Assembly (NCBI RefSeq): GCF_900104035.1
Contig: NZ_FNIT01000007.1
Span: 124,001 to 188,000, forward strand
Source of the DNA: Aureimonas jatrophae
Lineage (GTDB): Bacteria > Pseudomonadota > Alphaproteobacteria > Rhizobiales > Rhizobiaceae
Direction: 5' to 3'
Length of the DNA stretch: 64,000 nucleotides
This document shows, in pieces, positions 1 through 64,000 of this stretch. The notes beneath the pieces are model-generated. The model had not been told where the DNA came from and did not search any database. It was given only the letters and a program-made list of their open reading frames with translations. The stretch's first letter is position 1; each line of letters starts with the position of its first letter. The position numbers were made by a program, and so were the translations under genes.

Positions 1-837
1 CTGGCGGAAGGCTGGGCCCGCCGCCTCTTGCGCGCCCGCGCCCTGATCGAGGCCGAGTTCGACTTCTCCGACGAGGGGGATGTCGGCGAAAGCGCGGCGC
101 GGGGCGTCCGGTCCGAGGTGGAGGCGTTGCGCGTCGACATCGAAAGGCGTCTCAGGGGCGCGCGGCGCGGCGAGATCGGGCGCGAGGGGTTTCGCGTGGC
201 GATCGCCGGCGCGCCCAACGCCGGCAAGTCGAGCCTTCTGAATGCGCTCAGCGCGCGCGAGGCGGCGATCGTCTCACCGGAAGCGGGCACGACGCGCGAT
301 CTGGTGGAGGTGCGTCTCGATCTCGGCGGCGCCGTCGTGATCCTCACCGACACGGCCGGCCTGCGCGAGACCGACGGCCTGGTGGAGCGCATCGGCATCG
401 AGCGGGCACGCGCGGCGATCGGCGAGGCCGATCTCGTCCTGTCGCTGGCCGAGCCCGGCCACGCCTTCGAGGCATTGGATACGCAGGCTCCGGTCTGGCC
501 CCTGCGCACCAAGGCGGATCTGGCTCTCCCGCATGGCGAACCCGCGCTGTCGACCGCCACCGGCCTTGGGCTCGACACGCTTCTCGAACGGATCTCGAAC
601 GCTGCGCGCGAGGCGGCGGGCGACCCCGCCGAGGTCGTGCCGACGCGCGAGCGCCACCGCCTCGTGCTCGCCGAAACCGCCGCGATCCTCGCCGCCTACG
701 ATCCCGAGCACCAGCCGCCCGAGGTCGCCGCCGAGACGCTGCGGCTCGCCGCCGATCGGCTTGGCAGCTTGACGGGTCGCACCGGCGTCGAGGATCTCCT
801 CGGCGTCATCTTCTCGGAATTCTGCGTCGGCAAATGA
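1..837 (+). CDS. mnmE: tRNA modification GTPase MnmE, 3' part (cut by window edge)
   Basis: MnmE works with MnmG to build the carboxymethylaminomethyl group on wobble uridine 34 of certain tRNAs. The reading frame is open from base 1, so the gene starts upstream; about 278 C-terminal residues of a usual ~440-residue protein are present. Visible are the end of the helical region, the GTPase P-loop GAPNAGKSSLLN, the DTAG switch motif, the TKADL guanine-specificity motif and the terminal FCVGK, whose cysteine is a hallmark of the family. Its stop overlaps the start of the following acetyltransferase by four bases (ATGA). The TTG at base 28 is not the true start. Confidence 0.97.
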   Translation: MAEGWARRLLRARALIEAEFDFSDEGDVGESAARGVRSEVEALRVDIERRLRGARRGEIGREGFRVAIAGAPNAGKSSLLNALSAREAAIVSPEAGTTRDLVEVRLDLGGAVVILTDTAGLRETDGLVERIGIERARAAIGEADLVLSLAEPGHAFEALDTQAPVWPLRTKADLALPHGEPALSTATGLGLDTLLERISNAAREAAGDPAEVVPTRERHRLVLAETAAILAAYDPEHQPPEVAAETLRLAADRLGSLTGRTGVEDLLGVIFSEFCVGK

Positions 838-1376
838 GCGAACATCTACCCATCCTCGTCCGTGCCGCCGAGCCCGCCGACGTCGCGCAGCTCACCGCCC
901 TCATGAACCTGCCGGGCTACCGCCACGGAACGCTGCGCCTGCCCTTCGAGAGCGTGGACGCCGCCGGGAAGCGGATCTTCAACGGCAGCGCCGACATCAC
1001 CTCGCTGGTCGCCGAATGGGACGGGCGCATCGTCGGCAATCTCGGCCTGTGGCGACAGCAGGGTCGGCGCTCGCATGTCGGGCGCATCGGCATGGGCGTC
1101 CACGATGACTTCACCGGGCGCGGCATCGGCCGCCAGCTGCTCATGGCCGCGATCGAGGTCGCCGACGACTGGCTCGGCCTCCTGCGCCTCGAACTCTCGG
1201 TGAACGTCGACAACGCGCCCGCCATCCGCCTCTACGAGAGCTGCGGCTTCGAGACCGAAGGCTGCGAGCGTCGCTCGATCCTGCGCGCCGGCGAACTCGT
1301 CGACGCCTACACGATGGCGCGCCTGCGCGAGCCGCCCCGCCCAGGCATTCCGCAAAGCCGCACGCCGCTCGATTGA
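834..1376 (+). CDS. GNAT-family N-acetyltransferase
   Basis: A 180-residue GNAT-fold protein. Such enzymes move an acetyl group from acetyl-CoA to an amine; the acceptor here is unknown. The acetyl-CoA-binding part is visible as GVHDDFTGRGIGRQLL (R/Q-x-x-G-x-G/A type) near residues 85-100, followed by a LELSVNVDNAPAIRLYESCGF strand-helix typical of the C-terminal GNAT half. The ATG overlaps the mnmE stop, so translation is probably coupled. It sits between mnmE and mnmG, which are often adjacent in related bacteria, so it looks like an inserted gene. It could modify a protein or a small molecule; the sequence does not say which. Confidence 0.88.
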   Translation: MSEHLPILVRAAEPADVAQLTALMNLPGYRHGTLRLPFESVDAAGKRIFNGSADITSLVAEWDGRIVGNLGLWRQQGRRSHVGRIGMGVHDDFTGRGIGRQLLMAAIEVADDWLGLLRLELSVNVDNAPAIRLYESCGFETEGCERRSILRAGELVDAYTMARLREPPRPGIPQSRTPLD

Positions 1377-1409
1377 CACCGACGGCCCGCTGCGGCTTAA
1401 CCCCGTTCC

Positions 1410-3305
1410 ATGACACCGGACAATTCAGCTTCTCGCGCCGACGTCGTGGTGATCGGCGGCGGCCATGCGGGCGTGGAGGCGGCCTGCGCCGCGGCCCGCA
1501 CGGGCGCACGGACGATCCTTCTCACCCACCGCTTCGCCACCGTCGGCGCCATGAGCTGCAACCCGGCGATCGGCGGCATCGGCAAGGGTCACCTCGTTCG
1601 CGAGATCGATGCGCTCGGTGGCATCATGGGCGAGGCGGCCGACCGCGGCGGCATCCAGTTCCGCCTTCTCAACCGCTCCAAGGGTCCCGCCGTCCACGGT
1701 CCCCGCACGCAGGCCGACCGCAAGCTCTACCGCGCCGCCGTCCAGGCGGCGGTGCGCGCGCAGGCCGGCCTTGCGATCGTCGAGGGCGATGCCTTCGATC
1801 TCGTGCTGGGCGCGGACCACCGCGTCGAGGGTGTTGTTCTGGCCGATGGTCGGCGCATTGTTTGTGGCGCCGTCGTGGTCACCACCGGAACATTCCTGCG
1901 CGGCCTGATCCATATCGGCTCCGAAACGATCCCGGCAGGACGGGTCGATGAGGCGCCTTCGATCGGGCTGTCGCAAACCTTCGAGCGCCTGGGACTGCGC
2001 CTCGGCCGTCTCAAGACCGGAACGCCCGCCCGGCTCGACGGAGCGACGATCGACTGGGCGAGCCTCGAGCGCCAGCGCCCCGACGACGAGCCGGTGCCCT
2101 TCTCCTACCTGACCGATGCCATCTCCAACCCGCAGATCGACTGCGGCATCACGCGCACGACGCCGGAGACGCACCGCATCATCCGCGACAACCTTCATCG
2201 CTCGGCCCTCTACGGCGGCATGATCGAGGGGGTGGGTCCGCGCTACTGTCCCTCGATCGAGGATAAGATCGTCAAGTTCGGCGACCGCGACGGCCACCAG
2301 GTCTTCCTGGAGCCGGAAGGCCTGGACGATGCGACGGTCTATCCGAACGGCCTGTCGACCTCGCTGCCGGCCGACGTGCAGAACGCCTTCCTGCGTTCGC
2401 TGCCGGGCCTCGCCAAGGTCCGCATCCTCCAGCCGGGCTACGCGATCGAGTACGACCATGTCGACCCGCGCGAGCTCTCGCGCTCGCTGGAGGTGCGGGC
2501 GGCGCAGGGTCTGTTCCTTGCCGGTCAGATCAACGGCACGACGGGCTACGAGGAGGCCGCGGCGCAGGGGTTGCTCGCGGGACTGAACGCGGCGCGCCGG
2601 GCCTCCGGCGCCGAGCCGACCGTGATCGGCCGGGCCGACGGCTATCTCGGCGTGATGGTGGACGACCTGACGCGCACCGGCGTCACCGAGCCCTATCGCA
2701 TGTTCACGAGCCGCGCCGAGTTCCGCCTGTCGCTTCGCGCCGACAATGCCGACCGCCGCCTGACGCCGATGGGCCTCGAATGGGGCCTCGTCGATGCGCG
2801 CCGCCGCGCCGTGTTCGGGGCGAGCGAGAGCCGGTTGCGCGAGGCGCGCGCGCTGCTGGAGAGCCTGACCGTCACTCCGGCGGAGGCCGCGCGCCACGGC
2901 CTGCCGGTCAATCAGGACGGACGCCGCCGCTCGGCCTGGCTGTTCCTCGCCCAGCCGGACATCGGTTGGGATCGCCTCGTCGCGATCTGGCCGGAGCTGG
3001 GTGCGGTGGATGCGAAGACGCGCGAGCGCACCGCGATCGAGGCGGGCTACGACGTCTATCTCGAACGCCAGCGGCGCGACGAGGCGCGGCTGCGGCAGGG
3101 CGAGGCCCGGCGCATCCCCGAGGGCTTCTCGTTCGAAACGCTCAAGGGTCTGTCCAACGAGCTGCGCCAGAAGCTCGAGGCGCGCCGTCCCGCGACGCTG
3201 GCCGAGGCCGAGCGCATCGACGGCATGACGCCCGCAGCCCTTGCCCTGATCCTCGTCGCCCTCGGGCGCCCGACCCCAGCGGAGCCGCATGTCCAGGCCG
3301 CCTGA
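1410..3305 (+). CDS. mnmG: tRNA uridine-5-carboxymethylaminomethyl modification enzyme MnmG
   Basis: MnmG (GidA) is the FAD- and NADH-dependent partner of MnmE in wobble-uridine modification. The 631-residue length is normal for the family. The N-terminal dinucleotide fold GGGHAG is at residues 16-21. Further family blocks are [13 protein letters not shown], the [11 protein letters not shown] segment with the conserved cysteine, and [17 protein letters not shown], which closes the FAD site. The C-terminal helical domain that meets MnmE and tRNA is complete. The start codon is 33 bases after the acetyltransferase stop, and the last 17 bases overlap the annotated rsmG start, so mnmE-mnmG-rsmG looks like one transcription unit. 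Confidence 0.98.
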
Positions 3306-4068
3306 ACGCCGCAAGCCCTTCGCCGACCGCTCCCCCGCCTCGAAGGCGCAAGCGAAGAAGCCCGCGCCCTCCAAGCCGCGCATGGGTCGGGCCGCGACCG
3401 AGGCGAAGCTCACGGAGGAGCGTGCCCTCGTCCTGTCGCGGCACGGTGTTTCACGTGAAACCGTGGAGCGGCTGGATCGCTTCGTCGCGCTTCTGCGGCA
3501 GTGGCAGGCGCGCATCAACCTCGTCTCGCCCGCGACCGTCCCCGAGATCTGGACGCGCCATGTCGAGGATGGGCTGATCCTCGGACAGTTGGCCCGACGC
3601 CACCTGCGCTGGGCCGACATCGGCTCGGGCGCCGGCCTGCCGGGCCTCGTCCTTGCGATCCTCATGGCCGAGCGCGAGGGCGGGCATGTCGACCTCATCG
3701 AGGCGAACGCCAAGAAGGCCGCCTTCCTGCGCACCGTCCAGCGCGAGCTCCAGCTCCCCGCGACCGTGCATGCCGCCCGCATCGAAAGCTGCGGCGCGGT
3801 GCTGGCCAAGGTCGACGCCGTGTCGGCCCGGGCGCTGGCCCCGCTGGACGAGCTTCTCGCGATGACCGCGCCGCATCTGGCACCGGGTGCCGCACGCTGG
3901 TTCCTGAAGGGGCGCACGCACGAGGACGAGATCGCGAAAGCCGCTGCCCAATGGCGGCTCGACATGGTAAAGCATCCGTTAGTCGAGGACGGGTCGGTGA
4001 TCCTCGAGATCCGCTCGGCCGAACCGCTCGGCGCGGGCGCCTCGCCCTCCCCGGCCCCCCTTTCCTGA
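3289..4068 (+). CDS. rsmG: 16S rRNA (guanine-527-N7) methyltransferase RsmG
   Basis: RsmG (GidB) methylates N7 of G527 in 16S rRNA using S-adenosylmethionine. The SAM-binding loop reads [16 protein letters not shown], followed by the acidic ribose-binding strand [13 protein letters not shown] and the [13 protein letters not shown] block. The ATG used here gives 259 residues and a basic, low-complexity N-terminal tail of about 35 residues; an internal ATG at 3382 would give a protein closer to the usual ~210 residues, so the start is uncertain. A near-perfect parS site lies inside the gene and encodes the residues VSRET. Confidence 0.95.
3447..3462. promoter_or_regulatory. parS site inside rsmG
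   Basis: The 16-mer TGTTTCACGTGAAACC matches the widely conserved ParB target TGTTTCACGTGAAACA at 15 of 16 positions and is a near-perfect palindrome. It lies about 660 bases before parA. ParB-CTP clamps load at such sites and spread along the chromosome, and ParA then moves the origin region. Confidence 0.92.
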
Positions 4069-4121
4069 CGGAGTTCGCCGGTCCCCTCGGGGCCCGGCCC
4101 CGAGGCAGCGCGCGAAGACCC

Positions 4122-4937
4122 ATGGATACCATGTCCCCCGCCCATCCCATGCGCGTCATCACGATCGCGAACCAGAAGGGCGGCGTCGGCAAGACCACGA
4201 CCGCGATCAATCTGGCGACCGCGCTGGCGGCGATCGGCAAGCGCACGCTCCTGATCGACCTCGACCCGCAGGGCAATGCCTCGACGGGTCTCGGCATCGA
4301 CCGCGAGGAGCGCGGCACCTCCTCCTACGATCTCCTCACGGAGCGCGCGAGCGTGACCGAGGCGGCCATGGAGACGGCGGTGCCCGACCTCTGGCTCGTG
4401 CCCTCGACGCTCGACCTCCTCGGTCTCGAGATGGAGATCTCCAGCGCGAGCGGGCGCGCCTACCGCCTGCGCGACGCGCTGCACTTCCATGGCGTGGAGC
4501 ACGCGCTGTTCGACTTCGTGCTGGTGGACTGTCCGCCCTCGCTGAACCTTCTCACGATCAACGCCATGGCGGCGGCGGACGCGATCCTCGTGCCGCTCCA
4601 GTGCGAGTTCTTCGCGCTGGAAGGCCTCAGCCAGCTTCTGGAGACGGTGGAACAGGTGCGCGACTCGCTGAACCCGGCGCTGTCGCTGCACGGCATCGTT
4701 CTCACCATGTATGACGGGCGCAACAACCTCGCTGCCCAGGTCGTGCGCGACGTGCGCTCCTACATGGGCGAGCACGTCTACGAGACCATCATCCCGCGCA
4801 ACGTGCGCGTTTCGGAAGCCCCCTCCTTCGGCAAGCCCGCCATCCTCTACGACATGAAGTGCCCGGGCAGCCAAGCCTATATCCGCCTCGCCTCCGAGGT
4901 GATCCAGCGCGAACGCCTCCTGGCGGACGCGGCGTGA
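4122..4937 (+). CDS. parA: chromosome-partitioning ATPase ParA
   Basis: ParA is a Walker-type ATPase that binds DNA non-specifically and moves the ParB-parS complex during chromosome segregation. The deviant Walker A box KGGVGKTT is at residues 19-26, the second loop is LIDLDPQGNAS and the Walker B strand is FDFVLVDCPPS. The ATG chosen gives 271 residues; the ATG at 4149 (residue 10) would also give a normal chromosomal ParA. The frame stays open far upstream through rsmG, but that part is only rsmG read in another frame. The gene ends 29 bases before parB, so the two form an operon. Confidence 0.97.
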   Translation: MDTMSPAHPMRVITIANQKGGVGKTTTAINLATALAAIGKRTLLIDLDPQGNASTGLGIDREERGTSSYDLLTERASVTEAAMETAVPDLWLVPSTLDLLGLEMEISSASGRAYRLRDALHFHGVEHALFDFVLVDCPPSLNLLTINAMAAADAILVPLQCEFFALEGLSQLLETVEQVRDSLNPALSLHGIVLTMYDGRNNLAAQVVRDVRSYMGEHVYETIIPRNVRVSEAPSFGKPAILYDMKCPGSQAYIRLASEVIQRERLLADAA

Positions 4938-4966
4938 CGCGTCGACCAGAAGCAGGACCAGTCCCC

Positions 4967-5956
4967 ATGAACGACGACAAGGGCCGACAGCGCCTCGGAC
5001 GGGGCCTCGCCTCCCTGATCGGCGGCGCGCCGACCTCGGCCGCCCCGCCCCGCACGGGTGCCCCGGCCCTGCCCTCGCTGCGCGGCAGCCTGCCGCCGGG
5101 CGAGCGGCGCGTGTCCACCGCCGACCTCGACCCCAACCCGCGCAATCCGCGCAAGACCTTCCACGAGGCGGACCTTGCCGAGCTCACGGATTCGGTGCGG
5201 CGCCACGGCGTCGTCCAGCCGATCCTGGCGCGCCGCGTCGAGGGGCGCCTGGAGATCGTGGCGGGCGAGCGGCGCTGGCGCGCGGCCAAGGCCGCAGGGC
5301 TCAAGGACGTGCCCGTCGTGGTGCGCGAGATCGACGACCGCCAGTCGCTCGAGATCGCGATCATCGAGAACGTCCAGCGCGCCGATCTCGATGCGGTGGA
5401 GGAGGCGCTCGGCTACGACCAGCTGATCCGCGAGCACGGCTACACGCAAGGGGAGCTCGCCGAGGTCCTGGGCAAGAGCCGCTCCCACGTCGCCAACACG
5501 CTGCGCCTCCTGAAGCTGCCGGACAGCGTCAAGGCCATGGTGTCGGACGGGCGCCTGTCGGCCAGCGCCGCACGCACCGCCGTCACGCAGGACGATCCCG
5601 AAGCCTTCGCCCGTCGCATCGTGGAGGAGGGCCACTCCGTTCGCGCCGCCGAGACCATCGCGCGCGGCGAGACGCCCGCGCCGCCCCCTGCCCGCTCACG
5701 CCGCTCCAGCGCCGCCGGCAAGGCCCCTGCCCCGGCCACGCCGGCACCGATTCCCGAGAAGCGCGGCGACGTGCGCGCGCTCGAAGGTCTCCTGTCGGAA
5801 ACGCTCGGCTATCCCGTGACGATCGAGCTCGGCGCGGAGGGCGGACGGCTCCAGCTCGACTTCCGCTCCCTGTCCCAGCTCGATGACCTCTGCCGCCGCC
5901 TGCAGGCTGCACCCCGGCGCGACGAGGATACGGGACCGCGCGTTCGCTCGCTGTAA
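4967..5956 (+). CDS. parB: chromosome-partitioning protein ParB
   Basis: ParB is the CTP-dependent DNA clamp that loads at parS. In order, the 329-residue protein shows the N-terminal GRGLASLIGG segment that stimulates ParA, the DLDPNPRNPRKTF entry to the CTPase domain, the nucleotide motif AGERRWRAAK, and the helix-turn-helix YTQGELAEVLGKSRSHVANTLRLLKLP. A proline- and alanine-rich linker then leads to a C-terminal dimerisation region ending FRSLSQLDDLCRRL. The start was set at ATG 4967, just after the parA stop; the open frame upstream is shadow. Three candidate parS targets are present in the window. Confidence 0.98.
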   Translation: MNDDKGRQRLGRGLASLIGGAPTSAAPPRTGAPALPSLRGSLPPGERRVSTADLDPNPRNPRKTFHEADLAELTDSVRRHGVVQPILARRVEGRLEIVAGERRWRAAKAAGLKDVPVVVREIDDRQSLEIAIIENVQRADLDAVEEALGYDQLIREHGYTQGELAEVLGKSRSHVANTLRLLKLPDSVKAMVSDGRLSASAARTAVTQDDPEAFARRIVEEGHSVRAAETIARGETPAPPPARSRRSSAAGKAPAPATPAPIPEKRGDVRALEGLLSETLGYPVTIELGAEGGRLQLDFRSLSQLDDLCRRLQAAPRRDEDTGPRVRSL

Positions 5957-5964
5957 GACATAGA

Positions 5965-6441
5965 ATGCTCGATAAGCCGGCTTATGCCAGCTGCGGAGAC
6001 GGCACGGAACAGGGTGCACGTCCATTGGAGAACGCACCTTTTCCCATCGACCGGCCCGTGATCCTGTTCGATGCGGAATGCGTGCTGTGCTCCGCCAATG
6101 CGCGCTTCATCCTCGAACGCGATCATGCGGCGGTCTTTCGTCTTGCGTCCATGCAGGGTGAGGTCGGACAAAGACTGTACCGGCGACATGGCATGGATCC
6201 GGCGGACCCGGCGACGATGCTGGTGATCGAGGGCGAGCGGATGCGGCGCGACAGCGACGCCGTTCTCAGCATCTACGAGCGTCTCGGCTACCCCTGGAAG
6301 CTCCTGACGGTCCTTCGCATCGTGCCCGCTGCGCTTCGCGATCCCGTCTACCGCCTTGTCGCGCGCAATCGCTACCGCTTGTTCGGGCGCCGGACGAGCT
6401 GCTGGGTCGCGCCTGCGACCTATCGGGACCGCATTCTCTAG
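5965..6441 (+). CDS. DCC-family thiol-disulfide oxidoreductase-like protein (DUF393)
   Basis: A 158-residue DCC-family protein. The family is named for its D-x-x-C-x-x-C motif, seen here as DAECVLC with cysteines 39 and 42, next to LFDAECVLCSANARFIL. The later block YRLVARNRYRLFGRR is also typical. A thiol-disulfide role is assumed for the family but is not well proven. It starts eight bases after the parB stop, so it may be co-transcribed with parAB, although it is not known to act in partition. The first ~30 residues are unlike the family core, and a later start cannot be excluded. Confidence 0.88.
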   Translation: MLDKPAYASCGDGTEQGARPLENAPFPIDRPVILFDAECVLCSANARFILERDHAAVFRLASMQGEVGQRLYRRHGMDPADPATMLVIEGERMRRDSDAVLSIYERLGYPWKLLTVLRIVPAALRDPVYRLVARNRYRLFGRRTSCWVAPATYRDRIL

Positions 6442-6508
6442 CGTTTTTTCCCAGATCGGGTCGCGGCATCGGAGGTCCGGAACCCAAGCCGATGGGAATG
6501 CGCCGCGG

Positions 6509-7549
6509 CTAGCGCCGCGCCCGCCTGCGCCGGGCGGCCTCCACGCCGATCTCGGTGAGCATGCGGCGCATGATCGTGTCGGCCAGCGCGCTCTCTTTCC
6601 GCGAAAGGAGGATGTCGGCCTCGATACGGCGCAGCGCGCGGGCGATCCCAGCCCCGTCCCAGGCGGCAAGCGCCGCCTCGAAGGCGCCCTTGCGGCGGAA
6701 GTGGACGCGGCGGCGCTCGACGACCGCTGGAACCGGCGTGCCGCGCTCGACCTCGGCGCGCATCGCCTGCAGCGTCTGGAAGTGGCGCAGCAGCGCGCCC
6801 TGGAGCTGAAAGATCGATGTGCCCGCACCGGTCAGGCGCTCCACGAGGCCCGGCAGGAGGCGCACCTCGCCGCTGGCGGCCGCATCCACGGTCTCGTCCA
6901 CCGTATCCGCCGACACGTCGCCGACGATCGCCTCGACATCCTCTTCCGTCACGGTGCGGCGCCCGAGCGCGTAGAGGGCGAGCTTCCTCACCTCGCCGCG
7001 CGAGGCGAGCCGGTTGGCGCCGAGCCGGGCCCGCAGGGTTTCGCGCGCGGCGCGGTCGATCGAGAGGCCGGCCTCGCCGAGCTCCTCGTCGATCATCCGG
7101 TCGAGCGAGCGACCCTCGTCCTGGTAGCAGGGCAGCGCCATGGCACCGCGCCCGCGCTCGGCGTTGAGCCGGAGCCCGGCGCTCTTCTTGAGATCGCCCG
7201 CCTCGATCACGACCGTCGCGCCCTCGGGCGGGTTGTCGGCGAGGTCCGCCACCGCATCCGACAGGTTGCGCCCGTTTCCCGCGCCCTTGACGCGGATCAG
7301 GCGCCGGCCACCGAACATCGAGACCGTGCGCGCCTCGTCGAACAGGCGGCCGATGTCGCGTTCGAGCTCGTCGGCCTGCAGCGTCACGGAACTGAACGGG
7401 TCGGACGGATCGACGCCGGACAGCTGCGCCACCTTGTCGGCGCGCTCCGACACGAGGCCGGGATCGGGCCCGTAGAGCACGACCACGGGAAACGAGGTGT
7501 CGGGCCGCGACAGAAAGGCTTCCACCTCGCCGGCCTTGCGCTGGGCCAC
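6509..7549 (-). CDS. holA: DNA polymerase III delta subunit HolA
   Basis: HolA opens the beta sliding clamp within the clamp-loader complex. The 346-residue protein begins VAQRKAGEVEAFL from a GTG codon and carries the N-terminal VVVLYGPDPGLVSERADKV region (a degenerate P-loop), the VFMGGRRLIRVK-like strand (here MFGGRRLIRVKGAG) and the helical C-terminal collar. The GTG at 7549 was chosen because an AAGGGG ribosome site overlaps the lptE stop 13 bases upstream; the longer open frame runs into lptE. It is the last gene of leuS-lptE-holA and is convergent with the DCC gene. Confidence 0.95.
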   Translation of the reverse strand: MAQRKAGEVEAFLSRPDTSFPVVVLYGPDPGLVSERADKVAQLSGVDPSDPFSSVTLQADELERDIGRLFDEARTVSMFGGRRLIRVKGAGNGRNLSDAVADLADNPPEGATVVIEAGDLKKSAGLRLNAERGRGAMALPCYQDEGRSLDRMIDEELGEAGLSIDRAARETLRARLGANRLASRGEVRKLALYALGRRTVTEEDVEAIVGDVSADTVDETVDAAASGEVRLLPGLVERLTGAGTSIFQLQGALLRHFQTLQAMRAEVERGTPVPAVVERRRVHFRRKGAFEAALAAWDGAGIARALRRIEADILLSRKESALADTIMRRMLTEIGVEAARRRRARR

Positions 7550-7562
7550 CGGCGCGGACCCC

Positions 7563-8132
7563 TTACGGCTTGGCGGTGGCCGGCGTGGGAACGCCCGCCA
7601 TGGCGTCGCGCTGCAGCGCCGGGCCGATCGCAAAGAGAATGCGCCGCGCCACCGTCTCGCCCGCCTGGTTCTGCGCGTCCACCACGGCCCGCGTCGCGGC
7701 GAAGACCTGATTGGTGCGGTCGTAGGGTATCATCGCGAAACGCGAGCCCTTGGCCACCGACGTGTTGTCGGCGAGGCGCACGAGATCGAAGCCCACCGTC
7801 ATGCGGTAGAGGCTGGCCGTGGGAACGCCGGTGCCGGTCTCCAGCGACGAGACCTGGTCGGTCGACGTCACGGTGTAGCGCAGCTCGTAGAGCGCGCCGC
7901 GTACCGGCTCGGCGCCGTTCAGCTCGAACAGCATGGCGTTGCGGAAGATCTGCGCGGTGCGCGTGTCGGCGCCCTGCACCGCGATGCGGCCGCGCAGCTC
8001 GGTCAGCACCGAGGAACGCGCGCCCGTACCCGGATCGACATCGGTCGTGCCGTAGAGCGGACCGCTGGTACAGGCCGACAGCGCGGCGAGAGCCGAAACG
8101 GCGGCCACCAGGAGGAGCTTAGACGACGACAT
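7563..8132 (-). CDS. lptE: LPS-assembly lipoprotein LptE
   Basis: LptE plugs and helps fold LptD, the outer-membrane pore that inserts lipopolysaccharide. The 189-residue product has a lipoprotein signal with the lipobox LSAC near residue 20, then GPLYGT, an [28 protein letters not shown] block and a tail rich in threonine and alanine, as in alphaproteobacterial LptE. The position between leuS and holA is diagnostic. Its first 14 bases overlap the end of leuS, and its stop carries the ribosome site for holA. Confidence 0.94.
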
Positions 8133-10731
8133 TCACGATCCTTCCGGGCACCACCACCAGACGCTTGGGCTCCGCGCCGCCGAGCGCCTCGACCACGAAG
8201 GGCAGGAGGCGCGTCAGCCGCTCCACCTCGCCCTTGTCGGCCTCGGCGGGCACGGTGATGTCGCCGCGCTTCTTGCCGTTGATCTGGACCGGCAGCGTGA
8301 TCTCGTTGTCCACCAGGAGAGCCGGGTCCACGGTCGGCCATCGGGCGGCGGCGCACAAGCCCTCCTCGCCCAGCTTTGCCCAGCATTCCTCCGCCAGATG
8401 CGGCATCATCGGCGCGCTGAGGCGCACCAGTATCGACAGTCCCTCGCGCGCGGCCGTGCGCAGCGCGGCATCGCGCTCTAGGGCCTCCGGCGCGAGGATC
8501 GCCTGCAGCGTGTTCACGAGTTCGTAGAGACGCGCGACCGCCTTGTTGAAGGCTAGGCGCTCGATGTCGTCGGTGACACCGCTGGCGGCCCGGTGCGCCG
8601 CACGGCGCACGGCGAGGGCAGCGTCGGACGCCTCGCCCTGAGCCGTTTCGCCGCCGAAACGATCCAGTGTTTCCGCCGTGTCACCCACCAGACGCCACAG
8701 GCGCTGCACGAAACGATGGGCGCCCTCGACGCCGGCCTCGGTCCAGATCACATCGCGGTCGGGCGGCGAGTCCGACAGCATGAACCAGCGCGCCGTGTCG
8801 GCACCGAACGAGGCGATGATGTCGTCGGGGTCGACGACGTTGCGCTTCGACTTCGACATCTTCTCGATCGAGCCGATGGCCACCGGCGCGCCGGTCGACA
8901 GGCGCGTCGCCTGCCGGCTCGCGCCTTCGCCGGTGATGCGCACGTCGGCGGGCGGCACCCACTCGGTGCCCTCGCGATAGGTCTCGTGCACCACCATGCC
9001 TTGCGTGAACAGGCCCCGGAAGGGCTCGGCAAGGTCGAGATGGCCGGTGTCGCGCATCGCCCGCGTGAAGAAGCGGGAGTAGAGGAGATGCAGGATCGCG
9101 TGCTCGATGCCGCCGATATACTGGTCCACCGGCAGCCAGCGGTTGGCGGCCTGCGGGTCGGTCGGCTCGTTGGCGTGGGGCGCCGTGAAGCGCGCGAAGT
9201 ACCACGACGAGTCCACGAACGTGTCCATCGTGTCGGTCTCGCGCCGCGCGGGGCCGCCGCACTGCGGGCAGGTCGCCGCGCCCCAAGTCGGATGGCGGTC
9301 GAGCGGGTTGCCGGGCTTGTCGAAGTCGATGTCCTCGGGCAGGCGCACCGGCAGGTTCGCGCGGCTTTCGGGCACGACGCCGCAGGCCTCGCAATGGAGT
9401 ACCGGGATCGGGCAGCCCCAGTAGCGCTGGCGCGACACGCCCCAGTCGCGCAGGCGGAACTGCGTCTCGCGACGGCCCCAGCCGGCCGCCTCGAACTGCG
9501 CGAGCGAGCGGTCCATCGCCTCCTGGACGGTGATCACCGTGCCCGGCTCGCCCGCCCAGCGCACGTAGCGCACGCGCTCGGTCTTGGGCGGCGAGAAGAC
9601 CTCGTCCGCGACGCCCGCGCCCGTGTCGTCCGGCACGAAGACGTCGAGGATCGGCAGATCGTATTTCTGGGCGAACTCGAAGTCGCGGCTGTCATGGGCG
9701 GGGCAGCCGATGATGGCGCCCGTGCCGTAGTCCATGAGCACGAAGTTGGCGATGAAGAGCGGCAGCTCCCAGGAGGGGTCGGCCGGGTGCAGCGCCTTGA
9801 TGCCGGTGTCGTACCCGAGCTTCTCGGCGGTATCGATCTCGGCCTGGCTCGTGCCGAGGCGATGGCACTCCTCGATGAAGGCGGCGACCTTCGAGTCGTC
9901 TTCCGCCAGCCGCTTGGCGAGCGGATGGTCGGGCGAGACGGCCGCAAAGGTCGGGCCGTACATGGTGTCGGCGCGCGTCGTGAAGACGGGAAGGGCGGTG
10001 AAACCCTCCGGGGCGCCCTTCAGGCCGAAGCTGAACGAGAGGCCGTCCGAGCGGCCGATCCAGTTGCGCTGCATGACGCGCACCTTCTCGGGCCAGCCGG
10101 GCAGATCGTCGAGCGCGGCCAAAAGATCATCTGCGTAGCGCGTGATGCGGAAGAACCACTGGGTCAGCTCGCGCTGCTCCACCAGGGCACCCGAGCGCCA
10201 GCCGCGGCCGTCGATCACCTGCTCGTTGGCGAGCACGGTCATGTCGACCGGGTCCCAGTTCACCTTGGCCGAGCGGCGATAGGCGAGGTCCTTGTCCAGC
10301 ATGTCCAGGAACAGCATCTGCTGGCGGTGGTAGTACTCGACGTCGCAGGTCGCGAACTCTCTCGACCAGTCGAGCGACAGGCCCATGCTTTTCAGCTGCG
10401 CCCGCATCGCCGCGATGTTCTCGTAGGTCCACTTGGCGGGATGGACCTTGTTCTGCATGGCCGCGTTCTCGGCCGGCATGCCGAAGGCGTCCCAGCCCAT
10501 GGGATGAAGGACGTTCATCCCCCGCGCGCGCTTGAAGCGCGCCACCACGTCGCCCATCGCGTAGTTGCGCACGTGCCCCATGTGGATGCGCCCCGAGGGG
10601 TAGGGGAACATCTCGAGGACGTAGTAGGTCTCGCCCGGCGCGGACGTGTCGGCCTCGAACAGCTTGGCCGCGTTCCAGCGCTCCTGCCAGCGGGGTTCGG
10701 CGGCCTTGGGGTTGTAGCGCTCGACGGGCAT
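8119..10731 (-). CDS. leuS: leucyl-tRNA synthetase
   Basis: Charges tRNA-Leu with leucine. The 870-residue length is normal. The class I signature appears as HMGH at residues 50-53 (usual HIGH) and the second signature as KMSKSKRN. The CP1 editing domain lies between them with the threonine-rich [13 protein letters not shown] segment, and there is a C-terminal anticodon-binding helical domain and a short terminal domain. The ATG at 10731 begins [16 protein letters not shown], a typical start; upstream codons belong to the spacer before the exoD-like gene. A 770-residue open frame on the opposite strand is an artefact of high GC. Confidence 0.98.
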
Positions 10732-10844
10732 GGGCGGCGGACTTCGTCTCGGATGCGAACGGGGAGGGCGGCCGCGACGCAACCGCAAGGATCGATCCGG
10801 CATCAACCCCGTTCGGCGAAACAAGTCAATTTCCGCCCGGCCTT

Positions 10845-11453
10845 TCAGCTGCCCGAGCCGGCGATCGCCCAAAGGCCGAAGGCGCCGAGAAGCGTCGCCG
10901 CATAGCCCAGCGCCATCAGGAGCCCGTCGCGCACCGTCATGGCGAGGCCGAAGACGATTACCACCGCCATCGGGATCGTGGAGGCAAAGGGCAGAAGTTC
11001 CAGAAACGGCACCGACAGGCAGGCCAGGATCACGATCACCGCGGCGCCCTTCACGAAGGGCGCCGTGACGAGGAGTTCCAGCCGGCCGTGGAACCAGCGG
11101 TCGAGCCAGAGGGCGAGGGGACGCAGCTTGGCCACGGCCTCCGCGACGCGGCGCGCCGAAAGGGTGCGCTCCTTGATGAAGCGCGGCAGCCATAGCCGTT
11201 CGCGTCCCAGAAGGATCTGCACCGCGAACACGGCGATGATCAGGGCCAGCACCGTCGGTAGGCCGGGAATGCCGCCGATCGGGGAAATCTCGATCAGCGC
11301 CGGCAGAAGCAGGAAGGGCCCGAAGCCGCGTCCGCCGAAGCGGTCGGCGATCTCGCCGACGCGTACCGCATCGGTATCGCGCGCGGCGTCGGCCAACTGG
11401 TCGAGGACGGCACCGACCCCCTCGGGCGTGTGGGAACGGCTGGTGTCGTTCAA
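10845..11453 (-). CDS. ExoD-family membrane protein
   Basis: A 202-residue inner-membrane protein of the exopolysaccharide-synthesis ExoD family. The conserved block [25 protein letters not shown] lies near residues 40-70, followed by at least four hydrophobic segments. The rhizobial ExoD protein is linked to exopolysaccharide production and alkaline tolerance, but its biochemical role is not known. It lies upstream of leuS on the same strand with a 113-base gap, so it may be a separate unit. Confidence 0.88.
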
Positions 11454-11555
11454 GCGGCTCGGCTCCCGGCGCGGTGGACCAACGAACGGACCCGCGCGTC
11501 GGGATCCAGGGGGATCCTCGTCCCGGCGCCGCGCGGCGCTGGGACGAGGTTGTGC

Positions 11556-12428
11556 TTAGAGGATGCTCGAACCCGAGCTCGAAGACGAGCCCGTGGTCGT
11601 CTTCGTCGTGCCGAACAGGCTGTCGCCGTCGTTCTTGACGCGCAGGTTGTTCTGGACGTGGCTGACGCCAGAGATGCGCTCGGCCAGATCCTCGGCGCGG
11701 CGCTTCTGGTCGCGGTTGGCGACGTGGCCCGTCAGGGTGACCTCGCGGTCCTTGACGCTCACCTCGATGTCCGAGGCGTCGATGTAATGATCGTCGGTCA
11801 GGCGGTCGTTGACGTCGTCCTGGATGCGCGAATCCGAACGCGTGTAGTTCTTCGGGCCGCGACCGCCGTACTGGTGGTCGGCCTCGCGACGGCGCTCGGC
11901 GTCGCGGTCGCCGAACCAGGACGAGATCTCGTCGCTCGCGCGATCGATAAAGGAGCGCTCGCCGGACTGCGAGTTGCGGTAGTCCGCGTTGGAGCCGTAG
12001 CCGTAGCCCTCGTTGCGGCGGTCGTAGCCGGTGCCGAAGGCGTCGCGATAGCGGTCGCCGCCCATGTTGCCGCCAGTATTGTAGCCGTAGCCCGGGCTGT
12101 TGGAGCCGTAGCCGCGATCGTTGTAGCCACGATTGTTGTTGTAGCTGCGGTCGAAGTCGCTGCCACCGTAGGACGAGCGACCGTAGCCGCGCGTGGCCGA
12201 CGACAGGTAGTCGCCCGAGGAGCCGCGTCCGTAGCCGGTTTCGCCGCGCTCGGTGTCGCGCGAGCCATAGCGGCTCGCGTCGTCGCGGCCGAAGGCGCCG
12301 GACTCGGAGCGGTAGCGGTCGTCGCCATAGGCGTCGCGGCGGGCGGTGCGCTCGTCGGTGCGACCGAAGCGATCGTCGCGGTCGTCGTTGTATCGGCCGT
12401 AGCCGTTCGAGTTCCTGTAGTCGCTCAT
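11556..12428 (-). CDS. BON-domain protein with SWFGD motif
   Basis: A 290-residue protein. The first two thirds are a very polar stretch rich in glycine, tyrosine, arginine, aspartate and serine, probably disordered. Next comes the motif [15 protein letters not shown], common in proteins of this order, and then a BON domain (about residues 210-280; [32 protein letters not shown]) that resembles OsmY-type modules that bind phospholipid. No signal peptide is visible. The ATG at 12428 has a GGAGAA ribosome site six bases upstream. Related BON proteins are often induced by stress, but nothing here proves this. Confidence 0.88.
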
Positions 12429-12630
12429 GGGATTCTCCCTATGTCGCCAGCCCCGGCACAAGGCTCTCCGCCAGGGGCTTGGTGCCAGCTAACGACTGGT
12501 TCGAACGCCTGTTCCCCGATTTTAGCTCGCACGCGATAAAATGGCGTCGCCCCATGCGGCGGTCTGCGCGGGTCCGGCCGGGACGGGAGCCCTCCCCAAG
12601 CGGCGCGTCCCGCCTTAAGAAGCGCGCTTG

Positions 12631-12646
12631 TGTTTCACGTGAAATC
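12631..12646. promoter_or_regulatory. parS site upstream of the YggS gene
   Basis: TGTTTCACGTGAAATC matches the ParB consensus at 14 of 16 positions with the central TTTCACGTGAAA intact. It lies in the spacer between the divergent BON and YggS genes, 10 bases before the chosen YggS ATG. Confidence 0.82.
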
Positions 12647-12656
12647 GGCAGGCCGC

Positions 12657-13340
12657 ATGACCACTTCCGACACCGCCGTCGAACGCCTTCAGGATATCTG
12701 TGCGCGCGTCCTCGCCGCCACGCGCGAGGCCGGTCGGCCGGCCGGCTCGGTGGAGCTCGTCGCCGTGTCGAAGACGTTCGAGGCGCACGAGATCCGGCCT
12801 GTGCTGGAGGCCGGCCAGCGCGTCTTCGGCGAGAACCGCGTGCAGGAGGCGATGGCGAAATGGCCGGCCCTGCGCGACAGCTATCCCGACATCGAGCTGC
12901 ATCTCATCGGGCCGCTCCAGAGCAACAAGGCCGCCGAGGCCGTGGCGCTGTTCGACGTGATCGAGACCGTGGACCGCGAGAAGATCGCCGCCGCCCTCGC
13001 CAAGGAGATGGCGCGGCAGAACCGGCGCCCCCGTCTCTTCGTCCAGGTCGACATCGGCGAGGAAGCGCAGAAGGCCGGCATCGCGCCCAACGAGGCCGTC
13101 GCCTTCGTGCAGCATTGTCGCGACGGGCACGGCCTGAGCATCGAGGGCCTGATGTGCATCCCGCCCGTGGACGAGGCACCCGGACCCTTCTTCGCGCTGC
13201 TGCAGACGATCGCCGGAGAGGCGGGGGTGGAGAAGCTCTCCATGGGCATGTCGGGCGACTTCGAGCGCGCCATCCCGTTCGGCGCGACCAGCGTGCGCGT
13301 CGGCTCGGCGATCTTCGGCACGCGGCCCCGCCCGGCCTGA
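12657..13340 (+). CDS. YggS-family pyridoxal-phosphate homeostasis protein
   Basis: A 227-residue PLP-binding TIM-barrel protein of the YggS/PLPBP family, which keeps free pyridoxal phosphate and amino-acid pools in balance. Seen are VAVSKTFEAHEI with the PLP lysine, FGENRVQEAMAKW, LHLIGPLQSNK, and the C-terminal LSMGMSGDFERAI plus VRVGSAIFG phosphate-binding loop. The ATG at 12657 is preferred because the longer frame from GTG 12630 would translate through the parS site. It is next to the BON gene, which is transcribed away. Confidence 0.94.
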   Translation: MTTSDTAVERLQDICARVLAATREAGRPAGSVELVAVSKTFEAHEIRPVLEAGQRVFGENRVQEAMAKWPALRDSYPDIELHLIGPLQSNKAAEAVALFDVIETVDREKIAAALAKEMARQNRRPRLFVQVDIGEEAQKAGIAPNEAVAFVQHCRDGHGLSIEGLMCIPPVDEAPGPFFALLQTIAGEAGVEKLSMGMSGDFERAIPFGATSVRVGSAIFGTRPRPA

Positions 13341-13435
13341 GGCGACCGGATCGCGGTCGCGCTCGCCTTTCGGCGGGGCGGCTCGATATAGCGCTGGACC
13401 GCCGCCGGGCGGAACGCCCAGCGGAGCCGAGCGCG

Positions 13436-14524
13436 ATGACCCTGATCCAGCCGAACGAGCCGCAGCCGACGCGGGGCGAGGGGTCGGCGCAGCTCGCGCG
13501 ACGCACGGTTCTCGTCACCGCGGTGGTGGGCGCCCTGGTGCTGCTGACGCTTCTCGCCTACGCCGCCGCCTCGGCGCTGCTGCTGATCTTCGCCGCCCTC
13601 CTGATCGCCGCGATCTTCTGCGGCCTCGCGCGGCTCCTGCAGCGTCTCGGACTGCCGCGCTGGCTCTCGCTGCTTCTGGTCTACCTCTTCACCTTCGTGC
13701 TCCTGATCGCGCCGGTCGCCTGGGGCGGGGTGGCGCTGGTGCAGCAGTTCAGCGACCTCCTGACCGCCGTGCGCGACCAGGCCGGCTCGCTCCTGGCCCG
13801 GGCGGGCGACGCGGGCCTGCCGGTGGAGCGCCTGACGCAAGGAGCATCGGAGGGCGAGGCGATCCAGAGCCTCCTGCCCAACTCCGGCGGCCTCGTCAGC
13901 CAGGCGGGAACCGCCCTGTTCGCGCTGCTCGGCGGCATCGGAAACGTCTTCGTGGTCCTGTTCCTCGCCGTCTTCATCTCCTGGCAGCCGGAGATCTATC
14001 GCGACGGCCTCGTTTCGCTCCTCCCGCGCGACAAGCGGCGGCGCGTCGCCGAGGTGCTCGACCAGAGCGCCCATTCGCTGATCCTCTGGGTCTTGGGCGA
14101 TGCCATCTCCATGACGATCATCTTCAGCGTGTCCTGGCTCGGCCTGTCGCTGATCGGCATGAACAACAGCTTCCTTCTGGCGCTCCAGGCGGGGCTGCTC
14201 GCCTTCATCCCGACGCTCGGGCCCTTCGTGGCGGGCGTCATCATCGTGCTGGCGGGCTTGGCGCAAGGAGGAGAGATGGCGCTCTGGGCGCTTGGGGTCT
14301 ACCTCCTGATCCAGGGCGTGGAGTCCAACGTCGCCCAGCCCATCGCCCAGCGATGGACCTCCTCGCTGCCGCCGGCGCTCACGCTCAGCGTCCAGATCGT
14401 GTTCGGCATCCTGTTCGGCGTGCTGGGCTTCGTTCTGGCGGTCCCGATCGTCGCCGTGGTGGTGACACTGGTGCGCGAGCTCTACGTCAAGGACGTCCTC
14501 GGCGGACCCGTCGAGCCACGATAA
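13436..14524 (+). CDS. AI-2E-family transporter (TqsA/PerM type)
   Basis: A 362-residue inner-membrane protein with about eight hydrophobic segments, including paired N-terminal helices from residue 20, a soluble loop ([27 protein letters not shown]) and the C-terminal [21 protein letters not shown] block characteristic of the AI-2E family. Characterised members export quorum-sensing signal AI-2 or act as sodium-proton antiporters; the substrate here is unknown. The ATG at 13436 follows a spacer after yggS; upstream codons of the open frame are shadow. Confidence 0.9.
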
Positions 14525-14657
14525 ATCATCGTGCGATACGCAAATTCGGGATCGAGCCGGTTTTGGTGTCTGTCCAAGCCGCCCGCCACGCTTTAGCTTG
14601 CGCGCCGGCCGCCTCGGGAGGGCGGATCGAACGTCGCATCGGGAGGAGAGCGCCGCC

Positions 14658-16616
<1,959 letters not shown>

Positions 16617-16724
16617 GGCGACCGGATCCCGTTGCGCAGCGCGTAGGCAGGTGCTCATACTCGGGCCGGCGGTGAACCCGGGCGGCTCGAGACCCGGACC
16701 CGCCCGTTGTCCGGGAGGAACACC

Positions 16725-18173
16725 ATGGCCGAGATCCTGGCCGCCCTGAAGAGTGTGGTCGACGCCCTGGGCGCGACCGTGCTTCTGCCCATCATCATCT
16801 TCGTGATCGCGTTGGTGCTGGGCGCCAGGCCCGGCCGCGCCTTTCGGGCGGGCCTCACGATCGGCATCGCCTTTATCGGCATCAACCTCGTGCTCGGGCT
16901 CATGCTGACGACGCTCGGCGAGGTCGCGCAGGCCATCGTCACCAACACCGGCATGCAGCGCGACATCGTGGATGTCGGATGGCCCTCGGCGGCCGCGATC
17001 GCCTTCGGCTCCTCGGTCGGCCTCTGGGTCATTCCGCTCGGCATCCTCGTCAACGTCGCGCTCCTGTTCTCCGGCCTCACGCGCACGCTCAACGTCGACG
17101 TCTGGAACTTCTGGCACTTCGCCTTCGTCGGCTCGCTGGTGGTGGCGGCCACGGGAAGCCTCGGCATGGGGCTCCTCGCCGCCGCGCTGATGGCGGCGCT
17201 CTCGCTGGTGCTGGCGGACTGGACCGCCAAGGGCGTCCAGCGCTTCTACGGCGTGCCGGGCGTCTCGGTGCCGCACCTCGCCTCGGCCCAGATCGTGCCG
17301 CTCGCGATCCTCCTGAACTGGATCCTGGACCGCATCCCCGGCGTCAACCGCATCCGCGTCGACACCGAGACCGTGCAGCGCCGGCTCGGCGTCTTCGGCG
17401 AGCCGATCGTCATGGGCCTCGCGATCGGGCTCGTGCTCGGCCTCGTCGCCTATGCCGGCTCGGCGGATGCGGGGACGGTTGTGACCAAGAGCCTCCAGAC
17501 CGGCATGAACCTCGCCGCCGTGATGCTGCTCCTGCCGCGCATGGTGCGCATCCTGATGGAGGGCCTGATCCCGGTCTCGGAGGCGGCCCGCGACTTCGTC
17601 CAGAAGCGCGCCGGCGACCGCGAGATCCATGTCGGCCTCGACTCGGCGATCCTGATCGGGCATCCGGCCGCGATCGCCTCGTCGCTGATCCTCGTGCCGA
17701 TCGCGATCCTCCTGTCGCTGGTCCTGCCGGGCAACCGCATCATCCTGTTCGCGGACCTTGCCGTCATTCCCTTCGTGGTCGCCATGGCCGCGCCGATCGT
17801 CAACGGCAACGTCTTCCGCATGGTGGTGATCGGCACGGTCACGCTGGTCGTGGGCTTCTATGTCGGCATGGCGCTGTCGCCGCTGATGACCACCACGGCC
17901 GCCAGCTCGGGCTTCGCGATTCCCGCCAACGCCACCGGCATCACCAGCGTGGTGGACGGGTTCCTGTATATCCCGTGGGTCGTGATCCGCCTCACGCAGG
18001 GGCTCGGCCTCGTCGGCCTCCTTCTCGTGCTGGGGGGCGTCGCCGCGCTGCTTCTCGCCTGGCGCCGGGCGCCGCGCGCGATGGAGCGCCTGGCGGGAGC
18101 GGACGAGCCCGCGCCGGAGGCCGCGCTGCCCGCAACGGTCGCTCCCGGCCGCCCGCTCGCGGGGCGCCCGTGA
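16725..18173 (+). CDS. galactitol-type PTS permease, IIC component
   Basis: A 482-residue polytopic membrane protein of the PTS galactitol family IIC (GatC). Many hydrophobic helices are visible, and the family blocks GITSVVDGFLYIPW and LNWILDRIPGVNRI are present. A GGGAGGAA ribosome site stands five bases before the ATG. Its stop overlaps the start of the IIA gene (GTGA). It would move a polyol or sugar coupled to phosphorylation through the IIA and IIB proteins. No EI, HPr or polyol dehydrogenase is encoded nearby, so the phosphoryl donor and the substrate are unknown. Confidence 0.88.
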   Translation: MAEILAALKSVVDALGATVLLPIIIFVIALVLGARPGRAFRAGLTIGIAFIGINLVLGLMLTTLGEVAQAIVTNTGMQRDIVDVGWPSAAAIAFGSSVGLWVIPLGILVNVALLFSGLTRTLNVDVWNFWHFAFVGSLVVAATGSLGMGLLAAALMAALSLVLADWTAKGVQRFYGVPGVSVPHLASAQIVPLAILLNWILDRIPGVNRIRVDTETVQRRLGVFGEPIVMGLAIGLVLGLVAYAGSADAGTVVTKSLQTGMNLAAVMLLLPRMVRILMEGLIPVSEAARDFVQKRAGDREIHVGLDSAILIGHPAAIASSLILVPIAILLSLVLPGNRIILFADLAVIPFVVAMAAPIVNGNVFRMVVIGTVTLVVGFYVGMALSPLMTTTAASSGFAIPANATGITSVVDGFLYIPWVVIRLTQGLGLVGLLLVLGGVAALLLAWRRAPRAMERLAGADEPAPEAALPATVAPGRPLAGRP

Positions 18174-18631
18174 GCGAGCTCCTGCGGCGCCATCTCGACC
18201 CGCGCGCGATCCTGGTGGGCGCCCGAGTGGCCTCGAGCGACGAGGCGATCGACCTTCTGGCGGCGCGGCTCGAGGCGCTCGGCCGCGTTCATCCCTCCTG
18301 GGGTCCGGCCGCGCGCCGGCGCGAGGCGACCATGCCGACCGGCCTGCCGCTCGGCGCGCTCAACGCGGCTATTCCCCATACCGATCCCGAGCACGTGCGC
18401 GAGGCGGCGGTGGCGCTCGCCATTCTGGGCGAACCCGTCGCGTTCCGCTCGATGGAGGATCCCGACGAGCGGGTCGACGTGCGCGTCGTGTTCGCGCTCG
18501 CGGTCCGCGAGAAGGGCGCGCAGATCCCCATGCTGCAGGCCGTGATCGGAACGCTGGCCGACGCCGAGCGGCTGGCGCGCCTGGCGGCGGCCCGCGACGC
18601 CGACGAGGCGCTGGCGGCGCTGGACACCTGA
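18170..18631 (+). CDS. PTS IIA component (galactitol/fructose type)
   Basis: A 153-residue PTS IIA protein that passes phosphate from HPr to IIB. The phosphorylated histidine is His70 in AAIPHTDPEHV, the normal context for this fold. The start is GTG, overlapping the IIC stop by four bases, so translation is coupled. It is longer at the N-terminus than PtsN and lacks a nitrogen-PTS context; with IIC and IIB on either side it is most likely the dedicated IIA of this transporter. Confidence 0.9.
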   Translation: MSELLRRHLDPRAILVGARVASSDEAIDLLAARLEALGRVHPSWGPAARRREATMPTGLPLGALNAAIPHTDPEHVREAAVALAILGEPVAFRSMEDPDERVDVRVVFALAVREKGAQIPMLQAVIGTLADAERLARLAAARDADEALAALDT

Positions 18632-18645
18632 CAGGAGGAGACACG

Positions 18646-18930
18646 ATGCAACGCAAGACCGTTCTGATCGCCTGCGGCACCGCCGTCGCCACCTCCACCG
18701 TGGTGGCGGTGGCGATCGAGGAGGCCATGCGCGAGCGCGGCATCCCGGTGGACGTGCGCCAGTGCAAGGCGACCGAGGTGCGCGGGCTCGCCGCCGACGC
18801 CGATGTGGTGGTGGCCACCACGCCGGTGCCCGACGATCTCGGCAAGCCGACCTTCAAGGGCCTGCCGTTCCTGACCGGCATCGGCCGCGACAAGGTTCTC
18901 GACGACATCGAGGCCGCCCTGCGCGGCTAG
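18646..18930 (+). CDS. PTS IIB component (galactitol type)
   Basis: A 94-residue IIB protein. The phosphorylated cysteine is Cys10 in LIACGTAVATST, the phosphate-binding loop typical of galactitol IIB. A strong AGGAGG ribosome site precedes the ATG, 14 bases after the IIA stop. IIC, IIA and IIB are all on separate chains in one operon. The gene ends eight bases before the end of the convergent chrA. Confidence 0.92.
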   Translation: MQRKTVLIACGTAVATSTVVAVAIEEAMRERGIPVDVRQCKATEVRGLAADADVVVATTPVPDDLGKPTFKGLPFLTGIGRDKVLDDIEAALRG

Positions 18931-18937
18931 CAGCGCG

Positions 18938-20164
18938 CTAGAGCCCGAGCCAGCCGAGCGCGCCCGCGCCGAGCACCACGAGCGGGGCGGGCGTGCCCGC
19001 CAGAAGCAGCGCCAGGGCGAGAAGCGCCACGAGCGCCGTCGCGCCGGAGGTGACGCCGGCCGGCAGCACGGGATCCAGAAACGCCGCGCCGAGCAGCCCG
19101 ACAACGGCGGCGTTGACGCCGGCCAGCGCCCGCCGGGCGCCCGGCAGGGCGCGGAGGCGCGACCAGAAGGGCAGCGCGCCGGCGATCAGGAGCCCCGCCG
19201 GCAGGAAGATCGCGAGCGTCGCCAGAAGCGCGCCGCCCCACCCGCCGGGCGGCGCGAGCGCGCCGAGATAGGTGGCAAAGGTGAAGAGCGGCCCGGGCAC
19301 GGCCTGGGCCAGGCCGTAGCCCGCGAGAAAACCGGTTTCGGACACGAGGCCGCGCCCCACGGTTTCCGCCTCCAGAAGCGGCAGGACCACATGGCCGCCG
19401 CCGAACACGAGGGCGCCCGCCCGCGCGAAGCGACCCGCCAGATCCAGCGCCGGCCAGTCAAAGAGCGCGGCGAGCGGGCCCGGCAGCACGAGCACCAGCG
19501 CCAAAACGGCGAGCAGGGCGAACCCGGTGCGTCGGCGCGGCGCGGGCAGGGGGTCTCGCGATGCCAGGGCGCCGCTCGCCGGCTCGAGCAGAAGACCAAG
19601 ACCGGCACCGAGCGCGATCGCGCCGACCTGACCGGCGGGGCCGGCGACCAGAAGCGCGAGCGCGCCGCAGACGAGCGCGATCGCCGCGCGCCGCCCGCCG
19701 CTGGCCAGACTGCTGGCCATGGCGGCGAGCGCCTGCGCCACCACCGCCACCGCCGCGGCCTTGAGGCCCGCCAGAAGGCCCGTCGCTTCCGGACCCAGAA
19801 GCGCGGTGAGCCCAAGGGCCGCCCCCGCCATCAGAAGCGCGGACGGCAACGTGAAGCCGACAAAGGCGGCCAGGAGGCCCGCCCAGCCCGCGCGCATCCA
19901 GCCGATCCCCATGCCGACCTGGCTGGAAGCGGGACCGGGCAGGAACTGCGCGAGCGCCACGAGATCGGCATAGGTCTCGTCGGCGAGCCAGCGCCGGCGC
20001 GCCACGAAGCTCTCGCGAAAGTAGGACAGGTGGGCGGTCGGCCCGCCGAAGCTCGTGCAGCCGAGAACGAGAAAGGCGCGGAAGACCTCGCCGGCGCGCC
20101 CGACCGGCGCGGCGGACGAAACGGCGTCCGGGTCGGCGACTGAAGAGGTGCCGTCTGCGGCCAT
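18938..20164 (-). CDS. chrA: chromate transporter ChrA
   Basis: A 408-residue long-chain CHR-family protein with two homologous halves. The N-terminal half has the signature FLVLGCTSFGGPTAHLSYFR and FLPGPASSQVGMGIGW; the second half has GALVFGGGHVVLPLLEAETV and GYGLAQAVPGPLFTFATYLG. Members export chromate and give resistance. There is no chrB regulator beside it, and the upstream region carries the promoter of a divergent small transcript, so regulation is unclear. Confidence 0.93.
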   Translation of the reverse strand: MAADGTSSVADPDAVSSAAPVGRAGEVFRAFLVLGCTSFGGPTAHLSYFRESFVARRRWLADETYADLVALAQFLPGPASSQVGMGIGWMRAGWAGLLAAFVGFTLPSALLMAGAALGLTALLGPEATGLLAGLKAAAVAVVAQALAAMASSLASGGRRAAIALVCGALALLVAGPAGQVGAIALGAGLGLLLEPASGALASRDPLPAPRRRTGFALLAVLALVLVLPGPLAALFDWPALDLAGRFARAGALVFGGGHVVLPLLEAETVGRGLVSETGFLAGYGLAQAVPGPLFTFATYLGALAPPGGWGGALLATLAIFLPAGLLIAGALPFWSRLRALPGARRALAGVNAAVVGLLGAAFLDPVLPAGVTSGATALVALLALALLLAGTPAPLVVLGAGALGWLGL

Positions 20165-20188
20165 CGGACACGGGTTTCCGGTTCGGGG

Positions 20189-20217
20189 TTGCGTCGCCCC
20201 CAGCCCAAGCCCATATT
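20189..20217 (+). promoter_or_regulatory. candidate promoter of a small transcript
   Basis: TTGCGT and CATATT are separated by 17 bases, a reasonable sigma-70-type pair, and lie 37 bases before the start of the 25-codon reading frame. It is diverged from chrA. Confidence 0.5.
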
Positions 20218-20253
20218 CCCGTCATGTTCAACAAAGCGAAAGGAGGTGATCCA

Positions 20254-20331
20254 ATGTCGAGTGATTATCTGATGCCGGTTGGGTCCATGCATCTCGAGGG
20301 CACGAAGGGGCAGCCTCTTTCGTTCGCCTGA
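20254..20331 (+). CDS. 25-residue small protein with extended Shine-Dalgarno
   Basis: A short reading frame of 25 codons plus TGA, starting MSSDYLMPVGSMHLEGT. It is preceded at 20238-20252 by GAAAGGAGGTGATCC, which is the exact complement of the 15 bases at the 3' end of alphaproteobacterial 16S rRNA (GGATCACCTCCTTTC); the GGAGG core is seven bases before the ATG. A promoter-like pair lies upstream and a strong intrinsic terminator lies 57 bases downstream, giving a transcript of about 0.2 kb. No family is recognised. It could be a translated small protein, a leader peptide, or part of a dual-function RNA. Confidence 0.6.
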   Translation: MSSDYLMPVGSMHLEGTKGQPLSFA

Positions 20332-20387
20332 TAGGTGAGTCGATCCGGGAGCGGTCTCGACGACCCCCGGCATCAATGACATCACGG

Positions 20388-20420
20388 GGCCGCCTTCCCG
20401 ATCGGGGAGGCGGCCTTTTT
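20388..20420 (+). terminator. intrinsic terminator of the small transcript
   Basis: A 12-base-pair GC-rich stem (GGCCGCCTTCCC paired with GGGGAGGCGGCC around a GATC loop) is followed directly by TTTTT. Just before it, near 20343-20370, CCGGG and CCCGG enclose a GGTC/GACC stem, so the 3' part of the transcript is well structured. Confidence 0.85.
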
Positions 20421-20573
20421 CATGCGCCGATGCCGGAAACGTGTTTCCGGCCGCGACCGGAGCATCAACCATCGCGTGTCTAGGCTGATCCGTCACGGCT
20501 CGGCCCCTTCCGTACCGGCTCGAAGGGCCGCGCCGGCCGCCCGACGACGCCCGCCCTGCCGGAGGAGACCCGC

Positions 20574-21482
20574 ATGACCGCTGCCGCAGACCGCATGCTC
20601 ACCGACTCCCTGATCGTCGGCGCCCATCCCGACGACGAGATGTTGTGGTTCAACGCCATCGTCGGGCGGGTCGACGAGGTGGTGATCGTGTATGGCGACT
20701 ACTGGGCGCAGCCGGGTCTGGGCGAGCGCCGCCGCCGCGCGGTGGCCGAGCTTCCGCTGCGCCGCGTCACCCATCTCGACATCGCGGAGGCCGGCACCTA
20801 CGGCTGCGCCAACTGGGCAGAGCCGGTGCTGGGCGAGCACGGCCTGAAGCTCGGGCTGGAGGAAACCCGGCGCGAGATGACGCGGCTCGCCAAGCGCTCG
20901 GCCGGCTCGGTGCTCCCGGTCTCGCTGAACGCCTCGCCGGCCCGCGTCGCCGCGCACTACCGCGAGAACTTCGACCGCATCACCCGCGCCCTCAAGCCGC
21001 GGCTGCGACCGGGCATGAACGTCTTCACCCACAATCCCTGGGGCGAATACGGGCACGAGGACCATGTGCAGGTCTTCGCCGTGCTGGCGGCCCTGCGCGA
21101 GCGGATCGGCTTCCGGCTCTGGATGTCGAACTACGCGACCGAGCGCTCGCTGCCGCTCGCCATGCGCTACTTCCGGTCCGCGCCCGGCCCCTACCTGCGC
21201 CTACGCACCGACAAGGCGCTGTCGGGCGCGATCGCGGACGTCTACCGCCGGCACGACTGCTGGACCTGGAGCGACGATTGGAGCTTCTTCGACGAGGAGT
21301 GCTACATGGAGGCGCCCCGGCCGGCCGCTAGCGCGGGTGGGGGTGGGCCGCACCAGCACCTGTTTCCGCTGAACCTCTTCACGATCGAGGAGCGCCGCCG
21401 CTCGCTGCGCGCGCCGATCGCCGCCACCGGCGCGGTCGCGCTGTCCGCGATGCTGGGCGCGGCGCTGATGGAAGCGTTCTGA
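20574..21482 (+). CDS. PIG-L/LmbE-family deacetylase-like protein
   Basis: A 302-residue protein of the GlcNAc-deacetylase (PIG-L/LmbE) superfamily, zinc hydrolases that remove acyl groups from sugars and other amines. The metal motif HPDDE is at residues 18-22 and the second metal motif GHEDH is at 160-164. The last ~25 residues form a hydrophobic helix (TGAVALSAMLGAALMEAF), possibly a membrane anchor. A GGAGGAG ribosome site precedes the ATG. It is not next to sugar-transfer genes, so the substrate cannot be inferred. Confidence 0.86.
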   Translation: MTAAADRMLTDSLIVGAHPDDEMLWFNAIVGRVDEVVIVYGDYWAQPGLGERRRRAVAELPLRRVTHLDIAEAGTYGCANWAEPVLGEHGLKLGLEETRREMTRLAKRSAGSVLPVSLNASPARVAAHYRENFDRITRALKPRLRPGMNVFTHNPWGEYGHEDHVQVFAVLAALRERIGFRLWMSNYATERSLPLAMRYFRSAPGPYLRLRTDKALSGAIADVYRRHDCWTWSDDWSFFDEECYMEAPRPAASAGGGGPHQHLFPLNLFTIEERRRSLRAPIAATGAVALSAMLGAALMEAF

Positions 21483-21611
21483 GGCACCGCGGGCCGCGCC
21501 GGCGACCGGCCCGGTCGCCCGTCCGTCTCGCCGCCTTGCCGCCACGGGCGGCGCGCCGTATCCCGGAATGCGGGACCGGGTTAGCGGGTTCTGCGAGCGC
21601 CGGATATTCTG

Positions 21612-22061
21612 ATGCAGGACCAGGACGACATCCACCCCGAAGCGGCGGTGGCACCCGGCTACCTCGCCAACCACGCCGCCCGCGCCTTCAACCGCCGCGT
21701 GGACGCCGCCCTGAAGCCGCACGGGCTGACCATGGCGCTGATCGGGCCGCTCCTGCTCCTGTCCTGGAAGGGACCTCTCCTGCAGCGCGATATCGTGCGC
21801 TGGTCGGCGGTCCGGCAACCCGCCATGGCGGCGCTGCTCGACCGCCTGGAGGCGACGGGACTGATCGGGCGAACGCCCTCGCCGAGCGACCGGCGGGCCT
21901 CGCTCGTCGACCTGACGGACCGGGGGCGCGATGCCGCGCGCATCGGCCGCGAGGCGCTGGTGGAGGGCAACAGGCTGGGTCTCGAAGGGTTCTCGCCCCA
22001 GGAAACCGGCCAGCTGGTCGGGCTCCTGCAACGGCTGATCGGCAACCTTGACCGGGCTTAA
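21612..22061 (+). CDS. MarR-family transcriptional regulator
   Basis: A 149-residue winged-helix regulator. The recognition region reads QRDIVRWSAVRQPAMAALLDRLEATGLIGRTPSPSDRRASLVDLTDRG, which is the MarR helix-turn-helix and the R/D-rich wing. MarR proteins usually repress a nearby gene until a small phenolic or oxidant ligand binds. The flavin monooxygenase 50 bases downstream on the same strand is the likely target. The nine bases GATATTCTG occur just before both genes and may be operator half-sites. Confidence 0.93.
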   Translation: MQDQDDIHPEAAVAPGYLANHAARAFNRRVDAALKPHGLTMALIGPLLLLSWKGPLLQRDIVRWSAVRQPAMAALLDRLEATGLIGRTPSPSDRRASLVDLTDRGRDAARIGREALVEGNRLGLEGFSPQETGQLVGLLQRLIGNLDRA

Positions 22062-22064
22062 CCG

Positions 22065-22090
22065 GAATATACATCAGGCGTGATATTCTG
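22065..22090. promoter_or_regulatory. possible MarR operator between marR-like and monooxygenase genes
   Basis: GAATAT and ATATTC form an inverted repeat with a 12-base spacer in the 50-base gap between the two genes. The right arm GATATTCTG is repeated exactly at 21603-21611, directly before the regulator start codon. Confidence 0.35.
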
Positions 22091-22111
22091 GGTCCAAGGA
22101 GGATCACGCCC

Positions 22112-23308
22112 GTGTCCCGACGCATCCTCGTCTCCGGTGCCAGCGTCGCCGGCAACACCGCCGCCTGGTGGCTCGGTCGGCTCGGCCACGACGTCACCGT
22201 GGTGGAACGCGCGCCGGAATTTCGCGACGGCGGACAGAACGTCGACGTGCGCGGCGTCGGGCGCGAGGTGCTGCGCCGCATGGGGCTGGAGCGGGTCGCA
22301 CTGGAGCGCGGCACCGGCGAGGAGGGCACGACCTGGATCGACGAGCACGGCGAGGTCGTGGCGGCGTTCGTCACGGACGAGCTGCCCGGCGACGGTCCGA
22401 CCGCCGAGATGGAGATCCTGCGCGGCGATCTTGCGCGCCTTCTGTTCGAGCCCGCGCGCGAACGGGCGACGTTCCGCTTCGGCGACCGGATCGAGCGCAT
22501 CGACGACGACGGACGCCAGGCCTTGGTCACCTTCGGCAGCGGCGCCCGCGAGAGCTTCGACCTCGTGGTGGTCGCGGAAGGCGTCGGGTCGCACACGCGC
22601 GAGCTCGTGTTTCCCGGCGAGAACGATCCGCGCTGGATGGACCTGACCATCGCCTACTTCACGATCCCGCGCGTGCCCGACGACAACCGCATGTGGCGCT
22701 GGTACGCCGCGACCGGCGGCCGGAGCATCTCGCTGCGCCCCGACAACCACGGCACGACGCGCGCCAGCCTGACCCTGCAGCAGCCGCCGGGCGGCGAGGA
22801 CACCTGGGACGAGGACCGGCAGAAGCGCTACCTGCGCGAGCGTTTTGCGGATGCGGGATGGCAGGCCGAGCGGGTCCTGAACGGAATGGACGAGACGCCG
22901 GACTTCTACTTCGACGTCCTGCGCCAGGTCCGCCTGAAGCGCTGGCGGAAGGGGCGCGTCGTTTTGACCGGCGATGCCGCCTGGTGCGCGACGCCGCTCG
23001 CCGGCATCGGCACGACGCTGGCGGTAACCGGCGCCTATGTCCTGGCGGGAGAGATCGGGGCGGGCGACGACGTGCCGGCCGCCCTGGAGCGATACGAGGC
23101 CGCGATGCGCCCCATGGTCGAGGACGGGCAGGGCGTGCCGAAGATCGGCCCGCGCCTCCTGCATCCGCGCAGCCGCCTGGGCGTCCGCCTCCTGCACGGC
23201 GCGCTGGGTCTGGCGAGCCGCCCGAGCGTGCGCGATCTGGCCGCCAAGCTGTTTGCGGGCGGCGACAGGACGACGCCCGACCTGTCGGGATATCCGCCGC
23301 ACGCGTGA
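22112..23308 (+). CDS. FAD-dependent monooxygenase (aromatic hydroxylase class)
   Basis: A 398-residue flavoprotein of the p-hydroxybenzoate hydroxylase class. The N-terminal dinucleotide fold is VSGASVAGNTAAWWLGRLGHDVTVVERAP, the FAD/NADPH motif is LVVVAEGVGSHTR, and the second FAD motif is GRVVLTGDAAWCATPLAGIGTTLAVTGAYVLA. Members hydroxylate aromatic or polyketide compounds, and some inactivate antibiotics such as tetracycline or rifamycin. The GTG start follows a GGAGGA ribosome site. The MarR gene upstream suggests induction by the substrate, which is unknown. Confidence 0.9.
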   Translation: MSRRILVSGASVAGNTAAWWLGRLGHDVTVVERAPEFRDGGQNVDVRGVGREVLRRMGLERVALERGTGEEGTTWIDEHGEVVAAFVTDELPGDGPTAEMEILRGDLARLLFEPARERATFRFGDRIERIDDDGRQALVTFGSGARESFDLVVVAEGVGSHTRELVFPGENDPRWMDLTIAYFTIPRVPDDNRMWRWYAATGGRSISLRPDNHGTTRASLTLQQPPGGEDTWDEDRQKRYLRERFADAGWQAERVLNGMDETPDFYFDVLRQVRLKRWRKGRVVLTGDAAWCATPLAGIGTTLAVTGAYVLAGEIGAGDDVPAALERYEAAMRPMVEDGQGVPKIGPRLLHPRSRLGVRLLHGALGLASRPSVRDLAAKLFAGGDRTTPDLSGYPPHA

Positions 23309-23402
23309 GCAACCTGTGCGGCGGCGCCGGCACAGCCGCTTGCCTCCGCCGCCTGCCGGGTTACCTCACCGGCATGACTCGTGCGGGCGGGGAGGGACGG
23401 CG

Positions 23403-24359
23403 ATGGCGCGTATCGTGGTGATCGGCGGGAGCGGCCATGTGGGCACCTATCTCGTGCCCCGGCTCGTGGAGCTCGGCCATGACGTCGTGAACGTCAGCCG
23501 GGGCGAGGCCCGACCCTACCGCCCGCATCAGGCCTGGAGCGCGGTCGAGACCGTCACGCTCGACCGCATCGCGGAGGAGAGCCGCGGCCGGTTCGGCCCC
23601 GCGATCGCGGGGCTTCGGCCCGACATCGTCGTGGACATGATCGCCTTCGATCCGGGGAGCACGCGGCACCTCGTCGAGGCGCTGCGCGGACAGGTCGAGC
23701 ACTACCTGTTCTGCAGCTCGATCTGGGTCTACGGGCGCCTGTTCGCGGTTCCCTCCACCGAGACCGATCCGCCCAACCCGATCGACAGCTACGGGCGCGG
23801 CAAGGCCGAGAGCGAGGCCTGGCTCGTGCACGAGGCCCGCCGCTCGGGGTTTCCGGCCACCTGCTTCCGCCCGGGGCATATCGTCGGCGAGGGCTGGCAC
23901 CCGATCACGCCTCAGGGCAACACCAACCCGGAGACCTTCACGCGGATCGCGAGGGGCGAGGAGCTGGTGCTGCCGAACCTCGGGCTGGAGATGGTCCACC
24001 ATGTCCACGCCGACGACGTCGCGCAGTGGATCGTCTGCGCGATCGAGAACCGCGCGGCGACGATCGGCGAGGTCTTCAACACGGTCTCGGCCCAGGCGCT
24101 GACGCTGCGCGGCTATGCGGAAGCCGTTTATCGCTGGTTCGGGCAGGAGCCGCGCATCTCCTTTGCGCCGTACGAGACCTGGATCGCGGAACTGGGAGAC
24201 TGGGCCGAGAGCACGCGCGGCCATGTGATCCGCAGCTCGTGCCATTCCATCGAGAAGAGCCGGCAGCGCCTGGGATACAATCCGCGCTACTCGAGCCTCG
24301 AGGCCGTGCACCAGAGCGTGCAGGCCCTGATCGCCGACGGAACCGTGTCGCTCGGCTAG
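23403..24359 (+). CDS. NAD-dependent epimerase/dehydratase-family protein
   Basis: A 318-residue short-chain dehydrogenase of the extended (epimerase) type. The Rossmann motif GGSGHVG is near residue 8, and FCSSIWVYG supplies the serine/tyrosine region, although the classic YxxxK appears as SYGRGKAESE. The C-terminal half resembles isoflavone-reductase or nucleoside-sugar epimerase proteins (EPRISFAPYETW). A GGAGGG ribosome site precedes the ATG; the longer open frame is shadow. The substrate is not recognisable. Confidence 0.87.
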   Translation: MARIVVIGGSGHVGTYLVPRLVELGHDVVNVSRGEARPYRPHQAWSAVETVTLDRIAEESRGRFGPAIAGLRPDIVVDMIAFDPGSTRHLVEALRGQVEHYLFCSSIWVYGRLFAVPSTETDPPNPIDSYGRGKAESEAWLVHEARRSGFPATCFRPGHIVGEGWHPITPQGNTNPETFTRIARGEELVLPNLGLEMVHHVHADDVAQWIVCAIENRAATIGEVFNTVSAQALTLRGYAEAVYRWFGQEPRISFAPYETWIAELGDWAESTRGHVIRSSCHSIEKSRQRLGYNPRYSSLEAVHQSVQALIADGTVSLG

Positions 24360-24595
24360 CACCGCGCGCGCCCGAGCGCCGTTCCCTTGCGGCCCGCGGC
24401 CCTTGATCGCGCGGCCGCGACGCGATAGGGGTCGCCCCGCATCCAGAGTCGGGCCGACGCCCGACGCCAACCTGCCCGTCCGGGCAAGGTGGCGTCCCGA
24501 AACGGGAGATGTGGCCGACCCGGCAACCAAGCGGACCCGCCACCTCGACCCCTTTCGGTTAGCGTCGGTCCGGCATTCCTTGTCGGAGCCGACGC

Positions 24596-24901
24596 ATGAT
24601 CCCGCTATCGCCGCCCCTTCCCGCAGCGCTCCTGGTTCGCCCCGGCGACCGTGCGATGCGCATGGGCATGGTGGGCGCGGCATCGGGGCGCCCGATGCGC
24701 GATCGCGGCGAGGTCTGGCTCGTCTGGCACGCCGGCGGCCGTGCGGCGGGCTGGGCGCACCTCTACCGCATCGACCCGCGCGACGGGCGAACCGTGCATC
24801 TGGAACGCGCCGTGCCGGGCACGGACCGAGCCGCGCTCCAACGCTGGGCCCGCGACGTGCTGCGCGTCGAGAACGCCGAGGACGAGGCGCTGGCCGCCTG
24901 A
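24596..24901 (+). CDS. hypothetical protein, 101 residues
   Basis: A small soluble protein with no family recognised. The core GEVWLVWHAGGRAAGWAHLYRIDPRDGRTVHLERAV looks like a compact beta structure followed by a helix ending ENAEDEALAA. The codon pattern matches neighbours. It ends eight bases before the end of the convergent emrB-like gene. The 236-base gap upstream shows no clear promoter. Confidence 0.6.
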   Translation: MIPLSPPLPAALLVRPGDRAMRMGMVGAASGRPMRDRGEVWLVWHAGGRAAGWAHLYRIDPRDGRTVHLERAVPGTDRAALQRWARDVLRVENAEDEALAA

Positions 24902-24908
24902 GGGCGGT

Positions 24909-26513
24909 TCAGTGGGCGCCCGCCGGCGCCCCGCCGCCCGTCTTCACGTTGCGCAGGATCAGCGCCAGCGGCACGGCCGAGAGCGAGATCAGCATCAGCA
25001 CGTGGAAGACGTCGATATAGGCGAGGTAGCCGACCTGCTTTTCCAGGGTCTGGCCGATCACCGCGATCGCGCCCTGTTCAGCCTGGGTCGCCGACAGGCC
25101 GCGTGCCTTCAGCGCCGTGACGGTCGCCTCCAGCGTCTGGTGGTAGGCGGGGCTGGTGGGCGTGATGTGCTCCACGAGGCGGCTCTGGTGGAACTGCTCG
25201 CGGAAGGCCAGCGTGTTCTGCGCGATCGACACGCCGATCGAGCCGCCGACGTTGCGCGCGACGTTGATCAGCGCCGAAGCCTGGTCGGTCTTGTTCTTCG
25301 GGATGCCGTCGTAGGAGGCCGTGGTGATCGGGATGAAGATCAGCGGCAGGCCGAGGCCGACGAAGACGCGCGACCAGACGAAGTAGCCGAAGTTGACGTC
25401 GGGCGAGAGGCGCGTGAGGTCCCACATGGCGAACGCCACGATCGCCGCGCCGAGCGCGATCAGGTATTTCGGCTGCACGACGTTCGTGACGCGCCCCACC
25501 ACGAACATCATGGTCATGGTGACGATGCCGCCCGGCGAGAGCGCCAGGCCCGCCCAGGTGGCGGTGTAGCCGTAGAAGCTCTGGAGAAGCTCGGGCAGGA
25601 ACTGCGTGGTCGCGATCAGGATCGCGCCGGTCGCCATCATCACGAGGAAGCAGGACCCGAACTGCCGGCTCCAGATCATGCGCAGGTCCACCACCGGATT
25701 GTCGTGCTTGAGCTCCCACGGGATCATGAACAGGAAGGCGAGCAGGCAGACGGTGGCCGAGACGATGATGAAGTTGGATGCGAACCAGTCCTCGGTCTGG
25801 CCGCGGTCGAGCACGAGCTCCAGCGCGCCGAGGAAGGTCGCGACGGCGAGGAAGCCGATGAGGTCGAAGCGCACGCCCCGGCGCTTGATCTGCTCGCGCT
25901 CGCGCTTGGCCTCGTCGGACTCGGTGACCAGGAACCAGACCAGCGCGAAGGCGAGCACGCCCACCGGCCCGTTGATCAGGAAGCACCAGTGCCAGGACAC
26001 GTTGTCGGACAGCCAGCCGCCGAGCGTCGGGCCGACCACGGGCGCGACCACCACCGCCACGCCGAACAGCGCGAAGGCCTGGCCGCGCTTTTCGGGCGGG
26101 AAGCTGTCGGCGAGGATCGACTGCGAGATCGGCACCATACCGCCGCCCGCGAACCCCTGCAGGATGCGGAAGAAGATCAGGGACTCGATGTTCCAGGCGA
26201 ACCCGCACAGGACCGACGAGATCGTGAACAGCGCAAGGCAGGCGAGATAGAAGCGCTTGCGCCCGTAGCGCTTGGCGATGAACGACGAGGCCGTCAGCGT
26301 GATGGCGTTGGACACGAGATAGGTCGTCACCACCCAGGACGCCTCGTCCGAGGAAACGCCGAGGCCCCCCGAGATGTAGCGCAGCGCGACGTTGGCGATC
26401 GTGGTGTCGAGCACCTCCATGAAGGTCGCGATCGACACCACGATCGCGATCACCCACGGGTTGGGCGCGCCCGAGCGCCGGGCCGGGGCGGCCGACGCGG
26501 CCACAGCGGACAT
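24909..26513 (-). CDS. DHA2-family drug efflux permease (EmrB type)
   Basis: A 534-residue major-facilitator protein with 14 predicted helices. Motif A-like and D1 motifs are seen as SFIAKRYGRKRFYL and ATFMEVLDTTIANVAL, and motif C as VVVAPVVGPTLGGWLSD. EmrB-type pumps join a periplasmic adaptor and an outer-membrane channel to expel hydrophobic drugs, bile salts or uncouplers. The adaptor gene is directly upstream with a four-base gap, so the pair is an operon. No local regulator is present. Confidence 0.95.
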   Translation of the reverse strand: MSAVAASAAPARRSGAPNPWVIAIVVSIATFMEVLDTTIANVALRYISGGLGVSSDEASWVVTTYLVSNAITLTASSFIAKRYGRKRFYLACLALFTISSVLCGFAWNIESLIFFRILQGFAGGGMVPISQSILADSFPPEKRGQAFALFGVAVVVAPVVGPTLGGWLSDNVSWHWCFLINGPVGVLAFALVWFLVTESDEAKREREQIKRRGVRFDLIGFLAVATFLGALELVLDRGQTEDWFASNFIIVSATVCLLAFLFMIPWELKHDNPVVDLRMIWSRQFGSCFLVMMATGAILIATTQFLPELLQSFYGYTATWAGLALSPGGIVTMTMMFVVGRVTNVVQPKYLIALGAAIVAFAMWDLTRLSPDVNFGYFVWSRVFVGLGLPLIFIPITTASYDGIPKNKTDQASALINVARNVGGSIGVSIAQNTLAFREQFHQSRLVEHITPTSPAYHQTLEATVTALKARGLSATQAEQGAIAVIGQTLEKQVGYLAYIDVFHVLMLISLSAVPLALILRNVKTGGGAPAGAH

Positions 26514-26517
26514 GGGA

Positions 26518-27795
26518 TCAGTCCTTCGGGCGGACGGTGACGGTAGGCACGACCGACATGCCCGGGCCGATCGAGACGTCGCGCGGCCAAGAGTCGGCGA
26601 CGATCTTCACGGGCACGCGCTGGACGACCTTCACGTAGTTGCCCGTGGCGTTCTCGGCCGGCAGCAGCGAGAAGGCGGTGCCCGAGCCCGGCTGCACGGA
26701 GTCGACCCGTCCCTTGATCTCGTGGTCGGGATAGGCGTCGATGCGGATGTCGACCGCCTGTCCGGGCCGCATGTCGGTGATCTGCGTTTCCTTGAAGTTG
26801 GCGGTCACCCAGATGTCGTCGGGCACGAACATGGCGACGCTCTGCCCCGCCTGGACGTACTGGCCGACGGCGCCCGTCAGCTGAACGACGCGGCCCGGCT
26901 GCGCGGCGGTGACCGTGACATAGGACAGGTTGAGCCGGGCCTGCGCGGCCTGGGCGTTGGCCTCGCGAAGGTCGGCGACCGAGGTCGCACGCTGGGCCTG
27001 GAGCGAGCCGACCTGCTTCTGCGCGGCGGTGACGGCGGCGCGCGAGCGGTTCAGCTCGGCCTCGGCCTGCCGCAGCGCCGAGGTCTGCTGCTGCGCGGTC
27101 TGGACCGTGCCGGCGCCCGAGCGCGCCAGGGTCTGGGCGCGTGCGGCCTCCTCTTGGGCGAACTGGACGCTCGCCTCGTTCTGCGCGACCGCAGCCTGCG
27201 CCTCGGTGACCTGGGCACCTTGCGCGGCGATCTGGGCGTCGGCACCGTTGATCGCGGCCTGCGCGGCGGCGACGCGCGCGTCCGCCTCGTCGACGGCCGC
27301 CTGGTAGTCGCGCGGATCGATGCGCAGGATCACCTCGCCCGCGTTCACGTGCTGGTTGTCGGAGACCAGCACCTCCGAGACATAGCCCGCGACCTGGGGC
27401 GAGACCGCGAACTGGCGCGAGTCCACAAAGGCGTCGTCGGTGGACTCGTAGGGGTGGATCGCGCTGAGCCAGTAGAAATAGCCGCCGACCCCCGCCGCGA
27501 CGATCGCGACCAGCACCAGGAGAACGATGAACGGGTGGCGGCGCAGGATCGAGGGGCGCTTCTCCTTGTTCTGGTCGCCCGTCCCGTCGTCCTCGCCCTT
27601 GGCGTCGGACGCGTTCTCGTTCTCGCCCTCGGTCCGGCCCTTCTCGGGTTCGTCGCGGCGCGGCTCGCGCTTCGTCTCGCGCGCTTCCGGCTCGTGCGTC
27701 GTCTCGTGGCTCTCGCCCGAGCGAGCTTCGGGATCAATCGCGACGGTGCCGTCGGCATCGCCGTGGGTCCAGGGAAAGCGGGATTCTTCGAGCAT
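26518..27795 (-). CDS. HlyD/EmrA-type membrane-fusion adaptor
   Basis: A 425-residue adaptor for the EmrB-like pump. It has a long charged cytosolic N-terminus (about 80 residues of glutamate, arginine and lysine), one membrane helix (HPFIVLLVLVAIVAAGVGGYFYW), the lipoyl half-motifs SPQVAGYVSEVLVSDNQHVNAGEVILRIDP and VTAAQPGRVVQLTGAVGQYVQAGQ, and an alanine- and glutamine-rich coiled-coil hairpin between them. The extended, highly charged N-terminus is longer than in E. coli EmrA. Confidence 0.94.
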   Translation of the reverse strand: MLEESRFPWTHGDADGTVAIDPEARSGESHETTHEPEARETKREPRRDEPEKGRTEGENENASDAKGEDDGTGDQNKEKRPSILRRHPFIVLLVLVAIVAAGVGGYFYWLSAIHPYESTDDAFVDSRQFAVSPQVAGYVSEVLVSDNQHVNAGEVILRIDPRDYQAAVDEADARVAAAQAAINGADAQIAAQGAQVTEAQAAVAQNEASVQFAQEEAARAQTLARSGAGTVQTAQQQTSALRQAEAELNRSRAAVTAAQKQVGSLQAQRATSVADLREANAQAAQARLNLSYVTVTAAQPGRVVQLTGAVGQYVQAGQSVAMFVPDDIWVTANFKETQITDMRPGQAVDIRIDAYPDHEIKGRVDSVQPGSGTAFSLLPAENATGNYVKVVQRVPVKIVADSWPRDVSIGPGMSVVPTVTVRPKD

Positions 27796-27914
27796 GGCGC
27801 GTGATCCGGACAGCCGGGCCAGTCGGCCCGAGAGGTGCGGATCAAACGGGGCGCACGGAAATGTGTTCCGCGCTGCGGCAAGAGGGTGCGTTCAGCAGGC
27901 GTGAACGATTAACC

Positions 27915-29195
27915 CTAGCGGTAGAGGTCGGCGCGCGTCGGCGGCAGGCCGGAGGGACCCTTGTCGCGCCGCGAGGCGAGCGTCTGGTTGATCATCACCG
28001 TGCCGCGCTCGAAGGCCAGCGCGCAGCCCGCCAGATACAGGAGCCAGAGCCGGGCGCGCGGCTCGCCGACCTCGGCGGCGGCCTCGGCGAAGTTGAGGCG
28101 CAGCCGCTCGGCCCAGAGGCGGCAGGTGCGCCCGTAGTGCTCGCGCCAGTTCTCGACGTCGTGCACCTCGAAGCGGTTTGCTTCCAGCTTCTGGAGGGAG
28201 TGGCCGATATAGTCGAGCTCGCCACCCGGAAAGATGTAGCGCGTGATCGCGCGGTACTCCGAGCCGCCGCGCATGAAGGCCTTCAGCGACTTCTTGGCGG
28301 GCCGGGCGATCGTGTGGTGGAGGTAGAGGCCGCGCGGGCGCAGCAGGCGCTTCACGGTCGCGAAATACGCGTCGTGGTTGGCGAAGCCCACGTGCTCGAA
28401 CATGCCGATCGAGGAGATCTTGTCGAAGGTGCCGGTCAGCTCCTGGAAGGGCTTCAGCTCGATCGTGATGCGATCCTCGAGACCCGCGGCACGAATGCGC
28501 TCCTGCGCCAGATCGAACTGCGCCTGGCTCAGCGTCACGCCGTGGCCGGTGACGCCGTGATGGGTCGCGGCGTGGATCAGGAGCGCGCCCCAGCCGCAGC
28601 CGATGTCGAGCATCCGGTCTCCGCTTTGCAGCCGCAGCTTGCGGCAGATCATCTCCAGCTTGTCGCGTTGCGCGCGGTCGATGTCGTCGTGCCACTCGGT
28701 GAAGTAGGCGCAGCTGTAGACCATCCGCTCGTCGAGGAAGAGCCGGTAGAAATCGTTCGACACGTCGTAGTGGAACTGGATCGCGGCCTTGGTCGAGCCG
28801 CTGGCGCCCGCGTCCGCCCCCGTCTGCGCCAGCGCCTCGCGCTTGGCCGCGCGGCGGATGCGCCAGAGCGCGGGCAGGGCCGCCGCGATGCGGCGCTTGC
28901 CGAGACGGCGCAGGGCGTCCTTCGGCTTCACGGGAGAGCGCCGGTCGGCGATGTCGAAGATCGAGCCGTCCTCGATGTCGAGCCGACCGCTCGTCCAGAG
29001 CTGCACGGCGGTGTCGATGCGGGGCGCGAGCGCGAGTTCGGCCAGCGCCGCCACGTCGCGGATCGCGATGCACGGACCCTCCTGCGGCCCCAGGCGCTCG
29101 CCGGTCCACAGCCGCACGCCGAGGTCGGGTCGGAAGGCGTCCACCGCCTTGCGCACGAGCGTTTCGATCCGGGCGGCGTCGGACGACGAGGACAT
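27915..29195 (-). CDS. cyclopropane-fatty-acyl-phospholipid synthase family methyltransferase
   Basis: A 426-residue SAM-dependent methyltransferase of the CFA synthase family, which adds a methylene bridge to unsaturated acyl chains of membrane lipids. The SAM loop is MLDIGCGWGALLIHAA. FHYDVSNDFYRLFLDERMVYSCAYF is the conserved lipid/catalytic entry, and SIGMFEHVG and GGSEYRAITRYIFPGGEL are further family blocks. The ATG at 29195 is preferred because the longer frame would read through a parS site. Related enzymes also act on other lipid acceptors. Confidence 0.9.
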   Translation of the reverse strand: MSSSSDAARIETLVRKAVDAFRPDLGVRLWTGERLGPQEGPCIAIRDVAALAELALAPRIDTAVQLWTSGRLDIEDGSIFDIADRRSPVKPKDALRRLGKRRIAAALPALWRIRRAAKREALAQTGADAGASGSTKAAIQFHYDVSNDFYRLFLDERMVYSCAYFTEWHDDIDRAQRDKLEMICRKLRLQSGDRMLDIGCGWGALLIHAATHHGVTGHGVTLSQAQFDLAQERIRAAGLEDRITIELKPFQELTGTFDKISSIGMFEHVGFANHDAYFATVKRLLRPRGLYLHHTIARPAKKSLKAFMRGGSEYRAITRYIFPGGELDYIGHSLQKLEANRFEVHDVENWREHYGRTCRLWAERLRLNFAEAAAEVGEPRARLWLLYLAGCALAFERGTVMINQTLASRRDKGPSGLPPTRADLYR

Positions 29196-29208
29196 GGGGC
29201 GGGCATCC

Positions 29209-29224
29209 GGTTTCACGTGAAACG
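29209..29224. promoter_or_regulatory. parS site upstream of the CFA-synthase-like gene
   Basis: GGTTTCACGTGAAACG contains the perfect 14-base palindrome GTTTCACGTGAAAC and matches the ParB consensus at 14 of 16 positions. It lies 13 bases upstream of the methyltransferase start and about 24 kb from parB. Confidence 0.85.
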
Positions 29225-29338
29225 CTTCTAGCGATGCCGGTCCGCCCGCGCCACCCGCCCGGTCCGGCCGAGCGTCCGGTCGCTCGTCCAAGCGTCCGGC
29301 AGCTGCGCCGAGCGTCCCGCAGCTGGCCCGAGCGTCCG

Positions 29339-29659
29339 TCAGGCCGGCGAGGCGACCTTCATGAGGACGATGCCGGTCAGGATCAGGGCGGCGGCCAGGA
29401 GCCGCAGCGGATCGGCGGACTCGCCGAGGACGAGGATGCCGACCGTAAAGGCGCCGAGCGCGCCGATGCCGGTCCACACCGCGTAGGCCGTGCCGAGCGG
29501 CAGCGTGCGCATGGCGATCGCCAGCAGCGCAAAGCTGCCCGCCATCAGGACGAACGTGACAAGGCTGGGCCCAAGCCGCGTGAAGCCGGCGGAGTTTTTC
29601 AGGGAAAAGGCCCAGCCGACCTCGAGAAGGCCGGCAATGAGAAGCAGGAGCCAGGGCAT
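29339..29659 (-). CDS. gdx: guanidinium exporter Gdx (SugE, SMR family)
   Basis: A 106-residue small multidrug resistance protein with four helices. The SugE/Gdx subtype is shown by [21 protein letters not shown] with the essential glutamate Glu13, and by [16 protein letters not shown]. Gdx proteins expel guanidinium in exchange for protons. This is supported strongly by the guanidine-II riboswitch just upstream. The ATG at 29659 fits the family length; the longer frame would translate through the riboswitch. Confidence 0.93.
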
Positions 29660-29697
29660 AGGATGCGTCTTCCGATGAGCCGCGTGGGTGCGGACGA

Positions 29698-29746
29698 CCG
29701 GGTCGTCCCGGCGGGGGTGCGGAAAGGCGCGAGGGTCGTCCCTCGC
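29698..29746 (-). promoter_or_regulatory. guanidine-II (mini-ykkC) riboswitch
   Basis: On the minus strand two hairpins carry identical ACGA tetraloops: GCGAGGG-ACGA-CCCTCGC (29746-29729) and CCGGG-ACGA-CCCGG (29711-29698), joined by a 17-base linker. Paired CC-ACGR-GG hairpins are the defining structure of guanidine-II riboswitches. The second stem is 38 bases before the gdx start codon, so guanidine binding probably frees translation of the exporter. Confidence 0.9.
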
Positions 29747-29788
29747 TTTGAGAGATGGGACCGCTGGCTCCCCGTTCAAGCCATCATC

Positions 29789-30325
29789 TCAGCCGCGCCA
29801 GAACAGGCCCGGCTGGGTGGTCGCAGCCGGGCGCTCCGGCGTCTTCGGGCGCTCGGGCAACGCGGCGCCCACCGCGTTGCACCAGTCGCGCCGCCGCCCG
29901 CCGTCATAGGCGTCCACCAGGCCCTCGCGCAGAAGCACCGCGCCGATGTCGGGCGTGTCCCGGGTGCCGAGACGGGCCAGCACGCGGCCGAAATACTTGT
30001 CGCCCGAGACCTGCGAGAGAAACACGGGGCCCTGGCCCACCAGCTGGCGGAAGCGTTCGCGCGCCGCTTCCGCCGACCGGCGCTCGGAGTCGCACTTGGC
30101 GCGCAGCTCCGGCGCGTCGACGTTGCGCAGGCGCACCGCCACCGACACGCTCTGCATCGGCCAGACGAAGGCCTCGACCTCCACCGTGTCGCCGTCACGC
30201 ACCCGCACCACCCGCGCCTCGACCGGGCCGGCAATCTCGCGCGGCGGGCTCGGATCGTCCGCCGCCCGCGCGGCCGGCGCAAGGGCCGTCAGGACCAGGA
30301 CAAGGGCGAGAAGGGGGCGGCGCAT
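29789..30325 (-). CDS. thermonuclease (SNase)-family protein
   Basis: A 178-residue protein with a signal peptide (MRRPLLALVLVLTALAPAARA) and a staphylococcal-nuclease-like domain: VVRVRDGDTVEVEAF, VRLRNVDAPELRAKC and GDKYFGRVLARL, which carry the aspartate and arginine positions of the SNase active site. It would act in the periplasm or outside the cell on nucleic acid, although many bacterial homologues are uncharacterised. The stop lies 43 bases before the riboswitch region of gdx on the same strand. Confidence 0.85.
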   Translation of the reverse strand: MRRPLLALVLVLTALAPAARAADDPSPPREIAGPVEARVVRVRDGDTVEVEAFVWPMQSVSVAVRLRNVDAPELRAKCDSERRSAEAARERFRQLVGQGPVFLSQVSGDKYFGRVLARLGTRDTPDIGAVLLREGLVDAYDGGRRRDWCNAVGAALPERPKTPERPAATTQPGLFWRG

Positions 30326-30356
30326 GGCTCCGGTTCCGGTGAGGGGGGAAAGCGCG

Positions 30357-30596
30357 TCAGAAGTCGCTGATGATGCCGTTCTTCTCCCAGTCGCCGAAGC
30401 GCACCGGCTCGGGTCCCTTGCGGCCGTTCACCTCGGGCGGCAGCTCGCCGGGGCGCACCACCATGTCGCGCCCGGCCGCGCGGCGCGCCTCGGCCTCGGC
30501 CAGGGCCCGTTGCGCGGCCGGCGACAGCGCGCGTCGGGGCTCGGTGGCGTCGGCATTCGCGGACCTCTCGGGCGTGTCTGTCAGGGGCTCTGTCAT
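30357..30596 (-). CDS. DUF1674 / SDHAF4-like protein
   Basis: A 79-residue protein ending GPEPVRFGDWEKNGIISDF, the hallmark of DUF1674, the bacterial relative of succinate-dehydrogenase assembly factor 4. The mitochondrial member protects and helps assemble flavinylated SdhA. The N-terminal half is polar and low in complexity. It precedes the SNase-like gene by 31 bases on the same strand. No sdh gene is in the window. Confidence 0.88.
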   Translation of the reverse strand: MTEPLTDTPERSANADATEPRRALSPAAQRALAEAEARRAAGRDMVVRPGELPPEVNGRKGPEPVRFGDWEKNGIISDF

Positions 30597-30750
30597 GGGC
30601 CAAGCCTTTCGCGATCGTGATGCGGGACGGCACGTCTCTCAACCATGGCTCGGTTGAAGCGTTCCGCTCCTGTTCCCAAATCTCCGTCACGAACATCGGG
30701 ATGCCGGCGCGCATCCGCAACCAGGCATCCGAGGCAGAGGCAGGACATCC

Positions 30751-31728
30751 ATGAACACCGTCAAGACCGCCATGCTGATCGCCGGCATGACCGCCTTGTT
30801 CATGGGCGTCGGGCTCCTGATCGGCGGCCCGCGCGGCATGTTGGTGGCGCTCGCCATTGCGGTCGCCACCAACCTCTTCGCCTACTGGAACGCCGACAAG
30901 ATGGTGCTGCGCATGCACCATGCGCGCGAGGTGGACGCCGCGAGCGCGCCGGACTTTCACGGCCTCGTCGCGGACCTTGCCGCGCGCGCCGGCCTGCCGA
31001 TGCCGCGCGTCTTCATCATCGAGAACGACCAGCCCAACGCCTTTGCGACGGGGCGCAACCCCGAGAACGCGGCGGTGGCCGCCACCACCGGCCTGCTCGC
31101 GCGGCTCAGCCGCGAGGAGATCGCCGGCGTGATGGCGCACGAGCTCGCCCACGTCCAGAACCGCGACACGCTGACCATGACCGTCACCGCGACGCTGGCC
31201 GGCGCGATCTCGATGCTCGGCAACTTCGCCTTCTTCTTCGGCGGCTCGTCGAGCGACAACCGCAACCCGCTCGGCTTCGTCGGCGTGCTTCTGGCGATGA
31301 TCGTCGCCCCGCTCGCGGCCATGATCGTGCAGATGGCGGTGTCGCGCACGCGCGAATACTCGGCCGACCGGCGCGGCGCCGAGATCTCGGGCAACCCGCG
31401 CGCGCTCGCCTCCGCGCTCGCCAAGATCGCTGAGAGCGCCGGGCGCACGGTGAACTACGACGCCGAGCGCAATCCCGCAACCGCGCACATGTTCATCATC
31501 AATCCCTTGAGCGGCCAGCGCATGGACGGGCTGTTCTCGACCCATCCCGATACGCAGAACCGCATCGACGCCCTGCTGGGCATGGAGGGCGCAATCGGCG
31601 ACGGCGGCTCCGTGGCGCGCTCGCCCTTCGGCGCCGGGCTCGATCATGCGGCGGGTGCGCGGGGCCTGCAGCGGCCCGGCGGCTCGGTTCCCGCCAGCCG
31701 TCCGCGCTCGCGCGGCCCCTGGGGCTGA
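30751..31728 (+). CDS. htpX: zinc metalloprotease HtpX
   Basis: A 325-residue inner-membrane protease that degrades misfolded membrane proteins during heat or envelope stress. Two N-terminal helices (residues 5-46), the zinc motif HELAH at 130-134, two more hydrophobic segments and the glutamate-bearing [14 protein letters not shown] are all present. The last 30 residues are a basic, low-complexity tail. It is the first gene of a possible htpX-rsmB unit (60-base gap). Confidence 0.95.
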
Positions 31729-31788
31729 TCCGCCGGCGGGTCCGCCCGCGCCCTTGCCGCCCGACCACAAGGGGACCATAGGAACGGG

Positions 31789-33225
31789 ATGGATCGTCCC
31801 CCCGTCTCCCCGCAGCGCCTCCGGCGTCCCGTCCCATCCAAGACGGCTCCCGCCGCCGAGCGCCCGAGCCTGGCCGACGACGCGCAGCGGCCGGGCCTTG
31901 GCGCCCGCCGCGTCGCCGCGCGCCTGCTCGCCGCCGTGGTGGACGCGCGCACCTCGCTCGACGGGCTGACCGACCGGGGCAACGGGCACCCCGAGTTCCG
32001 CAAGCTGGAGGGCCGCGACCAGGCCCTGGTGCGCGCGATCCTCCTGGCCGCCCTGCGCCGGCGCGGCACGATCGACGCGATCCTCGCCGACTGCCTGGAA
32101 AAGGCCCTGCCCTCCGGCGCGAGTGCGCTGCGCCACATCCTCCACGTCGCCTCGGCGCAGATCCTGTTTCTCGACGTGCCGGACTCGGCGGCGGTGGACC
32201 TGGCGGTCGCCAGCGCGCAGGCCGACCCGCGCTCGGCGCGCTTTGCCAACCTCACCAATGCGGTTCTGCGCCGCATCGCACGCGACAAGGCGGGCTTTCT
32301 CGCCCGCTTCGACGACCCCGCGCTGGACGCCCCGCGCTGGCTGCTCGACCGCCTCGAGGCGGCCTACGGCGCGGCGGGCGCCCGCGCGATCCTTCATGCG
32401 CAGCGCGTGCCCGCGCCGCTCGACCTCACCTGTCGCGAGGATCCCTCGCTCTGGGCCGAGCGGCTCGGCGGGTCGCTCCTGCCCACCGGCACGGTGCGTC
32501 TGGGGGCGCGCGAGACCGGGGCCGTCGATCAGATGCCGGGTTTCGCCGACGGGGCATGGTGGGTGCAGGATGCCGCCGCCGCGCTGCCCGCGCGCCTCTT
32601 CGGCGACCTGTCGGGCCTGCGCGCACTGGACGCCTGCGCTGCGCCCGGCGGCAAGACCGCGCAGCTCGCCGCGGCCGGGGCCCGCGTCACCGCGCTCGAC
32701 ATCTCCGCCTCGCGCCTTCGCCGCCTGCGCGGCAACCTGGAGCGGCTCCGGCTGGAGGCGGACACGCACGAGGGCTCGATCGAGGACTTCCGGGACGCGG
32801 AAGGCTTCGACGCCGTGCTGCTCGATGCGCCCTGCTCCTCCACCGGCACGATCCGCCGCCATCCCGACGTGCCCTTCACCAAGACGGCGGAGGAGGTCGA
32901 GAAGCTCGCCGGCGTCCAGGAGCGCCTTCTGCGCGCCGCGGCCGATCACGTGCGGCCGGGCGGGCTTCTCGTCTTTTCCAACTGCTCGCTCGACCCGCGC
33001 GAGGGCGAGGACACGGCCCGGCGCTTCCTGGCCGAGCGCGGCGAGTTCCAGCTCGTGCCGGTCGCCGCCGCCGAGGTGCCGGGCATCGAGGACGCGGTGA
33101 CCCGGGAGGGTTTCCTGCGCACGACGCCCGCCATGCTGCGCCGGGACACGGCGGAACTGTCCGGCCTCGACGGGTTCTTCGCGGCTCGCTTCCGTCGCGT
33201 CACGCAAAGCAAGACCGCGGCTTAA
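31789..33225 (+). CDS. rsmB: 16S rRNA (cytosine-967-C5) methyltransferase RsmB
   Basis: A 478-residue enzyme that methylates C967 of 16S rRNA. An N-terminal NusB-like RNA-binding domain (about residues 35-190) leads to the SAM-binding DACAAPGGKTAQLA and the catalytic motifs LLDAPCSSTGTIRRHPDV and FSNCSLDPREGED, whose two cysteines are the reactive pair of this family. The ~40-residue N-terminal tail is polar. It is followed by the heparinase-like gene and purH, an order often seen in this bacterial order. Confidence 0.95.
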   Translation: MDRPPVSPQRLRRPVPSKTAPAAERPSLADDAQRPGLGARRVAARLLAAVVDARTSLDGLTDRGNGHPEFRKLEGRDQALVRAILLAALRRRGTIDAILADCLEKALPSGASALRHILHVASAQILFLDVPDSAAVDLAVASAQADPRSARFANLTNAVLRRIARDKAGFLARFDDPALDAPRWLLDRLEAAYGAAGARAILHAQRVPAPLDLTCREDPSLWAERLGGSLLPTGTVRLGARETGAVDQMPGFADGAWWVQDAAAALPARLFGDLSGLRALDACAAPGGKTAQLAAAGARVTALDISASRLRRLRGNLERLRLEADTHEGSIEDFRDAEGFDAVLLDAPCSSTGTIRRHPDVPFTKTAEEVEKLAGVQERLLRAAADHVRPGGLLVFSNCSLDPREGEDTARRFLAERGEFQLVPVAAAEVPGIEDAVTREGFLRTTPAMLRRDTAELSGLDGFFAARFRRVTQSKTAA

Positions 33226-33238
33226 GCTTCCGTTAACC
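33222..33238. promoter_or_regulatory. candidate full CtrA box
   Basis: TTAA-GCTTCCG-TTAACC matches the full CtrA target TTAA-N7-TTAA(C). It overlaps the rsmB stop codon and lies about 113 bases before the heparinase-like start. CtrA is the master cell-cycle regulator of alphaproteobacteria, and no other full box was noticed in the window. Confidence 0.5.
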
Positions 33239-33350
33239 CTGATCGAGGAAAGTCCTCGCCGGGGCAGCATAAGGATAAGACTTCGTTTCATGCCCCTGCG
33301 ACGGCCCGCCAACCAAAGGCGGGGACCGCCGATGGAGAGGTTTGGGCGGC

Positions 33351-35027
33351 ATGACCACGGGTTTTGTGGACGAACCCCGCCTTGCGGGGTTGATGCTACG
33401 CGAGACGGCGCGCCGCGCGACGGCGGCCCTGCGTGCCCTTGTCCGCATGCCCGCCACCGCCGAACCGCTGCTGGCGGGTCCGCGCGACTACCGCCGCGCC
33501 GACGCCTCGGTCGCCCGCGCCTTCTATGTCGGCCACGTCGCGCTCGGCGGTCATGTCGTGGAGCTGCACGGCCGCCCCCTGTTCCAGGTCAGCGACGAGC
33601 CCGCCAACTGGCTGGCCGAACTCCATTCCTTCGCGTGGCTGCGCCATTTCACCCAGAGCGGCGACGCGCTGTCGGCCGAGCATGCCCGGGCGCTGGTCGG
33701 CGACTGGCTCGCCCTGCCGCGCCGCCGCCGGGCGCGCGTGTCGCGCGAGCACGAGACCGTGGCGCGGCGCGCCATCTCGTGGATGACCCATGCGCCGATC
33801 GTCCTGTCGGGCGCCGACACCCTGTTTGCGCGCCGCTTCTCGCAGGCGCTCGGGGCCGAGCTGCGCTGGCTGCGCCGCACCGCACGCTCCGCGCCCGACG
33901 GCCTGCCGCGCCTTCGCGCCGCGATCGCCGTGGCGCTCGGCACCGTCTGCCAGCCCGAACGGCGCGCCTCGGTGCGCCAGGCCACCGCGCGCCTCGCCGA
34001 GGAACTCGACCGCCAGATCCATCCCGACGGCGGCCACGTTTCGCGCAATCCCGGCGTCCTGGTCGCGATCCTCGCCGACCTCCTGCCGCTCGTGCAGCTT
34101 CTGCAGACGCGCAACCAGATCGTGCCGCGCGGCGTGTTCTCGGCGCTCGACCGCATGCTGCCGGCGCTGCGCTTCTTTCGTCACGCCGACGGGGCGCTGG
34201 CCCTGTTCAACGGGGCGGGCGCGCCCGACAACCACCTCGTCGCCGCGATCCTGCGCCACGACGAGAGCCTCGGCGAGCCAATCAGCCAGATGCGCCAGAC
34301 CGGCTACCAGCGCCTGGCCGCCGGCCGCTCGGTCCTGATCGCCGACACCGGCCTGCCGCCCGAGCCCGGCGTCTCCTCCGAGGCCCATGCCGGCACCCTG
34401 TCCTTCGAGTTCTCGTCGGCGGGCCGTCGCCTCGTGGTCAACTGCGGTGCGCCGCAGCGCCTCGACGGGGGCTGGCGCCGCCTGTCGCGCACCACGGCTG
34501 CCCACTCGACCCTGACGCTGAACGACCATTCCTCGTCGCGCTTCTCGCGCTCCGAGGCGCTGGACCGCTTCCTGGGCGGCCCGCTTCTGCCCGGCCCGAC
34601 GCGCGTGCCCCTCACGCGCGACGACGGCTCGCACGGCCAGACCCTGGTCGCCGCCCACGACGGCTATCGCGCCACGTTCGGCTTCGTTCACGAGCGGCAG
34701 ATGACGCTCTCGGAAGGGGGCACGGTCTTGGACGGCGTGGACCGGCTCTTCCCCTCGGCCGGGCGCGGCGCCAAGCTCGAGGCGCAGGAACCCATCGGGC
34801 TCGTGCGCTTCCATCTCCATCCCGACGTGAAGGCGGAGCGCATCGGCGAGGCGGTGCGCCTCGTGGCGGGCGAGGAGATCTGGTGGTTCACCGCCGACAC
34901 CGTTCCCGAGATCGAGGACTCGATCTTCTTCGCCGATAGCGGCGGCATGCGGCGCACGCGCCAGATCACCGTGGCGCTGGATTGCCTGGAGCAGCCCGAG
35001 CTCGCGTGGCGCCTGGAGCGCGGCTAA
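33351..35027 (+). CDS. heparinase II/III-family protein
   Basis: A 558-residue protein with an N-terminal alpha/alpha-toroid region and a C-terminal beta-sandwich (from about residue 330) typical of heparinase II/III proteins: VLIADTGLPPEPGVSSEAHAGTLSFEFSSAGRRLVVNCG, and later HDGYRATFGFVHERQMTLS. Members of this bacterial branch are probably polysaccharide lyases acting on cell-envelope or capsular sugars; the substrate is unknown and no clear signal peptide is seen. The ATG at 33351 follows GGAGAGG; a TTG nine bases upstream is the alternative. Confidence 0.86.
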   Translation: MTTGFVDEPRLAGLMLRETARRATAALRALVRMPATAEPLLAGPRDYRRADASVARAFYVGHVALGGHVVELHGRPLFQVSDEPANWLAELHSFAWLRHFTQSGDALSAEHARALVGDWLALPRRRRARVSREHETVARRAISWMTHAPIVLSGADTLFARRFSQALGAELRWLRRTARSAPDGLPRLRAAIAVALGTVCQPERRASVRQATARLAEELDRQIHPDGGHVSRNPGVLVAILADLLPLVQLLQTRNQIVPRGVFSALDRMLPALRFFRHADGALALFNGAGAPDNHLVAAILRHDESLGEPISQMRQTGYQRLAAGRSVLIADTGLPPEPGVSSEAHAGTLSFEFSSAGRRLVVNCGAPQRLDGGWRRLSRTTAAHSTLTLNDHSSSRFSRSEALDRFLGGPLLPGPTRVPLTRDDGSHGQTLVAAHDGYRATFGFVHERQMTLSEGGTVLDGVDRLFPSAGRGAKLEAQEPIGLVRFHLHPDVKAERIGEAVRLVAGEEIWWFTADTVPEIEDSIFFADSGGMRRTRQITVALDCLEQPELAWRLERG

Positions 35028-35094
35028 GGGTTCCACCGCTCGCTTCGCGCTCCGCTCGCCTTATCTGGCCGCGGAACGGATCGGAGCGAACGAC

Positions 35095-35277
35095 ATGACG
35101 ACACGGCTTCTCGGCGCGCTGCTGGTGGCGGCGACCCTTTCGGGCTGCGGCGGCATGAACCGCGCGGTCGGCGTCCTGCCCAACACGCTTGACAACCTCC
35201 AGCGCGACACCGCCCCCTTGCGCGGCGCCGAGCAACCCGGCGACCGGGCGCTGCGCGACGCCAACCGGCCGCTCTAA
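35095..35277 (+). CDS. small lipoprotein, 60 residues
   Basis: A short secreted lipoprotein: signal sequence MTTRLLGALLVAATLSGC with the lipidated Cys18, then a polar tail (NRAVGVLPNTLDNLQRDTAPL and GDRALRDANRPL). It sits between the heparinase-like gene and purH. No family function is recognised; the size and lipobox resemble entericidin-like small lipoproteins, but similarity is limited to the signal. Confidence 0.72.
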   Translation: MTTRLLGALLVAATLSGCGGMNRAVGVLPNTLDNLQRDTAPLRGAEQPGDRALRDANRPL

Positions 35278-35363
35278 GGGCGCCCGCCTTTGTTGTCTCG
35301 GTGACGCGGCGCCGCTAAGGGGAGGGCGACTCCCTTCAGCCCGACCCGAGGAAGGCTCCGCCC

Positions 35364-36974
35364 ATGACTGTGGCCGCCAACACCACGCCCGTTCCCGATC
35401 GCGTGCCGCTGCGCCGCGCGCTTCTGTCCGTCTTCGACAAGACCGGCGTCGTGGATCTGGCGCGCGCGCTGCACGAGCGCGGCGTGGAACTCGTCTCGAC
35501 GGGGGGCACGCACCGCGCGCTCACCGAGGCCGGCCTGCCGGTCAAGGACGTCGGCGAGCTGACCGGCTTTCCCGAGATCATGGACGGGCGCGTGAAGACG
35601 CTCCACCCGCTGGTGCACGGCGGGCTTTTGGGCATCCGCGACGACGCCACCCATGCCGAGGCGATGCGCGCGCACGGCATCGCCGCGATCGACCTTCTCG
35701 TCGTCAACCTCTACCCGTTCAACGAGACGCGGCGCTCGGGCGCGCCGTTCGCCACGATCCTCGAGAACATCGACATCGGCGGTCCCGCCATGATCCGCGC
35801 GGGCGCCAAGAACCACAGCTATGTCAGCGTCCTCACAGACCCGGCCGACTACGCGGCGCTGCTCGACGAGCTCGATCGGAACGGGGGCGAAACGACGCTT
35901 CGCGCCCGGCGCCGCTGGGCCGGCGCGGCGTTTGCCCAGACCGCCGCCTACGACGCCGCCGTGTCGGCCTGGTTCGCGGAAGGCGAGGAGGGCGCGCCTA
36001 AGCGCCTCGCGGTCGCCGGCGTCTCGGCCGGTCAGCTTCGCTACGGTGAGAACCCGCACCAGCGCGCGAGCTTCTATCTCGACGGCACGCAGCGCTTCGG
36101 CGTCGCGACCGCGCGGCAGGTGCAGGGCAAGGAACTGTCCTACAACAACATCAACGACACCGATGCCGCCTTCGAGCTCGTGGCCGAGTTCGATCCCGAG
36201 CGCACCGCGGCGGTCGCCATCATCAAGCACGCCAACCCCTGCGGCGTGGCGGAGGGCGCCTCGCTGATCGACGCCTACGGGCGGGCGCTCGCCTGCGACC
36301 CCGTGTCGGCCTTCGGCGGCATCGTCGCCCTGAACCGGCGGCTCGACGCCGTCTCGGCCCGCGCCATCACCGAGGTCTTCACCGAGGTGATCATCGCGCC
36401 CGACGCCGACGAGGAGGCCATTCAGATCGTCGCGGCCAAGCGGAACCTTCGCCTGCTCCTGACCGGCGGCCTGCCGGACCCGCGCACCGGCGGCACCGTG
36501 ATCCGCTCGGTGGCCGGCGGCTTCCTCGCCCAGACGCGCGACAACGGCGTGGTCGACGACCTAGAGCTTCGCGTCGTCACCAAGCGCCAGCCTACGGCGG
36601 CCGAGATGGCGGACCTTCGCTTTGCCTTCCGCATCGCCAAGCACGTGAAGTCCAACGCCATCGTCTATGCCAAGGACCTGGCGACGGTGGGCATCGGCGC
36701 GGGGCAGATGAGCCGCGTCGACTCGGCGCGCATCGCCGCGCGCAAGGCCGAGGACGCGGCCAAGGCGGCGGGCGGCACGCCGCTGACGCACGGCTCGGCC
36801 GTGGCGTCGGACGCCTTCTTCCCGTTCGCCGACGGCCTCCTGTCGGCGGTCGAGGCGGGCGCGACGGCGGTGATCCAGCCGGGCGGCTCCATGCGCGACA
36901 ACGAGGTGATCGCGGCGGCCGACGAGAACGACATTGCCATGGTGTTCACAGGCATGCGCCACTTCCGCCACTGA
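35364..36974 (+). CDS. purH: bifunctional AICAR transformylase / IMP cyclohydrolase
   Basis: Catalyses the last two steps of IMP synthesis. The 536-residue length is normal. The N-terminal IMP cyclohydrolase domain shows [15 protein letters not shown] and [15 protein letters not shown]; the C-terminal transformylase domain has the active-site [11 protein letters not shown] and later [15 protein letters not shown]. The end FTGMRHFRH is typical. This is the last recognisable core gene before the accessory region. Confidence 0.98.
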
Positions 36975-37285
36975 ACGGAAAAGCCAGCCGATGATCCCGC
37001 TATCCTGCCTTTTGTCGAGAGCACCAATAGTTTGTGAAAATCCACCAATAAACAAAACTAAACTAGTTTTGGGTCAAAAGCGTTCGATTGGATAGCCCGT
37101 TGATTGGACTGCGTTTTATTGCCGTGATCGACACTTCATGCACATTCCTCCTGGCCTAATTGGCTCAGAGGGCGCGATAGTCTCCGGTCGGATCGGTCCC
37201 GACCGTTCCGGAGACGATAGCCTCCGATGCTCGTGACTTTCTTCGGTAGGACACATCGTCTCCGCTGCCAACCATGGAGACGAAC
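36975..37285. other. 311-base spacer at the core/accessory boundary
   Basis: No gene is seen. Bases 37010-37130 are much richer in A and T than the preceding core DNA. Further on, GTCTCCGG (37180-37187) and CCGGAGAC (37208-37215) form an eight-base inverted repeat enclosing a second CGGTCGG/CCGACCG pair; there is no T-run, so it does not look like a terminator. Both arms are flanked by GATAG. Confidence 0.5.
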
Positions 37286-38317
37286 ATGCGCAGCAGCATC
37301 CGCATTGCGAGCGAACGTACCCCGACGTCGTGGCTTCTCGACCGGGAACTAGCTCGCCAGTTGGGCCATCGCCGGATCGTCGGTCGCCACGTGGAGGGAG
37401 ACGACTGGAGCGGCCTCGTCCATCTGGCGATTGAGGACGGGGACGTGGTATCCGCCGCAGTCTGCTTGTACGACCGTGTACGGGAAGCAGACGGTACGTG
37501 GCTTGAGACGAAGGTGATCTCGGAGGCCGAGCGTCCCTACGCGACGTCCTACCCGATCCGCCTCCTCGACATGCTGTCGCCGCCGCGCGCCGCCTCGGCC
37601 GTGCATTGGCGCAACTGCTGCATGGCGCTCGCCTGCGTGCCTGCACTGGATGACCGGCCGATCCGAAGCGGCGAAAGCGTCTTCCTGGCATGCTCGTCGA
37701 CGGCGACATCGGATGCCGCACTTCCGGGAGCGATCCTGCGATGGCTTTCGGTGGCTGGCGGAACGGCCCGCGTCGTCGAGGTCGATCCTGCGACGGGACG
37801 CGCGACAGGGTCGGTGGCGATCGACGTCGTGACTGCGAACCTTCGTCGAGCCCGGTTCCCGGTCGTCGCCCTGGGCGACACCGTCGCGCACGAGCTGCAT
37901 CGCCGAGCCGCAAGGACGGACACCGGGTTCGGTGGACCGGGTACGGACGTGCGGTACAGCGACATTTTCGGCGGCAGGTGCTGGGAGGCAGACGGCCGGT
38001 TCTGGAAGGTGGCCGACGTGAACGTCGACCTAGGCATAGGCGATGCGGCGGGGGACGTACCGTCCGGTCGGAAAGCGATGATGCTGACCTTCCGAACCCC
38101 GGACGAGGACGAGCCGCTGCGTACGACAGTTGCGTTCGGCCCTTCCGGCGAGGCGGTCGTCGTTGCAGTCGAGGCACCGGTACAGGACATGATCGATTTC
38201 GTTCGAGACCTCGAACGCTGCCTCAACATGCCACCAGAGCCATGTGCGATGGCCGCGGTGGAGCCGGAAGAAGACGGGGAATGCAGCTGGTCCGCAACGG
38301 CGGCACTGTCGCCTTGA
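37286..38317 (+). CDS. hypothetical protein, 343 residues
   Basis: No family is recognised. The protein is soluble with mixed alpha/beta character and several cysteines (HWRNCCMALACVPALDD). The middle part YSDIFGGRCWEADGRFWKVADVNVDLGIGD is the most distinctive stretch; a nearly identical-looking codon bias to neighbours suggests a genuine gene. The ATG at 37286 has GGAGA five bases upstream; the ATG at 37274 has no such site. It is isolated between the AT-rich spacer and insertion-sequence remnants. Such genes are common on plasmids or integrative elements, but this is only a guess. Confidence 0.65.
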   Translation: MRSSIRIASERTPTSWLLDRELARQLGHRRIVGRHVEGDDWSGLVHLAIEDGDVVSAAVCLYDRVREADGTWLETKVISEAERPYATSYPIRLLDMLSPPRAASAVHWRNCCMALACVPALDDRPIRSGESVFLACSSTATSDAALPGAILRWLSVAGGTARVVEVDPATGRATGSVAIDVVTANLRRARFPVVALGDTVAHELHRRAARTDTGFGGPGTDVRYSDIFGGRCWEADGRFWKVADVNVDLGIGDAAGDVPSGRKAMMLTFRTPDEDEPLRTTVAFGPSGEAVVVAVEAPVQDMIDFVRDLERCLNMPPEPCAMAAVEPEEDGECSWSATAALSP

Positions 38318-38770
38318 CTTCGATCGCTCCTCGTACGATCCGCGATCATCCGTCCCGGCGGAGGCAACTCACCTCGACTTGTCGACCCAAACCACTTGGA
38401 ACGCCTGGCCCGTCCCATCGCGAACTGTTGGTCGTCCGCCCCGCCATCACCAACGCGGACCGGGAAACTTCCGGCGATTCCGTTCCCTTCGCGCGGCAGC
38501 GCAGGCACATCGCAGCGGCGCGGAGCATCGGATCGGTGCTACGACGGATCGAGGGTCGATCGTCCGGGTCCTCGTCCCCGTCGCGCCGGTAGGCATCCGC
38601 AACTGATCCAGCGAGCAAGAGCGCTCCCGACTTCATCGGCCGCCATGGCTTCCGACGTCGAATATCGCTTCGAGGGGCGTGCTCGGCCAGATAGCCGTAC
38701 TCGTTCGCGGCTGCCTATGCCTTGTAGGCTCTGCAGCCTGTCTGGTTGGAACGGGGTGCGCTCCACCCCA
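38318..38770. other. gene-poor stretch next to IS remnants
   Basis: Several overlapping open frames exist on the plus strand but none has a ribosome site or a recognisable product. One continuation contains RELLVVRPAITNADRETSGD, which reads like protein but starts without a credible initiation codon; it may be the tail of a decayed gene. Confidence 0.4.
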
Positions 38771-38911
38771 TCAGCGCAGACCGTTGCGGTTGATGAACAC
38801 GATCTCGCTCAATACGCGCCGATCATCGATCCGTGGCCTGCCGTGACTTCCGGGAAAGAACGGCCGCAACCGCCCCATCTGTTCGTCCGCCAGCCAAAGC
38901 AGGTCGCTCAT
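38771..38911 (-). pseudogene. IS5-family transposase, N-terminal fragment
   Basis: The minus strand encodes 46 residues starting MSDLLWLADEQMGRLRPFFP and ending IVFINRNGLR before a TGA. This is the conserved N-terminus of IS5-family transposases, where it is normally followed by tryptophan and about 200 more residues including the DDE triad. The similarity stops exactly at the TGA, so the rest of the element is lost. The sequence up to about 38972, with a GGTCATGACC palindrome at the edge, is probably the surviving element end. Confidence 0.75.
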
Positions 38912-38972
38912 ATCCAGTCCCCGGGCCGGAGCCTGAATAAAACGGGACGCCTCAAATCAATGGGTCATGACC

Positions 38973-39347
38973 TTAGCGACGACCACCTTCAATATCCAAG
39001 ACTCGACCGCAGCAGTCCATTATGTAGACAGCGTTCTGCCCACGCTTATCAAGTGATGATCTGCGTTCACCATAGCTAACTAGCACAGGAATTTTCTTTC
39101 CGAAGAATATCGCGGCAAAATCACTCTCGGATGTGAACCCAGCTCCACGGTATATTTGGCAGCAGCTACCACGAAGTAAGTTAAATGCTACAGCGTCGTC
39201 ATGCTGCCCATCTATGCTCAGTTCGAACTCAAGCGCCTTCGAAACGATTTCTGACCCAGAGAACCAACGAAATTCGCGAAAGCAGAAGCCAGAAATTGCC
39301 AACGAAACGTAGGTGATCAGACTGAGGCCAATCAGGATACGGATCAA
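38973..39347 (-). CDS. hypothetical membrane-anchored protein, 124 residues
   Basis: No family is recognised. An N-terminal hydrophobic helix (ILIGLSLITYVSLAISGFCF) is followed by a soluble domain with FELSIDGQHDDAVAFNLL and four cysteines. The stretch is clearly lower in GC than the surrounding genes, which suggests recent transfer. The stop codon falls at the junction with the IS5 remnant, so the original C-terminus may have been cut. It lies between two insertion-sequence remnants. Confidence 0.5.
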   Translation of the reverse strand: MIRILIGLSLITYVSLAISGFCFREFRWFSGSEIVSKALEFELSIDGQHDDAVAFNLLRGSCCQIYRGAGFTSESDFAAIFFGKKIPVLVSYGERRSSLDKRGQNAVYIMDCCGRVLDIEGGRR

Positions 39348-39474
39348 AAACAGCCCCTTCTCGCGATCTCGTTAAGGTTGCATATGACATTTTATCTTAC
39401 ACATTCTGGTGTGTAGAACGGTGCGGAGAAGCGACTACTTTCGTAACCTTATCGCGCGTGATGGTCTGCCCCCA

Positions 39475-40454
39475 TTAGGTGGCCCGGTTCAAAACTAATG
39501 CATGGTAGGCTTGTTGGCGACGTTCGAGGTGGCCGGCCGAGCGGGGTTGGGTAGCGCAGGCGGCCACGGTACGGCGCCGGGTGCTGGCGGAGGTTAGCCC
39601 AGCGAGGAGTGCGGGCGCACCGTGTTGTAGTGCTGTCGCCAGATCTCGATGACGATGCGGGCCGAGGCCAACGCTGTAGACGATCTCGCCGTTCAGGAGT
39701 TCGTCCCGGAGCTTCGAATTGAAGCTCTTGCAGGTGCCGTTCTCCCATGGGCTGCCGCGCTCGATGAAGGCGGTCCTGGCGCCTATCGCCGTGATCCAGT
39801 CGCGCACCGCCTTGGCGATGAACTCCGGACCGTTCTTCGGGCCATCGATACTGGATCGATGGCTGACCCTCTGAACTTGGTACGGATGTGTCCCGGCACC
39901 CCGTGCAGGATGAAGAGCTCGGACAACACGTCGATGACGTCGGTGGATTTGAGCTTCCGGTCGATCCGTATGGCAAGGCATTCGCGGGTGAACTGATCGA
40001 TCAGATTGAGCATGCGGAACTTGCGCCCGTTGTGGGTTCGGCCCTCGACGAAGTCATAGTACCAGACATGATTGGGGCGCTCGGGCCGAAGCCGAACGCA
40101 GGACCCGTCGTTCGACCAGAGCCGACCCTTCTTGGGCTGCCTAGCTGGCACCTTCAGCCCTTCCTGCCGCCAGATGCGCTCAACCCGCTTCACGTTCACG
40201 AGCCAGCCGGCATCCCGCAGCAAAGCCGCGATGCGCCTGTACCCATAGCGCCCGTAGCGTGTTGCCAGTTCGATGATGTCGGCCGTCAGCGCCGCATCGT
40301 CGGCTCGCCCCTTGGGTGCCTTGCGCTGTGTCGATCGGTGCTGCCCCAGAACCCGGCACGCCAGCCGCTCCGACACGCCGAACTTGCGCACGGTATGGTC
40401 GATGCAGCGCCGCCGCCGGTTCGAAGAGTCACGCGCCTCTTCGAAGGGCATCAC
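39475..40454 (-). pseudogene. IS3-family transposase orfB, frameshifted
   Basis: The first 190 residues are intact in one frame: CRVLGQHRSTQRKAPKGR, YGRYGYRRIAALLRDAGW, then YDFVEGRTHNGRKFRMLNLIDQFTREC with the first catalytic aspartate, and IDVLSELFILHGVPGHIR. There the sequence normally continues SDNGPEF, but a roughly 47-base insert including a palindrome replaces the second aspartate and shifts the frame. NGPEFIAKAVRDWITAIGARTAF and SPWENG continue in the second frame, and HYNTVRPHSSLG appears in a third. The transposase is therefore inactive. Confidence 0.88.
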
Positions 40455-40750
40455 CGGTTTCCCGATGCGTTCGGCAAAGCCTCACATGTCAAGATCAGCT
40501 TCTCCAGCGTCAGGTCCGACACGGCCTTGCGAAGGCGCTCGTTCTCCTTCTCGAGGTCCTTCAGCCGTTTGACCTGGTCGGACTTCAGTCCACCGAACTC
40601 CTTTCGCCACCGGTAGTAGGTGAACGGCGTCACGCTGATCGTGCGGACCGCCTCCGCCACCGGGCGGCCCTGCGACAGCAACACGTCGACCTGCCGAAGC
40701 TTGGCGAGGATCTCCTCGGGCTTGCGCTTCTTCTGCGGCATTCCTGGCAT
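40451..40750 (-). CDS. IS3-family transposase orfA
   Basis: A helix-turn-helix DNA-binding protein of 96-99 residues: RKPEEILAKLRQVDVLLSQG, then the motif TPFTYYRWRKEFGGLK and a leucine-zipper helix RLKDLEKENERLRKAVSDL. This is the standard N-terminal subunit of IS3 transposases. It overlaps orfB by four bases, where these elements use a programmed frameshift to make the full transposase. MPQKKRK at 40741 is the more usual start. Confidence 0.9.
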   Translation of the reverse strand: MPGMPQKKRKPEEILAKLRQVDVLLSQGRPVAEAVRTISVTPFTYYRWRKEFGGLKSDQVKRLKDLEKENERLRKAVSDLTLEKLILTCEALPNASGNR

Positions 40751-40791
40751 CCTCCAAAGGCTCGAAAGCCTACTTCAGGAAGGACCGCTTT

Positions 40792-41865
40792 TCAGGGGGC
40801 AGACCAAGAGCCTTTATAACCCTCGGATACCATAGCGAAAACGGTGCCGCCGAAGCCAACGGTTGCGAGGACGGCCCATCCGACGAACACGTTTCTGGAG
40901 ATATCTCCCTGCCAGACGACTAGGCGGTAGCATTCGACTGCCCACGCATGGGGTGTCACCCAGCTCCATTCCTGAATGTCGCTTGGCATGAGATAGCTCG
41001 GGAACATCGTTCCGCCCAACGCTGCCAAGAGGAGGAACAAGGCGGTCGAAAACGGCTGGGCCTGCTCACGCGACCGACAGATCGCGCAGAGGGCCATGGC
41101 GATGCCGCCGGCCGCGAAGGCGACTGCGGTTGCCGTCACGAGCCAAGCCAAACCCGACAGGTGGTCCGCGACCGGCACGTAGCGATAGGCGACCGCGAAC
41201 ACGCATAGGGTCTGAAGCAGCCCTACGATGGTCAACCAGACGATCCGTGCCCCGACGATGCGACCCATCCCGCCGGCAGCAAGGACCAGACGCGCCTGTA
41301 GCCCGGAGCGGCGATCGTCGAGTCCGATCATCGCACCATGCATGGCAGCGAAGAAGACGAACAGCGTGCTCACCGTTCCGGCGAGATAGGTTCGCTGGTA
41401 GTCGCCTTCCGGACCGACCAGACGATGGCTCACCCGTGCAGCCTCGAACTTCCGGTCGTGCATTCGATCGACGATCCCGCTCGCCTGGCCTGCGAGCGTC
41501 ATGACGGTGAGCGGATCCTCGGCTCCCCTGACGATGTCGAACGATAGCGGGGCGTCCGGCGTCCCCCTGATGACGAGACCTGCGTCCGACAAACCAGACC
41601 CGACGGATTCTTCGATATCCCGTGTGTCGCGGGCGGCATGAAGCCCATCACCGTAGATCGCGCCGAGTCCTTTCACGACGGCAGCGCTACGGTCGTTGCG
41701 AACGGTGTCAAGAACATGCACCGTCGAACGAATCTCCTTTTGGATATCGGCGGTGAAAATCATGCCGAACACGAGGTAGAGCAGTGGCGGCAGGACGAGC
41801 GTCATGACACAGCCCGTCCGGTCACGCAGGAAACTCCGAGCGTAGGCGAGGACGATGGCGATCAT
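40792..41865 (-). CDS. ABC-2-type transport permease
   Basis: A 357-residue membrane subunit with one N-terminal helix (VMTLVLPPLLYLVFGMIF), a large extracytoplasmic domain of about 170 residues and five C-terminal helices, the layout of ABC-2 permeases that export drugs, lipids or peptides. The ATG at 41865 overlaps the ATPase stop by four bases. The last few codons (WSAP) and the stop are supplied by the inverted repeat of the IS3 element, so the natural C-terminus was slightly changed. It is the last gene of a four-gene operon. Confidence 0.88.
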   Translation of the reverse strand: MIAIVLAYARSFLRDRTGCVMTLVLPPLLYLVFGMIFTADIQKEIRSTVHVLDTVRNDRSAAVVKGLGAIYGDGLHAARDTRDIEESVGSGLSDAGLVIRGTPDAPLSFDIVRGAEDPLTVMTLAGQASGIVDRMHDRKFEAARVSHRLVGPEGDYQRTYLAGTVSTLFVFFAAMHGAMIGLDDRRSGLQARLVLAAGGMGRIVGARIVWLTIVGLLQTLCVFAVAYRYVPVADHLSGLAWLVTATAVAFAAGGIAMALCAICRSREQAQPFSTALFLLLAALGGTMFPSYLMPSDIQEWSWVTPHAWAVECYRLVVWQGDISRNVFVGWAVLATVGFGGTVFAMVSEGYKGSWSAP

Positions 41866-42911
41866 GGGGACGCTCTTCCGTCGGATTTGGCAAGGTCGGA
41901 AAGAACAGGTCGGCGCACGGTCATCGATCCTGCGTTGCGTTCGACGAGGCGTTCTACCAGGCGTGCCTGGGCGATGGGATCGCAGCCGACGAACCGCCAG
42001 CAGGTGCCGTTGTCGGCTGGAGCGAACGCCACGTCTCGAAGGCGTCCGGCGTCCTCCCATCCGACCGGCGCATCGAAGCGCAACTCAAGGAACTGCGACG
42101 ATCCGAAGGTCTGAGACACCAGATCCTTGCCGCAACCCTCAAGCGCGACGCACCCGTCCTCGATGAGCGCGATGCGATCGGCGACCCGATCGACGAACCG
42201 GTCATCGTGACTGACCAGCAGACAACCGGTTCCGTCCGAAGCCGCGTTGCGGACCGCGTCGCCGATCAGGAGGCGCGTATCCTCGTCGACCGCTTCGGTC
42301 GGCTCGTCCAGGACGAGCAGACGGGCATCGCCCATCAGAGCGACGGCGAGGTTGACACGCTTCTTCCAACCGCCGGACAGGGAGCCTACGATCTGATCGG
42401 CTCGTTCGAACAGATCGAGGTCGGAAAGCAAGCGATCGATCCTGCGGGCACGAGACTGTCGATCCCCCAACTGGAGGGATGCGAACACGGACAGGTTCTC
42501 GTGGATCGTGAGGGCGGGAAACAGGGCACAGTCCTGTGGACAGTGACCGACGTCACGGAATCTTCCCCGACGCGTGCCTGGAGCGCGACCCGCAACGAGA
42601 ACCGTTCCCGACCTCGGGTTCAGGAGACCGCAGGCGACCTGCGCGGTGGTGGACTTGCCTGCGCCGTTTCGACCTACGAGAGCCACGACCTCGCCTGCCG
42701 AGACGCGCAGGTTCAGATCCTGCAGCACCGTCGAGCGGCCATATCCCGCGACGACGTCTTGCAGAACCAACGCGTCCTGCGTCACCTGCTCCGCACTCGC
42801 AACGCCGGTCCGGATCCGAGAACCGGTGACCCGCCACCAGCTCGTCCATCGCTTCTCATCCACCGGAGCCGAACGGCCCGCGACGTCGACGGTTGCTTCG
42901 ACCGGCATCAC
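41862..42911 (-). CDS. ABC transporter ATP-binding protein
   Basis: A 349-residue ATPase. After a ~50-residue N-terminal extension come the Walker A VGRNGAGKSTT, Q-loop HCPQDCALFP, an unusual signature SLSGGWKKRV in place of LSGGQ, Walker B RLLVLDEPTEAVDE and the switch VSHDDRF. A C-terminal domain of about 90 residues resembles the extra domain of drug-export ATPases. It is coupled by ATGA overlaps to the FAH-like gene before it and the permease after it, so ATPase and permease form one exporter. Confidence 0.92.
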   Translation of the reverse strand: MMPVEATVDVAGRSAPVDEKRWTSWWRVTGSRIRTGVASAEQVTQDALVLQDVVAGYGRSTVLQDLNLRVSAGEVVALVGRNGAGKSTTAQVACGLLNPRSGTVLVAGRAPGTRRGRFRDVGHCPQDCALFPALTIHENLSVFASLQLGDRQSRARRIDRLLSDLDLFERADQIVGSLSGGWKKRVNLAVALMGDARLLVLDEPTEAVDEDTRLLIGDAVRNAASDGTGCLLVSHDDRFVDRVADRIALIEDGCVALEGCGKDLVSQTFGSSQFLELRFDAPVGWEDAGRLRDVAFAPADNGTCWRFVGCDPIAQARLVERLVERNAGSMTVRRPVLSDLAKSDGRASP

Positions 42912-44068
42912 GGGACGATCCGGTTGCGCACGATGCCGAGACGGTCCGCGATCCCGACCACCTCGTCGTCGGGCTGGAGGTAGCGTCTATCGCGCTTCGC
43001 CTCGCGGATCGCCGGGCCCACCATCGCGTCCCGCATCCGCCTGGGATCGGAAAGCCCTTCCAGAATGCCGAGCGCGACCTGTCGGACGCTCGGCGGCCTG
43101 AACACGACACCGTCCGTCGTGCCCGACAGGATGACCGTGCGCGGAAGGATGGCTCGCCCGGCGATCGGAAGCGAGGCCAGACCGCCCTGCCATTCCCATT
43201 GCCGATCGCGTGCAGCGACGCTCTGTCGGACGATCTCGCCCATGTCCCAGACCATCTCGCCGGGCAGCGCGACCTGACGCAAGGTACCGTTGACGTAGAG
43301 CCGCAGTTCCAGTGTCCGATAGAACCGATCGGTGTCGCGTGGAACGACGAAGAGGTTGCCGACCGGCATGTAGCCCCTGCGGCTCTTGGCATCGGTGAAG
43401 CCTATCCCCGACTCGATGTCGGTGAATTGGCTCCGTCTCAGAAGGATTTCGCGATCCGTGTAGTCGGTGGCGAGCACGAGGCCCATGGTCGGGGTATCCA
43501 CGCCGCCGGGTGGCAGCGGGACGAAGCCGAGCTCCATCTCGTAGTCGAGAAGTCCGCCACCGACGGAAACGGCCGCGTCGAAGCGCTCTGGCGGTCTCAT
43601 CTTCGGAAAGAGAAAGGACTCCTCCAAGGTCGTTTCCGCCATGTGCGAAGGATAGTTCCCGCCGATGGCGATCTGCACGTTGCGCCCATCGAAAGGAACG
43701 ACGAGCGCCCCTTCCTCCACGGTGACGGGGTTCCCGATAGCGTCCATCACCTCCGCGAACGAGGCGTGGCCCATGAGCGTCACGGGATCGGCTCTGGCGT
43801 CGTCTGCGGTCAGCGCGTCGAGCGCGATGCCGCGAACGATGCCGTCGTCGTAGCTCTCGACGCGCAGGAGACGCAACCGCTCACCGTCCCGGTAGCGGGC
43901 GAAGGTCAAGGCATCGACCGTCGGAGCGATGGATACGCCTCGGGCCCCACCGTCCGGGAGCCGTCCCGCGACGGGTGGGGCATAGGGCGGCTCCTGGAGG
44001 GAATAGGCCACCCCGATCGCCGCCGATATCGTCGCCAGGGCCGCGACCATCCATACCCGCCTCCTCAC
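42908..44068 (-). CDS. membrane-anchored fumarylacetoacetate-hydrolase-family protein
   Basis: A 386-residue protein. The N-terminus RRRVWMVAALATISAAIGVAYSLQ is a signal anchor that should place the rest in the periplasm. The catalytic part resembles the FAH fold: NYPSHMAE, the metal-binding YEMELGFV (E-x-E), the ATDYTDRE loop, DAKSRRGYMPVGNLFVVP, LRLYVNGTLRQVALPGEMVWDMGEIV and VILSGTTDGVVF. FAH proteins cleave or decarboxylate beta-diketo acids in the cytoplasm, so an exported form is odd. The GTG at 44068 overlaps the previous stop; ATG 44050 with AGGAGG upstream is an alternative. Confidence 0.78.
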   Translation of the reverse strand: MRRRVWMVAALATISAAIGVAYSLQEPPYAPPVAGRLPDGGARGVSIAPTVDALTFARYRDGERLRLLRVESYDDGIVRGIALDALTADDARADPVTLMGHASFAEVMDAIGNPVTVEEGALVVPFDGRNVQIAIGGNYPSHMAETTLEESFLFPKMRPPERFDAAVSVGGGLLDYEMELGFVPLPPGGVDTPTMGLVLATDYTDREILLRRSQFTDIESGIGFTDAKSRRGYMPVGNLFVVPRDTDRFYRTLELRLYVNGTLRQVALPGEMVWDMGEIVRQSVAARDRQWEWQGGLASLPIAGRAILPRTVILSGTTDGVVFRPPSVRQVALGILEGLSDPRRMRDAMVGPAIREAKRDRRYLQPDDEVVGIADRLGIVRNRIVP

Positions 44069-44805
44069 GCCAGTTTCCCACGCCCGAGACGCGATGCGGC
44101 CGGCGATCGTTCGACGTGCCACCACTTGCGTCGGAAACGCGCGGAAGCGTTTCCGACGATGGGCCTTCCGCGTCCGAAGCAGGCCGTCTCGAACGACAGT
44201 CTCGCCAGCCGCCACTGACTGCGCCGACCTGTCTCAAGATCCTCGAAGGCGATGGGATCGCCCAACCCGAAGACGTTCGCGCAGGCGTCGCCCGCGAACA
44301 GGACGCCGCGAGGACGCCAGAGAAGGGCGACCTGACCGGCGCAGTGGCCGGGAACGTGCACGACCTGCAGGCCGCCGGCGATCCGCAGCACTTCGCCGTC
44401 GGCGATCGTGGCGTCGATCGCCACCGGCTCGACGGTTGTGGAAGGCTTCGGTCCGAACATTCGAAACAAGGTACTGGGCAGAAGACCTGGAGCTGCGCGC
44501 ATCGGACGGAACTTGCCGCCGCGCTCGGCGATCGCACGATCCGCAGCGTGGATCAGGACCTTCGCTCCGGTCTGCCGGACCAACGCGGCAGCGTTGCCGA
44601 TGCGGTCGGGATGGGCATGCGTCAGGACGATGTGCTTGAGGTGGGAGACCGGGCGGCCGAGGTCGACGATCGCATTCAAGATAGCGGTTGCGTGTCCCGG
44701 GATGCCGCTATCGATCAACGTCACGCTGTCGCCATCCTCCAAGAGAAACGCGTTCGCTCCGCCGTGCGAGATCATGTGGACATGGTCTGTGACCGGGGTC
44801 GACAT
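44065..44805 (-). CDS. metallo-beta-lactamase-fold hydrolase
   Basis: A 246-residue MBL-fold protein. The zinc motif is THAHPDRIG, followed by VPGHCAGQ, LFAGDACANVFG and a C-terminal segment. No signal peptide is present. The ATG at 44805 has AAAGGA seven bases upstream. It is the first gene of the MBL-FAH-ATPase-permease operon, in which every neighbour overlaps by four bases. MBL proteins hydrolyse esters, thioesters, lactones or lactams; no substrate can be assigned, but the exporter suggests detoxification or export of a small molecule. Confidence 0.88.
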   Translation of the reverse strand: MSTPVTDHVHMISHGGANAFLLEDGDSVTLIDSGIPGHATAILNAIVDLGRPVSHLKHIVLTHAHPDRIGNAAALVRQTGAKVLIHAADRAIAERGGKFRPMRAAPGLLPSTLFRMFGPKPSTTVEPVAIDATIADGEVLRIAGGLQVVHVPGHCAGQVALLWRPRGVLFAGDACANVFGLGDPIAFEDLETGRRSQWRLARLSFETACFGRGRPIVGNASARFRRKWWHVERSPAASRLGRGKLA

Positions 44806-44854
44806 TGCTTGTTCCTTTCTGACCTGGGCCAAGCCCTCTACTGTGGCCATTGGG

Positions 44855-44907
44855 AACCTAGCTTGGCACCGACAGGAGATGGGCTTAGGTTTGTTGCGGT
44901 TTGTTGC
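44855..44907 (-). promoter_or_regulatory. direct-repeat promoter of the MBL-FAH-ABC operon
   Basis: On the sense (minus) strand GCAAC-AAACC-GCAAC is part of an exact tandem repeat of the 10-base unit GCAACAAACC. After 32 bases comes TAGGTT, a possible -10 element. The box is about 83-102 bases before the MBL start. The same layout precedes the RND adaptor and MipA genes. Confidence 0.65.
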
Positions 44908-45031
44908 GTTCGAGGCCGCCGTATGCCGAGACCTCGGCATGCGGCGCGGACGAACGGCGATCTCATCGTGCGAATGGATGGGTTTCGAGTTGCCGGTGCC
45001 GCTTCGGGCACCGGCACGAGACGCATCGGTC

Positions 45032-48000
45032 TCACGTGACGGACGCTTCGGCCCGTCCACCGGAGCCGATGCGCGACAGAACGCGCCGAAGCGCGTTCGA
45101 TGCGTCACCCATCAGCGTATGCAAGGCCGGCACGACGACCAGCGACAGGAGCGTCGAGACGACGAGGCCGCCGATCACCGCGATCGCCATGGGTGCACGG
45201 AAGTCGCCGCCCTCGCCAAGAGCCAGCGCCGCCGGCACCATACCGGCGACCATCGCGAGCGTCGTCATGACGATGGGACGGGCCCGCTCGCGGCCTGCGG
45301 CGACCGATGCCTCGGCCCGCGACAGTCCCTCACGCTCGCCTTCCTGGGCGAAGTCGAGAAGCATGATGGCGTTCTTGGTGACGATGCCCATCAGCATCAG
45401 GATGCCGATGACGACGGGCAGCGAGACCGCCGTTCCCGTCAGCATCAGTGCGGCGACGACGCCGGCCAGCGAGAGGGGTAGCGTGACGAGGATGGTGACC
45501 GGCGTCACGACGCTGCCGAACAGGAGCACGAGCACCACGAAGACGAGGCCGATACCGAGCCCCATGGCCGAGGCGAAGCCGGAGAACACGTTCCCTTGCG
45601 TGTCGGAGTCACCGCTCGCCTCCAGGCGAACGCCCGCCGGCAGACCGCGCACCGCGACCAGGGCTCGCAACTCGTTCATGCCCGGGCCCGAGGCCATGCC
45701 CTCCGGCGTGTCGAAGGCAACGTCGATCCGCCGTTCCCGGTCGCGGCGCTCGATACGCGACACACGCTCGGCGAAGTCGACGTCGGCGAGCTGCGCCAGG
45801 GGTACGAGCCGCCCGTCGTCGGCAGGAACGCGCTGGGTCCGCAGAGTCTCCAGATCGTCACGGGCGGATCGCTCGAGTTGAAGCCGGATCGGAATGCGGC
45901 GGTCGCGATCGATGAACTCGGCCAGATCGTCGTCGTAGGCCCCAACGGTCGCGACACGGACCGTGTCGGCCAGCGCCGTGGTGGTCACGCCCGCATTGGC
46001 CATCCGCTCGATGTCGGGACGGATGCGGATCTCGGGCGTGCGGGCCGTCTCGCTGGAGGCAGGGGCGACCGCGAAGGGAGCCATGGCGAGATCGCGAAGC
46101 ATCGCGTCGGCCGCCTCGCTCGCCGCCGTACCATCACGCGACAGGATCGAGACCGACACGTCGCGCTCGCCTGAACTGTTCAGCGGCTCAAAGCCGATGT
46201 CGGGGACGCGGCGCAACGCGTCCGCGACGAGCGGAGTCAACGCCTGGGCGGATAGGGCGCGTTCGGTCTTTGGTTCGAGGATCACCAACAGGGATGCGAG
46301 GTTGAGCCCCCGTTGACCCGAGGCGTTCGTGCCCCCTCGAATGAAGATGCCGCCGACCCCGTCCAAGTTCTTCAACTCATTGCGGATCGTCTCGGCCGTG
46401 GACCGGGTGTCGTCGAGGGACGATCCAGCGGGTAGTTCCACCGAGACCTGGATCTTGCCGTTGTCCTCGTCCGGCAGGAAGGCCGTGGGCAGGCGGATGG
46501 CGAGCGCGAGCGAGCCGGCGAACAGGAGAACGGCGACCGCGACCGTCGTACCGCGCCAAGTGACCGCGATGCGCAGAAGCGAAGCATAGGCGCGCTCGAC
46601 CATGCCAGGAGCCCTGCGAATCTCGGCGTGGAAGCGCATCAGGTGGACCGCGAGGAGGGGAGTGACGAGGCGTGCCACCAGCAGCGAGAAGAACACGGCA
46701 ATCGCGACCGTCAGGCCGAACTCGCGGAAGTACTGCCCGACCACCCCGCTCATGAAGCCGACCGGCATGAACACGGCGATGATGGTGGCCGCGATAGCGG
46801 TGACGGTGAGGCCGATCTGCGCCGAAGCGTCGATCGCGGCCTGACGGGCCGGTTTGCCCATGCGGCCGTGCCGCTCGATGTTCTCGATCTCGACGATCGC
46901 GTCGTCGACCAGAATGCCCGCGACCAACGTGATCCCGAGAAGGCTGATGATGTTGAGCGAGAAGCCGAGAAGCTGCATCGCCCAGAAGGTCGGGACGATG
47001 GCGAGCGGCAGGGCGACGGCCGCGACCGCGGTGGCCCGCCAGTCGCGCAGGAACAAGAATACCACGACCATGGCGAGGAGGGACCCTTCCGCCAGCGTCT
47101 TGAGGGCCGAGTGGTAGTTGCCGAGCGTGTAGGTGACGCTGTCGTCGATCCGGCTGAAGCGGACGGTGGGATGCGCCGTCAGCAGTTCGCCGATCGCCTC
47201 GTCGACGACATCCGCCACGCCGACGTCGCTGGCGCCGCGGGCTCGCAGCACGCTGAAGCCGACCACCTCCGTCCCGTCCAGGACGCCGAACCCGTCGGGC
47301 TCGGCATAGGTGTCGATCACCGTGCCGAGGCTTCCGAGCGTCGCCGAGGATCCGTTGGGAAGCCGGATCGCGGTGGCTTCGAGATCCTCCAGCGAGCGCA
47401 GCGTCGCGACCGTCGAGACCATGCGGTCGACATCACCCGTTCGCATCGTGCCTCCACCCGCATCGAACGCAAGGCGACCAAGCTCGGCGTTGACCTGCGA
47501 GGCGGTGACGTCGAGCGCCAGGAGCCGATCGGGATCGAGACGGATCTGGATCTCGCGGTCCACCCCGCCGATCCGCTCCACACGGCCAATGCCGGCTCGC
47601 GAGCGCAACTCGCGGGTCACGACGTCGTCCACGAAGAAGGACAGCTCCTCGCGGGTCAGCGAAGGGTCGGCCACCGCGTAGGTGACGACCGGTCCGCTCT
47701 CGGCCTCGACGCGGGCGACGACCGGCTCGTCGATGCCGGAAGGAAAGTCGCTGCGCACGGAGGCGACGGCGTCGCGTACGTCGGCGACGGCTCGGTCGAT
47801 CGGAACGCTCAACTCGAACTCGACGGTGGTGACGGAGCGGCCCATCTCGACAACGGACTCGAGCTCCTCGATGCCGGTCAGGCTGGCGACGGCGTCCTCG
47901 ACGCGCTGCGTGATCGCCGTCTCGATGTCTTCGGGTGCGGCGCCCGGATCGCCGATCGTGACCGTGACGAGGGGAACGTCGATCGTCGGGAAGTACGTGA

Positions 48001-48100
48001 TCGGCAGCGAGCGGAAGGAGAGAAGCCCCAGTGCGGTCAGAACCACGAAGAGGACCGTGGTCGGCAGCGGATGACGGATCGCCCAGGCGGAGACGTTCAT
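45032..48100 (-). CDS. RND-family efflux pump, inner-membrane transporter
   Basis: A 1,022-residue proton-driven pump of the HAE1 family. It has 12 helices with two large periplasmic loops; helix 4 carries GILVDDAIVEIENIERH with the two aspartates of the proton relay, and the later half has GIVTKNAIMLLDFAQEG with the lysine. Such pumps expel drugs, dyes, bile acids or solvents with an adaptor and an outer-membrane channel. The ATG at 48100 overlaps the adaptor stop. No outer-membrane channel gene is nearby. Confidence 0.95.
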   Translation of the reverse strand: MNVSAWAIRHPLPTTVLFVVLTALGLLSFRSLPITYFPTIDVPLVTVTIGDPGAAPEDIETAITQRVEDAVASLTGIEELESVVEMGRSVTTVEFELSVPIDRAVADVRDAVASVRSDFPSGIDEPVVARVEAESGPVVTYAVADPSLTREELSFFVDDVVTRELRSRAGIGRVERIGGVDREIQIRLDPDRLLALDVTASQVNAELGRLAFDAGGGTMRTGDVDRMVSTVATLRSLEDLEATAIRLPNGSSATLGSLGTVIDTYAEPDGFGVLDGTEVVGFSVLRARGASDVGVADVVDEAIGELLTAHPTVRFSRIDDSVTYTLGNYHSALKTLAEGSLLAMVVVFLFLRDWRATAVAAVALPLAIVPTFWAMQLLGFSLNIISLLGITLVAGILVDDAIVEIENIERHGRMGKPARQAAIDASAQIGLTVTAIAATIIAVFMPVGFMSGVVGQYFREFGLTVAIAVFFSLLVARLVTPLLAVHLMRFHAEIRRAPGMVERAYASLLRIAVTWRGTTVAVAVLLFAGSLALAIRLPTAFLPDEDNGKIQVSVELPAGSSLDDTRSTAETIRNELKNLDGVGGIFIRGGTNASGQRGLNLASLLVILEPKTERALSAQALTPLVADALRRVPDIGFEPLNSSGERDVSVSILSRDGTAASEAADAMLRDLAMAPFAVAPASSETARTPEIRIRPDIERMANAGVTTTALADTVRVATVGAYDDDLAEFIDRDRRIPIRLQLERSARDDLETLRTQRVPADDGRLVPLAQLADVDFAERVSRIERRDRERRIDVAFDTPEGMASGPGMNELRALVAVRGLPAGVRLEASGDSDTQGNVFSGFASAMGLGIGLVFVVLVLLFGSVVTPVTILVTLPLSLAGVVAALMLTGTAVSLPVVIGILMLMGIVTKNAIMLLDFAQEGEREGLSRAEASVAAGRERARPIVMTTLAMVAGMVPAALALGEGGDFRAPMAIAVIGGLVVSTLLSLVVVPALHTLMGDASNALRRVLSRIGSGGRAEASVT

Positions 48101-49350
48101 CGATCCGCCCTCGCGCTCTGCAAAGTGGGCGAGGGCTGGGACGGGATGTCGTAGGCGACCTCGACGGGCGCGATCCGGTCTCCTTCCGTGAGCAGGCTGC
48201 CTGCCTTCAGGACGACATGGGTGTCCTCCGCGAGACCGGAGGTGACATGGACGACATCGCCGACGCGAGCACCCGTCTTGACCCGGACGCGCTCCACGAC
48301 GCCCTCCCGCTCCTGCCACAGCGAACTCACGGCGCCATCGATCGAGACGGCGGATGCGGGAACGACGACGCCCTGGTGACGGGAGACTTCGACTTCGCCT
48401 CTCACGAAGGCGCCCGCGGGAAGACCGGCGGTGGCGGACAGGGCAATGCGGGCCCGGCCAAGGCGGGTCACCTCCGTCAACTCTGGCAGGACGAGCCTCA
48501 CCGTGCCGCGCACGGGCGCGTTCTGTCCGGAGATCCGGAGTTCGACGCCCTGTCCGACCCGGACCAGGGCGAAGTCCCGTTCCGCCAGTTCCACCTCAAC
48601 CTCGAGAACGGCGTTCTCCGACAGGATGAACAGCGGTTCACCCGCACTCGCGACCAGCATGCCGACGGTGGCGCCGCGCTTCTGGACGCGCCCGGCGACG
48701 GGGGCGCGTACCAGCGTCTTCTCGAGGCGAGTTGCCAACCGGGCCGCCTCGGCCTCGATCACCTGTCGATCGATCACGGCGAGCTGCAACGTCTGCGCCG
48801 CGATGGCTCGGGCGGCACCCGCTCGCTTCAGTGCGGTCTCCAGCGTCTCGGCCGCCTGTGAGGACGTAAAGCCCCGCTTCTGGAGGGAGCCGCCACGCCG
48901 CATGTCGCTCTCGGCCTGCGCCAGAGCGATCTCGGCGTCTTCCAGCCCGTTGCGGGCCTGGTTGATGGTCCCCTCGGTACGCAGGAGACGAGCGGACAGT
49001 TCGCGCTCGTCCGCCCGCATCATCGTGTCGTCCAGTCGGGCGAGGACGTCGCCGGCCCGCACGAGATCGCCAGCCTCGACCTCGACGGCCGTGAGGCGCA
49101 GGCCGTCGAGATCCGCCCGGAGCATGATCGCGTCCCGCGGCACGACGGTCCCGGTCGCGCGAACCGTCTGCACCACCTCGCCCGTTCGCGCGACCACGAC
49201 GCTGATGGATTGGGCCCCTTCGGGCATCTGCGCGGCGAGGGGGGAGGCCAGGCACGACGACACCAGCCCGAGCACTCCGACGATGGGTCGCAATCGTGGT
49301 CGCCGGGACGGCAGGGTTCGGATCGGGTGGTTCTGGTGCATGGTCGCCAC
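48097..49350 (-). CDS. RND efflux periplasmic adaptor
   Basis: A 417-residue membrane-fusion protein with a signal sequence (VGVLGLVSSCLASPLAAQ), split lipoyl motifs (LRLTAVEVEAGDLVRAGDVLARLDD and TLVRAPVAGRVQKRGATVGMLV), a helical hairpin and beta-barrel domains ending GDRIAPVEV. It links the RND pump to an outer-membrane channel. The second M (codon 4) is an alternative start. A direct-repeat promoter lies 65-110 bases upstream. Confidence 0.93.
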   Translation of the reverse strand: MATMHQNHPIRTLPSRRPRLRPIVGVLGLVSSCLASPLAAQMPEGAQSISVVVARTGEVVQTVRATGTVVPRDAIMLRADLDGLRLTAVEVEAGDLVRAGDVLARLDDTMMRADERELSARLLRTEGTINQARNGLEDAEIALAQAESDMRRGGSLQKRGFTSSQAAETLETALKRAGAARAIAAQTLQLAVIDRQVIEAEAARLATRLEKTLVRAPVAGRVQKRGATVGMLVASAGEPLFILSENAVLEVEVELAERDFALVRVGQGVELRISGQNAPVRGTVRLVLPELTEVTRLGRARIALSATAGLPAGAFVRGEVEVSRHQGVVVPASAVSIDGAVSSLWQEREGVVERVRVKTGARVGDVVHVTSGLAEDTHVVLKAGSLLTEGDRIAPVEVAYDIPSQPSPTLQSARADR

Positions 49351-49408
49351 GGCGTCGCTCCGGTCGGGTTCGCGGCGGACGTCGAACCGTCCGACCGCCG
49401 ATCCTCAA

Positions 49409-49461
49409 ACCGTAGGATGCTGGCCGTACGTGCCGGATGTCATCGTGTTGCGATACGTTGC
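49409..49461 (-). promoter_or_regulatory. direct-repeat promoter of the RND operon
   Basis: On the sense (minus) strand GCAAC-GTATC-GCAAC (49461-49447) is followed after exactly 32 bases by TACGGT (49414-49409). The layout is the same as at the MBL operon and MipA, and the distance to the start codon is similar (about 97-111 bases for the repeats). Confidence 0.65.
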
Positions 49462-49495
49462 GAAGCATGGGGCCCTGACACCGGGCATGCCGACG

Positions 49496-49801
49496 TCAGG
49501 ACGATTTCGACTCCGCTTCCACCTTTAGCCAGCGCATGATGTTGGCGGCCAAGACCCAGTCGTCTCCGTACTCCGACCCAAAGTCGTAGAGCAGGGCCGC
49601 GCTTATCAGATGTCCCGTTTGCGTCTCGGCAACTGTCATGGGGGCTGCAGCAGGCTGGACTGGCCGATAAGGCCAGAACATCCGCCGCGAATGGTGCAGG
49701 CTGAAGGCATCGACTGTCATGAATGACTTCCCGAACGCTTGGTCGTAGATCGAACCAGAGGGCTTGTGGCCTCGTCGCTCCATTCGCATGGTGATCCGCA
49801 A
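49496..49801 (-). CDS. hypothetical protein, up to 101 residues
   Basis: No family is recognised. The sequence SFMTVDAFSLHHSRRMFWPYRP and GHLISAALLYDFGSEYGDDWVLAANIMRW reads like a real small protein, and an internal ATG would give about 75 residues. The frame lies between the RND promoter and the response-regulator gene, on the same strand. Its start codon and ribosome site are weak, so expression is uncertain. Confidence 0.4.
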   Translation of the reverse strand: MRITMRMERRGHKPSGSIYDQAFGKSFMTVDAFSLHHSRRMFWPYRPVQPAAAPMTVAETQTGHLISAALLYDFGSEYGDDWVLAANIMRWLKVEAESKSS

Positions 49802-49967
49802 GATCGACCGCTACGGTGACTTGGTCCGACATCAACCTATCGATGAGGGAAGGAAGCAGGTTTGCGCGTTGTTGAGTTTTGTGTCGCCGGTGAGCGTTCT
49901 CCGCCACGTTCTCGCTTTTTGTAGCGATTGTCTGGGTGTGGACCAACAAGGTTGATCGCATTCGCGT

Positions 49968-50705
49968 TCAAGCGGACTCGACGCTGGCAGTGAACATGTA
50001 GCCCGCGAGCCGCACCGTGGTCAGCAAGGTGGGCTGCGCTGGGTCCGGCTCGATCTTGGCGCGTAGCCGACTGATATGGACGTCGATCGAGCGCTCGACG
50101 GGACCGGCCAGGCCAGCGTGGGTCATCGTCAGCAGCTGCTCCCGCGACAGGACGCGGTTCGGGTTGCGGCACAGGGCCAGCAGAAGATCGAACTCGGTCG
50201 TGGTCAACGACACGCGTGCCCCGCTCGGGTTGCGCACCTGCCGTCGCTTGGGATCGATCGTCCAGTCGTCGAAGCGAAGCGGGCGCGACGTGTCGCCTTC
50301 CTCCGGCGCATAGGAGGCGCGACGCAGCAGGCTTCGGATGCGGGCCATGACCTCACGGGTCGAGAACGGCTTCGTCACGTAGTCGTCGGCGCCGAGCTCG
50401 AGCCCGACGATCCGGTCGATCTCCTCGTGCTGGGCGGTCAGCATCAGGATCGGGATCGTGCTCTGGGCGCGAAGCCTGCGGCATATCTGGAACCCGTCCT
50501 CGCCGGGCAGCATCAGGTCGAGGACGATCAGGTCGAAGGTCTCACGCCGCATCTGCACGTCCATCTCGATACCGCTTCCGGCGGTGCGGGCCGTCATGCC
50601 CGCTTCATCCAGCGTCTTCGCCAGGAGGGAAGCGATAACCGGATCGTCCTCCACCACGAGGATCATCGGTTGCTCGCGATCGGAGCGTGAGAATGTGGAC
50701 ATCAT
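49968..50705 (-). CDS. OmpR-family response regulator
   Basis: A 245-residue regulator. The receiver domain has acidic residues VVEDD, phosphorylated Asp63 in IVLDLMLPGEDG, and the conserved lysine in DDYVTKPF. The C-terminal winged helix shows LTTTEFDLLLALCRNPNRVLSREQL and VERSIDVHISRLRAKIE, typical of OmpR/PhoB proteins that bind tandem direct repeats. The MM start at 50705 follows the sensor stop by 47 bases. It is likely the activator of the GCAAC-repeat promoters of this cluster, though this is an inference. Confidence 0.93.
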   Translation of the reverse strand: MMSTFSRSDREQPMILVVEDDPVIASLLAKTLDEAGMTARTAGSGIEMDVQMRRETFDLIVLDLMLPGEDGFQICRRLRAQSTIPILMLTAQHEEIDRIVGLELGADDYVTKPFSTREVMARIRSLLRRASYAPEEGDTSRPLRFDDWTIDPKRRQVRNPSGARVSLTTTEFDLLLALCRNPNRVLSREQLLTMTHAGLAGPVERSIDVHISRLRAKIEPDPAQPTLLTTVRLAGYMFTASVESA

Positions 50706-50752
50706 GGTACTCTGCAACGGTTGCAACCAAGGGTGAACGGACGTCATCCGCT

Positions 50753-52114
50753 TCAGGAGTTCGGCGGAGAAGCGTTGCCGAGCGAGGGTAGACGCAGGCG
50801 AACCACAAGGCCGTGCGGCTGGCGATCGTGCAGCTCCAGCGTGCCACCATGGGCTCGCACGATGTCCGCGACGATCGACAGGCCCAGCCCGAAGCCCTTC
50901 GGGGAGTTCGGGCCGCGCGACGCATCGAGCTTGTAGAAGGGCTCCAGAACCAGCTCGCGCTTGTCGGCGGGGATACCGGGACCGTCGTCGGCGACTTCGA
51001 TCCAGTACTCGCTCCCGTTCGGCACCAGGGAAACCACGGCCTCCTGGCCGAACTTGAGAGCGTTGTCGCAGAGATTGTTGACGGCGCGGGTCAGGGCATT
51101 CGGGCGACAGACCGCCGACAACCGATCCGGTCCCTCGTAGCGAACGGGGAAGCCGACATCGGCGAACTCGCATTGAATGGTCTGGAGAAGGCTGGCGACG
51201 TCGAGCTTCTCGGCCTCCTCGCCCAACGCGTCCGTGCGCAGGTAGGCGAGCGTCTCCCCGATCAAGGCGTCGATCTGCTCGATGTCTCCCAGCATCGACT
51301 GACGGGTGGTGACGTCGTCCAGGCGCTCGGCGCGCAGCCGCAGGCGCGTCAGGGGCGTTCGCAGGTCGTGACTGACGCTGCGCAGCATGCGCATGCGCAT
51401 ATCGACCATACTGCGGATGCGGGTCCGCATCCCATTCAGCGCCTTGGCCAACCGAACGATCTCGACGGTGCCGCGCTCGGCGATCGGCGTGTCCTTCGAG
51501 ACGCCGTCGCTTCGATCGAGTTCGTCGACGATCCGTGCCAGCGGGTTGGCGAGCGCCTGAGCCGCGTAGACGGTGAACAGGACCAGAAGCGTTGCGAAGG
51601 CAAGAAGGTAGTAGGTCAGGGGCCCGGAAAAGTCCGTCGTCGATACCATGCTCGGCAGATTGCGCGCGACCAGAAAGGTCGAGCCGTCGATCGGGCACCA
51701 GAAGAACGGACGACCATCGACGATATCCCACCCACCGCCGGACGCCGGATAGGCATCTGGCGGGAACAGCCAGAAAACCCATCTCTCGAACGCGTACCCA
51801 TCGGCCGACATCGCCCGCATGGTCGCGAGAGCGGGTCGGTCGACGACCCGCAGTTCCAGCCCGGTGACGGCGAATCTCTCCAGCAGCCAAGACCGTTCCG
51901 CTTCGTCGGACCGCGCCATGACCTGCGCGATCAGCGACACGCGGTCGACCATCAGGTCGAGATCGGCGGACGCGAGAGGTCCCGTCTCGCGTAGCGGCTC
52001 GATTATACGTCCCACGACGATGACGGAGATCACGGCAACCAGGATCATCAGGATGATCTGGCCGCGCAGTGTCGAAGGATAAAGACGTTTCAAGACCACG
52101 TTCACGGACTTCAC
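50753..52114 (-). CDS. sensor histidine kinase
   Basis: A 453-residue membrane kinase. One helix at residues 17-36, a periplasmic domain of about 125 residues, a second helix at 166-187, a HAMP linker, and the phosphorylated His249 in RSVSHDLRTPLTRLRLRAE. The ATPase part has NLCDNALKFG, DDGPGIPADKR and GFGLGLSIV. It phosphorylates the regulator encoded 47 bases downstream. The GTG at 52114 is the start of the long form; GTG 52105, with GAGG upstream, is also possible. Confidence 0.93.
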   Translation of the reverse strand: MKSVNVVLKRLYPSTLRGQIILMILVAVISVIVVGRIIEPLRETGPLASADLDLMVDRVSLIAQVMARSDEAERSWLLERFAVTGLELRVVDRPALATMRAMSADGYAFERWVFWLFPPDAYPASGGGWDIVDGRPFFWCPIDGSTFLVARNLPSMVSTTDFSGPLTYYLLAFATLLVLFTVYAAQALANPLARIVDELDRSDGVSKDTPIAERGTVEIVRLAKALNGMRTRIRSMVDMRMRMLRSVSHDLRTPLTRLRLRAERLDDVTTRQSMLGDIEQIDALIGETLAYLRTDALGEEAEKLDVASLLQTIQCEFADVGFPVRYEGPDRLSAVCRPNALTRAVNNLCDNALKFGQEAVVSLVPNGSEYWIEVADDGPGIPADKRELVLEPFYKLDASRGPNSPKGFGLGLSIVADIVRAHGGTLELHDRQPHGLVVRLRLPSLGNASPPNS

Positions 52115-52993
52115 CTCGGACGGGGTCGTTCATGCCGAACCAGGGGAGCCGCTCGGTATCGTGCGCTCGTCCGATCGTAGTCCAGACCGAGCCCCGAACC
52201 CACCGAAGTCGGAACGCACGGCGACCACGGCGCGCGAACACGTGAGCAGAGGCACGTTCGATCGGGGCACGAGGCCGGTCGCGAACTCGTATGGAAAGCC
52301 GCGAAGCGAAGCCGGGACAGTCCCTTGCGGACCGACATCTCGTCGCTCGGGTGCCGCTTGCGGGGCGAGAACGCCCGGCCGGTACCGGTTTTCGAATAGT
52401 CCGACGTCTTTCCATCGAACACCACGGGAAGCATGGCTTCGCACTTCCGTCGGTAGGCGAAGGCGTTACCTCCCGTGGCTTGCCGGGAGAACATCCCTTT
52501 GGCCATCAGGGACAGACGGACGGCACCGCTCGGCGGCACGATGTTCACGGTTGTAGGTCCTCGAAGTCGAAGGTGACGACTCGCCCGCGAGCGTCGTGGA
52601 ACCGGCTTCTACGACATGCTCCACCGCCGGCTTGTGTGGAAATGTTTCGGTTTGTGTCGACGAGCTTCGCGGCGACATCGATCGAGCGCCCTTCAACGAC
52701 CGCGTTCGAGACGGTCTGCACGTTCTGTCCATGGAACCTCAGGACGAGGGAGGGCCACCGTAGATATCCTGAAGTTATCGCTTCCCTGCCATCTGTACGG
52801 ACCGGACGTCAGCCGGCGGCTCCCGGACCATCGAGAATTGGGTTCAGGGACGTGAGGCGACGATCACCTCGTCGCAACACATGGCAACACTTCAAAATCT
52901 CGTTCGCACCGTCGAGCGGCTACCCCTGGAACGTCCAAACGCTTCCCGGTCGAGTTCATTCGCCTCTCCGGGACCCAGAGTACCGGAGTTCCC
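52115..52993. other. 879-base region between divergent sensor kinase and MipA genes
   Basis: Open frames exist on both strands, but none has a recognised product or good ribosome site. The region should hold the promoter of the two-component system and, near the right end, that of MipA (the repeat box at 52874-52888). It is rather long for a plain promoter region, so an unrecognised small gene is possible. Confidence 0.5.
52874..52926 (+). promoter_or_regulatory. direct-repeat promoter of the MipA gene
   Basis: GCAAC-ACATG-GCAAC at 52874-52888 is followed after exactly 32 bases by TACCCC (52921-52926, then T). The repeats are about 106-120 bases before the MipA start codon, in the same orientation as at the RND and MBL promoters. 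Confidence 0.55.
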
Positions 52994-53890
52994 ATGTCGC
53001 GTTCGTCCATCTCGCCGTCGTCCCGCCGTACAACTGCAAGATTTCTCAAGCGTCTACTCCTCGCCGGGCTATCGATGACCGCCTCCGTGACCTCCGCGTC
53101 CGAGGCCGTGGCGGCCGATGCGTCCGTCGACGAGATGCGCAGCGGCGAGGTTCCATCCGTCTCGTCGCAGCCTGACCCCTCCCGTTTCGGGCGGATCGTC
53201 GAGCGCCTGGGCGAATGGGAGGTCGTGGTTGGGGGCGGTGCGCTGATCGAGCCCGAGTACGAAGGATCGGACGAGTTCGAAGTCACCCCCGTCCCCTTCG
53301 TCTCCGCAACCTACGGTGACTGGCTGAAGATCGATCCGACGGGTGCAGCCGCTACCGTCTACCGGACCGATGCGATCCGCCTGGACGGGCTGCTCGGCTA
53401 CGAGACGGGACGCTCGGAAGACGACTCCGACAGGCTCCGGGGTCTGGGCGACGTCGACTTCGGCGTGAACGTCGGAGCGCTGGCCGCCCTAGAGGTTGGA
53501 CCGGCAGAACTCTTTGTCAGCGCCCAGAAGACCATCGGCGGAAGCGACGGCTTCGTCGCCGAAGCGGGAGCCGAGGTCGAGTATGCCGTCTCGCAGTCAC
53601 TGTTTCTCGGCCTGAAGGGTTCGGCGACCTTTGCCGATGAGAAGCACATGCAGGCCTACTTCGGGATCGACGCCGTGCAATCCGTCCGTTCCGGCTACGC
53701 GGCATACGAGCCGGACGCCGGCATCAAGCGCGTCGATCTCGCTGCCACCGCCACGTTCGCCTTCAACGAGAACTGGTTCGCACGGGGTGAGGCGGGTGTG
53801 GGCGTTCTGATCGGCGATGCCGCCGACAGCCCGATCGTTCAGGACGAGATCCAGCCGTCCGGTCTGCTGCTCGTCGGCTACCGGTTCTAA
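52994..53890 (+). CDS. MipA/OmpV-family outer-membrane protein
   Basis: A 298-residue outer-membrane beta-barrel. A signal sequence ending at AVAA (about residue 41) is followed by VVVGGGALIEPEYEGSDEFEVTPVPFVSATYGDWLKI, the start of the MipA/OmpV barrel, and by alternating strands to the terminal LLLVGYRF with the C-terminal phenylalanine. Members bind or sense cationic antimicrobials in some bacteria and often neighbour two-component systems. The adjacent sensor kinase is divergently transcribed. It may be the first gene of a unit with the membrane methyltransferase 235 bases downstream. Confidence 0.9.
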   Translation: MSRSSISPSSRRTTARFLKRLLLAGLSMTASVTSASEAVAADASVDEMRSGEVPSVSSQPDPSRFGRIVERLGEWEVVVGGGALIEPEYEGSDEFEVTPVPFVSATYGDWLKIDPTGAAATVYRTDAIRLDGLLGYETGRSEDDSDRLRGLGDVDFGVNVGALAALEVGPAELFVSAQKTIGGSDGFVAEAGAEVEYAVSQSLFLGLKGSATFADEKHMQAYFGIDAVQSVRSGYAAYEPDAGIKRVDLAATATFAFNENWFARGEAGVGVLIGDAADSPIVQDEIQPSGLLLVGYRF

Positions 53891-54125
53891 GGGCATCGGG
53901 CCGTCCTGAGACATGCACTCGGGAAGCCTCGGCTCCCGGGTCTGCCAGCCTCCGAGCGACACTCCGGTCCCGACATCCGTGAACGAGTGGCCTCGAACGC
54001 ACCCCGGCCTCGTTCCGGAGCGCGAGCCTTCGGAGGCCGCAACATTCCGTAACCGAATGAAGCGTCGGGCATCGCGCCGACATTCCATTCTGATCCCGAC
54101 GCGCCCTCATAACTGCGAGTTCGAG

Positions 54126-54761
54126 ATGACGTTTGATCTATCGACTGTCCTTGCCGGCCTGGACGAGATCCAGTCACGCAGGAAGCTAGCCGTCTGGACG
54201 ACGGTTCTCGCACTGGCACCGGCGTTCTTCTTCACGCGTTCGTCGGCGGAGCCCGGTTCCTGGACGCACGGCCTCGTTGCCGGCGTCGGCGTCGCGATGG
54301 TCGTCGCGGCGGTCCTGGGACGGTCCTGGTGCACGCTCTTTATCGGCGGACGGAAGGTCCGCGACCTCGTGACGGTCGGTCCCTATTCGATCGTCCGCAA
54401 TCCCCTGTACGTCTTCTCGTTCCTGGGCGTCGGCGGGCTCGCGGCACAGACCGGAAGCCTCACCGTGACCCTTCTTGTGACCCTGATCGCCGCCGCCCTT
54501 TTCGTTCCCGTGGTCCGGGAGGAGGAGACGGCGCTCGCTCGTCTCCATGGAAAACGGTTCGACGCGTACCGCGACGCCGTCCCGCGCTTCATTCCCAGAC
54601 CCTCCCTTTGGCGCAGCGTCGACGTTCTGTCGGTCGCACCGGGGCGCTGGACCCGCACCGTTCTTGACGGCTGCGTCATGCTGGCCATCATTCCGCTCGT
54701 CAGGAGTCTTGGTTGGGTCCAGGCGACCATGCCCGAACTCCCCTTGCTGCAACTTCCTTGA
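54126..54761 (+). CDS. isoprenylcysteine carboxyl methyltransferase-like membrane protein
   Basis: A 211-residue protein with about five helices and the ICMT/phospholipid methyltransferase motif GPYSIVRNPLYVFSF, followed by REEETALARLHGKRFDAYRDAVPRFIP, which is the SAM-binding region of the family. Bacterial homologues have unknown substrates, possibly lipids. The ATG at 54126 has a weak ribosome site; the upstream open frame is shadow. The GRKVRDLVTVGPYS segment matches family proteins closely. Confidence 0.87.
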   Translation: MTFDLSTVLAGLDEIQSRRKLAVWTTVLALAPAFFFTRSSAEPGSWTHGLVAGVGVAMVVAAVLGRSWCTLFIGGRKVRDLVTVGPYSIVRNPLYVFSFLGVGGLAAQTGSLTVTLLVTLIAAALFVPVVREEETALARLHGKRFDAYRDAVPRFIPRPSLWRSVDVLSVAPGRWTRTVLDGCVMLAIIPLVRSLGWVQATMPELPLLQLP

Positions 54762-54845
54762 ACCGAACGACCGCGGACACCGCACACGCTTCATTCACCA
54801 TCACGCCCCATGATTGCGTTAGGAGCAGCGCAGGAGGGCATGTGA

Positions 54846-55025
54846 ATGACCGATCGCCTCAGAGTCCTCCCGTCGCCGGCGATTACGTCTCTCGTTCGCC
54901 AGGCGATGCGCTGCTCCCCTTCCCATCGCATCGACCGCCGGATCCCCGCACGCATCGGCGACCTGCTGGACGCGCTCGACGAGGCGGCGCCCCGTCGTGA
55001 GGGACAGAAGGTAGAACCCGTATGA
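54846..55025 (+). CDS. small protein, 59 residues, start of an overlap chain
   Basis: A frame of 59 codons with an AGGAGG ribosome site eight bases before the ATG. The C-terminal half IDRRIPARIGDLLDALDEAAPRR is weakly like the helix of NepR anti-sigma factors (PDRF-LLxxLD), but no general-stress sigma factor gene is nearby and the similarity is slight. Its stop overlaps the next ATG (ATGA). The gene was missed by length filters. Confidence 0.55.
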   Translation: MTDRLRVLPSPAITSLVRQAMRCSPSHRIDRRIPARIGDLLDALDEAAPRREGQKVEPV

Positions 55026-55135
55026 TCAGCCGACGTGCAGCTCAGGGCGCTGTTGGCGCCTCCATGAGCACCGGCGTCATCACAGGCAATCGAAAACGAA
55101 GCGTTGGACGGCTTGTTGGGGCAGAAGGCCGATGA
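55022..55135 (+). CDS. 37-residue reading frame linked by ATGA overlaps
   Basis: Starts MISRRAAQGAVGASMSTGV and ends VGAEGR. Its ATG overlaps the stop of the 59-residue gene by four bases, and its stop overlaps the ATG of the 144-residue gene by four bases. It has no family and little complexity; it may exist mainly to carry ribosomes between the two neighbours. Confidence 0.35.
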   Translation: MISRRAAQGAVGASMSTGVITGNRKRSVGRLVGAEGR

Positions 55136-55566
55136 ACAACATCACGACCGAGGAGGTGATCGACAGTCGGGCAGCGAACGCTCTCTTCGCGGATGCACGT
55201 ATGTCACAGATGGCCGAACGGGGTATCAGCTTCGGAGGCGTTGATCCGAAGATCGTAGCGTCGGCCTTAGACAGGTTCAGCAGTACGCAAGGTGGTTTAT
55301 GGGTCGGCGGTCGCGCGGTGGTGACGCGTAGCGCCTTCGTCTTCAAAGCGAACAGAGTGAACCGGCTGGCGCACGTTGACGGAGATCAACTCCGCTTTGA
55401 GATACCGTTGCGGGAGATAACATCCGTCACATACCGGTTCGGATGGCTTTCGGGCATTGTAGATATAGGCAGCGACCGAGGCGTGTTTTTGATCCGATCG
55501 TTCCGTGCGAAAGCTTTCGCCCAGATGATCAATACGGCAAGCGCAAACTCGCGGGATGCTCGATGA
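55132..55566 (+). CDS. PH/GRAM-like domain protein, 144 residues
   Basis: An all-soluble protein whose region from residue 55 to 135 (GGLWVGGRAVVTRSAFVFKAN, then FEIPLREITSVTYRFGWLSGIVDIGSDRGVFLIRSF) has the strand pattern of bacterial PH/GRAM domains, which bind lipids or proteins at membranes. The match is by pattern only. AGAAGG is just upstream of the ATG. No other domain is seen, and its role is unknown. Confidence 0.6.
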   Translation: MNNITTEEVIDSRAANALFADARMSQMAERGISFGGVDPKIVASALDRFSSTQGGLWVGGRAVVTRSAFVFKANRVNRLAHVDGDQLRFEIPLREITSVTYRFGWLSGIVDIGSDRGVFLIRSFRAKAFAQMINTASANSRDAR

Positions 55567-55703
55567 GCGAACCTCAACGTCACGTTGAGCAAGATCGAGT
55601 TGCCGGCCAGCACCTGACGGTTCAGATGGCGATGCTGGGTGGAAAGGCGACAGTCCGCTTCTGAACGAGGTTGGCGGTAAGCTGCCGGTCGCGATGAGGC
55701 GAC

Positions 55704-56123
55704 CTACCGGTTGATCGCGAAATCGAACTGACCGAGCAGCGGTAGACGCCTCAGGCCGAGTATCTCTATCCCGCCTTCTTGAGCAACACCATCGTAGATG
55801 AGGAGGCGGTTCACCCGTCCGCCGTACCCGGTCGTGCGTCGACCGTTGCCGAAGCCGCATTCCATCCCTGCGCAGAAGACGAAGGCCGTTCCCCAGCTTG
55901 GGTTCTCGGGATGGCCTCGCAATCTGATCTCGATTGCAGGCGACAGCGAAAGCGGGATCACGCAGTCCGCATCGGCGATGCACAAGGCTTCCCCAGCCAC
56001 GGGCTCGAACGTACCGAGGGTCAGCCCGTATCGAACGGTGTACCGCACCGGTTCCGCGGCGGAGGCGAGGGCGGGGGATGCGGCTAGCCCCACGGCCAGG
56101 GCGAGGCCGGCTTTTCCGATCAT
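55704..56123 (-). CDS. secreted hypothetical protein, 139 residues
   Basis: A signal sequence (GKAGLALAVGLAASPALASA) followed by a beta-rich periplasmic domain with two cysteine pairs (EALCIADADCVIPL and VFCAGMECGFG), probably disulfide-bonded. No family is recognised. The ATG at 56123 overlaps the stop of the upstream membrane protein by four bases, so the two are co-translated partners. Confidence 0.65.
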   Translation of the reverse strand: MIGKAGLALAVGLAASPALASAAEPVRYTVRYGLTLGTFEPVAGEALCIADADCVIPLSLSPAIEIRLRGHPENPSWGTAFVFCAGMECGFGNGRRTTGYGGRVNRLLIYDGVAQEGGIEILGLRRLPLLGQFDFAINR

Positions 56124-56800
56124 GTCGCGATCCCGCCCTCTGGGACTAGCGGCTCTCGCAGTTCCGGAAGCTTCGGCGTCTTGCCAGTGCATCGCTGCAT
56201 GAGTTCAAGAAACGGCTCCCGGTTCCGCGCATACACGCTGTCTTGTCCGGGTGCATATGGCCACTCGAAGCGAAGAGACCCAGAAAACACCTCGGATGTA
56301 ACCGTGTCCGTACCTTGGCGAGTCTCGCGGAATGCCTGATGCCTCATCATCTCACCCGGCACCTCCACGTTTATGTAGTACGCTTCGTATCCCTGGCCGG
56401 GAACGAGGACCTTTTCGACGGTGATGTCGTCGGCGCGGACGTGGCTCCAGTCGTAGATTCGCCGCTCAACCTTCGTGACCGTCGGATCGCCCTCGTCGAC
56501 GGTCCTGCTCACAAGCTCGACCCGACACCCGACGTTTCGCCTGACGGTCATCAACGTAGGATTGAGCTGCTCGGATTGCGTCTTCGCCTCCCAGCGTATG
56601 ATGTACATCCCGGCAGTTCTCGGGACGCTGCGTGGCGGAATGGCGTAGATGAGGTAGAGGGTCGTCTCCTCGGGCGACATCGCGTATCGAGCTGCGTCCA
56701 CAGTCCGGTAGACCGCGACCACTGCGAGCGTGACGCAGAGCGCTGTCAGACCTCCGAGGACGATGCGCAGCAGGCAAGTGCCTTCCCTTAGATTGGTCAT
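56120..56800 (-). CDS. membrane-anchored hypothetical protein, 226 residues
   Basis: An N-terminal helix (LLRIVLGGLTALCVTLAVVAVY) is followed by a periplasmic domain of about 190 residues rich in beta strands (TLYLIYAIPPRSVPRTAGMYIIRW; YINVEVPGEMMRHQAF) with two cysteines. No family is recognised. It forms a two-gene operon with the secreted protein whose start overlaps its stop. The upstream spacer contains copy A of the dispersed repeat. Confidence 0.65.
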   Translation of the reverse strand: MTNLREGTCLLRIVLGGLTALCVTLAVVAVYRTVDAARYAMSPEETTLYLIYAIPPRSVPRTAGMYIIRWEAKTQSEQLNPTLMTVRRNVGCRVELVSRTVDEGDPTVTKVERRIYDWSHVRADDITVEKVLVPGQGYEAYYINVEVPGEMMRHQAFRETRQGTDTVTSEVFSGSLRFEWPYAPGQDSVYARNREPFLELMQRCTGKTPKLPELREPLVPEGGIAT

Positions 56801-56841
56801 CCCACGCCTGTAGCATCACCACGTTCGGTCATCTGTCTATC

Positions 56842-57003
56842 GACATCCGCTTTCGGGAAGTATGGAACATGGCGGGAGATGTCTTGGAAGGGTCGAAACC
56901 CATCTGACTATGTTGGGCGTCAGCTTTCCATGTGGCGATCGGCACGACCGGCTCGAAATGCGATGATCGGCTTTTACCATCGAAAACAACCATAGCGGAC
57001 GTT
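56842..57003. repeat. dispersed intergenic repeat, copy A
   Basis: Contains CATCCGCTTTCGG near the left edge, TTGGAAGGGTCGA at 56884-56896 and AGCGGACGTTAG at the right edge. The outer parts are inverted relative to each other (CCGCT / AGCGG). The same blocks recur in three other spacers. Confidence 0.6.
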
Positions 57004-57084
57004 AGAGATCGGTATGCCCTCGACGGTTGACCTCGAGGTGTGCTCTTTCCGCGTTGTCAGAGATGCGTTGGGGCGCTGAACGAC

Positions 57085-57984
57085 ATGCCCACGAAAGAAA
57101 TTCTGCGATACGGTATCTACTACGCTCTCATCTATGTTGGCGTGTTGGGCGTCATCTTCGTAGGAGCTACGATCGCCACGTTGTTTTTTGAGTTCCGATC
57201 ATCCCATATGAGTATCGGCGCGCTCATCGGTGCCGCAGGGTTCACCTACCTTCGATTCCTCGAAGACAAGCTCCGCCTTCCAACACCCCGCGAATACTGG
57301 TCGCTTGTCGCTGTCGGTTCCATCATCGTGCTGGTTGTTGACGTTACGCTCAACGCTCTTGTGATCCAATCCACGCAGCGAGCCGGCATCGATAGATTAG
57401 TGTTACTGATCCTCATCGGTTTTCCTCTCTTCAAAGGCGTTCTCGGCAATATGCTCTTTTTCCGAGGGGGCCGCTTCGCCGAGCGCAGTTTGGAGTGGAT
57501 CAAAGCGAAGCAGGCGCTGCGTGGCCCACCCCCTGAACCGCCGTCCAATAGGATGACGTTCGGCGGCATGGGACCGTTTCTCGTCCGCTACTTCGCCGTC
57601 TACATCCCCCTTTATGCACTTACTGAGTGGGTTTCGATCACAAGGGACTTCACGGGTGAATGGGCACTGTCGCTCGCAGTGATGATCATCGCGGCGATCT
57701 GCGCCTTCGCTTACGTCGTCAGGCATCTTGGCCGCCGGCCGACCCGGTCGGAGTATTGGCTTCTCGTCTTTACAAGCGCGGTCTTCGCAACGGTCTTCGA
57801 GTTCGTCGCCAAGCTGGTAATCGACTACTACCGTTTCGACGGCCTGCCGGACGTCGGCACATGGTTCCTGTACATTCTAGTGGGAATCAGCCTCTTCGCC
57901 GCCGTTCATGCCATCGCCTACTCTCGCCCTGTGGCATGGCTTATTCGACCAAGACCGCACTCGACCCATGATGCGAAGGCATGA
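57085..57984 (+). CDS. membrane protein with two ABZJ_00895-like modules
   Basis: A 299-residue protein with about eight helices, built from two similar halves. The first carries AGFTYLRFLEDKLRLPTPREYWSLV and the second AYVVRHLGRRPTRSEYWLLV; each module is normally a separate ~150-residue protein of the ABZJ_00895 family, whose function is unknown. Between the halves is a cytosolic linker (EWIKAKQALRGPPPEPPSN). The ATG at 57085 was chosen over an upstream codon because the family begins close to KEILRYGIYY. It is probably a tandem gene duplication and fusion. Confidence 0.65.
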   Translation: MPTKEILRYGIYYALIYVGVLGVIFVGATIATLFFEFRSSHMSIGALIGAAGFTYLRFLEDKLRLPTPREYWSLVAVGSIIVLVVDVTLNALVIQSTQRAGIDRLVLLILIGFPLFKGVLGNMLFFRGGRFAERSLEWIKAKQALRGPPPEPPSNRMTFGGMGPFLVRYFAVYIPLYALTEWVSITRDFTGEWALSLAVMIIAAICAFAYVVRHLGRRPTRSEYWLLVFTSAVFATVFEFVAKLVIDYYRFDGLPDVGTWFLYILVGISLFAAVHAIAYSRPVAWLIRPRPHSTHDAKA

Positions 57985-57987
57985 AAG

Positions 57988-58134
57988 GCGTCCGCTTTCG
58001 GAACGTAGGTTCGTCGCGTTGGATGGCTTGGAAGGGTCGATTGCGAACGGATCGCTCCCATGCGTCCACTCCACGGCTCAGATCGACTGAGCCCGGTGGT
58101 TTCCGATCGGTATGCTTTCGCCTGCCTTCTGGTG
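57988..58134. repeat. dispersed intergenic repeat, copy B
   Basis: GCGTCCGCTTTCGG is at the left edge and TTGGAAGGGTCGA at 58028-58040. Further right, CCCGGTGGTTTCC and GATCGGTATG match parts of copies D and A. Right edge approximate. Confidence 0.55.
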
Positions 58135-58148
58135 GGAACCAAGATCGG

Positions 58149-58484
58149 TCAGCGTGAAACTTGGACTGTTGATCGGTCCGAATGCGTCGGGATGCTCGGT
58201 TTTTTATTCTCAATGGCTGCCCACAACCCGAATGCGAGCGTCGTGATCACCAAAGTACCAAGAGCGATACCGTGCAATCGGCCAAATTTAGATCTCGAGT
58301 AGTCCCTCATATCTCTTGTGGCTGCGTCTATCGATTTTGGGTTCGATTTCCTCTTTATCGCGAAAACATCTTCGAAATTGCCATTCCTGTAGAGCCTAGT
58401 TACAATTCCCAACCAAAAGCCGAAAAACGCCAACCAAAGCAGAAAGAACGATACGCCGAACGCGATCGCACTTACAGCCTGCAT
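58149..58484 (-). CDS. hypothetical protein with two membrane helices, 111 residues
   Basis: Starts MQAVSAIAFGVSFFLLWLAFFGFWLGIV, then a basic loop (RLYRNGNFEDVFAIKRKSNPK) and a second helix (LHGIALGTLVITTLAFGLWAAIE). No family is recognised. A TTG or GTG a few codons upstream could also start it. It lies between two repeat copies and looks like recent accessory DNA with lower GC than the core. Confidence 0.5.
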   Translation of the reverse strand: MQAVSAIAFGVSFFLLWLAFFGFWLGIVTRLYRNGNFEDVFAIKRKSNPKSIDAATRDMRDYSRSKFGRLHGIALGTLVITTLAFGLWAAIENKKPSIPTHSDRSTVQVSR

Positions 58485-58610
58485 GATCACATGTGGCAAA
58501 CCGCAACCTCCGTGTCTCGAAGTAGATGTTAGGTCGCGGCGAACCTACAGAATGTTCGTCGTTCAGTGCCACCGCGAAGAGCGTGACCTTTCTCCCTCGA
58601 ATGCGAAATG

Positions 58611-58708
58611 CGTCCGCTTTCGATAGAAATGAGCGCCCCTTGAGCGTCTCAGAAGGGTCGAAAGCGGTCGGTCCGCCTTGGATCCGATCACGCATTTGAG
58701 CGGACGTT
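58611..58708. repeat. dispersed intergenic repeat, copy C
   Basis: CGTCCGCTTTCG opens the copy, AGAAGGGTCGAAAGCGG is at 58651-58667 and TGAGCGGACGTT closes it, making an inverted-repeat-bounded unit of about 98 bases. Its right end runs into the 3' end of the MFS gene and encodes that protein's last residues (NVRSNA) and stop. Confidence 0.65.
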
Positions 58709-59938
58709 CGTCACCGTCGGCGGCAAGTGACGATCGGACCTTCGGCGCAACAGGAGCCCGACGGTGGTGAAGGCGAGGACCGCCCCGCACCCGAGGAGCG
58801 ACGTGACCAGCAGACCGCCGGTGACGCCCATCCAGTCCGTCGCCAGGGCGAAGGCGAACGGCGCCGCCGAGCCGACGATCAGCCGAATGGACGTGACGCG
58901 CCCCTGCAACGCGCCGTACCCCTCGGGGCCGAAGAGCGCGAGCGGCAGGGTGCCCCCAACGATGCTGTAGAGACCGTTTCCGAGGCCGAACAGAGCAGCG
59001 AAGACGGCGGCCCCAGCGGTGGATGGCGCGGTGGCCGCGAGGAGGACCAGGGAGACGGGCAGAAGGGCGGCGGAGATCACCGCAAGCGCCAGCGGGGACA
59101 GGTCCCGCCCGAACACCATGAGGGTGAATCGGCCCGCGACCTGCGCCGGCCCGAACACCGCGCTGACCATCACGCCCGCGAGCCCCAGCCCAAGCGCTGA
59201 GATGATTGGCAGCATGTGGACCAGCACGGACGAGACCACGAGGCTCTGGAAGGCGAAGGCGACGCCCATCAGGAGGAAGGCCCGGGACCGAAGGGACAGC
59301 GGCACGAGGCCCCTCGCGGGGACGACGCGGGCAACGGGTTCAGCCTCAGCCGCTGCGAGCGGCCGGGCCTCCGGCCGGCGGGCCAGCCATAAGTGGATAG
59401 GCAGGCATACCGCAACGTTCATAGCCGCGAAGACGAGGTAGACCTCGCGCCACGCCATCGTCTCGTGCAGCCATGTCGTGAGGGGCCAGAACAGGGTCGA
59501 GGCGAACCCGGCGATCAAGGTGAGGTACAAGATGTTCCGCTGCGCCGTCCCCGGGTGACGCTGGACCAGCAGGGGGAAGGCCGCCCCGTACTGGACGAAG
59601 GTGGACGCGACCTCGATCGCGATGAGGGCGAGGACGAAGGCGGGGGCGTCCGGAGCGAGGGCGGCGGCGGCCAGCGCAACGGCGGCCGCGACGGACCCCG
59701 CGGCCATGACGCGACCGGCGCCGAAGCGGTCAAGCCAGCGCCCCGTCCAAGGCGCGACCAGCCCGCCCGTGAGCAGTGCGACGGTGAGGGCGCCGAACAC
59801 CCACTCGGTCGGCCACCCGATGTCTTGCGCCATCGCCGGGGCGAGAATGCCGAAGCTGTAGTAGAGGGTCCCGTAGCCGACGATCTGGCTGACCCCGAGG
59901 GCAGCGATGTCCGCCCAGGCGCCGCGCGCGTCCTTCAT
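58688..59938 (-). CDS. MFS transporter of the arsenic operon
   Basis: A 416-residue major-facilitator protein with 12 helices. Motif A-like [13 protein letters not shown] and [20 protein letters not shown] are seen. It overlaps the arsB stop by four bases and is the last gene of the ars operon, so it probably exports an arsenic compound (for example an organoarsenical) or a related oxyanion; ArsJ- and ArsK-type MFS pumps have such roles, but the subtype cannot be set. The C-terminus is formed by repeat copy C. Confidence 0.82.
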
Positions 59939-61245
59939 GGGGACGACACGATCGGGAGCCACACCCAGAGGGCGACGAGCGTCGCCAGCAGCACGGGCGG
60001 CGTCAGGACGAGGCCGACCCGCATGTACTGCCCCCAGGTGATCCGCTGCCCCTTGCCCGAGAGGACGTGAAGCCACAGGAGGGTCGCGAGCGATCCGATC
60101 GGCGTGAGCTTCGGGCCGAGGTCGTTCCCGACGACGTTGGCGTAGACCATGAGCTCGCGGGTGAGCGGCGCCACGTCCGCCCGGTCGATGGCGAGCGCCC
60201 CGACGAGGGTCGCGGGCATGTTGTTCATGACGGAGGCGAGCGCCGCCACGACGAATCCCGTGCCGACGGTGGCGATAAACGTCCCTTGCTCGCCAAGCCA
60301 GCGCAGGACACCCGCCGCGATGTCGGTCAGACCGGCGTTCCCGAGGCCGTAGACGACGAGGTACATGCCGATCGAGAAGAGGACGATCTGCCATGGCGCG
60401 CCGCGCAGGACCTTGGCCAAGTCGACCACCGCACCGCGTCCGCCGGAGAGCCATCGTCCCGCGACCGCCATGAGCACGAGGGCGGCGGCGCTGGTGACGA
60501 AGGCAATCGGCACGCCGAGCGGCCCCGTCACGAAGTAGGCGACGAGCAGGAGCCCGAGGAGCGGGAACGCGGCGTGGAAGACTGCCGGATCGCGGATCGC
60601 GCTGCCGGGAGCCTCGAGCCGTCCGATGTCGTAGGTCGCCGGGATGTCCTTCCGGAAGTAGGCCCATAGGACGAGGAGCGTCGCGGCCAGCGAGACGAGG
60701 TTTACCGGCGCCATGACCGCGGCGTAGCGGCCGAAGGACACGTCGAAGAAGTTCGCGGTGACGATGTTCACGAGGTTCGACACCACGAGCGGCAGGCTGG
60801 TCGTGTCGGCGACGAACCCGCAGGCTACGACGAAGGCGAGCGCCCCGGCCGGCGGGAAGTCGAGGCGCAGGAGGATGGCGAGCACGATCGGGGTGAGGAG
60901 CAGCGCGGCCCCGTCGTTGGCGAAGACGGCGGCGATGGCGGCACCGAGCACGACGACGAGCGGGAACAGCCGCCGCCCGTTGCCCCCGCCCCAGCGGGCG
61001 ACGTGGAGTGCGGCCCAGGCGAAGAACCCGGCCTCGTCGAGGACCAGCGAGATGACGATCAGCGCGACGAAGGTGAACGTCGCGTCCCAGACGATCTCCC
61101 AGACCAACCCGACATCGCCCCAGCCGACGACGCCGCTCGCCAGGGCGACTGCGGCGCCGGCCAGCGCCGACCATCCGATGCCGAGGCCCCGGGGCTGCCA
61201 GATGACGAGGACGAGGGTGGCGACGAAGATCGCGAGGGCGAGCAT
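59935..61245 (-). CDS. arsB: arsenite efflux permease ArsB
   Basis: A 436-residue inner-membrane arsenite/antimonite extruder of the ArsB/NhaD superfamily with about 12 helices. Conserved blocks include [36 protein letters not shown] and the terminal [24 protein letters not shown]. It pumps arsenite formed by ArsC. No arsA ATPase is present, so it would be driven by the membrane potential. The gene starts 22 bases after the arsH stop. Confidence 0.95.
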
Positions 61246-61267
61246 GGACGGTCCGGGGACAGGAGGA

Positions 61268-61993
61268 TCAGAGGGTGCGCTGGTTCACGCGCTCGGATAG
61301 CTTCTCCGCGCTCTCGACGCGCTCGGAGTAGCGGTCCGTGAGGTAGTCCGACCGTCCGCGCACCAGCCAAGTGAACTTCACCAGTTCTTCGCAGACGTCG
61401 ACGACGCGCTGGTAGAGGGCGGACGGCTTCATGCGTCCCGCCTCATCGAACTCGAGGAACGCCTTCGGGACCGACGACTGGTTGGGGATCGTCACCATGC
61501 GCATCCAGCGGCCGAGGATGCGCATCTGGTTCACGGCGTTGAAGGACTGCGAGCCGCCCGATACCTCCATGACGGCCAGCGTCTTGCCCTGCGTCGGACG
61601 CTTGGCGCCGAGCGCCAGGGGTATCCAGTCGATCTGCGCCTTCATGATCCCGGTCATCGCGCCATGCCGCTCCGGGCTGACCCAGACCATGCCCTCGGAC
61701 CAGTCGGCGAGGTCGCGCAGTTCCGCGACCTTCGGATGGTCGGGCTCCGCCCCGTCGGGGAGCGGCAGGCCGCGGGGGTCGAAGGTGCGCACGTCGCAGC
61801 CGAACCAGCTCAGCAGGCGGCCGGCCTCCTCGGACAGGAGGCGGGAGTAGGACCGCTCACGGATCGAGCCGTAGAGGACAAGGATGCGCGGCGGATGCGT
61901 CGGGGCACCCGGGCCGACCAGCGCATCGACGTCGATCGGGCGAAGCTGGTCGAGGTCGATGCTCGGCAGGTCGATGGCGCCGGTATCCGTCAC
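61268..61993 (-). CDS. arsH: arsenical resistance flavoprotein ArsH
   Basis: A 241-residue NADPH-dependent FMN protein of the flavodoxin fold: [22 protein letters not shown], the FMN-contacting [19 protein letters not shown], and [26 protein letters not shown]. ArsH oxidises trivalent organoarsenicals and reduces some metals and dyes. The ATG overlaps the arsC stop by four bases. Confidence 0.96.
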
Positions 61994-62403
61994 GCTGCCG
62001 CTCCGGATGGGGCCACGACCTCCCCGTCCTCCTTCGTGAAGGTGGCGACGGGGTTGGAAAGGAGCGACAGCACCTTCTCCGACGGGCGGCAGAGCGCGGC
62101 GGCCTTGCCGGTCACGACGATCGGACGGTTGATCAGGATCGGGTGCTCGATCATCGCGGCCAAAAGTTCTTCGTCCGTCAGCTCCGTGTCGGCGAGGCCA
62201 AGCTCGGCATAGGGCGTCCCCTTCTCCCGCAGGATGTCCCGCGGCTTCAGGCCCATCATGTCGAGGAGTTCGGCGAGGACCTCGCGGCTCGGCGGGTCCT
62301 TCAGGTACTCGATCACCTGCGGATCCTCGCCGGACTGCCGGATCATCTCCAGCGTGTTGCGCGACGTGCCGCAGGCGGGGTTGTGGTAGATGGTGACGGT
62401 CAC
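61990..62403 (-). CDS. arsC: arsenate reductase ArsC (glutaredoxin-coupled type)
   Basis: A 137-residue enzyme that reduces arsenate to arsenite. The reactive cysteine is Cys11 in [12 protein letters not shown], and the arginine-bearing [25 protein letters not shown] closes the active site. The GTG start ([12 protein letters not shown]) overlaps the arsR stop by four bases and gives the normal length; the longer open frame is arsR in another phase. Confidence 0.95.
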
Positions 62404-62753
62404 GAGCAGATCTCCGACGAGCAGGACGGGGCGAGAAGGTCGGCGCCGAGGCTCCCGCAAATCTCCGGGTTCCCCGAACAGCAGTCCTCGGTCAGGAAGG
62501 CGAGGAGCTGGCGCATGTCGTCGTAGCTCGCCGCGTAAAGGATGCGGCGGCCGTCGCGCCACGAGCGCAGGAGCTTGGCGCGCTCCAGCGTGGCGAGGTG
62601 GAAGCTCATCCGCGTCGGCGGGATGGATAGCGCCTCGGCGATCTCTCCGGACGGCATTCCGTTCGGGCCGGCCCGGACGAGCATCCGGAAGGCCGCGAGA
62701 CGGTCGGCATGGGCAAGGGCGGACAGGGCCGCAACGGCTGTGGCGTCGTTCAT
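62400..62753 (-). CDS. arsR: arsenic-responsive repressor ArsR
   Basis: A 117-residue winged-helix regulator and first gene of the operon. The DNA-reading helix is [28 protein letters not shown]. Arsenite ligands are probably Cys91, Cys92 and Cys99 in [12 protein letters not shown], the C-terminal arrangement known from one ArsR subgroup; two more cysteines (111 and 116) lie in the tail. Arsenite binding releases the repressor from its own promoter. Confidence 0.95.
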
Positions 62754-62792
62754 CCCTGCGATATTGCAAACATCGTTGTAGTGTTCAAGGGT
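62754..62792 (-). promoter_or_regulatory. candidate ars promoter and operator
   Basis: On the minus strand TTGAAC is followed 16-17 bases later by CAATAT(C), close to the start codon, so the mRNA leader is very short or absent. The spacer contains the imperfect inverted repeat ACACTACAACGATGT, a plausible ArsR site. No clear ribosome site precedes the arsR ATG. Confidence 0.45.
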
Positions 62793-62840
62793 GTTGGGCC
62801 ATATCTGCTATCGGGAGGGATGCCGGCAACGATGGATGTT

Positions 62841-62960
62841 TTGGAAGGGTCGATGGCGGGCAGACCGCTTCCGGGCGTCCGCTTTCGTGGAGCTGATCGG
62901 CGAGACCGGGTGGTTTCCTGCTAGTCCGCTTTGGAACGCGGTCCAGTCGAAGCGGACGTT
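62841..62960. repeat. dispersed intergenic repeat, copy D
   Basis: TTGGAAGGGTCGA (62841-62853) precedes CGTCCGCTTTCG (62876-62887), and CGAAGCGGACGTT closes the copy at 62960. The block order differs from copies A and C, so the repeat is modular. It occupies much of the spacer between arsR and the PAS sensor; no gene is seen in that 370-base spacer. Confidence 0.6.
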
Positions 62961-63123
62961 GGCCACGGATTGAACACGTGGGCTTGGCCCCGCCCGGAAG
63001 CAGGCGTGCCGAACCCTTGCCGCTGACCACACTGCTCGCTTGAATACGGAGCGTCGACGAAGCAAAGGTCGTACGAGATCAACTGTCCGCGAGCGATCAA
63101 GCTGCGACTTTGGACGCCTGGAA

Positions 63124-64000
63124 ATGAGACGCGACGAACCCGCCTACAGTCCGGCCCGCGACCGGCAGATCATCCAGAGCATCACCGAGTTCGCAATCAT
63201 CGCTACAGATCGCGAGGGCATCGTCACCGATTGGAACGCGGGTGCCGAGCAGATCCTTGGATGGTCGGCCCGGGAGATGGTTGGACGCACTGCGGAACTC
63301 TTCTTCACGCCTGAGGATCGCAAGGGCGGACGCGCGTTCAAGGAGATGACCATCGCGCTGGAAACGGGGCGTGCCCTCGACGAACGCTGGCATCTCAAGA
63401 GTGATGGAAGCCGCTTCTGGGCCAGTGGCGAGATGATGCCGCTTCGCGATGATGATGATCGGCACATCGGCTTCGTGAAGGTTCTGCGAGACCGGACAGA
63501 CTATGCCGTCGCACAACGGGCGCGCCGCGATGACCAGGAGCAGCTCGAGGCGATCTTCTCGCAGTCGCCGTCCTTCATGGCCCTTCTGCGTGGGCCAGAG
63601 CATCGGTTCGAACGCGCCAATCCGGGCTACGTGAAGCTTGTCGGCGGGCGTGACGTCGTGGGACGAACGGTTGCTGAGGCATTGCCCGAGGCGGTGGCAC
63701 AGGGATTCATCGACCTCTTGGACGATGTGTACCGACGCGGCCAGCCTCACCACGCGACGGAGACGCCGATCACGCTCCAAGCCAGCCCCGACGTCCCGGC
63801 CGAGCACCTCTTTCTCGACTTCGTTTACCAGCCGATCCGCGACGCGGACGGGTCGGTCGTCGGTATCTTCGTGGAAGGCGTCGACGTCACCGAACGGGTT
63901 GCCGGTGCCCGCCGTCTCCGGGAGGCCGAGGACAGGTATCGGGCGCTTGCCGAGAACGTTGACGTCGGCATGTGCGTCATCGAGATGAAGTTCGATGGGG
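63124..64000 (+). CDS. PAS-domain sensor protein, probably histidine kinase (cut by window edge)
   Basis: At least 292 residues, running off the window. Starts MRRDEPAYSPARDRQIIQS, then a first PAS domain (EFAIIATDREGIVTDWNAGAEQILGWSAREMVGRT with the PAC tail GFVKVLRDRTD), a second PAS domain (LEAIFSQSPSFMALLRGPEHRFERANPGYVKLVG) and the beginning of a third (AEDRYRALAENVDVGMCVIEMKFDG). Such PAS arrays commonly precede a histidine kinase or a diguanylate cyclase; the output domain lies outside. It is transcribed away from the ars operon. Confidence 0.85.
   Translation, partial: MRRDEPAYSPARDRQIIQSITEFAIIATDREGIVTDWNAGAEQILGWSAREMVGRTAELFFTPEDRKGGRAFKEMTIALETGRALDERWHLKSDGSRFWASGEMMPLRDDDDRHIGFVKVLRDRTDYAVAQRARRDDQEQLEAIFSQSPSFMALLRGPEHRFERANPGYVKLVGGRDVVGRTVAEALPEAVAQGFIDLLDDVYRRGQPHHATETPITLQASPDVPAEHLFLDFVYQPIRDADGSVVGIFVEGVDVTERVAGARRLREAEDRYRALAENVDVGMCVIEMKFDG

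Follow-up and report, generated by a model that had tools for sequence, protein, structure and literature searches.

Genes and GCAAC repeats of the cluster

The 64-kb stretch analysed here (the window) carries an MBL-fold hydrolase operon, an RND pump operon, a two-component system, a MipA/OmpV gene and a membrane methyltransferase gene in one cluster. The genes are as follows:

40792..42911, minus: ABC ATPase and ABC-2 permease (Pfam), probably the end of the MBL operon
42908..44215, minus: FAA-hydrolase-like ORF, probably in the MBL operon (Pfam FAA_hydrolase, 42.2 bits); true start probably near 44050
44065..44805, minus: MBL-fold hydrolase (Pfam Lactamase_B, 87.2 bits)
45032..48100, minus: RND permease (Pfam ACR_tran, 724.6 bits)
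48097..49350, minus: RND periplasmic adaptor (Pfam HlyD_D23; NCBIfam RND_mfp above cut-off)
49496..49801, minus: 101-aa ORF, no family in Pfam or NCBIfam
49968..50705, minus: OmpR-family response regulator, to which the box described below presumably belongs (Pfam Response_reg and Trans_reg_C)
50753..52114, minus: EnvZ-like histidine kinase (HATPase_c and HisKA; HAMP just under cut-off)
52994..53890, plus: MipA/OmpV outer-membrane protein (Pfam MipA, 159.6 bits)
54126..54761, plus: membrane methyltransferase of the PEMT/ICMT type (Pfam PEMT 45.0 bits, ICMT 30.8 bits)

The genes of the MBL-fold hydrolase, the FAA-hydrolase-like protein and the ABC-2 exporter all run in one direction. The MBL-fold protein is under the cut-off of every family among the best 25 of the 42 NCBIfam families matched. 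The regulator has the receiver and winged-helix Trans_reg_C domains of the OmpR/PhoB family. Its best NCBIfam model is OmpR (226.9 against a cut-off of 331) and that of the kinase is EnvZ (177 against 415); because both miss the equivalog cut-offs, we rejected the assignment of the pair as OmpR/EnvZ orthologues. The hydropathy profile of the kinase contains two hydrophobic stretches (windows starting at 11-24 and 162-171) with about 120 residues between them. For the 101-aa ORF, tblastn found no relative in 20 loci. Rfam gave nothing at gathering score between 40 and 56 kb of the window, and a tRNA scan found none in the window. At the cluster edge (39449-40750), the translated ORFs resemble what we take to be parts of an IS3-type transposase.

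The original prediction placed GCAAC-N5-GCAAC direct repeats upstream of the MBL operon, the RND operon and MipA, and the repeats are indeed found at 44893-44907 (minus), 49447-49461 (minus) and 52874-52888 (plus). No other exact copy occurs in the window (shuffle mean 0.12; none of 100 shuffles reached 3). Three copies within 8,072 bp give a Poisson P of 3.6e-6, for a pattern picked post hoc. The second repeat lies 87, 96 and 105 bases from the start codon used. The pattern occurs 16 times in the 4.59-Mb genome (8 times for a backwards control pattern). The 13 copies outside the cluster, 9 of them inside predicted ORFs, score at most 8.7 with the window-free motif described below, against 22.2, 28.8 and 29.4 for the cluster copies.

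A box of three half-sites and its distance to the -10-like element

The kinase was sought in 199 genomes of the family, 21 of the genus and 397 of the order, and the neighbourhoods were retrieved. MipA, HlyD, AcrB, the regulator, the kinase and often the methyltransferase are found together in many of these loci, and reading the upstream regions brought out GCAACaaaacTTAAC. In an expectation-maximisation motif search of 49 upstream regions (5 of them from the window), the six best of 400 starts were one and the same box, GCCGCAACAAA.CTTAACA..Ac.AAAc.c, up to a shift of one. The motif was then retrained free of the window on 27 of the 44 non-window regions, which were selected after the 49-region search; the 17 left out were mostly upstream of operon-internal genes or lay on the opposite flank of divergent gene pairs. 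The retrained motif, GCCGCAACAAAtCTTAACA.gACgAAAC.c, reached a log-likelihood of 371, compared with 97-104 in three block-shuffled controls run with half as many starts.

The box consists of three half-sites at 10-bp steps, the third being weaker and one more turn downstream. In 71 sites of relatives, columns A7, A17 and A27 are A in 100, 100 and 89 %, and columns C8, C18 and C28 are C in 85, 82 and 62 %. The two-repeat unit of the original prediction is thus replaced by a 30-bp box with three half-sites, of which GCAAC is one spelling. GCAAC in the second position is usual in this species; the consensus of relatives is TTAAC, and the exact GCAAC-N5-GCAAC is not conserved among them (3 copies in 20 loci). 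The half-sites presumably resemble OmpR sites.

When the window was scored with the window-free motif, the six top sites (29.4-15.6) were all in cluster promoters and the next score was 7.3, so the cluster has six boxes and not three. The boxes and their -10-like elements, with offsets counted from the second half-site, are as follows:

44881..44910, minus: predicted regulator box, MBL operon promoter; score 22.2; half-sites GCAAC 44907-44903 and GCAAC 44897-44893, third at TAAGC
44855..44860, minus: -10-like TAGGTT of the MBL box, offset 32
49435..49464, minus: predicted regulator box, RND operon promoter; score 28.8; own-genome match of profile R1 (see below) at E 1.01
49409..49414, minus: -10-like TACGGT of the RND box, offset 32
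52871..52900, plus: predicted regulator box, MipA promoter; score 29.4, the best in the window; absent from the own-genome matches of R1
52921..52926, plus: -10-like TACCCC of the MipA box, offset 32
54036..54065, plus: new predicted box, phospholipid-methyltransferase-like gene; score 27.2; best R1 match, E 0.92; second half-site GTAAC
54086..54091, plus: -10-like CATTCT of the methyltransferase box, offset 32
52632..52661, minus: new predicted box, kinase-regulator operon; score 20.0; 518 bp before the kinase start
52606..52611, minus: -10-like TAGAAG of the kinase box, offset 32
49859..49888, minus: new predicted box, the weakest; score 15.6; before the 101-aa ORF or a second RND promoter
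49834..49839, minus: -10-like TAGGTT of the small-ORF box, offset 31

The three new boxes were invisible to the exact GCAAC search because their half-sites are spelled GTAAC, GAAAC, GACAC or TCAAC. Among 200 simulated windows, none had a site of at least 20 and 7 had any site of at least 15, so the weakest box by itself is not compelling. The gene behind this weak box is doubtful, and the box may instead belong to a second RND promoter. The stretch of roughly 0.5 kb that separates the kinase start from its box (52115-52631) holds no convincing gene and could be a long leader or contain a missed small gene. A palindrome, inverted TGCAACGGTTGCA, at 50713-50725 in the kinase-regulator gap, right before the regulator start, was rejected as a box with a best overlapping score of 7.3.

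The original prediction also placed a TA hexamer exactly 32 bases past the second repeat. TAGGTT, TACGGT and TACCCC are present in sense orientation at this distance at the three named promoters; across sites, however, the fixed distance relaxes to 31-33 bases. In the window, the offset is 32 at the MBL, RND, MipA and kinase boxes (TA) and at the methyltransferase box (CATTCT), and 31 at the small ORF (TA); the MBL, RND and MipA offsets belonged to the earlier claim and those of the three new boxes did not. In the 71 sites of relatives, TA starts at offsets 31, 32 and 33 in 12, 13 and 10 cases, compared with a mean of 1.12 over offsets 38-61, and smaller peaks occur at offsets 15 and 19 (5 and 6 cases). 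This tally is unselected and supersedes one of 54 hand-picked sites. The 42 sites from loci never in training gave 4, 8 and 7 at the same three offsets against 0.88, and the -10 offsets played no part in motif training. The preferred position relative to the -10 element, together with direct repeats 10 bp apart that are conserved at target promoters, agrees with a tandem-repeat regulon of the OmpR/PhoB family, for which a spacing of 10-11 bp is expected.

With the usual 17-base spacer, the -35 is expected about 8-13 bases past the second half-site, at the end of the third. A scan for the sigma-70 consensus found 1 match in 10.8 kb (0.8 expected) and none at the six boxes, and TACCCC is a poor -10. 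The geometry of box and -10-like element suggests class-II activation: at promoters with no recognisable -35, the regulator would recruit RNA polymerase in the class-II fashion. The third half-site overlaps the expected -35, as it would if the regulator were a repressor whose boxes cover the -35 and block the polymerase until stress. We consider repression improbable, since the absence of a consensus sigma-70 promoter at the six sites is what activator-dependent promoters would show. According to the available part of a study of CenR, sites lie upstream of the -35 at CenR-activated promoters and overlap promoter elements at repressed ones (PMC9275681), a rule that by itself is not decisive here. 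In Yersinia enterocolitica, the OmpR-activated RND operon acrAB has a putative OmpR site across its -35, as stated in the accessible text of that report (PMC4403819).

Occurrence of the box within and beyond the genome

Run against the window's genome at E≤10, profile R1, built from 41 hand-picked non-window sites, gave just two matches (E 0.92 and 1.01). Both matches are in the cluster, in line with a dedicated regulon; the other four boxes were not listed, and with E near 1 each match is weak individually. Profile R2 contains the six window sites and is circular for them. It returned the six boxes and one weak distal match (C15:67745, E 1.74), which we did not accept as a target. The genome has no convincing box sites outside the cluster.

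In relatives, the box stands before the same genes. Across 26 loci outside training, 32 positions scored at least 20 in 456,023 bp. With a rule that counted a box of at least 20 within 420 bp upstream of a gene, and that missed the MipA box in L158, a box was found upstream of MipA in 9/11 cases, HlyD in 2/3, the regulator in 3/25, the kinase in 0/26 and the methyltransferase in 1/6. The low counts for the last three indicate that neither these targets nor autoregulation is conserved in general. In L131 and L132, where the operon begins with MipA, only MipA has a box among MipA, HlyD, kinase and regulator. Four of the 46 loci had no site of at least 20 (L130, L140, L153 and L171); among them L153, from a member of the genus, has both regulator and kinase. 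As a negative control, 80 loci of other OmpR-family regulators (1,232,930 bp) yielded no position of at least 20; these were kept from the 261 of a regulator search in named genomes and are at most 51 % identical.

The box also follows the kinase among genomes. Within the genus, R1 matched (E≤5) 5 of 21 genomes, namely 5 of the 6 with the kinase and none of the 15 without it; 4 of the 5 matching genomes had supplied training sites, and the window's genome had not. Within the family, R1 matched (E≤0.1) 15 of 18 kinase genomes (kinase E≤1e-60) and 7 of 181 others; the kinase genomes with no match were the window's own, G159 and G027. The positive side of both counts is circular because all 15 family genomes and 4 of the 5 genus genomes supplied training sites, so Fisher tests on these counts are not fair, and the restriction of the box to kinase genomes in the genus, which supports a dedicated regulon, is partly circular. 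The absence of the box from genomes that lack the kinase is not circular. In L207 and L208, from genomes with no close kinase relative, a box-like sequence (21-23) lies about 170 bases before dapA. These dapA boxes, in G012 and G115, which both belong to one other genus, seem to reflect chance or a different regulator and were not retained.

Relatives of the kinase were present in 22 plasmid records, the named ones mostly from Rhizobium and Neorhizobium, and a box of at least 20 was found in 6/6 retrieved records, 2 of which have no gene annotation in the stretch. Plasmid boxes stand before MipA in Neorhizobium and in Tistrella, which belongs to Geminicoccales, a different order from the rhizobia, and before the RND adaptor in Rhizobium tumorigenes. 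In Martelella, two boxes lie in the gap between PAP2 and regulator genes, one facing each gene. ORFs downstream of boxes in relatives encode PAP2 phosphatases (L137, L139), an LTXXQ periplasmic protein (L206) and a patatin (L143), and a GT2-GtrA-PMT_2 glycosyltransferase (L129:10692-13373) has a box just upstream. The glycosyltransferase and the PAP2 genes hint at lipid remodelling. Further boxes lie before ORFs that form no clear theme, for example those for chorismate mutase (L203), amidohydrolase (L129) and iron-sulfur protein (L202). Among the 13 proteins of relatives scanned here, 4 had no Pfam match. Taken with MipA and the RND pump, the downstream ORFs make the regulon lean to envelope maintenance.

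L203 and L204 are two similar copies in G050 with divergent boxes between chorismate mutase and a small secreted-looking protein; they are possible distal regulon members in that genome. In another family, L165, L166 and L173 have paired divergent boxes about 45-75 bp apart and several kb from the regulator.

OmpR-like regulators form a large family and the window's genome has further kinases of the same type (8 matches), so the box might belong to another cellular regulator of the family, such as a core OmpR- or CenR-like one, with the in-cluster pair merely a target. This is unlikely, slightly more so than repression, given that none of the 15 genus genomes without the kinase matches the box and that the genome has no convincing distal site. 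In addition, the motif given for CenR in the excerpt of its report, TGA-N8-TGA (PMC9275681), differs from the box consensus; for this reason, and because the kinase is present in only 6/21 genus genomes, we rejected a CenR regulon. Chance repeats in GC-rich promoters, as might be suspected from the 13 exact copies elsewhere in the genome, are practically negligible as an explanation: the window-free training speaks strongly against them, as do the loci outside training, the negative loci and the -10 offset.

A proposed local regulon and its known counterparts

The box is conserved beside the regulator in relatives and keeps its position relative to the -10-like element. The comparison across genomes supports the original prediction that the OmpR-family regulator of the cluster has a regulon of its own, because a motif learned free of the window finds the three proposed sites and three more in the same cluster. 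We consider it very probable, judging from sequence, that the repeats serve as binding box for the regulator at 49968-50705, which would control a local regulon by class-II activation through the EnvZ-like kinase. Binding by this regulator, and activation rather than repression, are what we infer from the box. In the proposed mechanism, the kinase would phosphorylate the regulator, and two or three protomers would bind head to tail on GnAACA / KYAACA / nAAAC, 10 bp or one helical turn apart. The third half-site would reach the expected -35, a -10 of the YAnnnT type would begin 31-33 bases past the second half-site, and RNA polymerase would be recruited to the boxed promoters. The regulon would comprise the MBL operon, the RND pump, MipA, the PEMT-like enzyme, the kinase-regulator pair (autoregulation) and the small ORF.

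The best reading is a local envelope-stress regulon of MipA, the RND pump and the lipid-enzyme-like gene, which resembles ParRS-MipA-MexXY. ParRS of Pseudomonas aeruginosa is the nearest studied case. According to the available part of that work, polymyxins cause ParR/ParS to activate mipBA and mexXY, polymyxin is bound by MipA, and most of the mipA loci that its authors screened have a two-component system next to mipA (PMC10936184). As in the ParRS-MipA/MipB-MexXY arrangement outlined there, MipA here lies beside a two-component system and an RND pump has the same box. Unlike ParRS, the cluster regulator and kinase are best described as OmpR/EnvZ-like, and a lipid-enzyme-like gene joins the regulon. 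A gene of the MipB type (a beta-lactamase-fold lipoprotein) was not seen, as the Pfam-scanned cluster proteins contain no serine-beta-lactamase domain; the MBL-fold protein of the cluster is of another family than MipB and does not adjoin mipA.

BesR/BesS of Burkholderia thailandensis, in the accessible portion of its description (PMC9426598), controls an envelope-stress regulon that likewise holds a MipA/OmpV gene and an efflux operon, with penL, hopanoid and homoprotocatechuate operons as further targets. Its box consists of TGCG/TGCA repeats, unlike the GnAACA here. The signal would be envelope damage, perhaps by cationic peptides, with MipA as a possible co-sensor. From the ParRS and BesRS parallels, cationic peptides or general envelope damage are the likeliest signal, a proposal by analogy to which we give somewhat less than even odds. 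Still more tentatively, the cluster may represent a widespread accessory envelope-defence module of alphaproteobacteria, in which the MipA barrel would sense membrane-active compounds and feed the EnvZ/OmpR-like pair, and the pair would switch on the RND pump, MipA and lipid-modifying enzymes through the three-half-site promoter. If so, the module would parallel ParRS-MipA-MexXY, with a box of its own, and its lipid enzymes would be PEMT/ICMT-like here and the PAP2 phosphatases and GT2-GtrA-PMT_2 glycosyltransferase behind the box in relatives.

A pattern seen by eye thus becomes a sequence-defined regulon, whose box allows target genes to be predicted in related alphaproteobacteria. The cluster is a second setting in which MipA is tied to both an RND pump and a two-component system, so that the sensing role proposed for MipA can be put to the test, and its three-half-site layout with a preferred -10 distance suits the study of OmpR-family assembly at promoters.

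The enterobacterial OmpR/EnvZ system supplies the best NCBIfam models for the cluster regulator and kinase, but the cluster proteins are far under the family cut-offs and, within its genus, the system is an accessory one. Tandem repeats at one-turn spacing are characteristic of OmpR-family regulators, as the excerpted CenR study notes, and CenR of Rhodobacter sphaeroides, likewise an envelope regulator of the OmpR family in an alphaproteobacterium, has a tandem repeat of about one turn; it is described there as essential (PMC9275681), unlike the system here with its sporadic kinase. No motif was found in the available part of PMC10746171. By title and abstract opening, no description of this regulon was found among the best matches in the open-access literature. 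ArcA of E. coli, also of the OmpR/PhoB family, has three to five direct-repeat elements at most of its sites, mostly in 11-bp steps and in varied architecture, according to the accessible part of that report (PMC3798270); the steps here are 10 bp, and the box keeps a preferred distance from the -10. The cluster regulon appears to be new; tandem-repeat regulation by the OmpR family and sites with three or more repeats, as in ArcA, were already known.
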